From Lysinibacillus mangiferihumi (GTDB lineage Bacteria; Bacillota; Bacilli; Bacillales_A; Planococcaceae), in contig NZ_PYWM01000005.1 in NCBI RefSeq assembly GCF_003049665.1, positions 62,001 through 126,000 of the forward strand: a stretch of DNA of 64,000 nucleotides, read 5' to 3'. Below, one piece after another: positions 1 to 64,000 of the stretch. Numbering within the stretch: position 1 is the first letter of the stretch; every line of letters begins with the position of its first letter. The position numbers were made by a program, and so were the translations under genes. The notes beneath the pieces were generated by a model that saw nothing but the letters and a program-made list of their open reading frames with translations, was not told the DNA's origin and ran no database searches.

Positions 1-2
1 AA

Positions 3-62
3 GACATTCATTCTATTGATCAAATGAAATTGTACTTTAGTTATAATAGAAGAAATGGATAA
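3..62 (+). CDS. C-terminal end of an upstream gene (partial)
   Basis: An open frame enters from the left edge and stops with TAA at 60-62, giving a 19-residue tail that ends KLYFSYNRRNG. The following HNH protein ends in a similar way (KLYFRWHRKYIFQ), so the lost gene may be a related HNH nuclease. That is a weak inference from a few residues; the rest of the gene lies outside the window. Confidence 0.4.
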   Translation, partial: DIHSIDQMKLYFSYNRRNG

Positions 63-79
63 TAGAATAGGAGAAAAAA

Positions 80-997
80 ATGAACCACTACATCGTCATG
101 CAAGGGCATACCTATCAAGAAGAAAAAGAAGCACAAATCATTTGGTCACCACAAAAAGATAAAGGAGGAAACACTCCGCACTCATGGCGACGTATGATGG
201 AAGTGAACGAGGGAGACCGTATTTTTCATTATGTAAAAGGAAAGATTGTTGCAATTAGCATTGCTTTGTCTAATTGTGAGGAAGGCATAAAGCCTACGTC
301 AATGACATCATATGACCAGTGGGAAGAAAAAGGTTTTCTCGTAAAGCTGCAATATCATGAATTAGAACAACCATTAACGATTAAAGATTATTTTAATGAG
401 TTAAAAATGTTATTGCCTGTTAAATATTCAGCTTTTCAGCAAGATGGGGATGGAAACCAAGGTTACCTATATCCCTGTAATGAAGAGCTGGCAATCAAGC
501 TATTAGATATTATTAGTGATATGAATATTTATCAAGTAGATGAAGAACAGCTAGAGCTTGCGATTGGAACGATAGTACGGACAGAACGAAATACGCTTAT
601 TCCTGTGATTACAGAAACAGAAGCTGAAGCGAAACGTAAAATTCGTATTGGCCAAGAGAAATTTAAAGCAGCTTTATTACCTTTATGGAATCATCAATGT
701 GCACTTTGCGGTATCGAGCTACCTGCTCTTTTACGTGCAAGCCACTCAAAGCCTTGGCGGGAGAGTTCGAATGAAGAACGCTTAGATCCGTATAATGGTG
801 TATTGCTTTGCTGTAATCATGATGTGTTATACGACCAAGGTTATATTACATTTGATGGAACTGGCTTAATTCACATTTCAGAACGGATTCCAGCCACAGA
901 TTACGGAATGTATAACATTCATCAAAAGATGAAGGTTTCAAGGTATGAAGAGAATAAGCTGTACTTTAGATGGCATAGGAAATATATATTTCAATAA
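80..997 (+). CDS. HNH endonuclease with N-terminal EVE/PUA-like domain
   Basis: A 305-residue protein. The C-terminal HNH domain spans about residues 207-256: a CALCG zinc knuckle, ASHSKPW, NEERLDPYNG, then LLCCNHD, the usual HNH_2 pattern of McrA-like enzymes. The first ~120 residues (HYIVMQGHTY, GDRIFHYVKGKIVAIS) look like an EVE/PUA-type domain, a fold known to read modified bases. I therefore infer a modification-dependent restriction nuclease. The start is set by TAGGAGA at 68-74. It lies just upstream of a type I restriction system and has a cousin at 9997-10881 with a different reader domain, consistent with a defence island. The exact target is not visible. Confidence 0.8.
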   Translation: MNHYIVMQGHTYQEEKEAQIIWSPQKDKGGNTPHSWRRMMEVNEGDRIFHYVKGKIVAISIALSNCEEGIKPTSMTSYDQWEEKGFLVKLQYHELEQPLTIKDYFNELKMLLPVKYSAFQQDGDGNQGYLYPCNEELAIKLLDIISDMNIYQVDEEQLELAIGTIVRTERNTLIPVITETEAEAKRKIRIGQEKFKAALLPLWNHQCALCGIELPALLRASHSKPWRESSNEERLDPYNGVLLCCNHDVLYDQGYITFDGTGLIHISERIPATDYGMYNIHQKMKVSRYEENKLYFRWHRKYIFQ

Positions 998-999
998 GT

Positions 1000-1030
1000 A
1001 GAGAGGGTTAATGCCTCTCTGCATTTTTTA
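1000..1030 (+). terminator. Rho-independent terminator after the HNH gene
   Basis: AGAGAGG pairs with CCTCTCT around a short loop and is followed by TGCATTTTTTATTTT. It separates the HNH gene from hsdM. Confidence 0.75.
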
Positions 1031-1227
1031 TTTTGTCTGATGAAATCGAAAAGCTATAATTATTAGATGGCATTCACTAGACGAGCTTTATGTATTGTAT
1101 TATGAATGGATAATTTCCATAATAGCTTAGTTAATAAAATGTCTATCGCTTTTAAAAGTGTTTTAATAGATAATAAGTAATATACGTTATTTACCGTGAA
1201 TGGTAATTTCGATAGGAGGAACACAGC

Positions 1228-2721
1228 ATGATTACAGGTGAAATTAAGAATAAAATTGATAATATTTGGACGACGTTATGGACGGAAGGGAATACAAACC
1301 CGTTAACAAACATTGAACAATTAACATATCTACTGTTCATTAAAGGCTTAGACGAAGGTGAATTAAAAAAAGAAAACGAAGCGGCATTTTTAGGGCTTGA
1401 ATATAAAGGTATCTTCTCCGAAATATCAGCAGACTTTACAGATATGCAAAAAAAGCATTGGCCGATGTTAAGATGGACTCAATTTAAAAATCTACCTGCA
1501 CAAGAAATGTATGAAGTAATGGTGAACACGATTTTCCCGTTCATTAAAACATTAGGTGGTAAAGATGAATCAGCTTTTTCGAAGTATATGAAAGATGCAA
1601 TGTTCCAAATTAACAAGCCAGCTACGTTACAAAAGGTTGTAACAGCACTTGATAGTATCCCAATGGAAGACCGCGATACACAAGGTGACATTTACGAGTA
1701 TCTATTATCGAAGCTGCAAACATCAGGTACAAATGGTCAATTCCGTACACCACGTCACATTATTAAAATGATGGTGGAATTAATGAAGCCATCACCAGAA
1801 GATACAATTATTGATCCAGCAATGGGTTCAGCAGGATTTTTAGTAGCTGCAAGTGAATACTTACGTAAAAACCATAGTGACCTATTTTTAGTACAAGGCT
1901 TAAATGAACATTTCCATCACAATATGTTCTTTGGTAATGATATGGATACAACGATGCTACGTATTGGTGCGATGAATATGATGCTACACGGCGTAGATGC
2001 GCCAAATATTGATTATCGTGATTCATTATCTGAGGAAAATAAAGATGCAGATAAATACACATTAGTACTAGCAAACCCTCCATTTAAAGGTTCATTGGAC
2101 TATGAAGCGGTATCAAATGACTTATTAAAAGTAGCGAAAACGAAAAAAACTGAGCTGTTATTCTTATCGCTTATTTTACGTACGCTAAAACCAGGTGGCC
2201 GTGCAGCAGTAATCGTGCCAGACGGCGTATTATTCGGTAGCTCAAATGCCCATAAAGCGATTCGTCAAGAAATTATTGATAACCACAAATTAGAAGCCAT
2301 CATCTCCATGCCAAGTGGTGTATTTAAGCCATATGCAGGGGTTTCAACCGGTATTATAATTTTCACGAAAACAGGTACAGGTGGAACGGATAACGTATGG
2401 TTCTATGATATGAAAGCGGATGGTTTCTCATTAGACGATAAACGCGTACCAATTGAAGCAAATGACATTGAAGATATACTTACACGTTTCGGTAACCTAC
2501 AAGGTGAAGTAGAACGTAAACGTACAGAGCAATCATTCTTTGTACCAGTCGATGAAATTCGTGAGCAAGGTTATGATTTGTCAGTTAATAAATATAAAGA
2601 GGTTGAGTATGAGGAAGTGGAGTATAAATCGCCAAAAGAAATAATTCAATATGTTCAGCAACTAGAGGTTGAAATTATTAAAGGATTAAAAGAATTAAAT
2701 ACTTTAATTGGTGAGGAATAA
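1228..2721 (+). CDS. hsdM: Type I restriction-modification methyltransferase subunit HsdM
   Basis: A 497-residue N6-adenine DNA methyltransferase, the M subunit of a type I restriction-modification complex. It has the N-terminal helical HsdM domain, SAM motif I DPAMGSAGFLV near residue 196 and catalytic motif IV NPPF at about 283-286. Length is typical. AGGAGGAA at 1215-1222 sets the ATG. hsdS starts 2 nt after the stop codon, so the two are translationally coupled. With HsdS it methylates the recognition site; with HsdR (5936-9274) it cuts unmodified DNA. No frameshift or missing motif is seen. Confidence 0.95.
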   Translation: MITGEIKNKIDNIWTTLWTEGNTNPLTNIEQLTYLLFIKGLDEGELKKENEAAFLGLEYKGIFSEISADFTDMQKKHWPMLRWTQFKNLPAQEMYEVMVNTIFPFIKTLGGKDESAFSKYMKDAMFQINKPATLQKVVTALDSIPMEDRDTQGDIYEYLLSKLQTSGTNGQFRTPRHIIKMMVELMKPSPEDTIIDPAMGSAGFLVAASEYLRKNHSDLFLVQGLNEHFHHNMFFGNDMDTTMLRIGAMNMMLHGVDAPNIDYRDSLSEENKDADKYTLVLANPPFKGSLDYEAVSNDLLKVAKTKKTELLFLSLILRTLKPGGRAAVIVPDGVLFGSSNAHKAIRQEIIDNHKLEAIISMPSGVFKPYAGVSTGIIIFTKTGTGGTDNVWFYDMKADGFSLDDKRVPIEANDIEDILTRFGNLQGEVERKRTEQSFFVPVDEIREQGYDLSVNKYKEVEYEEVEYKSPKEIIQYVQQLEVEIIKGLKELNTLIGEE

Positions 2722-2723
2722 AA

Positions 2724-3872
2724 ATGAATTATAAAAAAATTAAAGATATATGTGAAATTAAAAAGGGAAAAAAGGTATTTGAACTAGAGGAAGCATTAGA
2801 CAATTCAATTAGGTATATTCAGATTGATGACTTAAGAAATAATAATAATATTAAATTTTGTTCTCCAGATTCTAGATATGTATATGTTAAAAAAGACGAC
2901 TTGATAATTGCATGGGATGGTGCGAATGCAGGTACTATTGGTTTTGGTTTAGAAGGGGCTATAGGAAGTACACTTGCTAAGATTTCAGTGTTAGATAAAG
3001 ATATATTTGCACCTTTTTTAGCATTATATTTGCAGTCGAAATTTGATTATTTCCAAAGAACAGCAACAGGAGCTACTATACCACATATCTCTAGAGCAGC
3101 ATTAGAAAATTTAGATATTCCTGTATTTGGAATTGAAAAACAAAAATACATTTATAATCAGATGTTAAAAACGAAAGAGTTAATTGATAAACGTCAATCC
3201 CAAATAACAGCATTAGATGAATTAGCTAAAAGTTTATTTTTAGAGATGTTTGGTGATCCAGCTAAGAATCCCTCAAAATATCCATTATGCAAACTGAAAA
3301 ATATATGTACTAAAATAACTGATGGGACACATCATTCCCCTCCTATGGTTGAGAAAGGTATACCATATGTTTCAGCAAAACATTTAGGTAAAGGGTATTT
3401 AGATTTTTTCTCTAATCCAGCGTATATTTCTAAAGAAGAACATGAAAAGATTTATAAAAGATGCGATCCAATTAACGGGGATGTTTTATACATTAAAGAT
3501 GGAGCTACTACAGGAATTGCAGGTATAAATTACTACGATTTTGAATTTAGTATGTTATCGAGTTTAGCTTTAATTAGACCTGATAGTGAACAGTTAATTA
3601 ATTATTATTTGGTACATTATTTAAATAATGATCGTATAAAAGAAAATATTATAAGTAATATGAGTGGTGGGGCTATAAAACGATTAACAATAAAAAAAAT
3701 CACTGATTTGTCAATTGTAGTACCACCAATTAAACTTCAGCAAGAATTTGCAGAGAAAGTCAAAAAAATTAATCAACAAAAGGAATTATTAAAATCTAAT
3801 CTTGAAGAAATGCATAACTTATATGGCTCCCTACTCCAAAAAGCCTTCAAAGGCGAGCTATTCCAAGAATAA
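2724..3872 (+). CDS. hsdS: Type I restriction-modification specificity subunit HsdS
   Basis: A 382-residue specificity subunit that sets the DNA target. It has two target-recognition domains, the first at about residues 1-140 (IQIDDLR...DDLIIAWDGANAGTIG) and the second at about 185-340 (ITDGTHHSPP, IPYVSAKHLG). Each is followed by a helical spacer (LDELAKSLFLEMFGDP; QQKELLKSNLEEM...LLQKAFKGELF). The layout is full length. Its base composition is more AT-rich than hsdM, usual for recombining hsdS genes. The RBS GGTGAGG lies inside the hsdM end. A 15-nt piece of its 3' end is repeated downstream at 4066-4080. Confidence 0.93.
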   Translation: MNYKKIKDICEIKKGKKVFELEEALDNSIRYIQIDDLRNNNNIKFCSPDSRYVYVKKDDLIIAWDGANAGTIGFGLEGAIGSTLAKISVLDKDIFAPFLALYLQSKFDYFQRTATGATIPHISRAALENLDIPVFGIEKQKYIYNQMLKTKELIDKRQSQITALDELAKSLFLEMFGDPAKNPSKYPLCKLKNICTKITDGTHHSPPMVEKGIPYVSAKHLGKGYLDFFSNPAYISKEEHEKIYKRCDPINGDVLYIKDGATTGIAGINYYDFEFSMLSSLALIRPDSEQLINYYLVHYLNNDRIKENIISNMSGGAIKRLTIKKITDLSIVVPPIKLQQEFAEKVKKINQQKELLKSNLEEMHNLYGSLLQKAFKGELFQE

Positions 3873-3899
3873 TAACTATCTTAAAAAGGAGATGTATGT

Positions 3900-4043
3900 G
3901 TGTTAAACTTCGATTTTTTAAAAGATAAACTACCATTTAATAGTTTCGCTAATGCCTGCTTTAAAGCGGAAAAGGCGATGCAAGTTAGCCAGGCCACGGT
4001 TGCGATTTTGTCATGCTTTGCGCTGCATATAACTTTTTCTTAA
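3900..4043 (+). pseudogene. Truncated duplicate of the hsdR 5' end
   Basis: Starting at a GTG behind AAGGAGAT, the first 35 or so codons match those of intact hsdR at 5936 almost base for base (LNFDFLKDKLPFNSFANACF...). The match then decays (SCFALHITFS) and ends in TAA at 4041-4043. It sits directly after hsdS, exactly where hsdR would be expected. I read it as the scar left when the SIR2-gene segment entered between hsdS and hsdR and duplicated the start of hsdR. It cannot encode a functional subunit. Confidence 0.9.
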
Positions 4044-4065
4044 CCGTGTTGCAATAATTGATTAA

Positions 4066-4080
4066 CCTACTCCAAAAAGC
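4066..4080 (+). repeat. 15-nt repeat of the hsdS 3' end
   Basis: CCTACTCCAAAAAGC occurs at 3830-3844 inside the hsdS end and again here, just before the SIR2 gene. With the hsdR duplicate it suggests that hsdS/hsdR junction sequence was copied during the insertion. Confidence 0.6.
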
Positions 4081-4097
4081 AAGGCAGGTGTATAAGA

Positions 4098-5660
4098 ATG
4101 TTGAAACTTGAAGATGTTGTTCACAGGTTTAATGCTACCCCTATTCTATTTGTTGGTTCAGGATTATCAAGAAGATATTTGAATTTACCTGATTGGAAAG
4201 GTTTGTTAGAACATTTTACAAAAGTGATAGCTAATAATGATTTTGCTTACAGTGCCTATGAAAATAAAGCAAAGGCCTTGGAATGCAAAGCTGGTATTTT
4301 GCCTAAAGTAGCGGAGTTGATTCAGCATGATTTTGATGCTAAATGGTTTGCTGACCCTATGATTAGAACGGTTGAGGGAGAAGTGTTGGAGCAAATAAAA
4401 GAGCATGGTCTATCGCCGTTCAAGGCTGAAATAGCTAATTTTATAAAAAATCAAACCACGATTAACTCAGATTATGAAGGAGAAGTAAGTAAACTTGCTC
4501 AAATTTCTGAAAAAAGTATAGCAGGAATCATCACAACGAACTATGATTCTTTTCTCGAAGATACATTGCAGGGATTCACAAAATATATTGGACAAAATCA
4601 ATTAATATTTTCAGCGATTCAAGGCATTGCAGAAATATACAAGATCCACGGTTCTGTAGAAAAACCCGATAGTATTATCATTAATGAAAATGACTATGTC
4701 ATGTTCGAAAAGAATAGTGCGTATCTTGCGGCAAAGTTAATGACGATTTTCATGGAATATCCGATTATTTTCATCGGTTACTCTATTGGTGATACAAATA
4801 TACAAAATATTATCAAGTCTATTGTGGATTGCTTAGACGAACCACAACTGACATTGCTTGAAGATCGTTTTATATTTGTGGAATATAAGCCTGATATGGT
4901 AGGAGTAGAAGTTAGTCCATTTACGATTATGATTGATAATAAACCGTTAATTATGAAAAGAGTTTCCCTATCCGATTTTATGACTTTGTACAACGCATTA
5001 GGGAAAAAGAAAACTAAACTCCCTGTGAAAATATTACGACGTTTTAAAGAAGAACTGTATAATTATACGGTTACGAATAAGCCTACTGCTAATTTAAGAG
5101 TAGCTGCTTTAGATGATGCAAGGGTAGATGATGAAGAACTAGTATTGGCCATAGGGAAAGTATCTGATCTAGGCTTAAAAGGACTAAAAGGTATCGACGG
5201 GAATGAATGGTATCGTGATATTGTTATAGGAGATTTGGAGTTTACAGCAGATGAAATGCTAGAGTATGCTTTTCCAAAGGTGTTGAATCAAAACTCGGGA
5301 CGGCTTCCGGTCAATAAATATTTATCTGAAGCAACAAAGGATTTTCCGGAATGTAGAAAATTGGCTGGTCAGCTGAATTTCGATAAAATTATTTCCCCTT
5401 CAATTCAAAAAAATAGGAAGAGGTTGGGCGATTATAAGTCTGTAAAGCAAATTTGGAATCGGGAAAAAACGTCCTTAGAGCGTGCTACTAGATTGATTTC
5501 GCATCTTGAGGAAGTACAAATTGAAATTAGTGAGCTTGAGGATATGCTGAAAGAAATTTTTTCAGAAGATATAAATGTACTGCAAAATGTCAATTCCCAA
5601 GAAAGAACAAATATTAGAAGGCTTATTATGATCTATGATTATTTAAAATGGGGAAAATAA
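4098..5660 (+). CDS. SIR2-family protein inserted in the restriction operon
   Basis: A 520-residue protein with an N-terminal SIR2-like domain: GSGLSRR at residues 20-26 (NAD-binding loop), TTNYD at about 146-150, an IHGS segment with the likely catalytic His at 184, and GYSIGD further on. The C-terminal ~250 residues carry no domain I recognise. Bacterial SIR2 proteins of this kind (as in Thoeris ThsA, DSR or SIR2-HerA systems) are NAD-degrading effectors that abort phage infection; this role is inferred from family and context. Neither a Thoeris TIR partner nor HerA is adjacent, so it may act alone or sense the restriction complex. The locus shows insertion scars on both sides. Confidence 0.82.
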   Translation: MLKLEDVVHRFNATPILFVGSGLSRRYLNLPDWKGLLEHFTKVIANNDFAYSAYENKAKALECKAGILPKVAELIQHDFDAKWFADPMIRTVEGEVLEQIKEHGLSPFKAEIANFIKNQTTINSDYEGEVSKLAQISEKSIAGIITTNYDSFLEDTLQGFTKYIGQNQLIFSAIQGIAEIYKIHGSVEKPDSIIINENDYVMFEKNSAYLAAKLMTIFMEYPIIFIGYSIGDTNIQNIIKSIVDCLDEPQLTLLEDRFIFVEYKPDMVGVEVSPFTIMIDNKPLIMKRVSLSDFMTLYNALGKKKTKLPVKILRRFKEELYNYTVTNKPTANLRVAALDDARVDDEELVLAIGKVSDLGLKGLKGIDGNEWYRDIVIGDLEFTADEMLEYAFPKVLNQNSGRLPVNKYLSEATKDFPECRKLAGQLNFDKIISPSIQKNRKRLGDYKSVKQIWNREKTSLERATRLISHLEEVQIEISELEDMLKEIFSEDINVLQNVNSQERTNIRRLIMIYDYLKWGK

Positions 5661-5935
5661 AAAGAGCTTCCTGACTCAAGCATTTGTAAACAAATACCGT
5701 ACAGGAAACCCTATTTCCTCTAAACATACCTTCGAGATTAAGCCCCTATAAATAGGCACCTATCTGTTTAGCGTGTTATTAGTAATTATGTAAGTTCATT
5801 TTACAAAAGAATAATACGATTGTAAACAGATAAATTAGCGTGTATTTGAATAGCGATTTTATAGGTCAGAGGAATTATATAATTGGTTTATGAAGGGGAA
5901 TCGTGTTAATACATTCTTACAAAGGAGATTTGCAT

Positions 5936-8900
5936 ATGTTAAACTTCGATTTTTTAAAAGATAAACTACCATTTAATAGTTTCGCTAATGCCTGCTTTGA
6001 AGCGGAAAAGGCGATGCAAGTTAGCCCTGCAACGGTTGCGATTTTGTCGCGCCGTGCGTTGGAGCTTGCGGTGAAATGGGTGTATCAGTTTGATAATGAT
6101 GTGAAGGTACCTTATCGTGATAACCTTTCGAGTTTAATTCATGACAGTCACTTTTTAGGTATCATCGATGAAGAGCTGTTACCGATGATGAAATATGTCG
6201 TGAAGCTAGGCAATGCGGCTGTACATACAAATGTTGCGATAACGCGCGATGAGGCGGTACTTGCTCTTCATAATTTACATCAATTTGTTTCATGGATTGA
6301 TTATTGCTACGCAGAGGAATACACAGCGACTGATTTTGATGAAGCATTGTTATACAATGTGGATTACAAACGAGAGCGACCAGAGGAATTAAATGATTTA
6401 TACGAAAAGCTCAGTGCAAAGGATCAATCTCTTGAAGAATTACGTAAGCAAAATGAAGCACTTCGTGAAATGCTAACAGCAAACCGCTTAGAAGCACAAC
6501 AAGATTATGATTTTGATGTGGATACGATATCAGAATTCGAAACACGTAAACGCTATATCGACCTAGATTTAAAATTAGCAGGTTGGGAAATCGATAAAAA
6601 TGTTGAAGCAGAATATTCTGTAGCAGGAATGCCAAATGTAAAAGGTGAAGGCTATATCGATTATGTATTGCGCGGTACAAACGGCAAAATTTTAGCTATT
6701 GTTGAAGCGAAACGTACATCACGTGATTCGAAAGAAGGGCGTAACCAAGCGAAATTATATGCCGATTGTGTAGAGCAAGCGCAAGGATTGCGTCCGATTA
6801 TTTTCTATACAAACGGCTTTGAAACGTATATTTGGCATGATAATTACGCTGCTCGAAAAGTGTCGGGTTTTTATACACAAGACGAGCTTCAATTGTTAAT
6901 TGATCGCCGCCAATTAAAACAACCTTTAGATAATATTGAAATTAACGATGATATAACAAACCGCTACTATCAAAAAGAGGCGATTTTGGCGATTTGCGAT
7001 ACGTTCAGCAAAAATCAGCGTAAAGGCTTACTAGTCATGGCAACAGGAAGCGGTAAAACACGAACAGCTATTTCTTTAGTTGATGTGTTAACAAACAACC
7101 ATTGGATTAAAAATGTGCTATTCCTTGCAGATCGTACATCCCTGGTTAAGCAAGCGTTTCGTAACTTTAATACACTGTTACCAAACTTGTCATTAAGCAA
7201 TATGTTAGAGAAAAAATCAGACCCAGAAGCTGCGCGTATGGTGTTTTCTACGTATCCAACAATGATGAACGCTATCGATGAAGTAAAGCGTAAAGATGGC
7301 AATCGTTTATTTACAGTCGGTCATTTTGATTTAATTATTATCGATGAATCACATCGTTCCATTTATCAAAAATATAAAAGTATTTTTGATTACTTTGATG
7401 GGATGCTTGTCGGCTTAACAGCTACACCGAAAGATGAGCTAGACAAAAATACATATACAATTTTCGATTTAGAAAATGGTGTCCCTACCTTTGCCTATGA
7501 ACTAGCGAAAGCGGTGGAAGACAAGTATTTAGTTGATTATCGTACGCGTGAAACAACGATGAAAATTTTAGATGATGGTATTCGTTATGATGACTTATCA
7601 GAGGATGAGAAAAAAGAATTTGATGAGATTTTTGAAGACGATCCACAAGTGAAAGATATCGATAGCTCAGCAATTAACAACTTTGTGTTTAATAAAAATA
7701 CGATTGATCATGTGTTAAATGACTTAATGGAGCATGGCTTAAAAGTTGAAGGTGGAGACAAATTAGGAAAAACAATAATCTTCGCTAAAAACCATAAACA
7801 TGCAATGGCTATTAAAGAGCGCTTCGATTTAAAATTCCCTGAGTACGGAGGCAATTTTGCAGAAGTTATTGATTATAGCGTGGAATATTATCAAACATTA
7901 ATTGATGATTTTTCAACACCGGATAAGATGCCGCAAATTGCCATTTCAGTCGATATGCTCGATACAGGGATTGATGTGCCAGATGTATTAAACTTAGTGT
8001 TTTTCAAAAAAGTACGTTCGAAAACGAAGTTCTGGCAAATGATAGGACGAGGTACACGTTTACGTAAAGATTTATTCGGTCCAGGGATGGATAAAGAGTA
8101 CTTCTTAATTTTTGATTATTTAAGGAACTTCGAATATTTCCGTGAAAACGAAAAAGGAGAAGAAACAAAAATCTCCCAAACGTTAACGGAAAAGCTATTT
8201 AATTCGAAAGTAGACATTGTACGTGAATTACAGTCATTGCAATATCAAGAAGCACACTTTATTTCGTATCGTGAGCAGCTGTTGAAGGAGATTTTATCAG
8301 ATGTGCGCGCATTGAATGATGAAAATTTCCGAGTGCGTCAGTACTTGCAATATGTGCATAAATACCAAAACGAAGATAACTGGCAAGCATTATCAGTTGT
8401 ACAAACAAATGAAGTAAAAGAAAATGTTTCACCGTTAATTGTACCAATAGAGGATGATGAATTAGCCAAACGCTTTGACCTATTAATGCTGACAATTGAA
8501 TTAGCCAGCCTGCAATCAAATAATGCGACAAAACCAATTCGCCGTGTAGTAGATACAGCCGAAGCACTTTCAAAACTAGGTACAATTCCGCAAGTGTTGG
8601 CACAAAAAGATATCATCGATCAAGTACGTACAACAGAATTCTGGCAAGAAGCCACATTAGCTGATTTAGAAAAAGTACGTATGGCAATGCGTGATTTAAT
8701 TCGCTATATTGAAAGCTCAAATCAAAATATCTACTATACGGATTTCCAAGATGAAGTGATGACGGTAGCAGAAAATGCTTCTATTTTAAATGTTAACGAC
8801 CTACAAAGTTATCGCAAAAAGGTCGAGTACTACTTAAAGGAGCATCAACATGAAGATACGCTCGCAATTTACAAATTACGTAATAACAAGCCACTAACGA

Positions 8901-9274
8901 AGCAAGACGTTGATTACTTAGAACATATCTTATGGCAAGAGCTTGGATCGAAAGAGCAGTATGAAAAAGATTATGGCGATACACCTGTTACAAAGCTTGT
9001 TCGTAAAATCGTAGGTCTAGACCGTGAAGCTGCAATGGCTGCTTTCTCAACGTTCCTATCAGAGCAAAATCTAAACCTACAGCAATCCCAGTTCGTCGAG
9101 CTAATTATTGATTACATCGTGAAAAACGGTACGCTAGAGCGACAAGCATTGCAACAAGATCCATTTAGTTCAATAGGCGGAATAATGGTCGTTTTTAAAG
9201 AACAGTTGCCAAAAGCCCGCGGGATATTGGACATTATCGATAGCATTAATCGAAATGCGGAGGATATTTCATAA
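5936..9274 (+). CDS. hsdR: Type I restriction endonuclease subunit HsdR
   Basis: A 1112-residue motor and nuclease subunit. Order: N-terminal DUF4145-like domain (1 to ~120), a coiled region, a PD-(D/E)xK nuclease with EAK at 257-259, then an SF2 helicase with Walker A ATGSGKT at 369-375, DESH at 470-473, GLTATP, and IGRGTRLRKD, and a helical C-terminal part that probably contacts HsdM/HsdS. The start is the ATG at 5936, because AAAGGAGAT at 5921-5929 is correctly spaced; an in-frame start at 5903 lacks such a site and the duplicated copy begins at the same codon. Intact despite the upstream insertion; its own promoter probably lies in the 275 bases after the SIR2 gene. Confidence 0.94.
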   Translation: MLNFDFLKDKLPFNSFANACFEAEKAMQVSPATVAILSRRALELAVKWVYQFDNDVKVPYRDNLSSLIHDSHFLGIIDEELLPMMKYVVKLGNAAVHTNVAITRDEAVLALHNLHQFVSWIDYCYAEEYTATDFDEALLYNVDYKRERPEELNDLYEKLSAKDQSLEELRKQNEALREMLTANRLEAQQDYDFDVDTISEFETRKRYIDLDLKLAGWEIDKNVEAEYSVAGMPNVKGEGYIDYVLRGTNGKILAIVEAKRTSRDSKEGRNQAKLYADCVEQAQGLRPIIFYTNGFETYIWHDNYAARKVSGFYTQDELQLLIDRRQLKQPLDNIEINDDITNRYYQKEAILAICDTFSKNQRKGLLVMATGSGKTRTAISLVDVLTNNHWIKNVLFLADRTSLVKQAFRNFNTLLPNLSLSNMLEKKSDPEAARMVFSTYPTMMNAIDEVKRKDGNRLFTVGHFDLIIIDESHRSIYQKYKSIFDYFDGMLVGLTATPKDELDKNTYTIFDLENGVPTFAYELAKAVEDKYLVDYRTRETTMKILDDGIRYDDLSEDEKKEFDEIFEDDPQVKDIDSSAINNFVFNKNTIDHVLNDLMEHGLKVEGGDKLGKTIIFAKNHKHAMAIKERFDLKFPEYGGNFAEVIDYSVEYYQTLIDDFSTPDKMPQIAISVDMLDTGIDVPDVLNLVFFKKVRSKTKFWQMIGRGTRLRKDLFGPGMDKEYFLIFDYLRNFEYFRENEKGEETKISQTLTEKLFNSKVDIVRELQSLQYQEAHFISYREQLLKEILSDVRALNDENFRVRQYLQYVHKYQNEDNWQALSVVQTNEVKENVSPLIVPIEDDELAKRFDLLMLTIELASLQSNNATKPIRRVVDTAEALSKLGTIPQVLAQKDIIDQVRTTEFWQEATLADLEKVRMAMRDLIRYIESSNQNIYYTDFQDEVMTVAENASILNVNDLQSYRKKVEYYLKEHQHEDTLAIYKLRNNKPLTKQDVDYLEHILWQELGSKEQYEKDYGDTPVTKLVRKIVGLDREAAMAAFSTFLSEQNLNLQQSQFVELIIDYIVKNGTLERQALQQDPFSSIGGIMVVFKEQLPKARGILDIIDSINRNAEDIS

Positions 9275-9351
9275 TAAAATCTAGATGCGTTTTTTAATGT
9301 TAGTCACTATACAAAAAATTACGAATTCATTAGTAGAAGCGACAGAATCTT

Positions 9352-9678
9352 ATGAAGTTAAAACCTTTAAGGAACTTGAAAAAAAGAATTAGTCGTAGAA
9401 TCAAGCCTAAAATGCCGCAATTAAGGAAGTGGGGTATTATAAAAAAGGATACTACATTGAGTATTAAGGGAAGAACAAGTAGTGAAGAAACTATAGTGTC
9501 TGATAAGGAAGTTTCTTATCAAGGGAACAAGATGAAGTATAATGAATGGGGTCAGAAGGTCACGGGATGGTCAACAATTAATATTTACGAATGGGCATTG
9601 TTAGAAAAAGAAGAGCAAACTCTTACGTTAGCAGAGTGGCGTGAGAAAAAGATTGAAGAGGAAAATCAAAATAGTTAG
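9352..9678 (+). CDS. Small basic protein with DUF4357/RAMA-like tail, function unknown
   Basis: 108 residues. The first ~35 are strongly basic; the C-terminal half reads KMKYNEWGQKVTGWSTIN then IYEW and ends in a charged helix. The pattern of W/VTGW/N/EW resembles the C-terminal segment of DUF4357-type modules such as the one at the end of the GIY-YIG protein at 10977-11816. I cannot see a clear ribosome site before the ATG, so it may be the tail of a shortened gene. Its place between hsdR and another nuclease suggests a defence-island accessory; no activity can be assigned. Confidence 0.5.
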   Translation: MKLKPLRNLKKRISRRIKPKMPQLRKWGIIKKDTTLSIKGRTSSEETIVSDKEVSYQGNKMKYNEWGQKVTGWSTINIYEWALLEKEEQTLTLAEWREKKIEEENQNS

Positions 9679-9758
9679 ATGATTCATAATAACATAATTT
9701 AAATCATTGTACTGTAAATAGGCATTGTTTGGTGTAAATGCAAAAGCCTAAAAGAGTA

Positions 9759-9796
9759 AAAATGAGTTTCATGTTTATGAAGCTCATTTTTTATTT
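9759..9796 (+). terminator. Hairpin terminator
   Basis: AAAATGAGTTTC pairs with GAAGCTCATTTT (one G-T pair) and is followed by TTATTT. Apart from this, the 318 bases between 9679 and 9996 are AT-rich and show no gene. Confidence 0.7.
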
Positions 9797-9996
9797 AAAT
9801 AAAATTCCTAATTAGACATAATTTAGGTACATTTTTTTGGGAATTACCATTAAACTTAAAAAATTGGGTTTAAATTAAAATGTTTATAGTATTGCTATGT
9901 TGAAATTTTGTTCTTTATAAACATTATAGAACTATGTTATCGATCATAGTGTTATGAACTTAATGAGAAGAATGAATGATTTTGGGAGGCTGTGCT

Positions 9997-10881
9997 ATGA
10001 CGATGACACGTCCGTTACTAATAAATGAAGTTATAAATAATAAGGAACTTTGTGAGGTTTTCTTATGTGCACCTCAAGGAGGAATGCGTAAGTCAAATCG
10101 TACGAATACGTTAACGCTTATTTCAGATAAATCTAAGCTATATGATGATAAAGCTGTTAATGAAATATACCATTACACCGGTATGGGCCAGAATGGTGAT
10201 CAGAAGATGAGCAGGCAAAATTTGACGTTAGCACAATCAAATAGTAATGGAGTAGAAGTTCATTTCTTTGAGGTTTTGAAGAAAAAGGAATATACATACC
10301 GGGGACTAGTAGAACTTGCAGGTGAGCCCTATCAGGAACAGCAGAAGGATAAAGATGGATTGCTGCGACTTGTTTGGGTTTTTCCACTGCGTTTAAAAGA
10401 TAGCAAAGCAAAGCTTATGAAAATACAATCTATACCAAATGTAGTTAATGAACTAGAAGAAGAATTTAGAGCACTTCAGCAAGTTGAAAATTTACCAATA
10501 ACAGATACTGAAAAAGAACGCATGGTCAAAGCACGTATTGGTCAGGGAAAGTTTAAAAAGTTATTAATTGAACGTGAATGCAAATGTGCATTATGCGGTG
10601 TAACCGATCCTCGTGTTTTGATTGCTAGTCATATTAAACCTTGGAGTGTTTCTACAAATGAGGAGCGGCTTGATGAAAATAATGGTTTATTACTATGTCC
10701 TAATCATGATGCATTGTTTGATAAACATTTAATTTCCTTTGATGTACATGGGAAAATAGTTATTTCGCAAACGTTGGATGAAGTTACTCGCCTATTTTTG
10801 AATGTACATGATGAGCTGCGAGTTGAGTTAACTGAAAAGCAGTTGAGTTATATGGTAGGACATTACCAAGAATTAAATTGA
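9997..10881 (+). CDS. HNH endonuclease with YDG/SRA-like N-terminal domain
   Basis: About 294 residues. The N-terminal ~150 residues contain IYHYTGMGQNGDQ, FEVLKKKEYTYRGLVEL and LVWVFPLRLK, a pattern I associate with the SRA/YDG-type reader domains of McrA-like enzymes, which bind methylated or otherwise modified DNA. The C-terminal HNH domain is complete: CALCG, ASHIKPW, NEERLDENNG, LLCPNHD. GGGAGG at 9984-9989 fixes the start at 9997 rather than the earlier in-frame ATG at 9976. Inferred role: cutting DNA that carries foreign modification. It shares the HNH part with the protein at 80-997 but not the reader. Confidence 0.82.
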   Translation: MTMTRPLLINEVINNKELCEVFLCAPQGGMRKSNRTNTLTLISDKSKLYDDKAVNEIYHYTGMGQNGDQKMSRQNLTLAQSNSNGVEVHFFEVLKKKEYTYRGLVELAGEPYQEQQKDKDGLLRLVWVFPLRLKDSKAKLMKIQSIPNVVNELEEEFRALQQVENLPITDTEKERMVKARIGQGKFKKLLIERECKCALCGVTDPRVLIASHIKPWSVSTNEERLDENNGLLLCPNHDALFDKHLISFDVHGKIVISQTLDEVTRLFLNVHDELRVELTEKQLSYMVGHYQELN

Positions 10882-10976
10882 TTTATGAATTATTGTGATG
10901 TGTCGGGTATTGAGGGGCAAAATCTAGTGGTTGTGTGAAAGTAAATCGTGGATATGAATCAATAGGAGTGATTAAA

Positions 10977-11816
10977 ATGACTTTCGGCAAAACAATAAAA
11001 ATGTTTTTGATTGATGGAGACCCAAGTGGAAGATTAACGTGTGAATTATCTAACTGGACGGGGCTGGCGTATAGAATCCCTAGAACTGAAGTGAAAAAAT
11101 GCTCGGATCGCCCTAATTTGAATTCTACTGGTGTGTATATGTTATTTGGTCGAAATGTTGATGATAAAGAGGCTGTATACATAGGGGAAGCAGAGGAAGT
11201 TTATACTCGATTACAAAGCCATTTGCGTGAAAAAGATTTTTGGAATGAAGTGATTGTATTTATAAGTAAAGATGAGAATCTAAATAAAGCTCATATTAAG
11301 TACATTGAAAACAAGTTATATGAAAAAGCTAAAGTCGCCAATCGTTACTTTCTAATGAATGGCAATATCCCTCCCATGCCATCCATTTCTGAAGCAGACC
11401 GTGCAGAGATGGATGAATATATTAGCAATCTTGTAATGATGGTCAATACATTGGGTCATAAATTATTTGAAGAAATCAAAGATAGCTCAGAAGTTAATGC
11501 AGATGAGGTTTTATTTATAAAATCCACTCGTGGTGTGGATGCTAAAGGTATCCAAACACAAGAAGGTTTTGTCGTATTAAAGGGATCTAAAATTGCAAAT
11601 AGCATTGTAAATTCGTATTCAGAGCGTTTATTAGCAAAAAGAAATGATTTATTACATACAGAAAAAGTGAAAGTTGTTAATGATGAATTTGTTGTAATGG
11701 AAGATCTTTTATTTACTAGCCCTTCGGCAGCAGCTGATATTGTAACGGGGCGAAGTGCGAATGGGTTGACTGAATGGAAAGATAGGAATGGAAAAAGTCT
11801 GAAAGATTTAGTTTGA
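10977..11816 (+). CDS. GIY-YIG nuclease-domain protein with C-terminal DUF4357
   Basis: About 279 residues. GVYMLFG followed by AVYIGEAEEVYTRLQSH is the GIY-YIG signature (about residues 50-90). The C-terminal ~100 residues (FVVLKGSKIANS... SPSAAADIVTGRSANGLTEW) match DUF4357, a domain often attached to restriction-type nucleases. The ATG at 10977 follows TAGGAGTG at 10963-10970; the upstream GTG has no ribosome site. Same strand and only 95 bases after the HNH gene, so probably part of the same defence cluster. Whether it cuts DNA has to be inferred from the fold. Confidence 0.82.
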   Translation: MTFGKTIKMFLIDGDPSGRLTCELSNWTGLAYRIPRTEVKKCSDRPNLNSTGVYMLFGRNVDDKEAVYIGEAEEVYTRLQSHLREKDFWNEVIVFISKDENLNKAHIKYIENKLYEKAKVANRYFLMNGNIPPMPSISEADRAEMDEYISNLVMMVNTLGHKLFEEIKDSSEVNADEVLFIKSTRGVDAKGIQTQEGFVVLKGSKIANSIVNSYSERLLAKRNDLLHTEKVKVVNDEFVVMEDLLFTSPSAAADIVTGRSANGLTEWKDRNGKSLKDLV

Positions 11817-11919
11817 TAATTTGATCCAATGGGGGGAATCCTATTAAATAATTATCCCCATACCCACCCTTCCTAAGCTATACTTATACCCAAACCAATC
11901 GAATGGAGCAGGATACTAA

Positions 11920-12492
11920 GTGTTAAAAAATCAAATTGAATCATTAATAAATGAGCAAGCCAATAGTAAATTACTAGATGTAGAAAAGACTTACGCCCAA
12001 AAGCACGAATTGTTAGATGAGGATGCAACGGTAGAAACAATTTCTTTACCATTTGACGTGATTGAACGTTGCCTTAAGGAAACGGAAGAATTACTAGCGG
12101 AAGAAACGGGTTCTTTTCTAACAAAACCTGTGCATTATTTAAAAGAGCATGCGAATGAATTTATGTATGTGACGTCTGAACGTTTGGATGTGATTCGTGT
12201 GGATTCGCTTGCGCTTGAATTTGATGGGGCGTTTGGTGTGTACAGTGCCTTGTTTGGACTGCGATTGCAAAAGAAGTATAGTGCATTTTTGCATTCCTAT
12301 TTTACAGCACATTTGCAACATGAGCAGATGACCTATAGTGCGGTATTTTCTGGGGAAGATGGGCTTTGGGAAGTGAATCTTGCGTTAGATGCGCTGGATG
12401 GATTTAGTGAGCAGCAGCCGTTTGATGAAGTGTTAGCACAATTATATTGTCTTGTTTTTGGGCTTCTTGAAGAACTTGAGGCGAGCGTATAG
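11920..12492 (+). CDS. Conserved hypothetical protein
   Basis: 190 residues, GTG start, acidic and soluble, with no signal peptide or membrane segment. It resembles a Bacillales family sometimes labelled branched-chain amino acid aminotransferase, but the length is far too short for that enzyme and no PLP-binding lysine motif is visible, so I do not use that name. The C-terminal part (GEDGLWEVNLALD... FGLLEELE) looks like a small alpha/beta fold. It is followed by its own terminator and seems unrelated to the neighbours. Confidence 0.6.
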   Translation: MLKNQIESLINEQANSKLLDVEKTYAQKHELLDEDATVETISLPFDVIERCLKETEELLAEETGSFLTKPVHYLKEHANEFMYVTSERLDVIRVDSLALEFDGAFGVYSALFGLRLQKKYSAFLHSYFTAHLQHEQMTYSAVFSGEDGLWEVNLALDALDGFSEQQPFDEVLAQLYCLVFGLLEELEASV

Positions 12493-12510
12493 TCAGTGAC
12501 TTTTTCATTG

Positions 12511-12552
12511 TGTCCAACATGGTCTAATAAAGACTTCGTTGGACATTTTTAA
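12511..12552 (+). terminator. Rho-independent terminator
   Basis: TGTCCAAC and GTTGGACA form the outer stem, with GTCT/AGAC inside, followed by TTTTTAATCTTTTC. It ends the hypothetical gene. The rest of 12553-12791 is AT-rich leader without a visible gene. Confidence 0.85.
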
Positions 12553-12791
12553 TCTTTTCAATCCTTATTTTCAATTTAACCCTTATACTAATTTGAGAAT
12601 AATGGAAGTAAATAAATCATACCATTCTAAACAACCATTCGAAAAAGGGGGATTTTCGCAAAAAAATGGTAAGTCTGTAATACAAGAATAGACAATTAAT
12701 TAAAAATAATTAGAAAAAAATAAAAAAATATAGTATGATTGGTATCAAGAATTTTCCTTAAAAAGAGTGAGGTTTTTCTTTAAATTTTAAA

Positions 12792-12809
12792 AAACTAAAC
12801 GGTCAGTTT
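12792..12809. promoter_or_regulatory. Putative TetR-type operator upstream of the MFS gene
   Basis: AAACTAAACGGTCAGTTT is an imperfect palindrome (AAACT/AGTTT arms). It sits just before the RBS of the MFS gene. A related element, sharing AAACGG and TCAGTTTT, occurs at 14145-14163 before the TetR gene. Autoregulated exporter/TetR pairs commonly use this kind of site; binding is inferred. Confidence 0.6.
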
Positions 12810-12829
12810 TTATAGGGGGTGAATTTTAA

Positions 12830-14134
12830 TTGGTTCGAGTATTGTTTGAAAAGGTTAAAATGTCAAAGTCATTTTTCAGCATGAATAGATCATTTATTTT
12901 ATTTGGTGTGGCAGCTCTTTTTCTTTATTTAACGAATCAGTTCTATATGCTTGGTCAAATAAATAAGTTGCTTGAGATTACGAATTCAACAGTTCTGTTA
13001 GCTAGTGTATTAATGGTTATGGTCATACCAAGATTAGTAATACTGCCTTTAGCGGGAATTTTAACAGATAAATATAACGAAAAAACTCTCATGTTATTTG
13101 GATTTATAGGACTGACAATATTGTTAGGGGCAATGGGAATTATTGAACAGATGGATCTCCTGTCGTTAAAAGTATTAATGATATTTGCAGGTGTTTTTGG
13201 AGGAATCAGTGCCGTTATTTTACCTTCGACATTTTCTATTATTCCTAAAGTGGTTAATCAAAACAATCTACCAAAAGCTAATGCTGCAATTCAATTAATT
13301 AACCAGTTAACAATTTTTATAGGGCCTGCAATTGCTGGTATATTATTAGGTATTATAAAACTAAAATACTACTATATCGTCTTAAGTTTCATGATGTTTT
13401 TATCAGTAATATTAATCTACTTTTGCAAATTTACAAAGTTGGACAATGGAAGTGAAAACTTTGAACAACTAGAGAAACAGGCACAGCGTAATAAAGGTAT
13501 TAAAGGTTACAAGGTTATTTTTAGTACCCCTATGTTGTTATTATTATTATTGTTTACGGCCGTATTAAACTTAGGTGTTGCAGGTCCACAACAAATAGGT
13601 CTACCTATATTGATTGATAAAGAATTAAAACTAGGAACTAAAGAATTGGGGTACTTATTGTCAGTTTTAGGGCTGGGTTCTATTGTAGGATCAGCGCTAA
13701 TTGGTTTTTTCAGTAAAAGAGTGAATTTATTATTTTCATTATCCGTATTAGGTATTTTTTTTAGTTTTTTGTGGACTTTTATTGTAAGACCAGAACATTT
13801 TATAATAATTTGCGTATTGTTAGCTTTGTCAGGGGTAGCAATAGGCAGTATCAATGTTCTTTTTATTACCTTGCTTCAACTCCATAGCCCACAGGAGATT
13901 TTAGGGAAAGTAATGAGTATCCAATTAATGGGGTCGGTTGGATTACAACCTTTGTCCTTTCTTATCACGGGGATAGTAATAGACAATTATAGCTTACAAA
14001 CTACATTTTTATTAGGTGGATGTAGTATTTTTATTATATCTATCATTTTATTTCTAATGTTTATGAAAGGTAAAAAAAGAAATAAAAAGGAAAAAGAGGG
14101 AAAATCGTTGACTAATTTTTCTGAACAATGTTAA
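12830..14134 (+). CDS. MFS-family exporter of the peptide cluster
   Basis: 434 residues with about 12 hydrophobic segments and a basic cytoplasmic tail (KGKKRNKKEKEGK), typical of a major facilitator drug or peptide exporter. The loop after the second helix (DKYNEKTLM) fits the MFS motif A region. The TTG at 12830 follows AGGGGGTG at the right distance; an ATG at 12860 is the alternative. It lies directly before the TetR gene, two precursor peptides and modification enzymes. The likely job is export of, or self-protection against, the cluster product; substrate cannot be read from sequence. Confidence 0.8.
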   Translation: MVRVLFEKVKMSKSFFSMNRSFILFGVAALFLYLTNQFYMLGQINKLLEITNSTVLLASVLMVMVIPRLVILPLAGILTDKYNEKTLMLFGFIGLTILLGAMGIIEQMDLLSLKVLMIFAGVFGGISAVILPSTFSIIPKVVNQNNLPKANAAIQLINQLTIFIGPAIAGILLGIIKLKYYYIVLSFMMFLSVILIYFCKFTKLDNGSENFEQLEKQAQRNKGIKGYKVIFSTPMLLLLLLFTAVLNLGVAGPQQIGLPILIDKELKLGTKELGYLLSVLGLGSIVGSALIGFFSKRVNLLFSLSVLGIFFSFLWTFIVRPEHFIIICVLLALSGVAIGSINVLFITLLQLHSPQEILGKVMSIQLMGSVGLQPLSFLITGIVIDNYSLQTTFLLGGCSIFIISIILFLMFMKGKKRNKKEKEGKSLTNFSEQC

Positions 14135-14144
14135 AATTTTTATA

Positions 14145-14163
14145 GAAACGGAATAGTCAGTTT
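14145..14163. promoter_or_regulatory. Second putative TetR operator
   Basis: GAAACGGAATAGTCAGTTT lies between the MFS gene and the TetR gene. On the reverse strand it starts AAACTGAC like the first operator. The spacing inside the site differs by about one base, so the exact consensus is uncertain. Confidence 0.45.
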
Positions 14164-14193
14164 TATTTATTGAATAGCTTAAGGGAGTTTCAT

Positions 14194-14799
14194 ATGCCTA
14201 AATTATCAGAGGATAAAAAAATAGAAAGAAAAAAGAAGATTTTAACTGCGGCACTTAATGAATTTTCCGAAAAAGGATATTCTGCAACGTCTGTAGATGA
14301 CATTATTAATAATGCCAACATTAGTAAGGGATTAATATATACGTATTTTAAAAGCAAAGAGGAAATCTTCTTGCAACTAGCTGAGTATTGGGAAGAAATG
14401 ACCGATCAACGAACAGTACTAAATTTTGAATTCCCTAAAGGATTTACTTTAACGGAAAAATTAATTACTGTTTGGGATGGAATTGTGGACACTTGGACTT
14501 TAGAAAATTTACAATTTGCACGCATACAATTTGAATTTTGGTTTGAGTCTTCCAAAATACCACAATTAAAAGAAATAATGAAGAAAAAATCCAATACTAG
14601 CTTCCAAATTATTGAAAAAATCATTGTAGAGCATAGCCCATCAATAGATAGAAATTTGCTTCAAGCATTTGTTAGATTATGGTGGTCACAGGTAGACGGC
14701 TTAGTAATTTATTATGTAAGTCATTCAAAGTTACCTGACCCTAAGGAAATGGAAAATATAAGAAGGTTAATTAAAAAGATGTGTGAAATCCTAGAATAA
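14194..14799 (+). CDS. TetR/AcrR-family transcriptional regulator
   Basis: About 201 residues. The N-terminal HTH is clear: ILTAALNEFSEKGYSATSVDD then ISKGLIYTYFKSKEE. The C-terminal ligand-binding domain is helical and tryptophan-rich. AAGGGAG at 14181-14187 supports the ATG at 14194. It sits between the exporter and the precursor peptides, all on one strand, with related palindromes before both the exporter and itself, so it probably represses the cluster until a ligand, perhaps the product or a lipid, is sensed. Confidence 0.85.
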   Translation: MPKLSEDKKIERKKKILTAALNEFSEKGYSATSVDDIINNANISKGLIYTYFKSKEEIFLQLAEYWEEMTDQRTVLNFEFPKGFTLTEKLITVWDGIVDTWTLENLQFARIQFEFWFESSKIPQLKEIMKKKSNTSFQIIEKIIVEHSPSIDRNLLQAFVRLWWSQVDGLVIYYVSHSKLPDPKEMENIRRLIKKMCEILE

Positions 14800-14827
14800 T
14801 TTAAATTATTTAAAGGAGGTGATACAT

Positions 14828-14929
14828 ATGAAAAAGCAAACAAAAAATCAGCCAAAGCCACTTACAGTTGAAGAGTTGATTAAGCTAGAGGCAGATCGTA
14901 ATGTAATTCGCTGTGTTATCCGCTGCTAG
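14828..14929 (+). CDS. Candidate RiPP precursor peptide 1 (33 aa)
   Basis: A short gene behind a near-perfect RBS (AAAGGAGGTGAT at 14812-14823). The peptide starts MKKQTKNQPKPLTVEELIKL and ends ADRNVIRCVIRC, stop TAG at 14927-14929. The first ~24 residues look like a charged, helical leader (LTVEELIKLEADR), and the last eight are a perfect VIRC-VIRC repeat, a likely core. The next gene is an almost identical copy, and arginase-like, acyltransferase-like, SAM-fold and protease genes follow, so I call it a ribosomal peptide precursor. No match to a named RiPP class is recognised. Confidence 0.82.
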   Translation: MKKQTKNQPKPLTVEELIKLEADRNVIRCVIRC

Positions 14930-14965
14930 TGAACATTGAATTATTTACTCAAGGAGGTGATACAT

Positions 14966-15067
14966 ATGAAAAAACAAACAAGTAATCAGCCAAAACCACT
15001 TACAGTTGAAGAATTAATTAAGCTAGAGGCAGATCGCAATGTAATTCGTTGTGTTATCCGCTGCTAA
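14966..15067 (+). CDS. Candidate RiPP precursor peptide 2 (33 aa)
   Basis: A second copy 138 bases downstream of the first, with the same RBS (AAGGAGGTGAT). It starts MKKQTSNQPKPLTVEELIKL and also ends NVIRCVIRC, stop TAA. Compared with copy 1, six sense codons differ silently and only codon 6 changes amino acid (Lys to Ser); the last 27 residues are identical. That pattern implies selection on the peptide, not a chance open frame or a very recent copy. It is followed by a hairpin and the maturation genes. Confidence 0.82.
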   Translation: MKKQTSNQPKPLTVEELIKLEADRNVIRCVIRC

Positions 15068-15074
15068 TAGCTAT

Positions 15075-15104
15075 AGACAGAAGGAGTTGCCGCTCTTTCT
15101 GTCT
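15075..15104 (+). terminator. Hairpin between precursor and maturation genes (attenuator)
   Basis: AGACAGAAGGAG pairs with CTCTTTCTGTCT over 12 positions (one G-U pair) around TTGCCG. The following GTCTTAATAT is a poor T-tract. I infer partial termination or mRNA-end protection, which would make precursor mRNA more abundant than enzyme mRNA, as is common in peptide clusters. Confidence 0.65.
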
Positions 15105-15127
15105 GTCTTAATATATGGGGTGATAGT

Positions 15128-15682
15128 TTGTTTTTTACAGATGTATTCTATTTTTTATTATACATTATTTTAATGATAATAATTCATGAATTTGGTCATG
15201 TAATTGCAATGTTATTAATAGGTGGTAAAATTAAAGGCTTTGAATTTTCTTTTTCATCTGTGAAAGGAAAATTTCAATACCCGAAAAAAATGAATATCCC
15301 CAAATTTCTATTTTTTACTTTAAACGGAGTACTATTTCAATTATTAGTCTCTTTGATTGTCATTATTACATGGAAAAGTACATCCTTAAGTATCTTTTCT
15401 ATTTTTTATCTATGTGTTATTGCTATAAATTTTGTTCCTTTATCAATCACAGACGGTTCTTTTGTTTATAAAATGTACCCTGCGCTAAAGTTGAAAGTAT
15501 TGCTATGGTCAATTGCAATATTACTGATTATTATATCATCAATTGGCATTGTCGTTTTATGGGAAAGTAGTTTTTATTTTAAATGGATAATGATTATTGT
15601 TTATTTACTACTTCTTACGATGACTTTAAGAAGAATAGGATATTTATATTTGGAGGATAAGAAAATTGACCATCACATATGA
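15128..15682 (+). CDS. M50-family membrane metalloprotease (candidate leader peptidase)
   Basis: 184 residues with about five or six hydrophobic helices. HEFGH at residues 20-24 in the first helix is the zinc-binding HExxH of site-2 proteases, and NFVPLSITDG at 101-110 matches the M50 NxxPxxxxDG third-ligand motif. No PDZ domain; the small size resembles YydH-type M50 proteases of peptide clusters. A TTG at 15128 follows GGGGTGAT. Its end overlaps the next gene by 17 nt. Likely role: cutting the leader from the modified peptide at or in the membrane. An alternative is regulated proteolysis of a membrane signal protein, but no such partner is present. Confidence 0.82.
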   Translation: MFFTDVFYFLLYIILMIIIHEFGHVIAMLLIGGKIKGFEFSFSSVKGKFQYPKKMNIPKFLFFTLNGVLFQLLVSLIVIITWKSTSLSIFSIFYLCVIAINFVPLSITDGSFVYKMYPALKLKVLLWSIAILLIIISSIGIVVLWESSFYFKWIMIIVYLLLLTMTLRRIGYLYLEDKKIDHHI

Positions 15683-16709
15683 AATCATATCAAAAGATGA
15701 TGAAAAAATAGTATTAAAAGATATCGAAAAGAATGCATTTTATAAGATTGAAAATACAACACCATTTAACATAAATGTTAGTCCATTTTTAAAAGAAGTA
15801 AAACCTATCTTTAACTATATTTTTCTAGATGAAGTACCAGATGTGTTGTTATTTGGAGTTCCTTTTAATCAAGGAAGTCGCGCTCCACAATCCCAAGTTA
15901 ATCAATTTCCTCAATTGTTAAGAGAAGCCTCTTTAAAACTGACACAGTTTAATCACTATCCTATATCAAAACCTTTAAACTTTTACGAATTAGATACCCA
16001 ACAAAAAATAGATTGTGGAAGGGTTTTAGATTTAGGAGATGTTAAAAGTTTCGATAATCATAGTGAGCGGGTTGCCATTCAGAAAGTTTCTAGTTACTGT
16101 GTAAACTCAACATTACCTTTTATATGTATAGGAGGCGATCATTCTTATACATATGATATTATTTCTTCATTCTCTAAAATGGACAAAAAGATTGCCATAT
16201 GGGTAGTTGATGCACACAATGATTTATTTGGTAATCCAGAAAATTTAGATCATGGGAATGTTTTTTTTCATATTGCACAATTGCCGTTTGTTGAAGCCAT
16301 TGTTCAAATTGGAGGAAGGGGATTCAGAACAGATAGTCAGTTAGTTCAACATCCAAAAGTAGTTCAAATAACTAAACAACAAGCATCAAAGGAAAAAATA
16401 ACTGAACTATTAGAGAAGTATAGTCACTTAGACGGCTATTTATCGATTGATATGGACGCTTTAGATCCTATTTATTTCCCATATGTCGATTTTAGAGTCC
16501 CTAACGGTTTTAATAATAATGAGTTACTAGAGATAATCAATTTAATTTTTAATTTCTCAAATATAAAAGCGGTTGATATTGTTGAAGGATCAGTTGGAGG
16601 TAATAGTAGTGGTGGTGACTATGACATACCATTACATATATTAATAAGGATTTTAAATAATTTGTTTGTTCATAAAGGAGTGAAAAAGATAAATGGAATC
16701 ATCCAATAA
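15666..16709 (+). CDS. Arginase-family ureohydrolase (candidate peptide arginase)
   Basis: 347 residues, ureohydrolase fold. All expected manganese ligands are present: GGDH with His159, DAHND with Asp182, His184 and Asp186, and SIDMD with Asp262 and Asp264. Free-arginase and agmatinase are ~300 residues; here ~55 extra N-terminal residues (VLKDIEKNAFYKIEN...) precede the fold and could bind the precursor. Family knowledge: OspR and related RiPP arginases turn peptide Arg into ornithine. The two precursor cores each hold two Arg next to Cys, so I infer that reaction. TTG start at 15666 behind GGAGG (15652-15656), overlapping the protease gene; the next gene overlaps by 17 nt. A metabolic arginase or agmatinase is the alternative. 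Confidence 0.82.
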   Translation: MTITYEIISKDDEKIVLKDIEKNAFYKIENTTPFNINVSPFLKEVKPIFNYIFLDEVPDVLLFGVPFNQGSRAPQSQVNQFPQLLREASLKLTQFNHYPISKPLNFYELDTQQKIDCGRVLDLGDVKSFDNHSERVAIQKVSSYCVNSTLPFICIGGDHSYTYDIISSFSKMDKKIAIWVVDAHNDLFGNPENLDHGNVFFHIAQLPFVEAIVQIGGRGFRTDSQLVQHPKVVQITKQQASKEKITELLEKYSHLDGYLSIDMDALDPIYFPYVDFRVPNGFNNNELLEIINLIFNFSNIKAVDIVEGSVGGNSSGGDYDIPLHILIRILNNLFVHKGVKKINGIIQ

Positions 16710-17592
16710 ATTACAATTTGATTATTTAATGGCTTTCTCTAATATGATAAAAGAACTAAGATATTTTGGGAATTATTCACCGGTAAATGTCTTCAACCAG
16801 TATTCTGAGTATATAGCAATTTGTGATCAATATAGAGTAAATAATAATTTTCATAATGGTTTTAAAAGGATTGAGGGATTCAGTATTGAAAAACTTCAAC
16901 AATTATATGCTGAAAAGGGTTTTGCCATAATCGGTATGCATTATGGTGCATATAGACCCGTACAATATAGAATTACTGATGAATTAATTAAAGTCCATCC
17001 TGATAAAAAAATTTTATTAGTAGTTGATGAAGAATCTTATAATAGTGAAAGTGCTTCGATAGAAGTAGTAAAAACATATAATAGACAAAATGTTGAAATG
17101 GTGATTGCAGAAAAGTCCACTTCCGCATTAAAAATAGTACGTCATTTAAAAGATGGTGGTGTAGTATTCCTTTATTTAGATGGAATGACTGGGTATGGGG
17201 AAGATAAGTACCCTATTCAATTACCATTTATTAGTTCAGAAATTAAAATTAGAAGTGGTCTTTTTAGATTGTTAGAAAAAGTAAAGGTTCCAGTGATAGG
17301 GGTTATTACGCCTGAAATAGATAAAATTCTAATTTCACTTCCAATTAAAACGAATAGTGTTAGCGCAACTGCATCGAATGTATTAAGTTTTTTTAGACCA
17401 ACGATATTAAAGGATCCATCTCTTTGGAGATTATGGTATAGGCATCATATGTTTAGCGAAAATTATCCTAATGTTTTAGACTACTCAAATGAAAATAAGG
17501 ATCACGAAGATTGGATTTGTGAAGATATTTCTCCAACTTTAGTCTTGAATAAAGAAACAGGTGATATTTATCAAAAAGTGGGAAATAATTGA
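16693..17592 (+). CDS. LpxL-like (lysophospholipid-type) acyltransferase
   Basis: 299 residues. The segment IIGMHYGAYRP (His83) corresponds in position to the HX4(D/E) box of the lipid A acyltransferase family, and FLYLDGMTG..., LPFISSEIKIRSGLFRLLEK, KVPVIGVIT follow the same family's order (DQ.G, vPFFG.., G.a.LA, apvvP). At the usual acidic position there is Arg88, so the active site may be modified. The family is rare in Gram-positives without lipid A. Context suggests acylation of a peptide side chain such as ornithine; this is inference. The AAAGGAGTG RBS lies inside the arginase gene, giving a 17-nt overlap. Confidence 0.6.
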   Translation: MESSNKLQFDYLMAFSNMIKELRYFGNYSPVNVFNQYSEYIAICDQYRVNNNFHNGFKRIEGFSIEKLQQLYAEKGFAIIGMHYGAYRPVQYRITDELIKVHPDKKILLVVDEESYNSESASIEVVKTYNRQNVEMVIAEKSTSALKIVRHLKDGGVVFLYLDGMTGYGEDKYPIQLPFISSEIKIRSGLFRLLEKVKVPVIGVITPEIDKILISLPIKTNSVSATASNVLSFFRPTILKDPSLWRLWYRHHMFSENYPNVLDYSNENKDHEDWICEDISPTLVLNKETGDIYQKVGNN

Positions 17593-18586
17593 CGATAATA
17601 TTGTGTTATGTGACAGAGAGAGTGGGAAATTAACAAATTTAAAACATTCTAAAATAGTAAGAAAAAAATTAACTTATAAATATTGGGATTACTTAGCGTG
17701 GGCAGTAGCTACAATTCCAGATAATAAAGTGTTATCCGTAGGATTTGGGGCTGGCACTTTCGTTCAGCTATTAGATAAATGGGGAGTTTGTGCAAGCGGG
17801 GTTGGGTTAGAGATAGATGATAGTTTTGATGATTTTAATAGGTTATACGCTAATTATAATGTAATGTACGGTGATTTTAGAGAGAGTTTACGAAATATTT
17901 ATACAGATTTCAAGACCATTATAGTAGATGTATACAATGAACAAGGATATGTAGAAGAAGCATATGATATTGAATGGATTGAAAAGTATCTTTCTTTAAA
18001 GAATAAAGATGGCATACTAATACTACATTGTTTGGATATTTTAGGAACCTTGACAGCGGCTGGTATATCAATACCAAAGGTTTCAACAATACTTAATTCT
18101 TTAATAAGTTCGGTTAGAAAAATTACAAACGAAGAAATATATATTGTACCATTGTGGACAAGTTACTTATTATGGATAGGTCCCTTTCCCGAACGAATAG
18201 AGACCAATGTAAAAGAATTAAAATGGTTAGATAAATTCTTTAGACTTCGAATGTGTTCGGTAGAGAGTCTAGGTAAGGATTTACCTGTTCTTGATACACC
18301 TTGGTCTTATGAAAGATTAGAATTAGTTAATACATCAATAGTTGAGTCTTTAAAAGAAAATGATAATGAATACGATAAATATTCTAATCTTATCAAAATA
18401 TTAAGTAATGTATTACAAAAAGAACCCACAATTGATGAAATCGACAAGAGCATTGATATGTTGGAAAATTTAAATATAAATTCAAATGCTAAAATACATC
18501 TATATAGTTTTTTATTAGCAATGCAAGAAGAATGGGGAATGGCTGAAGATGTTTTAAAAGCTAATCAATTAACCATTCATATTTAA
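17561..18586 (+). CDS. Spermidine-synthase-like SAM-fold enzyme
   Basis: 341 residues. A Rossmann SAM motif is present: VLSVGFGAGTF (Gly61, Gly63, Gly65), then GLEIDD with the acidic residue for the ribose, YGDF, and IIVDVYNEQG. This layout matches polyamine aminopropyltransferases and their methyltransferase cousins. The last ~100 residues are helical and unlike spermidine synthase. The GTG at 17561 overlaps the acyltransferase end by 32 nt and has a weak RBS; a GTG at 17603 is possible. In this cluster it may methylate or aminopropylate ornithine or cysteine on the peptide; a radical role in polyamine metabolism is not supported by neighbours. Confidence 0.65.
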   Translation: MIFIKKWEIIDDNIVLCDRESGKLTNLKHSKIVRKKLTYKYWDYLAWAVATIPDNKVLSVGFGAGTFVQLLDKWGVCASGVGLEIDDSFDDFNRLYANYNVMYGDFRESLRNIYTDFKTIIVDVYNEQGYVEEAYDIEWIEKYLSLKNKDGILILHCLDILGTLTAAGISIPKVSTILNSLISSVRKITNEEIYIVPLWTSYLLWIGPFPERIETNVKELKWLDKFFRLRMCSVESLGKDLPVLDTPWSYERLELVNTSIVESLKENDNEYDKYSNLIKILSNVLQKEPTIDEIDKSIDMLENLNINSNAKIHLYSFLLAMQEEWGMAEDVLKANQLTIHI

Positions 18587-18755
18587 AAGAAAAGTACGTT
18601 GTAGGAATGAAGGCTCTTTATTCTACTAAAATATAAATCATTTTCTATAGACAAACCTTTTAACAGTAGCTTCAAGAAAGCAATAACGATGATTGCTAGT
18701 GTTCGAAGATGTTTTTATTTCGTATCTATCTAATAATTCCTTATAATTTCAACCC

Positions 18756-18803
18756 AACGTCAAAACCTTAATGCAATAGGTTTTGACGTTATTACGTTTT
18801 TTG
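18756..18803 (+). terminator. Terminator of the peptide cluster
   Basis: AACGTCAAAACCT and AGGTTTTGACGTT form a perfect 13-bp stem, followed by ATTACGTTTTTTG. It closes the operon that starts at the MFS gene. The rest of the 462-base gap (18587-19048) is AT-rich and shows no gene. Confidence 0.9.
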
Positions 18804-19048
18804 CCTAACTTTTTGCATCAGAAATGTTGGTCATTACTAAAGACATTATTAAAGTATTAAAACTAATCTATTAAATCTTTGTAATTGGAATGTACTTCTC
18901 TTTTGTTCTTTATTGTATCAATGCATTGATTTATTTTGCTATTGGATTATTTTGCAACAGGAAATAATACCCTATAATAAAAAATTCTTTCAAAGAGTAA
19001 ATTGCCCTTTTTTGAATTAAACTATTATGAAAGGGGGGATTACCCAAT

Positions 19049-19897
19049 ATGCATTCAATAAATAAAATAGGTGATTGTTTTTGGTATATGACGCCTATAG
19101 CGGAAACGGATCGTCCTATTCTAGGGATGGTAGTTGGTCAAAACAAAACATTAATGATTGATGCAGGGAATTCGGAGGAGCATGCACACTATTTTCAGGA
19201 AGAACTTTTAAAAATGGGCGTTCCTAAACCTGATATGGTCGTTTTAACGCATTGGCATTGGGATCATATTTTTGGACTCTCTGCATTACGTCAAATGGTG
19301 TCTATTTCTTCGGAAAAAACAAAAACAGCGATGGAGCAATTAATTCCATTTTCTTGGTCAGATGAGGCACTTGATGCACGTGTGAAGGAAGGTATAGAAA
19401 TTGAATTTTGTGCCAGAGCTATTAAAGAAGAATTCAAGGATCACCGAGATATTCAGATTGTTTTGCCGGATGTCACGTTTGATAAACGGGTGGAGATTGA
19501 CCTAGGTGGTGTCAGTTGTATCCTTCAACATGTTGGAGGGGATCATGCGGCCGACTCTGTTGTGGTCTATATAAAAGAAGAAAAGATTCTGTTCCTTGCT
19601 GATTGTATTTATCCTAATCTGTATGCTGAAAAAGAACATTATACAGTTAAGGAAACGCTTCGTCTGTTGGCTGAATTAGAGCAATTTGATGCGGATACAT
19701 ATATTCCTTCGCATCAGCAGCCTATAACAAAAGAAGCGTTTAATCAAGAAGTAGCGCTGCTTAGAACGATTGCTACATATACCGATAGTTGTGATGGTGA
19801 TTCACAAAAAATTATGCAAGCATATAAAAAGCATGTAAAAAGAGAACTAACAGAAGATGAAATTGAAACTATCTCTGACTTTGTGAATGGTTATTAA
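19049..19897 (+). CDS. MBL-fold metallo-hydrolase
   Basis: 282 residues of the metallo-beta-lactamase fold. THWHWDH at residues 67-73 is the HxHxDH zinc motif; GGDHAADS (second His), DCIYPN (bridging Asp) and PSHQQP (third His) follow in order. The family hydrolyses varied esters, thioesters or lactams; the substrate is not deducible. GGGGGG-type RBS at 19033-19039 precedes the ATG. It is monocistronic, with a terminator before and after. Confidence 0.85.
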   Translation: MHSINKIGDCFWYMTPIAETDRPILGMVVGQNKTLMIDAGNSEEHAHYFQEELLKMGVPKPDMVVLTHWHWDHIFGLSALRQMVSISSEKTKTAMEQLIPFSWSDEALDARVKEGIEIEFCARAIKEEFKDHRDIQIVLPDVTFDKRVEIDLGGVSCILQHVGGDHAADSVVVYIKEEKILFLADCIYPNLYAEKEHYTVKETLRLLAELEQFDADTYIPSHQQPITKEAFNQEVALLRTIATYTDSCDGDSQKIMQAYKKHVKRELTEDEIETISDFVNGY

Positions 19898-19917
19898 CAA
19901 TCGTCAGAATTGTTTTA

Positions 19918-19928
19918 GTGCCTGGCAC
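19918..19928. repeat. Short dispersed palindrome copy
   Basis: AATTGTTTTAGTGCCTGGCAC is the reverse complement of the repeat seen at 57072-57170. It lies between two convergent genes. Confidence 0.75.
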
Positions 19929-19929
19929 G

Positions 19930-19962
19930 AGGAAGTGGAACTCACCACTTCCTTTTCTTTAT
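19930..19962. terminator. Bidirectional terminator
   Basis: AGGAAGTGG and CCACTTCCT form a stem followed by TTTCTTTA on the plus strand. It separates the convergent MBL and nupC genes. Confidence 0.7.
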
Positions 19963-21137
19963 AAAATTAAGCTTACGATAATACCTGAAAGGACACTTAC
20001 AAGGGTAGCACCAAATAATAATTTTAAGCCAAAGCGTGCGACAACATTTCCTTGTTTTTCGTTAAGACTTTTTACAGCACCGACAATAATACCAATTGAA
20101 GAGAAGTTGGCGAAGGACACAAGGAATACGGAAAGAATGCCCATTGTCCGCTCACTAAAGTGATAATCGCCTCCAGATAAATCCAACATCGCTACGAACT
20201 CATTTGTTACTAGTTTCGTCGCCATAATGGATCCTGCACTAACCGCTTCCGAGGAAGGAATGCCCATAATAAAGGCAACTGGCGCAAAGATGTAGCCTAG
20301 AATCGTTTGGAAAGTAACGCCGAACAGTAACTCGAAGACACTATTAAATCCTGCCATCAATGCAATAAAGCCGATTAACATGGCACCGACAATAATTGCC
20401 ACCTTAAAGCCATCCAAAATATATTCGCCAAGCATTTCAAAAAACGATTGCTTTTCGTGCTCGATTTCTAAAATATCTTCTTTCGGGTCAATGTCATATG
20501 GATTCATAATTGAAGCGATGATAAAACCGCCAAATAAATTTAAAACTAAAGCCGTGACAACATATTTTGGTTCCAGCATCGTCATATATGCACCAACTAT
20601 GGCCATGGATACAGTGGACATCGCTGACGCACAAAGTGTATATAAGCGCTGTTTTGACAGCAGACCAAGTTGTCTTTTTAATGTGATGAAAACTTCTGAT
20701 TGACCGACCATTAATGAGGCAACAGCATTATAAGATTCCAATTGCCCCATGCCGTTTACTTTACTTAAAACCCAGCCAATACCTTTCATAATAAAGGGGA
20801 GGATTTTTAAATGTTGAAGAATACCAATTAATGCTGAAATAAAAATAATGGGTAGCAATACGGTTAAAAAGAACGGCGCTTCTCCCTCGTTGGCTAAGCC
20901 GCCAAATACAAAGGTAACCCCTTCACCTGCATATTCGAGTAATTTGTTAAAGACAGTAGCAATTCCCTTAATAATAATTAAGCCAAATTGTGTATTTAAC
21001 AGCAGTAATGAGAACAGAATTTGAATGATAATCATTGTAATAATTGGTTTGAATTTAATTTCTTTTCGATTGGAACTAGCCAGCCAAGCGAAAAACAATA
21101 CAATGAGAATACCTAAAATAGAAATAACGTATTGCAT
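19959..21137 (-). CDS. nupC: NupC-type nucleoside transporter
   Basis: About 392 residues, all membrane segments, of the concentrative nucleoside transporter family. GQSEVF, the GEAPFF-region and the C-terminal [17 protein letters not shown] are the family's signature stretches. It imports nucleosides with a cation. The ATG at 21137 follows AGGAGG (complement of CCTCCT at 21144-21149); an upstream in-frame ATG at 21164 lacks one. Monocistronic. No purine riboswitch was recognised in its leader. Confidence 0.92.
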
Positions 21138-21496
21138 ATGTAACCTCCTGATGTATGAAAACATGATGTGATAATTACCTTCGCATAGTACCTTTATTAA
21201 TTGTGAGTGTTGTCTTGAATATGTTGTCCAAATTACTAAAAAAGAACCGCACTTATTTAATATAAATACCCTTTGTTGAAGAAAGGTAACATAGAGATAT
21301 TAATAGAAAGTTATTAAAAAAGCAAAAAAATATCTATTTTACTGAAATTTTGATAGGCACTAGGGAATAAAAGTAAGGATTATGCTTTTTTTACAATATA
21401 GAGCTAGCTGGCAAATGCCATAGTGATATAGCATAATGAAAATAAATTGAAGATGGGCAATCGTAACAATAGCTAACGTAAGGGAGTGCAGTGAAA
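21138..21496. other. Divergent intergenic region, nothing further seen
   Basis: This gap holds the leaders of nupC (minus) and the alkylation-repair-like gene (plus). It is AT-rich; I see no riboswitch, stable hairpin or small gene beyond the two ribosome sites. Confidence 0.5.
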
Positions 21497-22204
21497 ATGA
21501 ATGTTGAGATGGTGATGCAAGAGCTTGAAGCACTTGGGAAGGAGCGCACGAAAAAAATATATATGTCAAATGGTGCACAGGAGCCACTTTTTGGGGTGGC
21601 TACGGGGGCGATGAAGCCGATAGTTAAGAAAATCAAATTGAATCAACCATTAGCGGAAGCCCTTTATGCCACAGGAAATTATGACGCAATGTATTTTGCA
21701 GGCATTATTGCGGAGCCAAAAGCTATGACCGAGTCGGATTTTGAGCGCTGGATTGATGGGGCGTATTTTTATATGTTGTCTGATTATGTGGTGGCAGTGA
21801 CGTTAGCGGAAGCGGACATTGCGCAGCAGGTTGCCGATAAATGGATTGCTAGTGGGGAAGAACTAAAAATGTCTGCTGGCTGGAGTTGTTACTGCTGGCT
21901 ATTAGGAAATCGTCCCGATGTTGAATTTTCCGAAAGTAAAATGGCTAATATGCTTGAAATGGTGAAAAGTGCGATTCACGATTCACCTGAACGAACAAAA
22001 TCTGCTATGAATAATTTCCTCCATACGGTAGGGGTCTCGTATATCCCATTACATGACAAAGCGTTAGCTACAGCGCAACAGATAGGTCCTGTAGAACTTA
22101 AAAAGAATAATAAAAAAAGTAGTTTCCTTCACGCTTATGAAAGTATTCAAAAGGAAGTAGATAAAGGCAGAATTGGCTTTAAACGCAAATATGTAAGATG
22201 TTAA
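21497..22204 (+). CDS. DNA alkylation repair-like HEAT-repeat protein
   Basis: About 235 residues, mostly helical, of the AlkD-like DNA alkylation repair family (AKxxYMSNGAQEPLFGVATGAMKPI, YDAMYFAGIIAEP, LSDYVVAVT, AGWSCYCWL). Members either remove alkylated bases or are enzymatically silent paralogues; the sequence leans to the small COG4912-type group. AGGGAGTG at 21481-21488 favours the ATG at 21497 over the GTG at 21491. Monocistronic. Confidence 0.75.
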   Translation: MNVEMVMQELEALGKERTKKIYMSNGAQEPLFGVATGAMKPIVKKIKLNQPLAEALYATGNYDAMYFAGIIAEPKAMTESDFERWIDGAYFYMLSDYVVAVTLAEADIAQQVADKWIASGEELKMSAGWSCYCWLLGNRPDVEFSESKMANMLEMVKSAIHDSPERTKSAMNNFLHTVGVSYIPLHDKALATAQQIGPVELKKNNKKSSFLHAYESIQKEVDKGRIGFKRKYVRC

Positions 22205-22226
22205 ATCCTAGCAAGTACCAAATTAA

Positions 22227-22365
22227 GCGATTCCCTGTGGATTTAGTGGCGATAACACAAAATTACATGGCGATTCCGGTGGATTTAGTGGCGATAACAT
22301 GAGATTACATGGCGATTCCGGTGGATTTAGTGGCGATAACACAAGATTACATGGCGATTCCAGCG
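22227..22365. repeat. Tandem array of a 42-43-bp unit
   Basis: Three full units start GCGATTCC at 22227, 22270 and 22312, and a partial fourth starts at 22354. Each contains GTGGATTTAGTGGCGATAAC then a variable ACA/ATG and RATTACATG. The units are joined directly, with no spacers. No protein-coding logic is apparent. Confidence 0.9.
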
Positions 22366-22417
22366 CATCTCCCGTGGAACAAGCATATTCCATCTCTATA
22401 AAAAGGAGGCACAATAA

Positions 22418-22720
22418 TGACGCAACAAAAAATAATGAGAGTTAGCGATTATTGATAAAACAGTTGTTGGTATGATTGCCTATAACGGTAGGGAAATAAG
22501 TCAACTGTATATTCATATAAACTATCAGGGGCTTGGTATCGGGCAAACATTGTTGGATAGAGCGAAAGCCCAATCAAGTGGAAAATTAACTTTATATACA
22601 TTTGATGTAAATGAAAAGGCCCAACATTTTTATGAAAAACACGGATTTAAGGTGATTGGTAGAGGGCATGAAAAAGAAGAAAATTTACCTGATATTTTAT
22701 ATGAATGGATTTTTGAATAA
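22418..22720 (+). pseudogene. Remnant of a GNAT acetyltransferase
   Basis: A good RBS (AAAAGGAGG) precedes an ATG at 22418, but that frame stops after 12 codons (MTQQKIMRVSDY). In another frame the C-terminal half of a GNAT follows: IIDKTVVGMIAY, LYIHINYQGLGIGQTLLDRA (acetyl-CoA loop) and FYEKHGFKVIGRG. The N-terminal ~50 residues of the fold are missing, so an internal deletion with frame change is the simplest reading. A short product could start at 22472 but would lack half the domain. Confidence 0.75.
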
Positions 22721-22882
22721 AAAGAGAACTAAAAATGGGAGCTTGTCCTGCGTTTAGTTTTACTTTGTCTACGATTGCAATGCGTACATAGTCCTTTATC
22801 TGATTTTAAAATGGTAAATATTGAAACTTATTATCCAATCAAACGTATAGGTACTATAGTCAGCGTAAAGGGGATGTTTAGG

Positions 22883-23749
22883 ATGCGAGTTAGTTCAAAT
22901 GAAGTAACACCTCAAAATTTTGGGATGTTTTTTTTACAAGAAAGATTTGATGAAATTTATAACCAATGTCATGAAACGTTTCAAGAGATGGTTTCGAATG
23001 AGCAATTTAATGAATTAGCTAAATCTTTTAATGCGAATGTACAAAATTATGAGTTATTTAATAAAACAACAATCGCTCATTACCATCAATATGTTTGGTT
23101 GGATGATCGACAAGAGAAAGCGATTCAGGTAACGATGGATTCAAGTAATATCATTCATAGTTTATTAATTAAACCTTATGTAGTTTTTCCAGAAAGTGAT
23201 AAAAAGTATAGTCAAAATACATATATAATGCCTATAAAAGAGGAGTGGTTTGTATTTTGGGGAGGGGTTAATGAGTTTGTCAATTACCATTACGCGTATG
23301 AAGGACAAAGATATGCATATGACTTGGTAATTATGAAGAATGATGCGACATTTAAAGAATCTCCTAGCGTCAATGAAAACTATTATGCCTTTAATAAAGA
23401 AGTTACCGCACCTGCAGATGGGAAGGTAATTAAAGTTGTCAATCATCTAGAAGATAATGTCCCTGGAGAAATGTATGAAATGGAGCCAGCAGGAAATGTA
23501 ATTATTATCGAACATACCAATCATGAATATAGTATGGTAGCTCATTTAAAAAAGAACTCTTGTCTTGTGCAACAAGGAGATACTGTTAAACAAGGTGATG
23601 TGATAGCGCTTTGCGGAAATTCAGGAAATTCCTCAGAGGCACATATCCATTTTCAAGTGATGGACGCACCAGACTTTCTAAATTGTCAATCTTTACGCAT
23701 TCGTTTTGCGGATGGTTTAGAGCCAATTCAAGGTGATTTTGTAAAATAG
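22883..23749 (+). CDS. M23-family peptidase (lysostaphin-like)
   Basis: About 288 residues. The C-terminal M23 domain has HYAYEGQRYAYDL (first His and Asp ligands), APADGKVI, and EAHIHFQ (HxH), as in peptidoglycan endopeptidases. The N-terminal ~130 residues resemble a small DUF3887-like domain. No signal peptide is visible, which is odd for a cell-wall enzyme. AAAGGGGA at 22868-22875 supports the ATG at 22883; earlier in-frame starts have none. Confidence 0.78.
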   Translation: MRVSSNEVTPQNFGMFFLQERFDEIYNQCHETFQEMVSNEQFNELAKSFNANVQNYELFNKTTIAHYHQYVWLDDRQEKAIQVTMDSSNIIHSLLIKPYVVFPESDKKYSQNTYIMPIKEEWFVFWGGVNEFVNYHYAYEGQRYAYDLVIMKNDATFKESPSVNENYYAFNKEVTAPADGKVIKVVNHLEDNVPGEMYEMEPAGNVIIIEHTNHEYSMVAHLKKNSCLVQQGDTVKQGDVIALCGNSGNSSEAHIHFQVMDAPDFLNCQSLRIRFADGLEPIQGDFVK

Positions 23750-23752
23750 CTA

Positions 23753-23795
23753 AAGAACCGATGAGCGAATTTCCCGTTCATCGGTTCTTCTTTAT
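23753..23795. terminator. Bidirectional terminator
   Basis: AAGAACCGATGAGCG pairs with CGTTCATCGGTTCTT (15 positions, one G-U) around AATTTCC, with CTTTAT after. It separates convergent genes. Confidence 0.85.
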
Positions 23796-23809
23796 AGGGC
23801 CACTCACCA

Positions 23810-24181
23810 TTAAATACTTTGAATTAATTCGCTATATTTTAGGGAAAGTAAGTTTAGTGAATAGTTTTTAATTTTATCGGTTGCAATAATACCCGTTAGG
23901 ATACATTCAATCATTTCTTTATATTGATAGATTAGATGGACTTCCTGCATAAAAGATGAATCAATCGTAATGCCGTTCGTCATCGTTTTTAAAATTACTT
24001 GTTGCTCTTCATATAAGTAAACTAATTCCAATTTTGAATTATGTATTAATGTTGTGATTTCAGGAAAAATTTCAGGGTCGTTTAAAACCGCTAAAATATC
24101 ATCAACCGGCTTTACACCTTCTATTGATTGTAAATACGAGAAAGTTTCTCTTAGTTTATCTTCTAAAAAATCAGTACTCAT
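23810..24181 (-). CDS. Hypothetical protein
   Basis: 123 residues, soluble, mainly helical, with no motif I recognise. Read on the minus strand, GAAGGAG precedes the ATG at 24181 (sequence starts MSTDFLEDKL); a longer in-frame start at 24214 has no ribosome site. Acidic N-terminal half, several Leu/Ile-rich helices near the end (LLSLKYSELIQSI). Confidence 0.65.
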   Translation of the reverse strand: MSTDFLEDKLRETFSYLQSIEGVKPVDDILAVLNDPEIFPEITTLIHNSKLELVYLYEEQQVILKTMTNGITIDSSFMQEVHLIYQYKEMIECILTGIIATDKIKNYSLNLLSLKYSELIQSI

Positions 24182-24505
24182 TGAAAATGCTCCTTCGTGT
24201 TTTGCTTCATCCATTTTAACAATTTCATGATTATTGTATCATATTTTACTAGTAAAAATTATTAAAAAATTTACTTTTTTTTGAATTAATCGGGATAATT
24301 TCATTTTAAATAAATAATTTATAGTAGTAAATACCATTTAGATAAAATCGTAAATATGGACTATACTAATGAGTGCTAACCATTTTATTAGGAAAAATGG
24401 TTTGGTTAATGCGTATTTTTTTAAAAATCTATTATTTTCTGTTTAAAATAAAAGTAGTAAAATATAAAAAATAAATTTTTACAGCATTTTATGGAGGTGC
24501 AGAGT
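24182..24505. other. Divergent AT-rich promoter region
   Basis: Very AT-rich. A 9-bp inverted repeat (AACCATTTT / AAAATGGTT) lies at 24378-24402, possibly an operator or weak hairpin. No gene is seen. Confidence 0.4.
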
Positions 24506-24802
24506 ATGAATTATGTTAGGGTCGAAATAATTGATACTGTGGGGTTAAATCCAAGGGAAAGAAAAATGTTGCAAAATACGGTGTTAAACTTTGTTGCGAT
24601 GAGCAATGCGTTAATTTTGAAAGAAGATGTCGTGATGAACCCGTTGGAACCCGACAACGAAAATATTGGGGTTATCCTAATTTATGCCAAATCACTGAAT
24701 GAGGAACAGTGTAAGACAATAACAGAGGCATTGTCCAATCGATTCACCACGTATTTTAAAATGAGCGAGTTGGATTTGGAAGCGCAAATTAGCGTTTATT
24801 GA
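24506..24802 (+). CDS. Small hypothetical protein
   Basis: 98 residues, soluble. ATGGAGGTG at 24491-24499 provides the ribosome site, so the ATG at 24506 (MNYVRVEI) is preferred over the ATG at 24491 inside it. Alternating hydrophobic strands and one helix suggest a compact alpha/beta fold; no family recognised. A strong terminator follows. Confidence 0.6.
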   Translation: MNYVRVEIIDTVGLNPRERKMLQNTVLNFVAMSNALILKEDVVMNPLEPDNENIGVILIYAKSLNEEQCKTITEALSNRFTTYFKMSELDLEAQISVY

Positions 24803-24837
24803 ACGATGCCACGTGCAGTTCTTTGTATATAAGCTAA

Positions 24838-24872
24838 AACGCCCACGGGAAAAATCCGTGGGCGTTATTGAT
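24838..24872. terminator. Terminator
   Basis: AACGCCCACGG pairs perfectly with CCGTGGGCGTT around GAAAAAT, followed by ATTG on the plus strand. It separates a plus-strand gene from a minus-strand pseudogene and may serve both. Confidence 0.85.
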
Positions 24873-24899
24873 TAGATTATTTATGCTAAAGCACAATAC

Positions 24900-25500
24900 T
24901 TAATTTTTTACATAATAAGTTAATTGAATCAGTGTGTCTTCGTTTAATTTATAAGCGATGACGAGCATATATGTGTCTTGTTCTTCTTGTGAAAGGTCGA
25001 TTGTAAAGTGGTCTGTATTCGGTGTAAGTTGTTCCACATCTACGTAGATTTCTTTCATTGTTTTCGTATTTCTTAGACCGATTTGATAAGGGTTTAAGTA
25101 TTGACCATCCAAACCTTTTACTAAGTTCTCAACCGTCGCTATTGGACCTGTTAAGCTTGATACTTCCACAACTTAGGGATGCGCAGTGATAGTATCCAAT
25201 GCACCTAGACTTTTCAATGGTGAGAAATCGGTAATACTATTAGCCGAAATATCGAGAGATGTTAAATTTTTAGCATATTGTAAGCCTTCTAGATTTGTAA
25301 TACGGGCATTAGGTGCATGTAGACTAGTTAGTGTAATCATATCACCTAATGTGATTTCCCCAGACAGTCCCAATGTTTGCTGAATTGCCTGTTTAAGATT
25401 GTTATCTGTAATCGGTATTACTTGATTTTGGTTTATCTGTAAACTACTTATGTCGTTGGTACTGATATTGAAAATATTTACAATAGGTGAAATAATATAT
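24900..25500 (-). pseudogene. Remnant of a leucine-rich-repeat surface protein
   Basis: On the minus strand an LRR segment (ITNLEGLQYAKNLTSLDIS, ITDFSPLKSLGALDTI) runs to a TAA at 25173-25175, then the same frame continues (VVEVSSLTGPIATVENLVKG...) to 24900. So one in-frame stop interrupts an internalin-like protein. The codon context (HP-stop-VVEV) would fit a CAA-to-TAA change. The N-terminal part, with a signal peptide, is absent; the 5' side is overrun by the plus-strand gene at 25532. I conclude it is a fragment. Confidence 0.75.
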
Positions 25501-25531
25501 TTGATACTATCAATGAAAGGAAATGGTCTAC

Positions 25532-26530
25532 ATGTTATATAAATTAAATAAGTCTTCATGGGATTATGAAAAGGTTAAAAGAGTGAGTCTTGATGCGATT
25601 GGCTGGAAAGAGAAGGATTTAGAAAGGTTAGTATCTAAACATCTGCAAGATTTTATTTCTAGCAAAGATTTAATGACAATATTTAACGAGCGTCCAAGAC
25701 AAGAAGAACCTGATATTTTAGCAGTTGATAAAGATGGCGATTTATACATATTTGAATTGAAAAGATGGGGTTCAAATCAAGAGAATTTGTTACAAGTATT
25801 GAGATATGGTCAATTATTTGGCAATAGTAGTTACGATGAGCTCAATGAAAAATACCTCAAATATAGCCAAGGCAATATATCGTTAATGGATGCCCATAAA
25901 CAGTATTTTGGTAAAGATGCAAGTAATCAAATTACCCAAGAGATGTTTAATAATAAGCAACATTTCATTGTCATGACAAATGGCTTAGACCAACAAACGG
26001 TAGAAGCAATTATTTATTGGAAGAAGAATGGTTTGACTATTGATGCCATTGTCTACTGGATATTTGAAGTCAATGGTGAACATTATATTGAGTTTAATAT
26101 GTATTCTCCGATTGAAAGTTATTTAGAATATGAGAGTAGCGCCTACGTTTTAAACACCAATCATAACAATAATCCGCTAACGACAGACGAAATGTTAACT
26201 GAAATGAAAGCAGCGGCTTATCATAAAGGATGGCAAGAAAAAATAGAAAAGATTCAAAAGGGCGATATTGTATTCCTTTATAAAAGCGGCGCTGGAATTG
26301 TAGGATACGGAAAAGGTTCGGGTAATTATAAGAAGCAAAATTATAATGGCTATACTAATGCAGAGACAAATACACCTTTAAATGGTTTTTGTACATTAAA
26401 GCGTCCATTAAGTGCTTCTGAAATGAAAACTATTTGTGGACAAGGTTTTAACTTTAGACAAACGATGTTCTCAATTAGCGAAGAAAATGCCAATAAATTA
26501 ATGCGAGTAATTCAAAAACACTATTTGTAA
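25532..26530 (+). CDS. PD-(D/E)xK nuclease-like protein with EVE-like C-terminus
   Basis: About 332 residues. EEPDILAVDKDGDLYIFELKRW (around residue 55-75) has the D...ExK layout of NucS/DUF91-type nucleases, followed by a helix with GQL/YDEL. The last ~100 residues (KGWQEKIEKIQKGDIVFLYKSGAGIVGYGKGSG) resemble an EVE/PUA-like reader. Nuclease plus reader suggests a modification-dependent restriction or repair enzyme. GAAAGG at 25515-25520 favours the ATG at 25532 over that at 25523. It stands alone, next to an LRR gene remnant. Confidence 0.65.
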   Translation: MLYKLNKSSWDYEKVKRVSLDAIGWKEKDLERLVSKHLQDFISSKDLMTIFNERPRQEEPDILAVDKDGDLYIFELKRWGSNQENLLQVLRYGQLFGNSSYDELNEKYLKYSQGNISLMDAHKQYFGKDASNQITQEMFNNKQHFIVMTNGLDQQTVEAIIYWKKNGLTIDAIVYWIFEVNGEHYIEFNMYSPIESYLEYESSAYVLNTNHNNNPLTTDEMLTEMKAAAYHKGWQEKIEKIQKGDIVFLYKSGAGIVGYGKGSGNYKKQNYNGYTNAETNTPLNGFCTLKRPLSASEMKTICGQGFNFRQTMFSISEENANKLMRVIQKHYL

Positions 26531-26568
26531 CGATTCTTTTAGCGCTACTGCAGTAAAAGAATCGTTAC
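26527..26568. repeat. 15-bp perfect inverted repeat without T-tract
   Basis: GTAACGATTCTTTTA and TAAAAGAATCGTTAC flank GCGCTACTGCAG. The left arm includes the stop codon of the upstream gene. No run of T follows, so it may protect the mRNA end rather than terminate. Confidence 0.7.
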
Positions 26569-26584
26569 ATCACCATTTACAAAA

Positions 26585-26617
26585 TCTTCTACGTCATTAT
26601 GCGTAGGAGGTTTTTTA
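26585..26617 (+). terminator. Rho-independent terminator
   Basis: CTTCTACG and CGTAGGAG form a stem (one wobble) followed by GTTTTTTATTTTTG. Confidence 0.8.
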
Positions 26618-26664
26618 TTTTTGTTTGAATAGCAAGCGGCAGTGATGTTCAACTGTAATGTTTA

Positions 26665-26703
26665 GTTCATCTTCCGTTCATTTTCAGTTCATGTTGTGTT
26701 CAT
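26665..26703 (+). promoter_or_regulatory. Four GTTCAT direct repeats at 11-nt spacing
   Basis: GTTCAT begins at 26665, 26676, 26687 and 26698, exactly 11 bases apart, roughly one helical turn. Such head-to-tail hexamers are typical of OmpR/PhoP-family response regulators. They lie ~50-90 bases before the ABC permease start, upstream of a TATATT-like -10 at about 26712. The regulator itself is not in the window. Confidence 0.7.
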
Positions 26704-26751
26704 GTTGACTCTATATTCTAAGAATGTGAAAAGAAATAGGAGGGGTTTAAG

Positions 26752-27786
26752 ATGAACCTGGCTTTAAAAGAAATGAAGAAAAATAAAGTGCGATTTGTGA
26801 TTTTAGGTTCGATTGTTTTTCTGGTGAGTTTATTAACCTTTATTATTTCGGGTTTGGCAAATGGATTATCGCAAGACAATGCTGCGCTTATTAAAGATTT
26901 GCCAGCGGGGCAGTTTTACATGAATGAAGATGCAGATGAAACATATAATCTGTCTAGAATAGATAGCAGTACCCAAGATGAAATTTTAAGCAAACAAAAA
27001 GATGCTGTTGCCTTTTCTATTCAAATGGGCTTTATCAATGATAAGGCAGGAAAGCAACAAAGCGTGGCATTTGTAACAGCTACCGATTCGCCGTTATTTG
27101 CAAATGTTAAACATCAAGAAATTATTTTAGATAGCTCATTAAAGGATAAAGGTATACAGATAGGCGATACAGTAACGAACAATCAGTTTAGTGGCAAGTT
27201 TATTGTAAAAGATTTTGTTGAACAAAAGAAATATAGCCATGCGCCAGTAGCCTATATTAGTATGGAAGATTACCAAGAAATTTATCGGGTTAAAGAAATG
27301 CAATTAGTGTTTACACCAGATGGGGATGCCTCACAAGCGTATACAGGATTACAAGCTTTTTCAAAAAGTGATTTTTTAAATACGATACCGAGTTATAGCG
27401 CAGAACAAATGTCTCTTAATATGATTGTCTGGTTTTTAGTTGTCATTAGTGGCATGCTGTTTGCAATCTTTTTCTATATGATGAACGTTCAGAAGATTGG
27501 CTTATACGGTATTTTAAAAGCAATTGGTTTAAAAACAAGTAAGTTATTCAAAATGATTTGGACACAAATGATTGTGATTACTGTGATTTCTCTGGTGCTA
27601 TCTATTACACTAAGCCAAGTTTTTAATCAGTTTGCACCACAAGGAATGCCATTTAGTTTAAGTTTTGCTACAATAACACAATTGTCGATTGTATTCCTTA
27701 TTATTGGATTTATCGGGGCTACCATTTCAGGGATCCAAATTAAAAAAATTCAACCATTACAAGCGATACAACAAGGAGAGGTCTAA
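26752..27786 (+). CDS. FtsX-like ABC transporter permease
   Basis: 344 residues. One N-terminal helix, a ~170-residue extracellular MacB/FtsX-like domain (GDTVTNNQFSGKFIVKDFVE), then three helices with LYGILKAIGLKTSKLFKMI, the FtsX coupling segment. ATG at 26752 follows AGGAGGGG. The ATPase gene starts 2 nt after its stop. The pair probably removes or senses a membrane-active compound, or exports a peptide; the response-regulator boxes upstream favour a stress role. Confidence 0.85.
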   Translation: MNLALKEMKKNKVRFVILGSIVFLVSLLTFIISGLANGLSQDNAALIKDLPAGQFYMNEDADETYNLSRIDSSTQDEILSKQKDAVAFSIQMGFINDKAGKQQSVAFVTATDSPLFANVKHQEIILDSSLKDKGIQIGDTVTNNQFSGKFIVKDFVEQKKYSHAPVAYISMEDYQEIYRVKEMQLVFTPDGDASQAYTGLQAFSKSDFLNTIPSYSAEQMSLNMIVWFLVVISGMLFAIFFYMMNVQKIGLYGILKAIGLKTSKLFKMIWTQMIVITVISLVLSITLSQVFNQFAPQGMPFSLSFATITQLSIVFLIIGFIGATISGIQIKKIQPLQAIQQGEV

Positions 27787-27787
27787 T

Positions 27788-28474
27788 ATGACACAATTTA
27801 CAATGGAGAATGTTAGAAAAACGTTTACAAATGGTGAAGTGCAGGAAGAAATATTAAAAGGCATTAACCTGACCCTGAAGGAAGGTGAAGTAACAGCATT
27901 AGTGGGCGCTTCAGGTTCTGGTAAAAGTACTTTGCTAACGATTGCAGCAGGTTTGCAACCTACAACCGATGGGCAGGTAATCTTTGAAGGGAAAAACATG
28001 ACGACATTGAGTGCAGATCAAGTTCGTCAAGTACGGGCAAGTAAATTTGGCTTTGTCTTTCAATTTGCACATTTAGTTCCGTTTCTTACAGTAGAAGAAC
28101 AGCTTCTGCTTATGTTGGAAGTTTCTGAATCGCCATTAAAGAAACACGAGCAGCAAAGAGAGGTAGAGCGTATTTTAAAATTAGTAGGGATGGATCATCG
28201 CAAAAATGCCTATCCTTCTTCATTATCAGGTGGGGAAAAGCAGCGAGTTGCTATTGCCCGAGCGATTATTCATAAACCGAAAGTGCTCTTTGCAGATGAG
28301 CCAACAGCAAGTCTCGATTCGAAACGATCGAAGGACGTAATGGAGTTAATTCGAAATCTTACTAAAACATTAAATATAACGACGTTAATGGTTACACATG
28401 ATGAAGAAATGCTTATGTATACAGACCAAGTCATTAAAATGAATGACGGTAAAATTTTGCAAAATGTAAATTAA
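27788..28474 (+). CDS. ABC transporter ATP-binding protein (LolD/MacB type)
   Basis: 228 residues. Walker A GASGSGKST at 40-48, signature LSGGEKQRVAIARA, Walker B VLFADEPTASLD and switch VTHDEE are intact. The ATG at 27788 lies after GGAGAGG inside the permease end. It energises the FtsX-type permease next to it. Confidence 0.9.
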   Translation: MTQFTMENVRKTFTNGEVQEEILKGINLTLKEGEVTALVGASGSGKSTLLTIAAGLQPTTDGQVIFEGKNMTTLSADQVRQVRASKFGFVFQFAHLVPFLTVEEQLLLMLEVSESPLKKHEQQREVERILKLVGMDHRKNAYPSSLSGGEKQRVAIARAIIHKPKVLFADEPTASLDSKRSKDVMELIRNLTKTLNITTLMVTHDEEMLMYTDQVIKMNDGKILQNVN

Positions 28475-28492
28475 TAAAATGCGCAAAAGTGG

Positions 28493-28830
28493 GAAGAAGC
28501 TAGGACATAACCTTAAAATCTTAAATATAGGTACATTGATTTCGATAAATTTTTGCTAAGAAAAATAAGGGAAATATTTCCTTTTACTTCTATTATAATG
28601 AATGATAAATTAGAAAGAAAAACTAGTTGTTGGTAGCAAAGGCGATGACTCCTGCTCAGAACGCACACACCTTAAGACGCGGGCATTCTGCGCGTTAGCG
28701 AGGGTTGCGGCTTACGTGTGTGCCCGCGGAAAGCACCGCCGAAGCGGACAACAACGGCGCAGCAAAAAAGTGTTAGATTGATGGCAGTCAATCTAACACT
28801 TTTTCTCCTTTGTCTCAGACTCTTTCTTTG
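28493..28830. mobile_element. MITE-like element, copy 1
   Basis: A non-coding segment with a conserved GC-rich middle (ACTAGTTGTTGGTAGC..., GCGTTAGCGAGGGTTGCGGC, GCCCGCGGAAAGCACCGC) and a long hairpin (AAGTGTTAGATTGA / TCAATCTAACACTT). Ends near AGCTAGGACATAA and TTGTCTCAGACTCTTTC are imperfect inverted repeats. Copy 2 at 38994-39314 aligns over its whole length; the first ~120 bases are the most diverged. The hairpin probably also ends the genes on either side. Confidence 0.75.
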
Positions 28831-28866
28831 CAGTAACGTTGACCCCGAGAAGTCAATTCGAATACT

Positions 28867-29316
28867 TTACTGAATCGGAACTAATATTTCGCATAAATGA
28901 TTATCAATCATTTGCGACGTATATCTTTCAATTATTGGTTCTTGTCTCATGATTAGCTGATGTTGCTCGATTTCTGAAAAGACAGTGCTCCAAAATGTGC
29001 TAACTGCCTCATTGGTATGGTCGAGCAGGAAAACAGCGTATTTCCCGCCACTAAATGTACCAACATGTGCAGGTTTTGACACATGGAAATTTTCATGAAT
29101 CATTATGCCAACATCATAACGGCATTGCTCTTTAGGTGTTATTTCGGGATTATCTTGCGCTATGCCGAATATGGCTGATTGGTTCAACAAGTCATTTAAA
29201 TGTGCCCATTGTTTAAAAGACTCCATTAACCCTTTGTTTTGCCGTTCACCATATTGACCAACGTTTCTAAAAAAGGCAATTTTTGAAGCGGGTAATTCTT
29301 CAATTGTGATTTTCAT
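28867..29316 (-). CDS. GyrI-like effector-binding domain protein
   Basis: 149 residues, the stand-alone GyrI/AraC effector-binding fold (IEELPASKIAFFRNVGQYG, CRYDVGIMI, GTFSGGKYAVFLLDHT). Members bind small hydrophobic compounds or DNA gyrase. On the minus strand AGGAGGACGATACA precedes the ATG. No DNA-binding domain is attached. Confidence 0.85.
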   Translation of the reverse strand: MKITIEELPASKIAFFRNVGQYGERQNKGLMESFKQWAHLNDLLNQSAIFGIAQDNPEITPKEQCRYDVGIMIHENFHVSKPAHVGTFSGGKYAVFLLDHTNEAVSTFWSTVFSEIEQHQLIMRQEPIIERYTSQMIDNHLCEILVPIQ

Positions 29317-29504
29317 TGTATCGTCCTCCTTCTTTAGCTAAGGTAATATGATTAAAAATGTTTCTCAAGAACTTTTTTAAAAGTAATGAAATGTTTTAAT
29401 TCTTCCGTATTCTATTTATTCAAAGCAAATTTGCAAGAACCCATTATGTGGATGATGGCATTTTTTATGTTTTCTATGTCATACCTTCTAATTAGGGGGA
29501 ATGC

Positions 29505-30146
29505 ATGTTGAGAAAAATAGTAATGTTTGTTGGTGTATTGCTAGTAGCTATAGTTACTTTTAACCTTGTCGATAGGCTTTTAGCAGCCGATACTTCAGAA
29601 AATAAAGAAGGGCAGGGTTCATTCGTTAGTCAAGAACAATTAAGTATGGCTACATTGAAAGATAAGTTGCGTGCAATATATGTTGGTGTAGATGTGAAAA
29701 CGACACCAAAGAAAGAATTGGTGTTACAAGTTGTTGCGGACGAAGATTATTTTAATTTGGTAACAAAGGATATGGAGCCGATTGCCAAAAGTGTGATAGC
29801 AAACTCGCCATTTATGGACTATACACTTGTTTTTGAGCGCTGGGAACTAACCTCACGGGATGAAGAGGATATCAATCTCGATAATAGGTTATCCAATTTT
29901 ATTAAAACGATTGTGGAAAGTCTTGAAAGTTATACAGTATTCAAACATGTAACGACGGATTACCAGTCTTTCATTACTATCCAAACGACAATAGATAGTT
30001 CTGAGAAAGACGCGGAAAAATTAGCGCTGGAGATGGAAGAGACAGTTTATGAAATAATTAATTTTCAAAACCGAAATGAGCAATCTCAAAAGCGTACATA
30101 TGACATTAAAATAGTGAGTGCTCAGGGAAAAGTATTAAATCAATAA
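29505..30146 (+). CDS. Membrane-anchored hypothetical protein
   Basis: 213 residues. One N-terminal hydrophobic helix (MLRKIVMFVGVLLVAIVTFN) anchors a ~180-residue extracytoplasmic domain with many acidic residues. No known motif. AGGGGGA lies before the ATG. The context gives no clue to its role. Confidence 0.65.
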   Translation: MLRKIVMFVGVLLVAIVTFNLVDRLLAADTSENKEGQGSFVSQEQLSMATLKDKLRAIYVGVDVKTTPKKELVLQVVADEDYFNLVTKDMEPIAKSVIANSPFMDYTLVFERWELTSRDEEDINLDNRLSNFIKTIVESLESYTVFKHVTTDYQSFITIQTTIDSSEKDAEKLALEMEETVYEIINFQNRNEQSQKRTYDIKIVSAQGKVLNQ

Positions 30147-30159
30147 ATGGTGAAATTGT

Positions 30160-30236
30160 GTGGGTGACAGGCACTAAAAAAAAAGCCGTAACATGCGCTA
30201 AGTGCGACATGTTGCGGCTTAAATTGTATGAGTGAC
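30160..30236. repeat. Two diverged copies of the short palindrome flanking a terminator
   Basis: TGGGTGACAGGCACTA and TGAGTGACAGGAACTA sit on either side of a hairpin (AAGCCGTAACATG / CATGTTGCGGCTT, 30183-30220). The hairpin ends both convergent genes. Confidence 0.7.
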
Positions 30237-30241
30237 AGGAA

Positions 30242-31141
30242 CTAGCCTTTTAGGAAATCGGGTTTAGCGAAGCTTGGGTTAGGGTATTGGTAGAAGCCTT
30301 CACCTGTAGCTCGTCCTAATTTACCTTTATCGATATACTCTGTTTTCAATAGGTTAGCTAATTTTTTCATGTTTTCATCCCCTGTAGCGGCAGCTTTTGC
30401 TTCTACAATGTTATGGGCTGTATTAATACCTACAACGTCTAAAATAGCAAATGGTCCAAGAGGAGCGCCAGTACCAATCATCCATGTTTTATCAATTGTT
30501 TCAGGGTCAGCTACTTCTTTCACTAATAGCATTTCTGCTGCATCTAAAAATGGCACTAGTAAAGAGTTTAAAATATAGCCAGGCTGTTCTTTATATAAAG
30601 GTAGTGGTACCATGCCGATTGCACGTGCAAATTCCACCACTTCATCAAATACTTTCATATCTGTACCTGGGTGTTTCATAATTTCAGCAGTATTGTTTAC
30701 CCAAATAGTATTAGCAAAATGTAATGCTAAAAATTTCTCTGGACGCCCTGTTGCTTCTGCAAATTGACTAGGTAATAAAGTCGAAGAGTTCGTTGCAAAA
30801 ATTGTTTTTGCGGGTGCAACTTTACCAAGGTTTGTGTAGAATTCAGTTTTAATTTTTACAACTTCAGGAATAGCTTCGATAACTAAATCAGCATTTGCTA
30901 CAGCATCTGCTAAATCACTATTAAATGATAGACGAGCGTAAGCAGCATCCACTTCTTCCTGTGTGGCACCTAAATCGTGCTGGTACAATGGTTTTAACTT
31001 TGTAATACGCTCTTGCGCATTTTTTAAAGCTTCGTCATTAATATCGTATACAGTAACGTTAAATCCTTTAAAAGCAGACTGATAAGCAATCTGACTTCCT
31101 AAAACTCCGCTTCCTGCAACAGTAATGTTTTGATAATTCAT
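30242..31141 (-). CDS. 3-hydroxyacyl-CoA dehydrogenase
   Basis: 299 residues. N-terminal NAD motif GSGVLG, then VIEAIPE, ATNSSTLLPS, HFANTIW (catalytic His/Asn region) and the C-terminal domain with PGYILNSLLVPFLDAAEMLL. It oxidises 3-hydroxyacyl-CoA (for example 3-hydroxybutyryl-CoA) in fatty acid or butyrate metabolism. Stand-alone and shorter than the FadN fusion at 51549-53933. On the minus strand AGAGGAGGAAGTCAG precedes the ATG. Confidence 0.9.
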   Translation of the reverse strand: MNYQNITVAGSGVLGSQIAYQSAFKGFNVTVYDINDEALKNAQERITKLKPLYQHDLGATQEEVDAAYARLSFNSDLADAVANADLVIEAIPEVVKIKTEFYTNLGKVAPAKTIFATNSSTLLPSQFAEATGRPEKFLALHFANTIWVNNTAEIMKHPGTDMKVFDEVVEFARAIGMVPLPLYKEQPGYILNSLLVPFLDAAEMLLVKEVADPETIDKTWMIGTGAPLGPFAILDVVGINTAHNIVEAKAAATGDENMKKLANLLKTEYIDKGKLGRATGEGFYQYPNPSFAKPDFLKG

Positions 31142-31616
31142 CTGACTTCCTCCTCTGATAATGTTACATCAATATAATAGTTTCGTTACAAAATGATTTC
31201 CTTGTTACACTCCCATAGTACTGCTTCCAATGAACTAAAATCAAATAATAAACTCAATTATTATAATGATATAAAAATATGTCTGATTGCTATTCAAAAT
31301 TACCTCCTTAGAGTATGTGCTGATGGATAATAAAAATAACGGCTCTAACATTTTTTTAGGTGGAGGTCTCTTATACTAGATGAGCACTGTACAAAGGATG
31401 TTGTTGTGAGTCGAAAAGACTGTGCGAGATGAGTAGTTATCCCTTATATTAATAAAAGTAGTACTTAATTAGACCTATGCAACTAATTATTTAGACGGTG
31501 TATTTATTTTTTAAATATAGGACTTTATTATAATTTTGAATAATTTACATATATTTATAGATTTGTTAACAGATGATTTAGTACACTAAATTTATGAATT
31601 GAAAGGGGAAAGAAAA
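31142..31616. other. Divergent intergenic region, nothing further seen
   Basis: 475 AT-rich bases between a minus-strand dehydrogenase and a plus-strand SLH protein. A TTATAAT near 31530 may be a -10 element for the SLH gene. No gene or RNA element is recognised. Confidence 0.4.
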
Positions 31617-32675
31617 ATGAAGAAAACGATTTTAGCTGGAGCTTTAAGTATTGCTTGTTTTACAGGAGGTTTTGCTACACAAGCACAAGCTCAAGGCAAT
31701 GACAATATTGCCAATATTATTCATCCAAATCAGGTTGTTGTAGCAACAAACCAAGCGCAGTCTATGTCTTATCAAGATATCTACAAAATGCTATTACTTT
31801 CAGAATTAGGTATTGACAATCCTGATAATATGACTGTAGTAACAACTAAAAATAGCATTACTGTGAAAATTTCACTAAAGGCAGTAATGGATAGCTATTC
31901 AGATGGGTCAAACTTATATCCTGAGGGTGAAAAAGAGTTTAAAGAAAACTACGAAGAAATTAAAAAGCTATTTGGTGATGCTATGCAAATGCGCTTTATT
32001 CAATCTGGTAATAGTTACAAGGCTGAAGTTTATGCAGAGGGAAAATGGCAAACTGCAAGTAATGAAGATGTGAATGATTGGTTGACAGTATTAAACCGTG
32101 CAGATTTTGACCTTAAACCAGGTGGTTATTTTACAGATGCAATTGGTCACTGGGCTGAAAGCTATATCCAATTACTTTATCAAGCTGGAATAGTGACAGG
32201 TGTTACGGATACAACGTTTAATCCGAATGGTCAAGTAACACGTGGACAATTAGCTGCGATGATTTTCCGTGCTTCAGGACTAGATGTTAATAAAGATTAT
32301 GAAGGTCCAGCTACATACAAAGATATGCAAGGCTTCTGGGGGGCAAAGGAAGTAGCGATTTTACAAGAGTATGGCTTACTCGAAATTTTTGATGGTGAAA
32401 ATTTTGAACCAAATAAACCGGCTACACGTGAGGAAATGGCTCATGTAACGGCAAGCTACTTGGAATCAGTAGAATTCGATGTAGAAAAGGCTAATAAAAA
32501 TAATACTTTTACAGATAAAGGTGACATGCGTCAGGAAGCGGTAGCATCGATTGGCTTATTACAGCAATTAGGAATTATTGAAGGCGCAAATGGTAAGTTT
32601 AATCCAAAAGGCAATTTGACACGTGCGCAATTTACTAAAATCTTATCGCTTACACTGATGACAGTAAATAAATAG
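31617..32675 (+). CDS. SLH-domain secreted protein
   Basis: About 352 residues. Signal peptide MKKTILAGALSIACFTGG...AQA, cut likely after AQA. An ~140-residue unknown domain follows, then three S-layer homology repeats (DAIGHWAESYIQLLYQAGIV; FWGAKEVAILQEYGLL; RQEAVASIGLLQQLGII), which attach proteins to pyruvylated wall polymer. GAAAGGGGA sets the ATG at 31617. It supports a Bacillales host with an S-layer-type surface. Confidence 0.85.
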   Translation: MKKTILAGALSIACFTGGFATQAQAQGNDNIANIIHPNQVVVATNQAQSMSYQDIYKMLLLSELGIDNPDNMTVVTTKNSITVKISLKAVMDSYSDGSNLYPEGEKEFKENYEEIKKLFGDAMQMRFIQSGNSYKAEVYAEGKWQTASNEDVNDWLTVLNRADFDLKPGGYFTDAIGHWAESYIQLLYQAGIVTGVTDTTFNPNGQVTRGQLAAMIFRASGLDVNKDYEGPATYKDMQGFWGAKEVAILQEYGLLEIFDGENFEPNKPATREEMAHVTASYLESVEFDVEKANKNNTFTDKGDMRQEAVASIGLLQQLGIIEGANGKFNPKGNLTRAQFTKILSLTLMTVNK

Positions 32676-32683
32676 TAAGTGTA

Positions 32684-32720
32684 AAAAACCACTTTGCTAA
32701 GGCAAAAGTGGTTTTTTTAC
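32684..32720 (+). terminator. Rho-independent terminator
   Basis: AAAAACCACTTTGC and GCAAAAGTGGTTTTTTT form a stem with a T-run. A copy of the short palindrome family (GTGCCAGTCACCGAAACAAT) follows at 32721-32740. Confidence 0.85.
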
Positions 32721-32751
32721 GTGCCAGTCACCGAAACAATTTTGACACAAT

Positions 32752-33447
32752 TCATCCAGCAAGTACGTGGAACATATAGCTTAAAAGATAGCCTAATAAT
32801 ATATAGGTGAGAAAGGCTTTACAAGTGACTGTTTGTACATGGTGCAAAATAAACTCTGAAATACTAGCCGTACCGATTAATCCGATTGATAAGCCCATTA
32901 ATATTCCTTGTGCTCTTATTGTTAAATCCCAATACTGACCAATTAAAATAAAAATGATAAAGAAAATGGAGAATCCGATGAAATAAATAAATAGCTTCCA
33001 TAGCTTTTCACTTTGTGAGAGAAAAGCTGTTGTAAGTGCAAATCCTTCAGGAAGATGATGAAGAATAATGGAAGCTGTGATCGTTATACTTAATGCAGAG
33101 TTTCCTAGTAAATTGCCTACTGTAAGACAGATTGGGATTGTATGAATGACCATTGCAATGGCGAGCAAGGAAACGGAGGGATTTTGATAATTAGTAGGGT
33201 GAAATAAACTACTAAGTAGTTGAAAAACTAAATAGCCGATGAGAATGCCTAGTATAATGCCAAAAGACTTGTACATTTGAAATGAGGATGGAATGATGTC
33301 TAATATAAGCAATCCCACTAAAAATCCGCCACATAATAACGATAAGCCTTGGGCTGTATGTTGAAAAAGCTTAGAGAACACCCAAGCAATTGTTCCTCCT
33401 ATACTAATGCTGAAAAAAAGAAATCCTCCAAGTATCATTGCACTCAA
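32752..33447 (-). CDS. ZIP-family metal transporter
   Basis: 231 residues with about eight helices. HHLPEGFAL in helix 5 is the ZIP metal-binding motif, and an earlier helix has MVIHTIP with an equivalent His. It imports zinc or another divalent metal. On the minus strand GGGGGAATTTCGCAG precedes a TTG start at 33447; an ATG three codons in is possible. Confidence 0.82.
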   Translation of the reverse strand: MSAMILGGFLFFSISIGGTIAWVFSKLFQHTAQGLSLLCGGFLVGLLILDIIPSSFQMYKSFGIILGILIGYLVFQLLSSLFHPTNYQNPSVSLLAIAMVIHTIPICLTVGNLLGNSALSITITASIILHHLPEGFALTTAFLSQSEKLWKLFIYFIGFSIFFIIFILIGQYWDLTIRAQGILMGLSIGLIGTASISEFILHHVQTVTCKAFLTYILLGYLLSYMFHVLAG

Positions 33448-33658
33448 CTGCGAAATTCCCCCGCCCCATTATAATCTGAAGTCCGTTTTACAAAATATAT
33501 GCAATTCAAGGGTTTATATGAGGATACGCTGTTAAAAATATACAATCTCACTAGCTATGTAGAGCAGGAAAACATTGAACAGCAAATAAAAAGTTACAGC
33601 TCGTACAAATGAAAAGGAGCAGTAACAAGCTTCCCTTCCATCTGTAGACCGTATAGGG

Positions 33659-34567
33659 TTATTGAAAGACTTCTTCAATCGTTTGAGCAATTTTAATAAA
33701 ATGTAAGTCTTTATCTTTTGTATATTCGATTGCGCCAGCTCCACCTAAATAAAATTGTATAGATGGATACTTTGAAGCAAAATCCTCTAATTGCTGTAAG
33801 AGAGCAGGGTGCATTTCAAAAGGCATTGTTGTTAGAGCAGACAATATAACAATTTGAGGCTGAAACTTCGAAACAAGCGATTCAATTGCCCCTAGTGCAG
33901 GTGAGCTCCCTATTAAAAATGACTTCCATCCAAGCAACATCGCTTGTAAAAGCAAAATATGGAGTGGGACTTCATGATATTCCCCTGGTAAACATGCCCC
34001 CATAATGAGCGGGGCGTTGTCTTTGTATTGATAGTTGCGTCTAATCTGTACTAAATAATCTCGAATCACCATCGTGATAACAGCTTCCTGATATTCTGAC
34101 CATTCCGCTTTTTCCCATCGCATACCTACTTCATGTAACAAAGGAATAACTACAGTCGATAGAAATTTGGGTAAGCCAAGCGCATAATGGGCATCTTGAA
34201 GAATTCTGTTAATTTCTATTTCGTCACAATGCGCCCCTTTTTCTAGAAGAAGAAAAACATAATCGTTCATTTCGTGATGGATAGTTGGAACAGGAATTGG
34301 TTTAGAATCTGATTCTTGCTCTGGCTCCATTGTTTTGACAACTGTGGCCGCTTGTTTTATAGAATATCCTTGTTCGGATAGTTTTCGTACCTTTAGTAGT
34401 ATTTGAATATCTTGTTCTGTGTAAACTCTATGGCCATTGTCTAATCGCTTTGGTTCAACAAGTTGATAGCGTTCTTCCCATTTTCGAATGACTTGCTTAG
34501 AAAGACCCGTTACTTCAGAAACTTGTGTAATATTATAATGCCATGTTGTTGAATTGACAGATGTCAT
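33659..34567 (-). CDS. MerR-family regulator with B12-binding domain (CarH/LitR-like)
   Basis: 302 residues. MerR HTH at the start (YNITQVSEVTGLSKQVIRKW, GHRVYTEQD), a helical cap domain (~90-180), then a cobalamin-binding fold with GEYHEVPLHIL, whose His matches the axial ligand of CarH. In the cap the CarH W-x9-EH motif reads W-x9-EA here, so the His is missing. Light-sensitive repressors of carotenoid genes belong here; with the altered motif light sensing is uncertain. Divergent from a globin-coupled sensor; no carotenoid genes nearby. Confidence 0.82.
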   Translation of the reverse strand: MTSVNSTTWHYNITQVSEVTGLSKQVIRKWEERYQLVEPKRLDNGHRVYTEQDIQILLKVRKLSEQGYSIKQAATVVKTMEPEQESDSKPIPVPTIHHEMNDYVFLLLEKGAHCDEIEINRILQDAHYALGLPKFLSTVVIPLLHEVGMRWEKAEWSEYQEAVITMVIRDYLVQIRRNYQYKDNAPLIMGACLPGEYHEVPLHILLLQAMLLGWKSFLIGSSPALGAIESLVSKFQPQIVILSALTTMPFEMHPALLQQLEDFASKYPSIQFYLGGAGAIEYTKDKDLHFIKIAQTIEEVFQ

Positions 34568-34784
34568 TGTTCGTCAACCCTCTTTCCGGTTTGAAAAGTA
34601 TCGAATTATCATAACAATTATACTGTAGATTTATCAAGTGGAATATTTAAACCTATAGCTCTATTTTAAACGATAAAACATAATTTGTATAATAATTGTA
34701 TAACTATTAAATCTAATAGTTTGACAATATTTAATTTTTCATGATATACAGGTACTAAACAATTATGTGATTGAGGTGGAGAAT

Positions 34785-36092
34785 TTGGCGAAATGGTGGA
34801 AACGGAAGTTAGAAGCTTCTAAAGATGAATTGTTTAGTTTGGAAGATGGCTTTGAACCAGTTATTGAATTGTCTACTATGCCAGAGTTAGAAAAACAGAT
34901 GGTATTAATAGGGCTTAAACGAGAAGATTTCTACATAATAAAAGCATGTCAGCCATTTGTTCGCGACGGTATCGAAGAAGTAACGGCTGTATTTTACCAA
35001 AACATACTCGCAGTTCCATCGTTGCGTAAAATCATTGAGGAGCGTACCCAAATCGATCGCTTGAAAAAAACATTAGGGAACTATTTAATTGCAATGTTTG
35101 ATGGAGCTTTTAATGTAGAAGCAATTGAAAGAAAAAGAAAGCTAGCTCGCATGCATTTTAAAATTGGCCTAGAGCCAAAGTGGTATATGGGTACTTTTCA
35201 ACATATCCAAGAAGCAATCATCAATTTGATTGTGAAAGAGATGACAGCACCTGCTCTTCGTGAGCAAATTATGTTAACCATTTCAAAATTAATTAATCTT
35301 GAAATGCAAATTGTGTTGGAAGAATACGAAAAGGAAAACGTTAAAATAAGAAATGATCAATACAATCACATTAAAAATGAGTTAAAACAAAAAATATCAT
35401 TAATCAGTCAAGATTTGGCTAATTTAACTGAAGAAACAAATTCGTCTATTGATGAAGTAGATGTGCAAACGACGATGATTGCACAAATAATTGAAAGAAA
35501 TGTCGAGACTGTTCATCATATTAATCAAGATGCAGATGTTGGTAATCAACATGTCATGAAGTTGGAACAAGAGATGCGACATATTTATAACCGGACAGAA
35601 GAAATGGGCACATTAATCGGCAACTTAAAAGTGTCTTCGGATCGTATTATTGATATTGTTTTGCTCGTCAAAGCCATTGCAGATCAAACCAATTTGCTTG
35701 CCTTAAATGCCTCTATTGAAGCGGCAAGAGCAGGTGAACATGGTAAAGGATTCGCTGTAGTTGCTCAGGAGGTACGCAATTTAGCTGAACAGTCAAAACA
35801 ATCTGTCGAGGAAATTACGAAGCTTGTTCAAACATCTACCTCTTTAACGATGCGCGCAGTTGAAATGATAGATCGTATTGAAGAAAGCGTGGCAGATGGT
35901 GTTGAGGCTGCTGTTGAAACACAATCGAAATTTCACGATATCCTACAAGCTATTGTGGAAAATGAGCGATGTATTGTACAGGTAGAAACGGATGTAAAAA
36001 ATTTAGAAAAGGTAATTAGCTCTATTGGGAACGAAACACGCACTGTTGCCAGTACAGCCGATAGTTTATATCAGACAGCCATACATATGTAG
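34785..36092 (+). CDS. hemAT: Globin-coupled chemoreceptor (HemAT-like)
   Basis: About 435 residues without a membrane helix. The N-terminal ~180 residues are a globin-coupled sensor ([16 protein letters not shown] carries the likely proximal His region). The C-terminal half is a methyl-accepting signalling coil with the hairpin [20 protein letters not shown] and [17 protein letters not shown]. It senses oxygen through heme and signals to CheA. GAGGTG at 34773-34778 fits a TTG start at 34785; a GTG at 34767 in frame has no good RBS. Confidence 0.88.
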
Positions 36093-36125
36093 ATAACACA
36101 TATGCTGATAGATTTTTCACTAAGA

Positions 36126-36163
36126 TAGAACGATCTCCAACTTGTAGATCATTCTATTTTTTT
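36126..36163 (+). terminator. Rho-independent terminator
   Basis: TAGAACGATCT and AGATCATTCTA form a stem with one mismatch, followed by a run of T. Confidence 0.8.
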
Positions 36164-36327
36164 TATGTCCTTGAGTAGAAACGAGCAGTCTCTGTTCATC
36201 ATGGACTGTTTTAAAAGTAGCCACTACAGGTATAAAAGGGGAGAGCGTGTTTTTAAAGGAAACATGTATATCAATAATTAAAAGGCTATATAGTACCTTA
36301 TATAGATAAAAATAAGGAGGGATGGCT

Positions 36328-37035
36328 ATGAAGTGGGTTGCACTGTTAAGTTATATAGCAATGATTATAATCAATGGTTTAGCAAGTACAATCGGTATTA
36401 ATGGCAAAACAACAGCGGAAATATCCAATCAAATAGAGGTACTTTTCACACCAGCAGGCTATGTTTTTGCCATTTGGATTGTGATTTATATTGTTTTGGG
36501 TATATGGATTTTTATTCATTTCTTTTCGAAAACAGAAAATCAGGAGACCGCCATTATCAATCTTGTTACATTAACGTGTCTGTTTAATATTGCGTGGCTT
36601 TTATGTTGGCATTATGCATATTTCGTATTATCCATTGTAATGATGGTAGGTCTCCTTATAAGCTTAATCTTGATATACAGTAGTTATCCAAAAGGGGATA
36701 CTCGTTTTGCAGGAAGATTACCGTTCTCGATTTATTTAGGCTGGATTAGTGTAGCCTTAATGGCGAATATTAGTTTTGTACTGAAGTATTATCAATGGAA
36801 TGGCTTTGGTATCTCTGAAATATGGTGGGCAAATTTATTGCTCTTTGTCGCTACATGTCTTGCTATTTATATACGCACTGTAGAAGTGGATGTTGTGTTT
36901 CCACTAGTTATTATTTGGGCTTTTATCGGCATTGCTGTCAAAAATGGAGTGGATGCAGGAAGTTTATTTTATATGCCTATACTGTATAGCGTAGTGCTCT
37001 TGATATGGATTTTTGTAGGAAAGCGGAAAGAGTAA
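36328..37035 (+). CDS. TspO/MBR-like tryptophan-rich membrane protein
   Basis: 235 residues and about seven hydrophobic helices with many Trp. TPAGYVFAIWIVIYIVLGIW and FNIAWLLCWHY match the TspO/MBR pattern (P.G..F.iW...Y...g.w; N..W...W), though this form is longer than the ~160-residue classical TspO. Such proteins bind tetrapyrroles or other hydrophobic ligands. AAGGAGGG favours the ATG at 36328 over that at 36322. A heme sensor lies upstream, but no shared operon is evident. Confidence 0.7.
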   Translation: MKWVALLSYIAMIIINGLASTIGINGKTTAEISNQIEVLFTPAGYVFAIWIVIYIVLGIWIFIHFFSKTENQETAIINLVTLTCLFNIAWLLCWHYAYFVLSIVMMVGLLISLILIYSSYPKGDTRFAGRLPFSIYLGWISVALMANISFVLKYYQWNGFGISEIWWANLLLFVATCLAIYIRTVEVDVVFPLVIIWAFIGIAVKNGVDAGSLFYMPILYSVVLLIWIFVGKRKE

Positions 37036-37132
37036 CTAGTTGACGGTAACAGCCATCAACGACATAGCAAAAAGTGTTAGATTGATTGCAGTTAATCTAA
37101 CACTTTTTCGCTTTTGTCCCAGTCTCTTTCAT
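37033..37132. repeat. MITE-like element, copy 3 (internally deleted)
   Basis: Starts ACTAGTTGACGGTAACAG, goes straight to the hairpin AAAAAGTGTTAGATT / AATCTAACACTTTTT (37069-37108), and ends TTGTCCCAGTCTCTTTC. Only the end parts of the full element remain. The hairpin can terminate the TspO-like gene. Confidence 0.7.
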
Positions 37133-37300
37133 TCATTGGATTATGGTCAAGGACCGTGCTAGTTGTTCTAATTTTGTTCTTATATGAATATAGTGGCTAC
37201 TAAGTGCTGAAATAGGATGCGAAGTGTAACACTAGAAAATAAGCGTTTGGCAAAGAACGTGATGCTTTGTTATTGAAGGCAAAAAGGAGTGACTACACAC

Positions 37301-38992
37301 GTGCTAGAGTATAGACTCGTGACAACGATTGACGAGCTTGAGTCGTATAAGGAAACTTGGACTAAGATACTTGAACGTGAAAAAAACGATAATCCATTTA
37401 TAGAGTATGGTTGGGTGTCGACGTGGTGGTCGATACTTGGGTGCGAAGAAAATGTGGAAATTTACGTAGTTGAGCATAGTGGAGAGCCCATTGCATTTTT
37501 TCCATTTGTTCATGCTATTCGATTTGGTGGCATTCATCAATTTAGCTTTTTAGGACAAGGACTTGCTTCTTATATGGAGGTGATTTCCGAGAAAATTTGG
37601 AAAGAGAAAGTGGTGCAATATTTATTAAAAGAACTGACAAACCAATATAAACGGGTTCTTTTCTTGTTCCATGGTTTGCTTGAAAGTAAGGATACTTCTC
37701 AGATTTTAGAAAAGTTTACTTTAGAACGACAATTGCCCCATTCAATTTTTCGTGTGGTCACACCTTATATAGATTTTAGAGCAATTGAATTACCGGATTT
37801 TTTAAAGAAGCATAAGCGTAAATTTAAAAGTATTTATCGTCGAGAGAAACGATTAAAAGAATATGGTCAACTTACGTTTCAAAAAGTTGATGATGGAAAT
37901 TTAGATAATATGTTTCAGTTGTTCGAAAGAAGATGGCAAAAGAAAGTAGATACGAGTGGATTTACAAAAGAGCGGACGCGGGCATTTATTGAACAGCTCG
38001 CAAAACAACAAAATGAAGCACTTGCTTTAAAAGTTCATCGTTTGCAATTTGAAAATATTTGGATTGGCTTTACAGTAGATATTTGCTGTCGAGGCAGAAA
38101 CTTTTGTCACACAATGGGGCATGAGCCGGATTTCAATATGTTCGGACCTGGAAGATTGATTGAGAAGGAAAATATGCTACAAGCACATAGTACAAACTTA
38201 CATCTTTACGATTTTGGCAGTGGCTACGAACCGTATAAGTTTGAATGGTATACTCATTTAGATTTTACAAGAAAATTCATTATGAGTACGACAGGAATTA
38301 GGGAGCGACTATTTCGAAATGCAATGGTGCTCCATGAAACGATTTTAACAATAGTAAAAGCAAATCGCAGAATTGTTGAATGGAAACGTAATACATTAGG
38401 AGAAATGCGATACTGGTTGACAAAGGCAACTTTGCACGAGTGGTTTTCAATGCTAAAATGTAGGGTTTTTAGTGGACGGGTATTTCATATTTATTATTTA
38501 CAGTCAAAACGAGGTCATAACAAATCGAACTTTCGTGAAATTTATATTCAATCCGTACTGGAACACGATAAGCGTTCCGAGCTCCTTATGCATTATTTTA
38601 AAGGCTATAAACTGTACGGACAAAGCAAACAGGAAGTCGCTTATTTGCGACATGATCAATTGATACGTGAGGAAGCAATTGGATTTATACAGGAGTTGCC
38701 ACCGAATACTACATATATTAAAAATTATGAACTACCGAACCTCCAAATAATAGTCGGGGAAGTGCAACGAGAAGGGCGAGCAATTTGTACGTCTGCCAAT
38801 TGGTTTGAATGGAGGAAACGTAAGAAGTTGTCAGCATTGGGATTTCAAAAGGTAGAACGTGTATGGGTCAATCAATTTTTTAAATGGAAAAAAATATATC
38901 GTCAACAGGATAAATGGGAAAAGTATTTGTTAAAACAAGGGCATAAATTAGAGCATATTTGGCATCTAGCCATACTTTCCTTGCTTATATAA
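37301..38992 (+). CDS. GNAT/FemAB-type protein (CelD/BcsL-like), polysaccharide-related paralogue
   Basis: About 563 residues. The N-terminal ~330 residues match the Acetyltransf_6 (CelD/BcsL) fold: NDNPFIEYGWVSTWW, FHGLLESK, HKRKFKSIYRREKRL, and GSGYEPYKFEWY. The last ~200 residues form a separate domain of unknown role. It is a clear paralogue of the protein at 43132-44805, which sits in a polysaccharide locus, so I infer acylation or modification of a surface polymer. AAAGGAGTG at 37283-37291 supports the GTG at 37301. Flanked by MITE-like copies on both sides. Confidence 0.72.
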   Translation: MLEYRLVTTIDELESYKETWTKILEREKNDNPFIEYGWVSTWWSILGCEENVEIYVVEHSGEPIAFFPFVHAIRFGGIHQFSFLGQGLASYMEVISEKIWKEKVVQYLLKELTNQYKRVLFLFHGLLESKDTSQILEKFTLERQLPHSIFRVVTPYIDFRAIELPDFLKKHKRKFKSIYRREKRLKEYGQLTFQKVDDGNLDNMFQLFERRWQKKVDTSGFTKERTRAFIEQLAKQQNEALALKVHRLQFENIWIGFTVDICCRGRNFCHTMGHEPDFNMFGPGRLIEKENMLQAHSTNLHLYDFGSGYEPYKFEWYTHLDFTRKFIMSTTGIRERLFRNAMVLHETILTIVKANRRIVEWKRNTLGEMRYWLTKATLHEWFSMLKCRVFSGRVFHIYYLQSKRGHNKSNFREIYIQSVLEHDKRSELLMHYFKGYKLYGQSKQEVAYLRHDQLIREEAIGFIQELPPNTTYIKNYELPNLQIIVGEVQREGRAICTSANWFEWRKRKKLSALGFQKVERVWVNQFFKWKKIYRQQDKWEKYLLKQGHKLEHIWHLAILSLLI

Positions 38993-38993
38993 C

Positions 38994-39314
38994 AAAAAGA
39001 GGCGGGGACATAACTAAAAAATTTAAAGAACAGAGGAAAGGTGTTCATAATTTTTTGCTATATGAACTTAGCTATTCTTACTTTTTCAATAAAAAAATTA
39101 GAAGTGTTCACTAGTTGTTGGTAGCGAAGGCGGTGACTCCAGCGGGAACAGCACATAATGTTAGACGCAACAGACCGCGCGTTAGCGAGGGTTGCGGCTT
39201 ACGGTGTGCCCGCGGAAAGCACCGCTGTAGCGGACAACAACGGTATAGCAAAAAAGTGTTAGATTGATTGGGTTCAATCTAACACTTTTTCTCTTTTGTC
39301 CTAGCCTCTTTTTT
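38994..39314. mobile_element. MITE-like element, copy 2
   Basis: Terminal inverted repeats AAAAAGAGGCGGGGACA (left) and TGTCCTAGCCTCTTTTT (right) differ at two positions. Inside are the ACTAGTTGTTGGTAGC block, GCGTTAGCGAGGGTTGCGGC, and a hairpin AAAAAGTGTTAGATTGA / TCAATCTAACACTTTTT. No transposase is encoded, so it would need a helper. Confidence 0.82.
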
Positions 39315-39395
39315 AGCTTGTCTAAATTTAATTGTAACTATCATGCTGTAATGCAGGTGATATTTTGTTAACGTAGTGCATTAGCAAAAATCAAA

Positions 39396-39992
39396 TTAAA
39401 AGTGAATGCCTGGTTTATCAATAAGCTTACAGCCTGTGCCATATTTCGCTTTTAAGGCACCTTTAAAGTGTGTTTGTTCAAGCTCTGGAAATGCCTGCTT
39501 CCATAGTTCGAATACATTATGATTTGACGCTGTGCCGTCTTTTGTTAGGCGGACAATATGGAAACCGTATTCGTCATTACAACGAGCGAGTGGACGATTT
39601 TCTCGCACTGTCATAATGCGTCCGCTTGCCGTTATTTCATAGAGTCCTTCATAGCCTGCAATTGCACGGCTTTCTTCATCTAAATTAGTTGTTTTAATAA
39701 CTGCCTTGTCAACAGGTTTTTGTTCTTTAGCAGGCGCTTCGGGTTTCTTTTCCTCTGGAAGTTGTTCAACAATAATAAAATCTTTATTGGAAGCTTTATC
39801 GCTCATTGTTGCCATTACATTCATAATGGAGCCTACATAATGTAATGGTTTGTCGCTACCTTCTTCATAGACAAAAATATTATAGTCGGTTTTATTTACC
39901 TTTTTCATAATAATGTTTCCTGTCGTAATCGTAAAACCGATAAATTTGTTTTTATTTAGTGCTTGCAATGCTTGTTGCTTTGTTAAAGTCAT
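39396..39992 (-). CDS. Protein with NUMOD4-like motif, no HNH domain
   Basis: 198 residues. The C-terminal ~90 residues (IAGYEGLYEITASGRIMTVRE, YGFHIVRLTKDG, HNVFELWKQAFPE) match the NUMOD4-type DNA-binding motif normally found next to HNH domains in homing endonucleases. No HNH follows. The N-terminal ~80 residues look like a small beta domain, linked by a Lys/Pro/Glu-rich stretch. Likely DNA binding; cellular role unknown. On the minus strand AGGAGAATTAATA precedes the ATG. Confidence 0.65.
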   Translation of the reverse strand: MTLTKQQALQALNKNKFIGFTITTGNIIMKKVNKTDYNIFVYEEGSDKPLHYVGSIMNVMATMSDKASNKDFIIVEQLPEEKKPEAPAKEQKPVDKAVIKTTNLDEESRAIAGYEGLYEITASGRIMTVRENRPLARCNDEYGFHIVRLTKDGTASNHNVFELWKQAFPELEQTHFKGALKAKYGTGCKLIDKPGIHF

Positions 39993-40124
39993 TATTAATT
40001 CTCCTAAAAAAATGTTTTTTCTATTTTACCATAAAATTAGTAGTACTGTTTTCTAATGCTTGTTGCAATTGCCCATAGGAAAGAAAAATGCAAAAATACA
40101 GTTTGGTAAATTTAAGAAAAATAT

Positions 40125-40184
40125 GTAAAGGATGCTTTACAAAATAAAGAAAGTAAAGTACACTTTACGTAAAGTTAGCTTTAC
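40125..40184 (+). promoter_or_regulatory. Three GTAAAG-N4-CTTTAC operators
   Basis: Inverted repeats GTAAAG-N4-CTTTAC lie at 40125-40140, 40153-40168 and 40169-40184, the last two directly abutting. They end 16 bases before the XRE gene, so autoregulation by that protein is the simplest explanation. Confidence 0.85.
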
Positions 40185-40200
40185 ATAGGGGTGGTGAAAA

Positions 40201-40407
40201 ATGAAACAACGCATAAAAGAGCTGAGGGCTTCCTTTGGTTGGACACAGGAACAGCTATCCGAAAAACTAGGTGTTTCTAGACAAACGATTATTTCGATAG
40301 AGAATGGTCGTTATAATCCGTCTTTAGAACTGGCGTATAAGATTGCAAAATCATTTCAACTAAGTATTGAAGAAGTATTTATTTTTGAGGAAGGTAGTGA
40401 TGCATGA
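40201..40407 (+). CDS. Small XRE-family transcriptional regulator
   Basis: 68 residues, almost entirely an HTH: IKELRASFGWTQEQLSEKLG, VSRQTIISIENGRYNPSLEL. It belongs to the short group often paired with a membrane protein gene. GGGGTGG precedes the ATG. Its stop overlaps the next start by 4 nt. Three palindromes upstream suggest it represses its own operon. Confidence 0.92.
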   Translation: MKQRIKELRASFGWTQEQLSEKLGVSRQTIISIENGRYNPSLELAYKIAKSFQLSIEEVFIFEEGSDA

Positions 40408-40709
40408 TGACTTTGGAACAAATGCTAGGTTTTCTTGGTATCGTATTAGGACTTTCAGGCGGTCTTTTTGGACTTTGGTGGGGACGTAGAATGGCTGCAC
40501 GTAAAAATGGGCTAGATGAAAGATATGAAAAAATTACAGTTCATTCACTGGCAACTGGCTGGAAAATAACGATTATCTCCATCTATCTGCTACTCCTTTT
40601 AGTGATTCTTGGTACGCAGTTTTCTACTGCCCAAGTATTAGGGATTCTGTTATTCATTCATATGGCAGGATGGGCATTTTCAACATTGTATTATAATTTA
40701 AAGTTTTAG
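40404..40709 (+). CDS. Small membrane protein of the XRE operon
   Basis: 101 residues with three hydrophobic helices (start MMTLEQMLGFLGIVLGLSGG, middle IISIYLLLLLVILG, end FIHMAGWAFSTLYYN). The 4-nt overlap with the regulator and shared operators point to one functional unit, perhaps membrane-linked control; no specific function known. Confidence 0.75.
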   Translation: MMTLEQMLGFLGIVLGLSGGLFGLWWGRRMAARKNGLDERYEKITVHSLATGWKITIISIYLLLLLVILGTQFSTAQVLGILLFIHMAGWAFSTLYYNLKF

Positions 40710-40731
40710 AGTGGAAGGGGGCAAATTCAAT

Positions 40732-41202
40732 ATGCAACATCAGTTTAGTATGAATTTATCTTGGTCACAAGGAAGAAATGGTACAGGCAATTTATCAGCC
40801 GCTCATTTGAAAACAAATGTATCTATTCCTCGGGAAATGAATGGGCCAGGAATAGGAACAAATCCGGATGAGATGTTATTGGGTGCTTCCGCAACTTGTT
40901 ATTTAATTACATTTGCTGCTTTACTTGAAAATTCTAAAATTCCTGTCGTGGCATTATCAATGGAGGCACAAGGGTTTGTCGATGTAACGGATGGTGTTTT
41001 TACATATGAAAAAATTATCCACAAACCGAATGTCAAAGTAGCTCATCTCACGGAGCGTGAGGAAAGACGTATTAATCGATTGGCACATAAAGCAGAACAA
41101 ACTTGTATGATTAGTAAAGCTTTAAAAGGAAATGTGCAAATTGAATGTCACCTTCAAATTGAACATACGACTGATGGTCAACCAGCCACCTCAACGATTT
41201 AA
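40732..41202 (+). CDS. OsmC-family peroxiredoxin-like protein
   Basis: 156 residues. SATCYLI and EQTCMISKAL hold the two cysteines of OsmC/Ohr-type hydroperoxide reductases. The subgroup resembles SACOL1771-type proteins. It is the third gene behind the XRE operators, 22 bases after the membrane protein, so may share their control. GGAAGGGGG precedes the ATG at 40732. Confidence 0.85.
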   Translation: MQHQFSMNLSWSQGRNGTGNLSAAHLKTNVSIPREMNGPGIGTNPDEMLLGASATCYLITFAALLENSKIPVVALSMEAQGFVDVTDGVFTYEKIIHKPNVKVAHLTEREERRINRLAHKAEQTCMISKALKGNVQIECHLQIEHTTDGQPATSTI

Positions 41203-41207
41203 TGATG

Positions 41208-41252
41208 AAAGGAATTATGCTAGAAGTTTTTCTAGCGTAATTCCTTTTGTCA
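41208..41252 (+). terminator. Strong terminator
   Basis: AAAGGAATTATGCTAGAA and TTCTAGCGTAATTCCTTT pair over 18 positions (one mismatch) around GTTT, then TGTCATTTTT. It separates the OsmC gene from the polysaccharide locus. Confidence 0.9.
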
Positions 41253-41347
41253 TTTTTACATAGTATTTACTTGGACTGAAATAGTTCTATAAATGGGCGA
41301 AATGAATATATAAAGTTAAGCACTAAAAAAATGAAAAGGGTGATGTA

Positions 41348-41983
41348 TTGCACGTACAGACAGCCGAGACACTCACATTTTACGGTCAGTATGGAAAACG
41401 AATTTTTGATATAGTAGGGGCACTTATTTTATTGCTTTTAACAATTCCTCTTATGATAGCTATTTTCCTCCTATTACTTATTACTACTGGACGCCCCATC
41501 TTTTTCAAACAAATTCGAACGGGATATGATCATCAGCGTTTTATCATATGGAAATTAAGGACCATGTCCATACAGGCAACACCTGTCAATATGCCTGTGA
41601 TATGTACAGATGGTATACCAGATGATTACTATTTTAAAACTGACCAAGATACGCGCATTACAAAAATTGGTGCAGTCCTTCGTAAGTTAAGTATTGATGA
41701 AATTCCACAGCTTTTAAACGTATTAAAAGGTGATATGAGTATTGTTGGGCCCAGGCCTGAAATTCCTGCAATTACAAATAGCTATAGCGCATTACAAGCA
41801 CGTCGTTTGGAAGTAAAGCCAGGTTTAACAGGGCTTGCCCAAATTAACGGTCGCTCTAATATATCGCATGGACAAAAAATTTCCTATGACCTTCACTATG
41901 TGGACCATGTAACTTTTTGGATGGATGTAAAAATTGTTGTGAAAACACTTTTTGTCGTACTGGCCAGAACAGGTGCTTATTGA
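41348..41983 (+). CDS. Priming sugar transferase (polyprenyl-phosphate glycosyl-1-phosphate transferase)
   Basis: 211 residues. One N-terminal helix, then KLRTM, RKLSIDEIPQLLNVLKGDMS, VGPRPE and KPGLTGLAQINGR, the full monotopic PGT signature. It loads the first sugar onto undecaprenyl phosphate at the inner membrane face, starting a polymer. A TTG at 41348 follows AAAAGGGTGATG. It leads a tight five-gene operon. Confidence 0.92.
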   Translation: MHVQTAETLTFYGQYGKRIFDIVGALILLLLTIPLMIAIFLLLLITTGRPIFFKQIRTGYDHQRFIIWKLRTMSIQATPVNMPVICTDGIPDDYYFKTDQDTRITKIGAVLRKLSIDEIPQLLNVLKGDMSIVGPRPEIPAITNSYSALQARRLEVKPGLTGLAQINGRSNISHGQKISYDLHYVDHVTFWMDVKIVVKTLFVVLARTGAY

Positions 41984-42002
41984 AAGCAGGAGGTGGAGGA
42001 TA

Positions 42003-43130
42003 CTGAAGATTGTTCAACTAATCACACGTATGGATAAGGTAGGTGGCGCTCAAAAGCATGTCGAGGCGCTTGCTATAAAATTAAAGCAAGATGCCCATGA
42101 AGTGACGATTGTGACAGGGAGTTATGATGCATCATTATGGCGCTTACAAGAGGCGCAAATTGAAGTTATTAGTATCCCAGCCATGCAGCGAGCAATTCAT
42201 CTGACAAAAGATATGCAAGCGCTTTGGCAATTACGAGCAGCTTTTAAAAAAATGCAGCCTGACATTATTGCGGCACATTCTTCTAAAGCAGGTGCAATTG
42301 GACGTGTTGCCGGTCGTCTTTTACGTATTCCAACAATTTTTACTGCGCATAGCTGGAGCTTTACAGAGGGAGTGCCGCCCAAAAAACAATTAATGTATCG
42401 TCAGCTTGAAAAAACTGTCCAACCACTCACAACAAAAATTATTACCGTTTCTGATTATGATCGCAAGTTAGCGCTAGCGAAGGGAATCGCACCCGCTCAT
42501 AAAATGCAGACCATTCATAATGGTATAGAACATTTAGAAAGCATAATGGCACCAAATAGAGTATGGAATGAACAGCCTCAACTTGTTATGGTCGCTCGCT
42601 TTGAGATACCGAAAAGACAGGATCGATTGCTAGAAGCTTTGTTGGCGTTACGTGACATTCCTTGGCATCTTCAATTTATTGGGGATGGTTCTTTACGTCT
42701 GCCATTAGAAAATTATGTGAAAGACAAAGGGTTATCAGAGAGAGTGACCTTTTTAGGCAATCAATTGGATGTCACAACACTACTTGCTGAAAGTCAAATC
42801 TTTGTATTGTTATCCGACTGGGAGGGCCTGCCTATTTCAATTATTGAAGCGATGAGAGCTGGGCTTCCCATTATTGCGACGGATGTTGGTGGAGTGAATG
42901 AATTAGTGACTGATGGTGAAAATGGATTTTTAATTCCTCGTGACGATGAAAATCAGAGTCTATTAATAAAAAAACTAAAACAGCTTTTAGCAGATAAAAC
43001 ACTTTGCGAAAAAATGGGCGATGCAAGCGAACGCCGTTTTTTACGAAACTTTACGTTTTTGCCTATGTATCAAAAGACGCTCGATATTTATGAACAAGCT
43101 ATTTCAAAGTTTGCTAAGAAGGGTGATTAA
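42003..43130 (+). CDS. Glycosyltransferase family 4
   Basis: About 375 residues. GT-B fold: VGGAQKHVEAL near the start, HSSKAGAIGRVAGRLL, HSWSF, then MVARFEIPKRQDRLLEAL, SDWEGLPISIIEAM, ADVGGVNELV. The strong RBS AGGAGGTGGAGG ends at 42000, which points to a CTG start at 42003; earlier TTG at 41952 would overlap the preceding gene. It likely adds the second sugar. Confidence 0.88.
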   Translation: MKIVQLITRMDKVGGAQKHVEALAIKLKQDAHEVTIVTGSYDASLWRLQEAQIEVISIPAMQRAIHLTKDMQALWQLRAAFKKMQPDIIAAHSSKAGAIGRVAGRLLRIPTIFTAHSWSFTEGVPPKKQLMYRQLEKTVQPLTTKIITVSDYDRKLALAKGIAPAHKMQTIHNGIEHLESIMAPNRVWNEQPQLVMVARFEIPKRQDRLLEALLALRDIPWHLQFIGDGSLRLPLENYVKDKGLSERVTFLGNQLDVTTLLAESQIFVLLSDWEGLPISIIEAMRAGLPIIATDVGGVNELVTDGENGFLIPRDDENQSLLIKKLKQLLADKTLCEKMGDASERRFLRNFTFLPMYQKTLDIYEQAISKFAKKGD

Positions 43131-43131
43131 A

Positions 43132-44805
43132 TTGCAATTACTTCGCATTCGAACGGACGATGAACTTGTGCTTTATAAGGAGATATGGGATGACATTTTA
43201 GCGCATGAACAAAATGATAATCCATTTATTGAATATGCATGGTTTTATAACTGGTGGATTACGATTGGAAGAAAAGAACGAGTGGAGCTATATGCTGTTC
43301 AAAAGGATGAGGATATTATAGCGTTTTTGCCATTTACGGTAAAAATGCTTTGGGGAGTGCGCATATATGCCTTTACAGGTGAAAAAATAGCTCATTATAC
43401 AGGAATCGTCGCAAGGAAAGAGTGGCAACTTTCTGCCATTACGTTCGTATTTGATGAGCTTATGAAAAAGCACCGCCACGTATTATTTTCCTTTCATGGA
43501 TTACTAGAAAGTAAAGAATCATCAAAAGTAATCGAGCAGTATTTTGTTGAAAAGCAATTACAACCTCGTATTTTTCGAGATGTAACACCGTATCTCGCCT
43601 TTTGCGAAGTTGATTTCGATAGCTATTTTAAGGAAAGGGAAAAAATGCATGATGTCGAACGTCGGAAAAATAAGCTGCGAACATTTGGCTATTTGCGCAA
43701 GAAATCGCCTGTACAAGAAGACCTAAGAGCATTGTTTCAGTTATACGATAGATGTTGGCTAAAAAAAATAGATACGAGTGAGTTTACAAAAGGGAAGAAA
43801 AAAGATTTCTTTGAAAGGCTTATGCTACTGCAAGGGGAAGCAATGCAAGTCGAGGTAGATGCTCTTGCTTTTGACAATCAATGGCTAGCTTTTAACTACG
43901 GTATTTGTTGTCGGGGACGTTATGTAACGTATGCAAGCGGTTATGAGCCCAACTTTACAAGTTTTGGGGTAGACCACTTACTGAATCAATCCACAATAAA
44001 ACGTATTTTTACAGAAAACTACCTTTTGTACGATATGAGTGCTGGTTATGAGCCTTCTAAATTCGCGTGGCGTTCTGGCATTGATTTTACAAGGCGGCTA
44101 GCGGTGAGTAGTAACACGAAGCGTGCCAAGTTATTATTTAGACGATTTGTATGGAAGGAACGCATAAAGGAAATGTTGCGCAGTAATCAGCGCGTTGTCA
44201 AATGGACACGTCATACGCTTGGTCATTTACGCTATTTAGTAAAGTATGGGAAAGGGAAAGATTGGCTAGAATATGGACAACAATTCGTTGAAAAGTTTGT
44301 TCGTTTAAAGCGCGTGGAATTGTACGAGTTATCCCCAACGGATCGAGTAATACCACAGCAACCAGTAGGAGAGTTGTTTGAGGAAATGACGATTCAAGAG
44401 GCGATACAAATCGATCAGGAAGAGCTTATTTCCTTATTGTCTAAGGGATATACCATCTATAAAGATTCCTTTGCTCAAACGAGTAAGCCTGCTTTTGCTT
44501 TACATACGGAAAATTTACGTGTGGATGCATTGCAAATTGTTGAGCCATTGCCAAAGCAAACCTATTTTTTAACTTATGATCTCTATAAAAATATCGACAT
44601 TATCACAGCATATATTCAAAAAGTAAAACCAGATAAAACACTGTGGATAACGGCAAATTTTTGGCAATGGCGTAAGCGAAAACGTCTACAACAAATAGGC
44701 TATAAACGTATTTCTCGAATGAAGCATTTTAAATGTGCTCGTTATGAGCGCAATCATGTAGAAAATTACACAGAGAGTGGGGGCGATGTTCATTCTATCC
44801 ATTAG
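43132..44805 (+). CDS. GNAT/FemAB-type protein (CelD/BcsL-like)
   Basis: About 557 residues. Same two-part layout as the protein at 37301-38992: NDNPFIEYAWFYNWW, FHGLLESK, ICCRGRYVTYASGYEPN, SAGYEPSKFAW. The TTG at 43132 follows AAGAAGGGTGAT inside the end of the glycosyltransferase gene. Probably acylates or peptidyl-modifies the polymer; substrate unknown. Confidence 0.75.
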   Translation: MQLLRIRTDDELVLYKEIWDDILAHEQNDNPFIEYAWFYNWWITIGRKERVELYAVQKDEDIIAFLPFTVKMLWGVRIYAFTGEKIAHYTGIVARKEWQLSAITFVFDELMKKHRHVLFSFHGLLESKESSKVIEQYFVEKQLQPRIFRDVTPYLAFCEVDFDSYFKEREKMHDVERRKNKLRTFGYLRKKSPVQEDLRALFQLYDRCWLKKIDTSEFTKGKKKDFFERLMLLQGEAMQVEVDALAFDNQWLAFNYGICCRGRYVTYASGYEPNFTSFGVDHLLNQSTIKRIFTENYLLYDMSAGYEPSKFAWRSGIDFTRRLAVSSNTKRAKLLFRRFVWKERIKEMLRSNQRVVKWTRHTLGHLRYLVKYGKGKDWLEYGQQFVEKFVRLKRVELYELSPTDRVIPQQPVGELFEEMTIQEAIQIDQEELISLLSKGYTIYKDSFAQTSKPAFALHTENLRVDALQIVEPLPKQTYFLTYDLYKNIDIITAYIQKVKPDKTLWITANFWQWRKRKRLQQIGYKRISRMKHFKCARYERNHVENYTESGGDVHSIH

Positions 44806-45532
44806 AAGTAAGCGATGGAATATCGCGATGCAGCATATTTACTTTGCAGAAAAGATAGCAAATACTAGAAAGCCGATGAAGTTAGTTTGTCACACACATT
44901 CACTTGTTCCAAGTCGTAAGTTGATTAAGCGTGAAGCGGTTCATATTCGATTAACAGATCATGAGTACATGATGTTGAGTGCACTGTCGAAAAACACTCG
45001 AAAACTATTGCGTCGTGCACAAGAAGAGTCCTATCAAGTTTTCTTATATAAAGAGCCTTCGGAGGATAATTTACGAGCATTTCAACAGTTTTATAATGAG
45101 TTTGCCAAAAGGAAAAAAATCGACCAAATAAATAAGCCTCAAATGGAAGCAATCATGCTATTAAATCAACAACATGCTTTGTTATTGTCAGAGGTGCGGA
45201 GTATTTGTGGACAAACCTTATGCTATCGACTGGATATTGTCCATGCACAAAAAGCGATGTCCTATTATGTAGCGACCTGTCATGCTAGCGCATTACCTAC
45301 ACATTTAAAACGTCCTATGCGCTATGCGAATCGTTTCTTGTTATGGCACAATTTCATGTATTTAAAACAGCAAGGGTTCGTTCTATATGATATGGGTGAG
45401 CTAACAGATATCGAAACGGTTCGTCAATTTAAATTGAGTTTCGGTGGACAAGTTGTAAACGTATATTCTGGTTACATCGCACATTCGAGAATAAGTGCGT
45501 TGTTATTGGGCGTGCAAAAGTGGAGAAAATAG
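44786..45532 (+). CDS. FemAB/GNAT-like protein
   Basis: About 248 residues. KNTRKLLRRAQEESYQVFLY and YDMGELTDIETVRQFKLSFGG match the second half of GNAT-fold transferases of the FemAB/CelD type. The ATG at 44786 (MFILSIR) has GAGAGTGGGGG upstream; it overlaps the previous gene by 20 nt and the next by 13. Confidence 0.65.
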   Translation: MFILSIRSKRWNIAMQHIYFAEKIANTRKPMKLVCHTHSLVPSRKLIKREAVHIRLTDHEYMMLSALSKNTRKLLRRAQEESYQVFLYKEPSEDNLRAFQQFYNEFAKRKKIDQINKPQMEAIMLLNQQHALLLSEVRSICGQTLCYRLDIVHAQKAMSYYVATCHASALPTHLKRPMRYANRFLLWHNFMYLKQQGFVLYDMGELTDIETVRQFKLSFGGQVVNVYSGYIAHSRISALLLGVQKWRK

Positions 45533-46518
45533 CAAGCAAAGTCAATCATGGAGGTTTTGTTATTTCCTTGGACTTTGAGCTAAATTGGGGTGTCCATGAT
45601 GTATTTAGGTATGGGCAATATAATAAAAACTTATATGGAGTACGTCAGGCCTTACCTAAAATCCTAATGCTGTTTAAGGAATATGAAATTCATGCAACAT
45701 GGGCCACTGTTGGCTTATTATTTGCGGAGTCTAAGGGAGAAATGGCGCACTACTTGCGAGGCATTCCAGTGAAGTACGAGCAAATGAAGTATGCAGCACA
45801 TTCACAACTTGCAAAAGTAGGTGAAAATGAGCAAGAAGATCTTTTACACTTTGGCAAATCGTTAATAGAACAAATTATTCAAACACCTTATCAGGAAATT
45901 GGTAGTCATACGTTTTCGCATTATTATTGTTTAGAGAGTGGACAAATTGAATCGGATTTTGAAGCGGATTTGCAGGCGATGTCCATGATTTGTGAAGGAT
46001 ATATTGCACCGATGAAGTCGATTGTTTTTCCACGTAATCAGGTAAACGACAACTATTTTGCTGCGTGTCAGCAAGCAGGCTATGTTTGCTATAGAGGAAA
46101 TGAACGGCATGATTTATACAATCCGAAAAAGTTCACAAAAAAAAATCGACTATCATTAGGTGCAATGAAATGGCTGGATAGCTATGTTAATATTACGGGC
46201 AATCATATGGTCCGATTAGAAGAAATGAAAGAGGATGCATTTATTAATGTTCGAGCAAGTGCATTTTTAAGGCCTTACAGTCGTATTTTACGTGCATTTG
46301 AGCATCGCAAGATACAACGAATTAAAGAAGGGATGCTTGCTGCTGCTAAGGAAGGGGCCTTTTATCATTTGTGGTGGCATCCACATAATTTTGGAAGACA
46401 TATTGATAAAAATTTAGCGATGCTTGAGGAGCTTTTGCAATATTATCAAGAATTGCAAAGAGACTATGATTTCCAAAGCTATTCCATGTACGAGGTAGCA
46501 ATGCTATGTAAGCAATAA
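45520..46518 (+). CDS. Polysaccharide deacetylase
   Basis: 332 residues. NodB-type fold: SLDFELNWGV (catalytic Asp and metal Asp/Glu region), IGSHTFSHYY (HxxxH), FPRNQ, and a late WHPHNFG His. No signal peptide, so it acts in the cytoplasm or is unusual in export. GTG start overlapping the preceding gene. It probably trims N-acetyl groups of the polymer. Confidence 0.82.
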   Translation: MEKIASKVNHGGFVISLDFELNWGVHDVFRYGQYNKNLYGVRQALPKILMLFKEYEIHATWATVGLLFAESKGEMAHYLRGIPVKYEQMKYAAHSQLAKVGENEQEDLLHFGKSLIEQIIQTPYQEIGSHTFSHYYCLESGQIESDFEADLQAMSMICEGYIAPMKSIVFPRNQVNDNYFAACQQAGYVCYRGNERHDLYNPKKFTKKNRLSLGAMKWLDSYVNITGNHMVRLEEMKEDAFINVRASAFLRPYSRILRAFEHRKIQRIKEGMLAAAKEGAFYHLWWHPHNFGRHIDKNLAMLEELLQYYQELQRDYDFQSYSMYEVAMLCKQ

Positions 46519-46550
46519 CATTTCTGTATAGAGTGTTATTGCTTTTTTTG
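46512..46550 (+). terminator. Terminator of the polysaccharide locus
   Basis: GCAATAACA and TGTTATTGC form a stem followed by TTTTTTTG. The left arm includes the stop codon of the deacetylase gene. Confidence 0.85.
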
Positions 46551-46877
46551 TCTTGCTGTGAAATTTAGTTGCTACTCTAAAGAGGGCAATGAAGCGTGCG
46601 CTAAAATTAACTCGCTGAATGTTACAGATTTGAAAAGGTACTATTCGAGCAGTTTCGAACATATGGATTCATTTTGCGCTAATGTCTAATGGATCGTTAG
46701 GTTTTATAGAAATTTTAAGAGAATAAGAGGGAATTGCGCGGGGCGTGACGAAGATGTAAGTACCTTACTATAGGGCTGCTTTACATTGACTAAGCGTGTT
46801 CATATTTTAGTGAGATCATAGTAATGAAAAGTTCACTTAACGGATGAGGGTTATACATAGACAAAGGGGAGTTAGGG
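46551..46877. other. Intergenic region before hutI, nothing further seen
   Basis: About 330 bases with no gene, no riboswitch and no clear hairpin. The hutI promoter must lie here; a classic HutP antiterminator is not visible. Confidence 0.4.
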
Positions 46878-48149
46878 ATGAAGGACAAGCAACAAAAGCC
46901 AATTTGGATTCAAAATATTTCTCAATTAGTAACACTTGCAAGTGACAAGAAAGGACCGCGAGTACGAGAAGCAATGCGAGAGCTTGCTATTATTGAAGGA
47001 GGAAGTGTTTGGCTTGAAGATGGTGTGATTCAAGATCTTGGTACAACACGAGAAATGATATTAAAATATTTACCCCGTGCAGAGGAAGCGGAGATTGTCG
47101 ATGCTACAGGGAAAATTGTCACGCCCGGTTTGATTGATCCTCATACCCATGTTGTTTTTGGCGGTAGTCGTGAACATGAATTTGAGATGCGTTTAGAAGG
47201 CGCGAGCTATATGGACATTATGAATGCTGGGGGAGGCATCCATGCAACAACTCGAAAAATGCGCTCGTTGACAGAAGAACATATCTTCAATCAGACGACG
47301 AGACGCTTGGACTTATTTTTACAACATGGTGTTACGACGTTAGAAAGTAAAAGTGGCTATGGCTTAGACTTAGAAAACGAGTTAAAACAATTACGGGTTA
47401 TGCAACGATTGCAAAATAAGCATCCGATGGACATTGTGCCGACCTTTATGGGCGCACATGCAGTACCAGAAGAATATCGAGAAAACCCAGAGCACTTTGT
47501 TAACTTAGTTATTGATGAGATGATTCCTGCAGTGGTGGAAGAAAAGCTTGCAAAATTTATTGATGTATTTTGTGAAGTCGATGTCTTTACACCCGAGCAA
47601 GCAGAACGTATTTTATTGGCTGGCAAGGCACAAGGGCTTATACCTAAAATACATGCCGATGAAATTGAAGAAAATCAGGGGGCGCATGTTGCGGCAAGAG
47701 TAGGTGCTATTTCTGCTGAGCATTTATTAAAAGTGTCGGATGAAGGTATTGAAGAACTTGCTAAATCGGGCGTAATTGCATGCTTATTACCAGCAACAGC
47801 ATTATATTTAGGTGAAAAACCAGCACGTGCCCGAGATATTATTGACGCAGGTGTACCTGTAGCGATTTCGACTGATTGTAATCCAGGTTCATCGCCAACG
47901 ATTTCGCTGCCACTTGTTATGAACTTAGCATGCATCACAATGAAAATGACGCCGGCAGAAAGCTTATGTGCCGCTACCTATAATGCGGCTTGTGCATTGC
48001 AAATTGAAGATCGCGTAGGCTCTATCGAAATTGGAAAACAAGCTGATTTAGTGCTTTGGGATGTCCATAATCATCAAAAATTACATTATATTTTTGGTGT
48101 GAATCATGTGAAAAAGGTTTGGAAAAAAGGTGTGAAGGTGGTAGGTTAA
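46878..48149 (+). CDS. hutI: Imidazolonepropionase
   Basis: 423 residues. GLIDPHTHVVFGG (metal HxH), the GASYMDIMNAGGGIHAT segment, TFMGAHAVP, KIHADEIEE and STDCNPGSSPT are diagnostic. It opens the imidazolone ring in histidine breakdown, giving N-formiminoglutamate for HutG, whose gene starts 2 nt after its stop. GGGGAGTTAGGG precedes the ATG. Confidence 0.95.
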   Translation: MKDKQQKPIWIQNISQLVTLASDKKGPRVREAMRELAIIEGGSVWLEDGVIQDLGTTREMILKYLPRAEEAEIVDATGKIVTPGLIDPHTHVVFGGSREHEFEMRLEGASYMDIMNAGGGIHATTRKMRSLTEEHIFNQTTRRLDLFLQHGVTTLESKSGYGLDLENELKQLRVMQRLQNKHPMDIVPTFMGAHAVPEEYRENPEHFVNLVIDEMIPAVVEEKLAKFIDVFCEVDVFTPEQAERILLAGKAQGLIPKIHADEIEENQGAHVAARVGAISAEHLLKVSDEGIEELAKSGVIACLLPATALYLGEKPARARDIIDAGVPVAISTDCNPGSSPTISLPLVMNLACITMKMTPAESLCAATYNAACALQIEDRVGSIEIGKQADLVLWDVHNHQKLHYIFGVNHVKKVWKKGVKVVG

Positions 48150-48150
48150 G

Positions 48151-49149
48151 ATGTTTATCCAACCTGAATGGCAATGGAAACAAGAAAACGGCTCAGGCAT
48201 GCATCAGTGGATTAAGCAAAAGCAAAACCCACATGCAAATGATGTAGATATTATTGTCTATGGAGCCTTATTATCTTATGCGAGCGATCCTATGAAAAAA
48301 GCGCAGTATCCTACTGCTTTTCGGAAAGCGTGGTCAAGCTTTCAATCCTATAATTTAGACGAACAAGTAGATTTGCGTTCATTAGCAATTGTTGATATTG
48401 GAGACGTGGCAATCGACTCGACCAATCGCATGCTTTCGGAATCTGCTATTGAGGCAGCCGCTGAAAACTTAAGTATCGCTTATCAGAAAAGCTTCACTTG
48501 CCTGATTGGTGGTGACCATGCAATCACGGCTTGTTCATTAAGAGGGATTAAAAATGCTTTTCCGAATGAGCGAATTGGCATTATTCAACTTGATACGCAT
48601 TTAGATGCAAGAAATCAAGAAGATATAGGTTTAGCAATGAATTCACCGATTCATCAACTAATCGCATCAGGCGTTGTAGAGGGGAAACATATGTATAACG
48701 TTGGCTTGCATGGCTTTTTTAATTCACCAGAAATGATTTATTATGCTCGTGAGCAAGGAATTCATATGATTACGTTAAAGCAGATGCGACGTGATGGTAT
48801 CCAGTTGACTATCCGTGAAATGCTACGTCAGCTTATGTATGAGGTAGATAGGATTTATGTATCCGTGGATTTAGATGCATTGGATATTACGTTTGCCCCA
48901 GACGTACCTGCAGCCACACCTGGTGGATTAACGGCCTATGAATTATTTGATATTTTAAAGCTGATTGGTGAAAATGAAGGTGTACGGCATATTGACTTTA
49001 TTTACCCTGATCCAAAACAAAATGAACTTCGCTTAGAAACGGTGAAAACGGGGGTTACTGCATTTTTGCAATGGCTGACCGGCATTCAATTGGATCATCG
49101 TAATCGTATATCAAGGAAAGAAAAGGCAGGCTATGGAGCTACTCCATAG
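48151..49149 (+). CDS. hutG: Formimidoylglutamase
   Basis: 332 residues, ureohydrolase family. GGDHAIT, DTHLDAR and SVDLDALDI give all metal ligands. It hydrolyses formiminoglutamate to glutamate and formamide. hutH and hutU, needed for the earlier steps, are not in the window. Distinct from the arginase-like gene at 15666: its N-terminus and motif spacing fit HutG. Confidence 0.92.
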   Translation: MFIQPEWQWKQENGSGMHQWIKQKQNPHANDVDIIVYGALLSYASDPMKKAQYPTAFRKAWSSFQSYNLDEQVDLRSLAIVDIGDVAIDSTNRMLSESAIEAAAENLSIAYQKSFTCLIGGDHAITACSLRGIKNAFPNERIGIIQLDTHLDARNQEDIGLAMNSPIHQLIASGVVEGKHMYNVGLHGFFNSPEMIYYAREQGIHMITLKQMRRDGIQLTIREMLRQLMYEVDRIYVSVDLDALDITFAPDVPAATPGGLTAYELFDILKLIGENEGVRHIDFIYPDPKQNELRLETVKTGVTAFLQWLTGIQLDHRNRISRKEKAGYGATP

Positions 49150-49160
49150 TCTGTTTTGCT
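49129..49160 (+). terminator. Terminator overlapping the hutG end
   Basis: GGCTATGGAG and CTCCATAGTC pair around CTA, followed by TGTTTTGC. Confidence 0.75.
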
Positions 49161-49187
49161 ACGGGCGGACGCTTCCCGCGGGCACAT

Positions 49188-49244
49188 CTAAATTGTTTGG
49201 GTGCCTGACACCTTCCTAAAATTGTTTGAGTGCCTGGCACCTTA
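49188..49244. repeat. Two copies of the short palindrome
   Basis: AATTGTTTGGGTGCCTGACACC and AATTGTTTGAGTGCCTGGCACC follow each other. The nearby GCGGACGCTTCCCGCGGGCAC (49167-49187) resembles the GC-rich block of the MITE-like element. Confidence 0.85.
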
Positions 49245-49285
49245 AACTGTTATAATAGAATAATAGATAAGAGAGGATTTTTATT

Positions 49286-50173
49286 ATGACTACAAAACCT
49301 AAATTACTCATTGTTGATGGTATGGCGTTGTTATTTCGTTCTTTTTTTGCATCAGCAGCAATGGGGCATTTTATTCGATTAAAGGACGGCACACCAACGA
49401 ATGGTGCGCAAGGATTTGTGCGCCATGTGTTGACGGCACAATCTATTATGCAACCAACACATTTAGCTATTTGCTGGGATATGGGGGCACAAACATTCCG
49501 CAATGAATTATATGATGGCTATAAAGCTAACCGTCCAGCACCGCCAGAGGAGATGCTTCCTCAATTTGATATGGCTAAAAATTTAGCTCAACATATCGGA
49601 TGGCAAAATTTTGGCGTTGTCGGTATGGAGGCGGATGATTTAATCGGCTCGATGATTACGAAGTGGCAGGATGAAGCTGATATTACGGTTATTAGTGGGG
49701 ATAAGGATTTATTACAATTGCTCACACCGACAACGCAAATTGCTTTTACAAAAAAAGGTTACACTGAATATGATCTTTATACACATACACGCTTTAAAGA
49801 AGAATATGGTATAGAGCCAATTCAATTTGCGCAAGTAAAAGCGTTTATGGGTGATACGAGTGATGGCTACCCAGGCGTTAAAGGAATTGGACCTAAGCAG
49901 GCACTGACACTTATTCAAATGTATGGCTCGATTGATAATGTGATCGCTTCCTTAGAGGACTTAAAGCCTGGTCAGCGTACCAAAATTAAAGACAATCTGG
50001 ATATGCTGAAGTTATCACATGAACTTGCAACGATACAAACGAATGTACCGATTGAAGCCGATTTTGCTCATTTAGCAGTACCAAACTATGAGCACCAGAC
50101 GATTAATGCAATAGAGGAACGTGGCTTTACACTTATTGCGAAGCAAGCACGTTCATTGTATGCCCTTAGTTAG
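49286..50173 (+). CDS. ypcP: 5'-3' exonuclease (YpcP-like)
   Basis: 295 residues, the FEN-type exonuclease domain found at the start of DNA polymerase I but here alone. LLIVDGMALLFRSFFA, GMEADDLIG, ISGDKDLLQL, FMGDTSDGYPGVKGIGPKQA contain the acidic metal sites and the helix-hairpin-helix. It removes RNA primers or flaps. AGAGAGGA precedes the ATG. Its 3' end overlaps the convergent C39-like gene by 8 nt. Confidence 0.9.
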   Translation: MTTKPKLLIVDGMALLFRSFFASAAMGHFIRLKDGTPTNGAQGFVRHVLTAQSIMQPTHLAICWDMGAQTFRNELYDGYKANRPAPPEEMLPQFDMAKNLAQHIGWQNFGVVGMEADDLIGSMITKWQDEADITVISGDKDLLQLLTPTTQIAFTKKGYTEYDLYTHTRFKEEYGIEPIQFAQVKAFMGDTSDGYPGVKGIGPKQALTLIQMYGSIDNVIASLEDLKPGQRTKIKDNLDMLKLSHELATIQTNVPIEADFAHLAVPNYEHQTINAIEERGFTLIAKQARSLYALS

Positions 50174-50669
50174 GTGCTATTTTAACGAAGCGTAACACGT
50201 TTTGATTTTGTTGAAATAGAGCACTACGAATTTGACTGTCGCGATTGTTTCCTCCGTTATCGTGGAAAATTAACAATAGCTTATCATCTTGTACTTCATA
50301 ACCAATAAGTGGTACCCAATGGTAGGCAAAGGTCGATTTTTTATCAAACCATTGTAGGCTAAAATAACGGTCAAAGCGCATTGCCACGGGGCGACCTGCG
50401 TCAATTTCTTGCAGCGCCTCTTTTAATGTGCAATTGCGTATGTCCCATGTCGGTAACAGCTTTCGAAGGTTAGTAATTAAACGCCATTTAAACAAACCAA
50501 CTTTGGTGCAACCAAGGATTTGGTAAAGGTCATTTACCGATGGAGCTGACAGGTCAAAGTACTTCAGGATGACATGGACTGTTGTCGGCCCACAGGCAGA
50601 GTTACGATAATGAGGTGCAATAGATGCATCGTATTGTGATTTTCCTTGTAATGACAAATGCTGTTTCAT
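50166..50669 (-). CDS. C39-like cysteine peptidase family protein
   Basis: 167 residues. SACGPTTVHVIL places Cys26 as nucleophile, AYHWVPLIGYE supplies His, and FHDNGG the third polar residue. No transporter domain or signal peptide. The family cleaves peptides, often after Gly-Gly, but stand-alone forms have unknown targets. On the minus strand GGAAGGGAGATAAT precedes the ATG. Confidence 0.72.
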   Translation of the reverse strand: MKQHLSLQGKSQYDASIAPHYRNSACGPTTVHVILKYFDLSAPSVNDLYQILGCTKVGLFKWRLITNLRKLLPTWDIRNCTLKEALQEIDAGRPVAMRFDRYFSLQWFDKKSTFAYHWVPLIGYEVQDDKLLLIFHDNGGNNRDSQIRSALFQQNQNVLRFVKIAPN

Positions 50670-50745
50670 TATTATCTCCCTTCCAAAAAACGCTTTATAA
50701 TCTACGTGTTTTTAATAAGGTGTTTGCTTTCGATTGATATAGAAG

Positions 50746-50786
50746 AAAAAATAGTATGCCAAGGGATACCCAGCATACTATTTTTT
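50746..50786. terminator. Bidirectional terminator
   Basis: AAAAAATAGTATGC and GCATACTATTTTTT form a 14-bp perfect stem. Confidence 0.9.
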
Positions 50787-50802
50787 CTTTTGTTACGATT
50801 TA

Positions 50803-51120
50803 TTATTGTTGAGCAGCTAAAAACTCCGTAACTTGTTGTGGTGTTTTAGCGTTCGCACTATGTAAGTGGGCTAATTTTTCACCGTTTTGGAAAATTAATA
50901 AACTTGGAATACCCATTACATCGTATTTATCAGCGATTTCTGGCAGCTCGTCACGGTTAAGCTCATACCAATCAAATTGGTTGTATTCTTCAATAATTGG
51001 GTCGATGAACATATTCATACGTGTGCAATCTGGGCACCATCCAGCATAAAATTTTACAAGTACTTTTTGTTCACCAGAAATAAGCCCATTAAATTGTTCT
51101 GCAGTTGTTATTGTTTTCAT
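50803..51120 (-). CDS. Thioredoxin-family protein
   Basis: 105 residues. WCPDC at residues 28-32 is the redox centre and MGIPSLLIF the cis-Pro loop. Such WCPDC forms occur in small stand-alone thioredoxins of Bacillales. On the minus strand AAGGAGAGTGATTTACTA favours the ATG at 51120 over a longer in-frame start at 51234. Confidence 0.9.
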   Translation of the reverse strand: MKTITTAEQFNGLISGEQKVLVKFYAGWCPDCTRMNMFIDPIIEEYNQFDWYELNRDELPEIADKYDVMGIPSLLIFQNGEKLAHLHSANAKTPQQVTEFLAAQQ

Positions 51121-51505
51121 TAGTAAATCACTCTCCTTGCTTTCCATTTTACACATTTTCTCTTCAACCTGAAAGTTATCTGTTTGGGATATGTGAAAGC
51201 TACTTATTGTCTTGTTTTCGCTCGTAAAAAACAAAAAAAGTTGTATATCGCAAAAATAATTATAGAAAAAAGATTGCTAATTTAGACAAAATAATCTACA
51301 CTAAAAACAGAAAAAGTAGTTTTATTTTCATTCAGTGGAAGACATTTCTCGTAATTTAAGAAAGTGAATTGAGTGAAAATAAGTCTCTGGCGATTGTCAC
51401 AGATTTTGAGCAATGGTAGTGTAAAACTTCGCATTCATGCTAGATGGGTCAAAATCTATGCGCAAAAACGCCGAAGCACAATTTTGATTTTTTTTGACCA
51501 AAAAA

Positions 51506-51523
51506 TGAATGGTCATTCATTCA
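51506..51523. promoter_or_regulatory. FadR-type operator upstream of fadNAE
   Basis: TGAATGGTCATTCATTCA is an 18-base near-palindrome (TGAATG/CATTCA arms) matching the B. subtilis FadR box. FadR (a TetR-family repressor released by long-chain acyl-CoA) would switch the operon. The gap from 51121 otherwise holds no gene. Confidence 0.82.
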
Positions 51524-51548
51524 ATGGGAGAATAAGGGGGAATTGCTT

Positions 51549-53933
51549 GTGACTTACAACATTAAAAAAGCGGCTGTTCTAGGTTCTGGGGTAATGGGTT
51601 CTGGAATTGCAGCACATTTAGCAAACATCGGTATTCCAACATTATTATTAGACATTGCACCAAAGGAACTAACGAAAGAGGAGGAAGCAAAGGGGCTTAC
51701 GTTAGCACATCCAGCTGTAAGAAACCGCTTTGTAAATGGAGCTCTTCAAAAGTTATTAAAGCAAAAACCAGCACCACTTACTTCTAAGAAAAACTTATCG
51801 CTTCTAACGGTGGGGAATTTTGAAGACGATTTAGACAAACTGAAAGATGTCGATTGGATTATTGAAGTTGTCGTAGAAAATCTAGTGATTAAACAAAGCC
51901 TGTATGAAAAAATTGATGCTGTTCGTACGCCAGGTACAATAATCAGTTCTAATACATCGGGCATTAGCATTAATGCGATGGCTGAAGGACGTTCAGAAGA
52001 TTTCCAACAACATTTTTTAGGGACACACTTCTTCAACCCTCCGCGCTATTTAAAATTACTTGAAGTAATCCCGGCAACGACAACTGCACCAGACGTTGTT
52101 GACTTTATGAAAAAATTCGGTGAGGACATTCTTGGGAAAGGTGTTGTATTGGCTAAGGATACACCAAACTTTATTGCCAATCGCATCGGCACATACGGTC
52201 TGTTAATCACTTTACAGCAAATGATGCAAGGTGGTTATTCAGTCGGAGAGGTAGATTCAGTGACAGGACCGCTCATTGGTCGCCCAAAATCAGCTACTTT
52301 CCGTACATTAGATGTCGTTGGCTTAGATACATTTATCCATGTGGCAAAAAATGTATATGACCAAACGACAGGAGAGGAACAGCAAGTATTTGCAGTACCT
52401 GAGTTCCTACAAAAAATGGTGACAAACGGCTGGCTAGGTGCAAAGTCTGGTCAAGGTTTCTTCCAAAAGAAAGGAAAAGAAATTTTAGAAATTGACCCAC
52501 ATACTTTAGCTTATAGTCCAGCTAAAAAATTACAAACACCTTCGATTGAAATGGCGAAACAAACGCGCGGACTAGCGAACAAAGTGAAGGCATTAACATA
52601 CGCAAAAGATCGTACAGGTGAGCTTTTATGGGGAATTTTTGCACCTACACTAATTTACTCTGCGCAGTTACATGGTGAAATTGCTGATGATATCGTCGCA
52701 ATAGATAATGCCATGAAGTGGGGATTCGGCTGGCAGCAAGGTCCATTTGAAATTTGGGATGCCATTGGTGTAACTGAATCTGTTGCGAAAATGGAGGCAG
52801 AAGGTCGAGAGGTTCCACTATTTGTGAAAGATATGTTAGCACAGGGCTTTACTACATTCTATTCAGAAATAGACGGTGATGTAGCGTATTATAACGGTTC
52901 ACAATACGTGAAAGTTCCAGTGAATGAAAAAGAAATTAACTTAAAGCGTTATAAGAAAAAACATGGTGTTATTAAGTCCAATAGCGGTGCTAGCCTAATA
53001 GATTTGGGTGACGGTATTGCGTTACTAGAGTTCCATTCCCAATCCAATGCCATCGGTTTAGATATTATTCAAATGATTAACTACGCAATAGATGAAGTAG
53101 AAGCAAATTATAAAGGCTTGGTAATCGGAAACCAAGGCAAAAACTTCTGTGTCGGAGCGAACTTAGGCATGATTTTAGTAGAAGCACAGGATGATAACAT
53201 CTTCGAACTAGATTTTGTTATTAAAGCATTCCAAGATGCTATGCAAAAAATAAAATATTCAAGAAAACCAGTTGTCGCTGCACCGTTCGCTATGACATTA
53301 GGTGGGGGCGCAGAAGTATGCTTACCTGCTGCACATATCCAAGCGACAATGGAAACTTATATGGGCTTAGTAGAAGTCGGTGTTGGCTTAATTCCAGGCG
53401 GTGGCGGTAACAAAGCACTTTACCAAAAATTCTTAAAAGGTTTACCGCATGGTGTGGAAGTAGATTATCAACATATTGCCAATAAAGTGTTTGAAACAAT
53501 TGCCATGGCGAAAGTATCAACTTCAGGTGAGGAAGCACGAGACAATAACTTCCTAAACTTTGCAGATGGTATTTCAGTCAATGCAGATCACCAAATTTAT
53601 GATGCAAAGCAGGCTGCTTTGGCACTTTATGAGGCAGGCTACCAACCACCGGTGCCAACAAAAGTTCCTGTTGTCGGTGCATCAGGTTACGGTACGTTAC
53701 TAATCGGTGCTCAAGGGATGTTTGAATCAGGTTTCATCAGTGAACATGATTTAAAAATTGCCAAGAAGTTAGCGTATGTTATCGCAGGTGGAAAAGTTCC
53801 ATACGGCACATTAGTAGATGAACAATATCTCTTAAACTTAGAGCGTGAAGCATTCCTAAGTTTAGTAGCAGATCCACTATCGCAACAAAGAATGCAACAT
53901 ATGTTGTTAAAGGGAAAACCACTTCGTAACTAA
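51549..53933 (+). CDS. fadN: Fatty acid oxidation protein FadN (3-hydroxyacyl-CoA dehydrogenase / enoyl-CoA hydratase)
   Basis: About 794 residues. N-terminal hydroxyacyl-CoA dehydrogenase (GSGVMGSGIA, VVENLVIK, SSNTSGISIN, HFFNPP) and C-terminal crotonase-type domain (FCVGANLGMI, TLGGGAEVCL, EVGVGLIPGGGG). It performs hydration and oxidation in beta-oxidation. AAGGGGG at 51534-51540 favours the GTG at 51549. First gene of fadN-fadA-fadE. Confidence 0.94.
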   Translation: MTYNIKKAAVLGSGVMGSGIAAHLANIGIPTLLLDIAPKELTKEEEAKGLTLAHPAVRNRFVNGALQKLLKQKPAPLTSKKNLSLLTVGNFEDDLDKLKDVDWIIEVVVENLVIKQSLYEKIDAVRTPGTIISSNTSGISINAMAEGRSEDFQQHFLGTHFFNPPRYLKLLEVIPATTTAPDVVDFMKKFGEDILGKGVVLAKDTPNFIANRIGTYGLLITLQQMMQGGYSVGEVDSVTGPLIGRPKSATFRTLDVVGLDTFIHVAKNVYDQTTGEEQQVFAVPEFLQKMVTNGWLGAKSGQGFFQKKGKEILEIDPHTLAYSPAKKLQTPSIEMAKQTRGLANKVKALTYAKDRTGELLWGIFAPTLIYSAQLHGEIADDIVAIDNAMKWGFGWQQGPFEIWDAIGVTESVAKMEAEGREVPLFVKDMLAQGFTTFYSEIDGDVAYYNGSQYVKVPVNEKEINLKRYKKKHGVIKSNSGASLIDLGDGIALLEFHSQSNAIGLDIIQMINYAIDEVEANYKGLVIGNQGKNFCVGANLGMILVEAQDDNIFELDFVIKAFQDAMQKIKYSRKPVVAAPFAMTLGGGAEVCLPAAHIQATMETYMGLVEVGVGLIPGGGGNKALYQKFLKGLPHGVEVDYQHIANKVFETIAMAKVSTSGEEARDNNFLNFADGISVNADHQIYDAKQAALALYEAGYQPPVPTKVPVVGASGYGTLLIGAQGMFESGFISEHDLKIAKKLAYVIAGGKVPYGTLVDEQYLLNLEREAFLSLVADPLSQQRMQHMLLKGKPLRN

Positions 53934-53981
53934 TTAGATAGATGACTATATTTGCACATGAAACAAAGGGGGATTTAGACG

Positions 53982-55154
53982 ATGCGTGAAGCCGTTATTG
54001 TAGCAGGAGCACGAACTCCTATTGGAAAAGCGAAAAAAGGTTCATTAGCAACAGTAAGACCAGATGATTTTGGGGCAGCAGTTGTCAAAGAGACATTGAA
54101 AAGAGCGGGCTATGAAGGGCCTATTGATGACTTAATTTTAGGGTGTGCAATGCCTGAAGCAGAGCAAGGCATGAATGTTGCACGAAGCATTGGTGCACTT
54201 GCAGGGCTACCGGATACGACACCTGCTTTGACTATTAACCGTTTTTGTTCATCGGGTTTACAGGCAATAGCGTATGCAGCTGAACGTATTATGCTTGGTC
54301 ATTCAAAGGCAATTCTTGCTGGCGGTGTTGAGTCTATGAGCATGGTACCAATGGTAGGGAATACACCACGCTTAAATCCAACATTAGCCGAAACAGCCCC
54401 TCAATATTATATGGGGATGGGGCATACAGCAGAGGAAGTCGCACGACAGTATAATGTTAGCCGTGAAGATCAAGATGCATTTGCTGTACGCTCGCATGTG
54501 CTTGCAGAAAAAGCAATTAAAGAAGGTAAATTCAATGATGAAATCGTCCCAATTGAAGTAGAACAACATTATGTGGATGCTAATAATAAACTACAGGTGA
54601 AAAAATTTACTTTCAGTATGGATGAGGGGGTACGTCCTGGCACATCTGTAGAAGGCTTAGCGAAACTTCGCCCTGCCTTTCATGTAAAAGGTAGTGTGAC
54701 AGCAGGTAACGCTTCACAAACTTCTGATGGTGCAGCAGCAGTTCTTGTGATGGATCGTGAGGAAGCTGAAAAGCTAGGGATGACACCAATGGCGAAGTTT
54801 TTAGGCTTTGCGGTAGGTGGTGTCCCACCAGAAGTGATGGGAATCGGTCCAATCGTTGCAGTACCGAAAGCACTTGATATTGCCGGTTTATCTATAGAGG
54901 ACATCGATTTGTGGGAAATTAACGAAGCATTTGCTTCACAGTCTTTACAAGTTGTACGTCATTTAGGCATCGACCAAGAGAAGGTTAATGTCAATGGTGG
55001 CGCAATTGCATTAGGACATCCACTTGGCGCAACCGGTGCAATTTTAACATTAAAACTTATTCATGAGCTGAAACGTCAAGGTAAAAAATACGGAGTTGTC
55101 ACAATGTGTATCGGCGGCGGTATGGGCGCTGCTGGAGTATTTGAGATTCTATAA
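53982..55154 (+). CDS. fadA: Acetyl-CoA acyltransferase FadA
   Basis: 390 residues of the thiolase family. Nucleophile Cys in [11 protein letters not shown], then GGVESMS, the NEAFA motif and C-terminal GHPLGATGA and [10 protein letters not shown] with the second Cys. It releases acetyl-CoA in the last step of beta-oxidation. GGGGGA precedes the ATG. Confidence 0.95.
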
Positions 55155-55177
55155 GTTATGTGAAAATTGTTTAAGAA

Positions 55178-55206
55178 TTGCGAATTGTATGTGTGCCTGG
55201 CACCGA
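55178..55206. repeat. Short palindrome copy between fadA and fadE
   Basis: GCGAATTGTATGTGTGCCTG then GCACCG lies inside the operon, right before the fadE ribosome site. Confidence 0.75.
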
Positions 55207-55226
55207 AAAATAAGGAGGAATTGGAC

Positions 55227-57011
55227 ATGACAGAAAAAACTACAGATATCATTAAAGGCGGCGGATTTATTATTGAGGATGTGGCGTTAGATCGCGTATT
55301 TACACCTGAAGATTTTACAGATGAGCAAAAAATGATCGCCAAAACAACGGAAGAGTACGTTGCGAATGAAGTATTACCTGTCGTTGAAAACTTAGAACAT
55401 CATGAGTTCGAGCATTCAGTACGTTTACTAAAAACTGCTGGTGAGCTAGGCCTTTTAGCGGCGGATGTACCTGAAGAATATGAAGGTCTTGGTTTAGATA
55501 AAATTTCTTCAGCATTAATCGCAGAAAAAATGTCTGTAGCAGGTGGTTTCTCGATTACACATGGTGCGCATGTGGGGATTGGTTCATTACCAATCGTGCT
55601 TTTCGGGAACGAAGAGCAAAAGCAAAAGTATTTACCAAAGCTTGCTTCAGGTGAGTTAATTGCAGCTTATGCTTTAACTGAGCCAGGTTCAGGTTCCGAT
55701 GCATTAGGTGCTAAAACGACTGCCAAGCTAAATGCTGCTGGTACTCATTATGTTTTAAATGGTGAAAAACAATGGATTACAAACGCTGGATTTGCTGACG
55801 TATTTGTTGTGTATGCAAAAATCGATGGCGATAAATTCTCGGCATTTATCGTAGAACGTGCATATAATGGTGTTTCTGTTGGGCCAGAAGAAAAGAAAAT
55901 GGGGATTAAATCTTCATCAACTCGTACATTAGTGCTTGAAGATGCAGAAGTACCTGTTGAAAATCTGCTTGGTGAAGTAGGTCGTGGACACGTCATTGCC
56001 TTTAACATTTTAAATATCGGTCGCTATAAATTAGGTGTAGGTACAATCGGTGGCTCAAAACGTGCATTAGAGCTAGCGATTCAATATACGAACCAACGTC
56101 AACAATTTAAAACAAAGCTTTCTGATTTCAACCTAACAAAAGAAAAGCTATCGACTATGGCGTCTCAACTTTATGCGTCAGAATCATTAAATTATCGTAC
56201 AGTTGGATTATTTGAAGATCGTCTAAGCCAATTAAGCCCTGAAGAACAAAAGCAAGGGAAAGTCATTGCAAATGCAATTGCAGAATATGCAATTGAATGT
56301 TCGATTGCGAAAGTATTTGGGTCAGAAACATTGGATTATATTGCTGATGAAGCGGTGCAATTACATGGTGGCTATGGCTTTATGGCAGAATATGAGGTAG
56401 AGCGCATTTATCGTGACTCTCGAATTAACCGCATTTTCGAAGGAACAAATGAAATTAACCGCATGATTGTGCCTGGCACATTTATGAAAAAAGCATTAAA
56501 AGGCGAATTGCCATTATTGCAAGTCGCACAAAATTTACAACAAGAATTGCTGATGATGATGCCAGAAGAAGTAGGGACAGAGCCACTAGCACAAGAAAAA
56601 TATCTTGTGAAAAATGCTAAGAAAATCGCTGTGTTAGCAGCAGGTATGGCAGCACAACGCTACGGTGCGAAGCTTGACCAAGAGCAAGAAGTATTGGTAA
56701 ATATCGCGAATATCGCAAACCAACTATTCGCTATGGAGTCCGCTGTGTTACGTACAGAAAAAGCGATTGCTCGTGAGGGTGCAGAAAAATCGCAACAAAA
56801 ATTACTTTACACGCAAATTTTCTGCCAAGAAGCTTTTGCAGAAATTGAGAAAGAGGCAAAGGATACAATTCTTGCTTCAGCAGATGGAGATGCTGCACGG
56901 ATGACATTGTCAGCGCTTCGCAAACTGACTCGCAACAATCCTTATAACCTTATTGCTAAAAAACGTGAAGCTTCCGTTAAACTTATCGAAGCTGAAAAAT
57001 TCATCGTCTAA
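55227..57011 (+). CDS. fadE: Acyl-CoA dehydrogenase FadE
   Basis: About 594 residues. YALTEPGSGSDALGAKT (FAD loop), WITNAGFADVFVVYAK, QLHGGYGFMAEYEVERIYRDSRI and IFEGTNEINRMIV hold the catalytic-base region. The C-terminal ~200 residues are the extra domain of long-chain enzymes of the YusJ type. It starts each beta-oxidation cycle. AAGGAGGA at 55212-55219 sets the ATG at 55227; the in-frame start at 55167 is within the repeat. Confidence 0.94.
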   Translation: MTEKTTDIIKGGGFIIEDVALDRVFTPEDFTDEQKMIAKTTEEYVANEVLPVVENLEHHEFEHSVRLLKTAGELGLLAADVPEEYEGLGLDKISSALIAEKMSVAGGFSITHGAHVGIGSLPIVLFGNEEQKQKYLPKLASGELIAAYALTEPGSGSDALGAKTTAKLNAAGTHYVLNGEKQWITNAGFADVFVVYAKIDGDKFSAFIVERAYNGVSVGPEEKKMGIKSSSTRTLVLEDAEVPVENLLGEVGRGHVIAFNILNIGRYKLGVGTIGGSKRALELAIQYTNQRQQFKTKLSDFNLTKEKLSTMASQLYASESLNYRTVGLFEDRLSQLSPEEQKQGKVIANAIAEYAIECSIAKVFGSETLDYIADEAVQLHGGYGFMAEYEVERIYRDSRINRIFEGTNEINRMIVPGTFMKKALKGELPLLQVAQNLQQELLMMMPEEVGTEPLAQEKYLVKNAKKIAVLAAGMAAQRYGAKLDQEQEVLVNIANIANQLFAMESAVLRTEKAIAREGAEKSQQKLLYTQIFCQEAFAEIEKEAKDTILASADGDAARMTLSALRKLTRNNPYNLIAKKREASVKLIEAEKFIV

Positions 57012-57022
57012 TACGAGCTATG

Positions 57023-57058
57023 AACAGACTGTAGATACCTTAATCTACAGTCTGTTTT
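57023..57058 (+). terminator. Terminator of fadNAE
   Basis: AACAGACTGTAGAT pairs perfectly with ATCTACAGTCTGTT, followed by TTGC. Confidence 0.85.
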
Positions 57059-57071
57059 GCTGTTGTTGTTT

Positions 57072-57170
57072 TGGTGCCAGGCACCGAAACAATTCTGAAA
57101 TCCACTGGTGCCAGGCACTCAAACAATTCTGAATATTTTTGGTGTCAGGCACCGAAACAATTATAATTGT
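57072..57170. repeat. Three consecutive copies of the short palindrome
   Basis: GGTGCCAGGCACCGAAACAA, GGTGCCAGGCACTCAAACAA and GGTGTCAGGCACCGAAACAA occur in a row, each followed by TT and mostly CTGAA. This is the densest cluster of the family in the window. Confidence 0.9.
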
Positions 57171-57236
57171 TTCATTTTGGCACATACTAGTTATGATGGT
57201 ATACTACAGAAAATGATAGTAGAGGAGCCTACAAAT

Positions 57237-57590
57237 ATGATTCAATTTATCCATTATCCTAAATGTACAACTTGTAAAAAAGCACAGAAGTGGTTAAACG
57301 ACAATGGCGTTTCATACGAAGAGGTACACATCGTTGAACAAGCACCTACGAAAGAACAATTAAAGCAATATTGGCAAGCGAGCGGGTTGCCACTGAAGAA
57401 GTTTTTTAACACTTCTGGCATGAAATACCGTGAACTTGGATTGAAGGATAAATTGGCGGAAATGCCGGAAGATGAGCAACTTACACTGCTTGCGTCAGAT
57501 GGTATGCTAATTAAACGACCAATCGTGACAGATGGAAAAAAAGTAACGTTAGGTTTTAAAGAAACAGAATTTGAGCAAGCTTGGAAATAA
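57237..57590 (+). CDS. Spx/ArsC-family protein (YusI-like)
   Basis: 117 residues. C10-T-T-C13 in YPKCTTCKKAQKWL is the redox pair; PTKEQLKQYW, GLKDKLAEM and LIKRPIVTDG follow the ArsC/Spx pattern. AGAGGAG supports the ATG at 57237. It matches YusI in the same order relative to fadE and gcvH as in B. subtilis. Substrate unknown; arsenate reduction is not shown. Confidence 0.85.
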   Translation: MIQFIHYPKCTTCKKAQKWLNDNGVSYEEVHIVEQAPTKEQLKQYWQASGLPLKKFFNTSGMKYRELGLKDKLAEMPEDEQLTLLASDGMLIKRPIVTDGKKVTLGFKETEFEQAWK

Positions 57591-57671
57591 CTGCTTTTAT
57601 CCTTGTTTTTATGATAGAAGTATGGCACACTGATAGTGAATATATTACATATTTATGGAGGGGTTTTTGGC

Positions 57672-58052
57672 ATGAGCACACCTAAAGACTTACGTTACTC
57701 TGAAGAACATGAATGGGTAAAATTAGAAGATGGTAAAGTACGTATCGGTATTTCTCACTTCGCACAATCAGAACTAGGAGATATCGTTTTCGTTGAGCTT
57801 CCACAAGTTGGAGACGAAATTAAAACAGATGATCCATTCGGAAGCGTAGAATCAGTAAAAACTGTTTCTGAACTTTACGCACCAATTTCAGGTACTGTAG
57901 TTGAAGTAAATGCAGACTTAGAAGATAGCCCAGAATTCGTAAATGAATCACCATATGAAAAAGCATGGATGATCGTTGTAGAGCCTGCTGATGCATCAGA
58001 GATTGAAAACCTTATGACAGCTGAGCAATACGAAAAATTGATTGCAGAATAA
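57672..58052 (+). CDS. gcvH: Glycine cleavage system protein H
   Basis: 126 residues. [12 protein letters not shown] includes the lipoylated Lys63. In Bacillales GcvH also serves as carrier for lipoyl transfer to other dehydrogenases, which may be why it stands apart from gcvPT. TGGAGGGG precedes the ATG at 57672. Confidence 0.95.
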
Positions 58053-58068
58053 ACAAGCCTGTAATAGA

Positions 58069-58100
58069 AAAACGTCGGCAAATTTACCGGCGTTTTTTAT
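58069..58100 (+). terminator. Terminator after gcvH
   Basis: AAACGTCGG and CCGGCGTTT form a stem with one G-U pair, followed by TTTATTATA. Confidence 0.8.
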
Positions 58101-58252
58101 TATATAGTGCTACAGTTTTTCGGCGCATTCTTAGGAATTGCTAGTGCAATGAATAATTATGGAAACGCCCAAAAATTGAGATGCAATAGTATGAAATTCA
58201 ATTATTCAAATGTTATGCTGTAGTAGATAACTGTCTAAATGGGGGTGGCGTG

Positions 58253-58594
58253 ATGTTCGAAGGGAAATGTTTAATCGTGGAAGGCCGTTCGGATAAGCTT
58301 CAAATTGAACCTATTCTGAGTGAAGATGTTACAATCCTTTGTACAAATGGTACAATTGGTGTGCATCAATTAGAAGAATTACTCGACCCATATGAGGGCT
58401 GTGAGCTCTATACATTTTTTGATGCGGATACATCAGGCGATAAACTACGAGCATTAATGGATAGACATTATCCAGAGGCCGAGCATTTACGGACAATGCC
58501 AACATATAAAGAAGTAGAAACAACACCGAGGAAAGTGCTAGCGACGATTTTATTGCGTGCTCATTTTTCAATCCATAATGAATATATTTTGTAA
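58253..58594 (+). CDS. Toprim-domain protein (YusF-like)
   Basis: 113 residues. VEGRSDK (conserved Glu) and FFDADTSGD (DxD) are the Toprim metal site. Small stand-alone Toprim proteins may act on rRNA or DNA; function unknown. GGGGGTGGCGTG precedes the ATG. Gene order as in the B. subtilis yus region. Confidence 0.82.
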   Translation: MFEGKCLIVEGRSDKLQIEPILSEDVTILCTNGTIGVHQLEELLDPYEGCELYTFFDADTSGDKLRALMDRHYPEAEHLRTMPTYKEVETTPRKVLATILLRAHFSIHNEYIL

Positions 58595-58608
58595 GGTTGC
58601 GTGAAATC

Positions 58609-58920
58609 ATGGAAGAATGGTCAAAAGAGCAGTGGGAAACGGCTGTACAGTCTCGAGACAAAACTGCCTTTTATTTATATACACCGATGTGCGGAACTTG
58701 TGCCGTTGCATCCAAAATGATGAATATCATTGAACAGTTACTGCCAGAGGTAAAAATAGGCAAGGCAAATATCAATTTTTTAGAACAAATAGCTTTTGAT
58801 TTTCAAATTGAAAGTGTACCTTGTTTACTTGTTAGCGATGGAGGAGAGGTTATTGAAAAGATTTATGCCTTTCAATCCGTACCATTTTTATACGAATTGT
58901 TAAAAAAACCAATTGACTGA
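58609..58920 (+). CDS. Thioredoxin-like protein (YusE-like)
   Basis: 103 residues. TPMCGTCAVAS has the redox pair Cys28-Cys31 and VPCLLVSDGG the cis-Pro loop (with an extra Cys). TAAGG overlapping the previous stop serves as ribosome site. It is followed by the SAM riboswitch. Confidence 0.82.
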   Translation: MEEWSKEQWETAVQSRDKTAFYLYTPMCGTCAVASKMMNIIEQLLPEVKIGKANINFLEQIAFDFQIESVPCLLVSDGGEVIEKIYAFQSVPFLYELLKKPID

Positions 58921-58976
58921 ACTTTGCTAGCGTGGTAAAGTAACAAATATATTAAAAAACTATTAAATATATCGAA

Positions 58977-59140
58977 CTCTTATAAAGAGCGGCGGAGGGA
59001 CGTGCCCTATGAAGCCCAGCAACCATCACATTTGTGAAAAGGTGCCAAATCACCCAAAGATTTATCTTTGAAAGATGAGAGAACGGTTTAGCGTATAAAA
59101 GTACGTGACCCCTTCTACTTGTCTTGAGAGAAGGGGTTTT
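58977..59140 (+). promoter_or_regulatory. SAM-I (S-box) riboswitch with terminator
   Basis: The leader shows CTCTTATAAAGAG, GCGGCGGAGGGACGTGCCC, TATGAAGCCCAGCAACC, AAGGTGCCAAATC and GAAAGATGAGAGA, the S-box core. A terminator follows: CCCCTTCT (59109-59116) with AGAAGGGG (59129-59136) and TTTT. At high SAM the aptamer would stop transcription of metNIQ. The usual CTGGCCC in the P2 region reads CGTGCCC here. Confidence 0.93.
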
Positions 59141-59165
59141 CTATATGAGAAAAGGAGTATTCGCT

Positions 59166-60194
59166 ATGATACAGCTTCAAAATATTACGAAGAAATACAA
59201 AACCGCAAATGGCGAATTGACTGCTGTCAAAGATGTAAATCTTTCGATTAACAAAGGTGAAATTTTTGGCATTATCGGCTACAGTGGTGCTGGTAAAAGT
59301 ACGATGATTCGTTTATTAAACGGTTTAGAAAAACCTACTACAGGTACAGTGAAGGTCAATAATCAAGAATTTTCATCTATTAAGGGGCAAAAGCTCCGTG
59401 ATGCTAGACAAAAGGTAAGTATGATTTTCCAACATTTTAACTTACTTTGGTCCCGAACAGTGGCAGAAAACATTGCCTTTCCACTAGAAATAGCAGGCGT
59501 TTCTAAGCGTGAGAGAGAAGCACGCGTGAAAGAACTAATTGCACTCGTTGGCTTAGAAGGTCGCGATAAAGCGTATCCATCACAGCTATCAGGTGGTCAA
59601 AAGCAACGGGTTGGTATAGCGCGAGCCCTTGCCAATAATCCAGAAGTATTGTTATGTGACGAAGCCACATCTGCACTTGATCCAGAAACTACAGATGCAA
59701 TTCTCGATTTACTTGTTGATATTAATGAACGATTAGGCTTAACCATTGTGTTAATTACGCATGAAATGCATGTTATTCGCAAAATTTGTCATCGTGTGGC
59801 GGTGATGGAAGCTGGAGAAATTGTAGAGCGCGGTGAAGTATTGCAAGTGTTCCAAGCACCTCAAGCGGCAATTACAAAAAAATTCGTCTCTCAAATTACT
59901 GATACGAAGGAAACGCAGGAGACTGTTGCACAGCTTAGAGCGAATTATCCTACAGGGCAATTGGTCAAGCTTGTCTTTGTAGGAGAAAAAACAGAGCAGC
60001 CCGTAATATCGCATTTAGTGAAGCAGTTTGATGTAGAAATTAGTATTGTTCATGGTAATATCTCACAAACTAAAAACGGCGCATACGGCACACTTGTTGT
60101 GCAAATTGATGGCTCAGAGACAAATGTAGCAGCCGCATTAAATTATTTGAATACAGTTGAAGTACAAACGGAGGTGATTGCAAATGCTAACTAG
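59166..60194 (+). CDS. metN: Methionine ABC transporter ATP-binding protein MetN
   Basis: 342 residues. Walker A GYSGAGKST at 38-46, LSGGQKQRVGIARAL, VLLCDEATSALD, ITHEM, and a C-terminal NIL ligand-sensing domain of ~80 residues. AAGGAG at 59152-59157 supports the ATG at 59166. It overlaps metI by 11 nt. Confidence 0.95.
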   Translation: MIQLQNITKKYKTANGELTAVKDVNLSINKGEIFGIIGYSGAGKSTMIRLLNGLEKPTTGTVKVNNQEFSSIKGQKLRDARQKVSMIFQHFNLLWSRTVAENIAFPLEIAGVSKREREARVKELIALVGLEGRDKAYPSQLSGGQKQRVGIARALANNPEVLLCDEATSALDPETTDAILDLLVDINERLGLTIVLITHEMHVIRKICHRVAVMEAGEIVERGEVLQVFQAPQAAITKKFVSQITDTKETQETVAQLRANYPTGQLVKLVFVGEKTEQPVISHLVKQFDVEISIVHGNISQTKNGAYGTLVVQIDGSETNVAAALNYLNTVEVQTEVIANAN

Positions 60195-60852
60195 TCTCTT
60201 TCCGAATGTCGACTGGGAAAAAATGTGGTCTGCCACATATGAAACACTTTATATGACCACTATCTCAACGGTCATCACGTTCATACTTGGTTTAGCTATT
60301 GGTATTATCCTCTTTTTAACGAGCCCGAACCAATTATGGGCAAATAAAATCGTCAACTTTTTAACGGGATCAATCGTCAATATATTCCGTTCGATACCAT
60401 TTATCGTGTTAATTATTTTACTAATACCGTTTACAAAGTTTTTACTTGGAACAATCCGTGGAGCAGATGCAGCTTTACCAGCACTTATTATCGGTGCAGC
60501 ACCATTCTATGCACGAATGGTATTAATTGCACTACGAGAAATTGATAAGGGCGTTATAGAAGCAGCGCGTTCAATGGGTGCTAAAACGTCCACAATTATA
60601 TGGAAAGTACTAATTCCAGAATCATTACCAGCACTTATTTCTGGGATTACGGTAACGGCTGTTGCCCTTGTTGGCTATACGGCGATGGCTGGTATTATTG
60701 GTGCTGGCGGTCTAGGAAACTTAGCCTTTTTAGATGGCTTCCAACGTAATCGCCAAGATGTGACATTAATGGCAACTATTTTGATCTTAGTAGTTGTATT
60801 TATCATCCAATGGATTGGCGATATGATTACTTCGAAAACAGACAAACGTTAA
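60184..60852 (+). CDS. metI: Methionine ABC transporter permease MetI (MetP)
   Basis: 222 residues, five or six helices, with the EAA loop (EAARSMGAKTSTIIWKVLIP). CGGAGGTG precedes the ATG at 60184. It forms the channel with MetN and MetQ for methionine uptake. Confidence 0.93.
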   Translation: MLTSLFPNVDWEKMWSATYETLYMTTISTVITFILGLAIGIILFLTSPNQLWANKIVNFLTGSIVNIFRSIPFIVLIILLIPFTKFLLGTIRGADAALPALIIGAAPFYARMVLIALREIDKGVIEAARSMGAKTSTIIWKVLIPESLPALISGITVTAVALVGYTAMAGIIGAGGLGNLAFLDGFQRNRQDVTLMATILILVVVFIIQWIGDMITSKTDKR

Positions 60853-60919
60853 AAAGGTTATACCGGTTATTTACCGCTAACATATTATTGTTTGAACAAA
60901 ATAAAGGGAGTGTAGACAA

Positions 60920-61783
60920 ATGAAGAAGTTATTAGCAGGATTATTTTTATCAGTACTTGTACTAGCTTTAGCAGCTTGTGGTGCTGGTAACAAAGATGAA
61001 GCAGGTTCAACAACTGGAGATAAGGCAGACGACAATGCAAAAACTGAAGAAAAAGTAACATTAAAAATAGGTGCTTCTAACACACCTCACGCAGTTATTT
61101 TAGAAAAAGCAAAACCGATTTTAGCTAAAGAAGGCATTGACTTAGAAATCGGAACATACCAAGATTACGTATTACCTAACAAAGATTTAGAATCTAAAGA
61201 TATAGATGCAAACTATTTCCAACACATTCCGTACTTTAATACACAAATTAAAGATAACGGCTATGACTTTGTCAATGCTGGTGGTGTACATATCGAGCCA
61301 ATCGGTATTTACTCTAAAAAATATAAATCTCTTGAAGACCTTCCTAAAGGTGCAACAATCTTATTATCTAATTCTGTTCCAGACCATGGTCGTATGCTGT
61401 CATTATTAGAAGCGAAAGGCTTAATTAAATTAAAAGATGGTATCGATAAAACTGCAGCTGAAATTAAAGATATTGTAGATAATCCGAAAGACTTTAAATT
61501 TGATGCGAATACTGCACCAGAACTACTTGTTCAAATGTTTGAAAATGAAGAAGGCGACGCAGTCCTTATCAACTCTAACTATGCTATTGATAATGGCCTA
61601 AACCCAATCAAAGATGCAATTGCTTTAGAAGACAAAGAATCTCCATATGTTAATATTATTGCGGTACGTGCTGGAGATGAAAATAAACCAGAAATTAAAA
61701 AATTATTAGAAGTATTAACTTCTAAAGAAATCCAAGACTTCATTCTGGATGAATGGAAAGGCGCAGTAGTACCAGTTAAATAA
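60920..61783 (+). CDS. metQ: Methionine-binding lipoprotein MetQ
   Basis: 287 residues. Lipobox LALAAC with Cys20, then a NlpA-type binding domain (GASNTPHAVILEKAKPIL, YQDYVLPNKDL, NYFQHIPYF). It is lipid-anchored outside the membrane and delivers methionine to MetNI. AAGGGAGTG precedes the ATG. Confidence 0.95.
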   Translation: MKKLLAGLFLSVLVLALAACGAGNKDEAGSTTGDKADDNAKTEEKVTLKIGASNTPHAVILEKAKPILAKEGIDLEIGTYQDYVLPNKDLESKDIDANYFQHIPYFNTQIKDNGYDFVNAGGVHIEPIGIYSKKYKSLEDLPKGATILLSNSVPDHGRMLSLLEAKGLIKLKDGIDKTAAEIKDIVDNPKDFKFDANTAPELLVQMFENEEGDAVLINSNYAIDNGLNPIKDAIALEDKESPYVNIIAVRAGDENKPEIKKLLEVLTSKEIQDFILDEWKGAVVPVK

Positions 61784-61835
61784 TATGAGCTTTTAAAAAG
61801 AGTATGTAAGTGAAAACTAAATAGACTAAACTAAT

Positions 61836-61880
61836 AAGAGGATATTATGTTCAATATATGAGCATATATCCTCTTTTCTT
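61836..61880 (+). terminator. Terminator of metNIQ
   Basis: AAGAGGATAT pairs with ATATCCTCTT, followed by TTCTTATG. Confidence 0.8.
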
Positions 61881-61989
61881 ATGTATATTATATTTCTTAA
61901 TTAGATGTTAAGAATATCGTGTAATATGTATATAATATACAGGAACATATGTTTTATTATTGGTGGAGAACAAAGCCCACAGCGGGAGG

Positions 61990-62166
61990 CGTAGTGAGGT
62001 CTTTAGACCGAGCGTTAATACAATTCAACTGTTATTTGAAACGGGATTGCGTATTGGAGAAGTTCTCGCTCTTTTCATGGAGGATTTTGTTTTTGACTAT
62101 GGAAAGGGGCATCGGATTCGGTTAACAGACCGTGGGGAATTAGAAAACGGTGCAATGTTTATAAAT
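61990..62166 (+). pseudogene. Fragment of a tyrosine recombinase/integrase
   Basis: LLFETGLRIGEVLALFMEDF and GHRIRLTDRGELENGA are hallmark pieces of the catalytic domain, with the first Arg of the RHRY set. Both ends are missing; the reading frame runs into the IS21-type remnant at about 62167. Once a mobile element integrase, now broken. Confidence 0.72.
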
Positions 62167-62212
62167 GTCAACACAATTTTGTACACTTTCGCTTGCGTAA
62201 GCTTGTACAGAA

Positions 62213-62941
62213 TCACTCGTTTTCTTTCGCTAAATGATCCTTCATTCGATACGAGCTACCTACGACTGTTACAACCGTTGCATGATGTAAAACACGGTCT
62301 AGTATTGCATTTGCTAGCTTTGGTTCTTGGAAGACTTCATCCCATGATTTGAAATTCACGTTTGTTGTAAAAATCGTACTTCGCTTTTCATAACGCATAT
62401 CGATGAGCTGAAAAAAGAGCTTCGCGTCTTCTGGTTCAATTGGTAAGTAACCAATCTCGTCAATAATCAATAACTTATACTTCGTATAATGCTTCAATCG
62501 GCTTTCTAATCGATTTTCGAGTTTTGCTCTCTTCAGATTCTGAATTAAATCATGGCACTTAATGAAATAAGTACTCGTCCGTTTCTTCGCAGCTGTAATC
62601 CCGATTGATGTGGCCAAGTGTGTTTTCCCAACACCACTCGGACCTAAAAAGACAATATTCTCATTTCCTCCAATAAAACGAAGTGTTAAAAAGTCTAAGA
62701 TTTATTGCTCATTAATGGACGGTTGAAAACTAAAATCAAAATCTTTTATCTCTTTTAAATGCGGAAAAGCACCCACTTTCACCATCGCATGCATCATATT
62801 TTGTTCCCGCACATCAATTTCATAGGTCGTTAATTTAATCAATGTATCAACGAAAGACATTTGGTTACGCACACTGAAGTCAATGACTTCATTTACATGA
62901 AGAGACATTTGTTTGAGCTTTAGATACTCCAAATTCTGCAA
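62213..62941 (-). pseudogene. istB: IstB ATP-binding helper, interrupted by a stop
   Basis: On the minus strand a TTG-started frame gives the N-terminal helical part (NEVIDFSVRNQMSFVDTLIK) to a TAA at 62702-62704 and then, in the same frame, ILDFLTLRFIGG, Walker A FLGPSGVGKTHLATS, LLIIDEIGYLP and AILDRVLHHATVV. The context SINEQ-stop-ILDF suggests a CAA-to-TAA mutation. Full length otherwise. Confidence 0.82.
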
Positions 62942-63185
62942 ATTTCGTATTCACTTTGCCTGGAAAGTGTTCTGTTCGGGCCTCATCCATGACGGTTTTC
63001 ATATTGTCAGTCACTAATTCCGCAGGCACACCACCAAGCGCTTCAAATGTTTCTGTTAAGAAGGAAAGTAGAACACTTTGCGACTTCGATATACTCAAAT
63101 GGAATGTACGTAATCTTGATTGTGCAAGGAGTAGTACGGCTACGTTCACTTCAACTTGTTCACCATCTTTTGTTTCGTATGAAAT
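62942..63185 (-). pseudogene. Internal fragment of IS21 transposase IstA
   Basis: ETKDGEQVEVNVAVLLLAQS, SFLTETFEALGGVP and ELVTDNMKTVM match the catalytic-core part of IstA. The canonical segment between GEQ and the first Asp is missing, and the C-terminal third is deleted. Confidence 0.72.
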
Positions 63186-63202
63186 GCTTAAACAACTCTT
63201 TT

Positions 63203-63236
63203 TTCTTCTTGTACTAACGGAGCAATTTAGTGCAAT
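63203..63236. repeat. AACTAAA-type palindromic repeat, copy 1
   Basis: TTCTTCTTGTACTAACGGAG then CAATTTAGTGCAA; the copy at 63593-63626 matches it with a few differences. Confidence 0.7.
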
Positions 63237-63303
63237 AAGAAAGAATATTGTAAACTGTAATAAAAGGTGAATTTATGCAAGGTTAAAATAGGAGGGTGAA
63301 TCA

Positions 63304-63498
63304 ATGGATAAGACAGTTACTTTTTCATTCAGTAGTACAAAATATGAAGGTACAGAGGCGACAGAAACATTTACTTTTAAAGAATTAGGTATTGATGATG
63401 ATTTGGATGATAAAGCACTAAAAATAGAAATAGATAGAATTTTTCAGGCTTGGGTTTGGGATAAACTTAATATCTCATTTAGTATAGTAATAGAATAA
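63304..63498 (+). CDS. Small DUF7167-like protein
   Basis: 64 residues. An N-terminal beta strand pair (KTVTFSFSS), an acidic middle (LGIDDDLDD) and a tail FQAWVWDKLNISFSI. This fits the small DUF7167-type family often found in phages and mobile elements. AGGAGGGTGAATCA precedes the ATG. Function unknown. Confidence 0.65.
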   Translation: MDKTVTFSFSSTKYEGTEATETFTFKELGIDDDLDDKALKIEIDRIFQAWVWDKLNISFSIVIE

Positions 63499-63592
63499 GG
63501 GAAACGCACATAGTACAGATGATGTTCGGTAACAATATTTGACGAACGGGGTGCTTTTCTTGAAGATCATTGAGTTGCATAAGCAGGTTTTT

Positions 63593-63626
63593 TTTCTTAT
63601 TGAACTAAAGGAGCAGTTTAGTTGAA
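63593..63626. repeat. AACTAAA-type palindromic repeat, copy 2
   Basis: TTCTTATTGAACTAAAGGAG then CAGTTTAGTTGAA; the arms AACTAAA and TTTAGTT form a palindrome. Confidence 0.7.
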
Positions 63627-63647
63627 GAAGGAAAATGATTTATAAGT

Positions 63648-63854
63648 GGAGAATCTTTTGATACGGTAGAACACGAAACATATGGCAAGGGAAAAATAGT
63701 AAATTTTGATTCACAAGATAAATCCAGTTTGTTAGTTGAATTTGAAGAGGAACATGGAGTATTTATTCGAGATATCATTGATGAAGATTATCATTACGAA
63801 GATAACAGTAGATTTGAAAAAGAAGTTTTATTAACGTTTATACTTGGGATATAA
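63648..63854 (+). pseudogene. Open frame without a start (gene fragment)
   Basis: A 68-codon frame ending in TAA at 63852-63854 reads HETYGKGKIVNF, SSLLVEFEEEHGVFI and IIDEDYHYED. There is no ATG, GTG or TTG with an RBS near its beginning and a TGA lies just upstream, so it is probably a 5'-truncated gene. Confidence 0.4.
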
Positions 63855-63936
63855 AAAAACTTAGAACTGATTATAAGAATAGTCAGGGTAAAAAAGTAAA
63901 TGAGCCTTATATTAATAATTGTCATTCTTAGGGGAA

Positions 63937-64000
63937 ATGGTCAGCCATAAGACTCATTCCAGATGTGAAACTTGTGGCTGGTATAAATGTGAATGTGATT
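63937..64000 (+). CDS. Start of a Cys-rich reading frame (partial)
   Basis: An ATG behind AGGGGAA opens a frame that continues to the window edge, reading MVSHKTHSRCETCGWYKCEC. The paired cysteines suggest a zinc-binding protein. Too short to assign. Confidence 0.3.
   Translation, partial: MVSHKTHSRCETCGWYKCECD

Follow-up and report, generated by a model that had tools for sequence, protein, structure and literature searches.

A likely RiPP cluster with Arg-Cys cores, a PF00491 arginase and an LPLAT-fold enzyme in Lysinibacillus mangiferihumi

Two described pathways are among the closest to the locus studied here. In the enteropeptin (kgr) system, the PF00491 arginase KgrD acts on an arginine adjacent to a cysteine in a small precursor, and the ornithine is N-methylated; in the selidamides kamptornamide and phaeornamide, arginine is converted to ornithine, whose delta-nitrogen then receives a fatty acyl group (both PMC12703449). 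The kgr system is under SHP/Rgg control in S. thermophilus (PMC13361665). A third point of reference is provided by the M50 enzymes TglG and TmoG, which remove C-terminal residues from pearlin scaffold peptides (PMC10885120).

The locus lies in a 64,000-nucleotide stretch of DNA (the window, meaning the whole stretch analysed). We read it as a RiPP cluster in which the twin 33-residue precursors with RC cores would be the substrate. More specifically, the PF00491 arginase would convert core Arg to ornithine, the LpxM/PatA-fold enzyme would in turn attach an acyl chain to the side-chain amine thus freed, and, in the subtype found in the window, the SAM enzyme would further alkylate an amine of the VIRCVIRC core, presumably by methyl or aminopropyl transfer. 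Cleavage between leader and core, in the membrane, is likely the task of the small M50 protease, and export of the product likely that of the MFS protein. We give this reading a probability of about 0.58.

Layout of the locus and its twin precursors

Features are collected in Table 1; the Pfam scan at the locus covered 10 proteins between 11920 and 19894. The arrangement given in a preliminary description of this DNA, an exporter and a TetR regulator 5' of the peptides and four overlapping enzyme genes 3' of them, is confirmed, and the longest M50, arginase, acyltransferase and SAM ORFs overlap in turn by 17, 17 and 32 nt.

Table 1. Features of the locus, with positions in the window.
Feature	Position	Strand	Evidence
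MFS exporter (predicted)	12830..14134	+	PF07690 E 4.3e-45
TetR-type regulator	14170..14799	+	PF00440 E 1.5e-17
Precursor peptide 1, MKKQTKNQPKPLTVEELIKLEADRNVIRCVIRC	14828..14929	+	ORF with ribosome site; leave-one-out HMM E 8.5e-17
Precursor peptide 2, MKKQTSNQPKPLTVEELIKLEADRNVIRCVIRC	14966..15067	+	ORF with ribosome site; repeat; leave-one-out HMM
15-bp hairpin, 3' of the precursors and 5' of the enzyme genes; likely an attenuator or a stem that stabilises the RNA	15073..15106	+	folding
Small M50-type membrane metalloprotease, predicted precursor cleavage	15128..15682	+	HEFGH; PF13398, PF02163
PF00491 arginase-family enzyme, predicted peptide arginase	15666..16709	+	PF00491 E 4e-32
LPLAT-fold acyltransferase-like enzyme, HX4R replacing HX4(D/E)	16693..17592	+	predicted fold
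Spermidine-synthase-fold SAM enzyme, predicted methyl- or aminopropyl-transferase	17561..18586	+	PF01564 E 0.017; fold
Candidate TetR site AAACGGTCAGTTT, 5' of MFS gene	12797..12809	.	resembles tetR-upstream site
Candidate TetR operator AAACGGAATAGTCAGTTT, 5' of tetR	14146..14163	.	similar sites in relatives

Both precursors read MKKQT[K/S]NQPKPLTVEELIKLEADRNVIRCVIRC over 33 codons, with cores ending VIRCVIRC. Each ORF lies behind AAGGAGGTGATACAT-ATG; the two 33-codon genes behind ribosome sites reported earlier are indeed present. They sit inside a 116-nt direct repeat of 93% identity and differ by six synonymous codons and one nonsynonymous codon. Neither precursor has a Pfam match at E<=1, hence no NHLP or Nif11-type leader, and no RRE-type leader-binding domain was reported by Pfam or NCBIfam for the proteins of the locus.

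Recurrence of the peptide beside the same enzymes

The preliminary description had made its proposal depend on finding the peptides beside homologous enzyme operons in other genomes. A homologous precursor, of 27-39 residues, was found in all 14 distinct loci that combine an M50 gene with the LpxM/PatA-fold enzyme, and the new RiPP family proposed there is well supported by this recurrence. Profiles built with one cluster left out at a time ranked the precursor first in all 12 loci tested (E 2.7e-19 to 4.1e-4), so the precursors are not chance ORFs. In the class sample of 398 genomes, precursor and cluster were found in exactly the same six genomes, and in the family of G365 the profile matched 1 of 394 genomes, G365 itself, both scans scoring at most 20 candidates per genome. 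We reject a free-arginine operon flanked by chance small ORFs on the strength of the leave-one-out result and of the class sample. No precursor was detected in the five other arginase loci of the window's genome or in 12 loci that have the acyltransferase and no M50 (a single chance match, E 0.0056), where the profile came from types A-C and a differently built type D peptide could therefore be missed. The window's genome also holds a second cluster, of type B and without a SAM gene, whose core ends in VIRC.

An MFS gene is present in all 14 RiPP-type loci (12 by BLAST with two MFS queries; L060 and L061 by Pfam), and in each of the 12 that have an arginase its gene lies next to that of the acyltransferase. 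Of the arginase-bearing sets, type B is the simplest, its five genes encoding the precursor, the M50 protease, the arginase, the acyltransferase and the MFS protein; in type C the acyltransferase is present and the arginase absent. Type D comprises carrier-protein clusters in which a precursor was not detected. Because the arginase and acyltransferase pair is also found there (9 of 12), pairing alone is no proof of a peptide substrate.

The acyltransferase was present in 7/261 family, 3/398 phylum and 16/398 class genomes (own genome counted), in 2/18 genomes of the G968 family and 2/59 of the G968 order (both already in the set), in the single genome of the G657 family, and in at least five loci of a named species collection, an undercount since only two short patterns were used. 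A mobile origin was considered and set aside: no acyltransferase relative was found in viral contigs (two short patterns) or plasmids (two queries, E limit 1e-5).

Regulatory elements recur in part. Related TetR regulators are found in L015, L016 and L017, with sites like AAACGGAATAGTCAGTTT 5' of tetR; a pattern search 5' of the MFS gene in L015 and L017 found no site like AAACGGTCAGTTT. For the hairpin in Table 1, none of 200 mononucleotide shuffles folded as low, and folding of 14925-15135 gave a z of -3.27 against dinucleotide shuffles; it is absent from the terminator scan list. Across loci, the precursor-M50 hairpin was matched by at most 2 of 200 shuffles in 10 of the 14, was weak in L017 and L060, and was non-significant in L019 and L061. 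Of the seven arginase clusters without a SAM gene, six (four of them near-copies) lie beside an Rgg_C or RNPP_C regulator, which suggests peptide quorum-sensing control of production in these relatives. Visual inspection of the sequence 5' of four rgg genes revealed no conspicuous conserved short ORF for a pheromone.

The enzymes and the predicted fate of core arginine

Core Arg occurs in 8/8 distinct precursors encoded with an arginase and in 0/5 without, and core Lys in 1/8 and 5/5, respectively. Of the 16 core Arg, 15 have Cys as the next residue. L009-type cores, too, contain one Lys. Fisher values of 0.0008 and 0.005 overstate this contrast, because the arginase-less peptides come from two genomes, four of the five from one, and the core boundary was set by the analyst. 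Elsewhere in both arginase-less genomes there are ureohydrolases, all of them distant (E 8.8e-16 or weaker); for three genomes whose clusters include the arginase, E is 1.3e-139 to 2.8e-80. This exchange supports a pathway in which the arginase would turn core Arg into ornithine, unmasking an amine for acylation.

The acyltransferase-like enzyme falls into no Pfam family (best E 0.039), and its predicted structure is an LPLAT of LpxM/PatA-type fold; PDB sequence searches with acyltransferase profiles gave only chance-like matches, and the fold is that of the model. LpxL-type acyltransferases carry an HX4(D/E) motif. The earlier label 'LpxL-like' thus holds for the modelled fold and fails for the motif: His83, equated with the motif His by sequence pattern, is followed by Arg88 (HX4R) in 21/21 aligned sequences. 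As the motif acid is absent, the enzyme may catalyse something other than a standard acyl transfer, and it is the predicted fold that points to acylation. In the enzyme tree, type A needs two changes and L018 falls apart (open fork 81/79), so a single origin of type A is not established.

It is a serious if doubtful alternative that the cluster is a RiPP cluster in which this enzyme S-acylates Cys, acylates the new N-terminus or performs a non-acyl reaction. Besides the altered motif, the single invariant column of the precursor alignment is a Cys, and the enzyme is retained without the arginase in type C; against this stand the adjacency of the arginase and acyltransferase genes and the Lys in cores where the arginase is missing.

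The SAM enzyme, counted among the enzymes in the preliminary description, has a predicted spermidine-synthase fold in the window and lies outside the core set, being absent from 9 of the 14 loci. The SAM gene accompanies the (V/I)RC-V(V/I)RC spacing (5/5 such loci, 0/9 others). A requirement of doubled cores for the SAM enzyme was dropped, since L050 (three RC) and L036 (two RC) do not have the gene.

The M50 assignment stands, with HEFGH and a downstream Asp motif (H20, E21, H24, D109 and G110 invariant, 7/7 aligned) and Pfam scores below gathering (PF13398 E 2.9e-4, 21.1 versus 26 bits; PF02163 E 3.7e-3, 17.1 versus 27.2 bits). It is unlikely that the precursor is instead a peptide carrier, on whose C-terminal RC repeats small products such as acyl-ornithinyl-cysteine are built and then cut off by the M50 enzyme, as with the pearlin enzymes TglG and TmoG, which trim scaffold peptides C-terminally (PMC10885120). 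Such a carrier would fit the position of the RC unit at the very end of the core in every arginase-type locus except L019, the repetition of this unit in type A (VIRC x2), L050 (GDV(V/I)RC x3) and L036 (ASGRC x2), and the occurrence of the enzyme pair alongside a carrier protein in type D clusters. It sits poorly with the L019 ending RCAR, with type C peptides whose C-terminal residue is not Cys, with the L009-type core, which has a single RC, and with the 10 proteins scanned at the locus, none of which is a PEARL (LanB-like) ligase.

For the arginase, PF00491 is the only match at E<=1, pfam12640 (OspR-type) not being matched. An arginase-fold protein with all metal ligands had been claimed, and H159, D182, H184, D186, D262 and D264, which we take to be those ligands, are invariant together with E307 in the seven cluster arginases aligned. 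In the tree, the cluster arginases form a group separate from six further members of the family encoded in this genome (support 100/98). A small peptide ORF is likewise present at three additional PF00491 loci of the window's genome; at two PF00491 loci of this genome such an ORF occurs with radical SAM/JmjC and with MbnB/TglH/ChrH-type/Asn-synthase genes, respectively. The Arg/Lys exchange and the three further loci indirectly support action of the arginase on a peptide. That the enzymes make a small molecule (N-acyl-ornithine or a polyamine) from free arginine, the peptide being a co-regulated signal only, is very unlikely: solved PF00491 relatives among the matches listed are free-substrate ureohydrolases by name, type D has the enzyme pair with no peptide found, and RNPP/Rgg regulators suggest peptide signalling, but the peptide strictly co-occurs with M50 and acyltransferase, core Arg tracks the arginase, and the enzyme scores far under the NCBIfam cut-offs (arginase 52.7 versus 227.6; agmatinase 81.9 versus 174.3).

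The pathway that we favour can be extended, speculatively and at quite long odds, to an arginase and HX4R LPLAT module that unmasks an amine from guanidine and acylates it, interchangeably on RC-repeat peptides (types A and B; type C having Lys cores without arginase) and in the type D acyl carrier protein pathway. The M50 enzyme would then release from each RC repeat a single small ornithine-cysteine signal bearing a lipid, which in type B the neighbouring Rgg/RNPP receptor would sense. With its repeated RC core and the Rgg/RNPP regulators, the system lends itself to a direct test of a signalling role.

Comparison with known systems

No description of this enzyme set was found in the open-licence PMC literature, and the RiPP family to which the locus likely belongs has no account there. 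If our reading is right, the family has no radical SAM, YcaO or lanthipeptide enzyme, an LpxM/PatA-fold enzyme whose catalytic motif is altered acts on a peptide in it, and a spermidine-synthase-fold RiPP enzyme possibly makes N-methyl- or aminopropyl-ornithine; neither of the latter two was found in the open-licence literature.

Compared with LpxL, LpxM and PatA, which have HX4(D/E), the enzyme here has HX4R and belongs to a RiPP-type cluster in Bacilli. The SAM enzyme differs from spermidine synthase in its sub-gathering PF01564 score (15.1 versus 22.9 bits in the window; 17.2 in L018) and its extra C-terminal helices. Epipeptide EpeX/EpeP and pearlin TglG/TmoG share with this locus a membrane M50 protease processing the precursor (predicted here), whereas their modifying enzymes are unrelated to those described above.

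Enteropeptin resembles the present system in its PF00491 arginase and in the Arg beside Cys of a small precursor, KgrD being compared by description. Unlike enteropeptin, the locus has no radical SAM match among the 10 proteins between 11920 and 19894, as the preliminary description had noted, and no Fe-S methyltransferase; it has instead LPLAT-fold and spermidine-synthase-fold enzymes, an M50 protease and repeated RC cores.

The OspR-type arginase is pfam12640, in contrast to PF00491 here, and NHLP/Nif11-type selidamide leaders contrast with a leader of ~25 residues without a Pfam match. The selidamide acyltransferase is GNAT-type, as opposed to the LPLAT fold predicted here. The cluster would represent a second, unrelated route to lipidated ornithine peptides, by PF00491 and LPLAT rather than pfam12640 and GNAT.

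Gene layout of the cluster

We read the cluster as a new family of RiPPs, with a probability of about 0.9. Gene-by-gene examination bore out the layout proposed in the preliminary description, namely two 33-codon genes with strong ribosome sites, four overlapping enzyme genes after them, and an exporter (an MFS gene) with a TetR gene ahead of them. The two precursor copies differ at six synonymous codons and one nonsynonymous codon, the pattern expected when constraint acts on a coding sequence. After them comes a 60-nt gap that folds as a 15-bp hairpin, and 3' of it lie the four enzyme genes (M50 first), with longest-ORF overlaps of 17, 17 and 32 nt.

Features of the cluster, its surroundings and related loci
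Feature	Position (nt)	Description
Window, cluster	12830–18586	Examined gene by gene
MFS gene and TetR gene		Upstream of precursor genes
Two precursor genes		Near-identical; within 116-nt direct repeat
Small M50-type protease		First of four overlapping genes; HEFGH
PF00491 arginase-family enzyme		Second of four
Acyltransferase-fold enzyme		Third of four; no Pfam family
SAM-fold enzyme		Fourth of four
Window, upstream of cluster	5903–11816	Type I restriction-like subunit, HNH (HNH_2) protein, PDC-S14/DUF4357 protein
Window, further PF00491 protein	48151–49149	E 8e-47; outside cluster-arginase clade
Window, SAM riboswitch	58977–59081	RF00162, 81.5 bits
L010, same genome (contig C59)	664–6403	48-residue peptide ORF, radical SAM, Cupin_8/JmjC protein, PF00491 arginase, ABC transporter
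L011, same genome (contig C69)	1124–8293	46-residue peptide ORF, MbnB/TglH/ChrH-family enzyme, Asn synthase, PF00491 arginase, M3 peptidase; MFS-like protein (judged by eye)
L019, downstream of type B cluster	11743–15094	FabA-like, ketoacyl synthase, SDR/KR-type genes
L034, type D	9422–11647	741-residue ORF: HX4R-type acyltransferase fused to M16-type domain
L035, type D	7731–9956	As L034

Related loci and the distribution of the precursor

Searches for relatives were anchored on a profile of the Pfam-less acyltransferase (A2, later A6/A11). Of 4457 word-sharing candidates in the protein database, 16 (counting the window's own protein) matched it at E≤1e-3; this is an undercount, since type D (below) was largely missed there. 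The named species collection yielded five loci, in Lysinibacillus MAG RH52_bin.043 (L015), Bacillus stratosphericus (L016), Priestia taiwanensis (L017), an Atribacteria MAG (L018) and Alkalihalobacillus pseudalcaliphilus (L019). By profile search, the acyltransferase occurs in 7/261 family, 3/398 phylum and 16/398 class genomes, each count including the window's own genome. A further contig of that genome bears a second cluster, which lacks a SAM gene but has M50, arginase (34% identical), acyltransferase and MFS genes together with a peptide of 29 residues that terminates in VIRC.

Gene presence, scored by BLAST at all 26 loci, defines four types. Type A (the window and L015–L018, five loci) has M50, arginase, acyltransferase, SAM enzyme and MFS, with TetR in its four Bacilli and precursors ending in (V/I)RC-V(V/I)RC. 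Type B (seven loci: L009, L019, L030, L031, L032, L036, L050) has the same set minus the SAM gene, with cores NGDKITVIRC, NGDVVIIRCAR, NASGCCASGRCASGRC and EGDVVRCGDVVRCGDVIRC. Type C (L060, L061) retains M50, acyltransferase and MFS, lacks arginase and encodes five peptides, e.g. ...LAVVRHAFKCTCTVSKK. Type D (12 loci: L034, L035, L037, L051–L059) has the acyltransferase, with arginase in 9/12, and neither M50 nor precursor within the stretch fetched. A Pfam scan of ten proteins of L055 and three of L034 identified an Orn/DAP/Arg-decarboxylase-type PLP enzyme, an acyl carrier protein, ketoacyl-synthase III-like and acyl-CoA-dehydrogenase-like enzymes, MATE, M16 and ATP-grasp proteins; judging by these families, the type D acyltransferase would serve a pathway that uses a carrier protein, alongside a PLP decarboxylase-type enzyme and M16 proteins. 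The FabA-like, ketoacyl synthase and SDR/KR-type genes downstream of the L019 cluster possibly supply an acyl chain.

The precursor peptide is real and specific to M50-bearing clusters. Under a leave-one-cluster-out profile, it was the best of all ORFs of at least 20 codons in 12/12 loci (E 2.7e-19 to 4.1e-4; weakest at L050, L018 and L036). The near-copies (window/L015 and L009/L030) were scored without the partner's peptides as well; L016 and L017 were scored with them, as were the type C loci L060 and L061. The full profile found it in 14/14 distinct M50-bearing loci, 0/12 type D loci (one chance match, E 0.0056, L051) and 0/5 loci around other arginases of the same genome. The preliminary description had suggested looking for the peptide beside the same enzymes elsewhere, and had taken enzyme operons of relatives devoid of it as a counter-argument; the profile results answer that objection, with the peptide found at every M50-bearing locus scored. 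Among the 398 class genomes it occurs in exactly the six with an M50-type cluster and is absent from the ten type D genomes of that sample; since the profile held peptides from those six or near relatives, the absence elsewhere is the informative part. The window's genome has three copies, every one at its two clusters.

Arginase and core residues

Eight distinct precursors encoded with an arginase contain 16 core Arg, 15 of them directly before Cys, and five encoded without one contain none. Core Lys shows the converse (5/5 without arginase vs 1/8 with). Both contrasts draw on two arginase-less genomes, related peptides and a core boundary set by the analyst. Elsewhere in the arginase-less genomes, nothing closely related to the cluster arginases was found. 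Such a pattern is expected if the arginase exposes an amine on which the acyltransferase can act: the arginase would free the side-chain amine of core Arg, and in type C Lys would offer one directly. The arginase probably acts on the precursor core, the SAM enzyme is reasonably likely to alkylate the same core, and we lean slightly towards acylation at the ornithine amine.

Cluster arginases (types A, B and D) form one group in a tree (support 100/98) that excludes six further PF00491 proteins from the window's genome, among which branches are long. Two of these six sit in RiPP-like loci (L010, L011). Altogether, a small peptide ORF accompanies four arginase loci of this genome, an arrangement that lends plausibility to a peptide substrate.

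Regulation and relation to known systems

Hairpins between precursor and enzyme genes often hold the precursor above enzyme levels. Here, at most 2 of 200 shuffles folded as low in 10/14 loci, four of the ten being near-copies; the remaining values were 6 (L017), 13 (L060), 124 (L061) and 134 (L019) of 200. Similar GTCAGTTT-type candidate sites precede tetR in 4/4 type A Bacilli; one also precedes the MFS gene in the window, and none was found there by pattern in L015 or L017. Across six of the seven type B loci, an Rgg_C regulator adjoins L009, L030, L031 and L032 (near-copies) and an RNPP_C regulator adjoins L019 and L036, divergent from the precursor genes; by domain family, these regulators are predicted to be of peptide-sensing types.

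Several RaS-RiPPs are described as being under Rgg control in PMC13361665, and M50 proteases as processing epipeptides and pearlins in PMC10885120 and PMC12871923. According to PMC12703449, selidamides bear fatty acyl chains at Orn. We found no account of the present gene set in open-licence literature. With peptide arginases already described and no account of this gene set found, the cluster is read as a RiPP family whose first step is known and whose second-step enzyme folds are unreported for RiPPs within the literature covered. That first step is of a known kind: the peptide arginases OspR, FlmR and OhkR belong to pfam12640, and KgrD of enteropeptin to PF00491 (PMC12703449), the family of the cluster's own enzyme.
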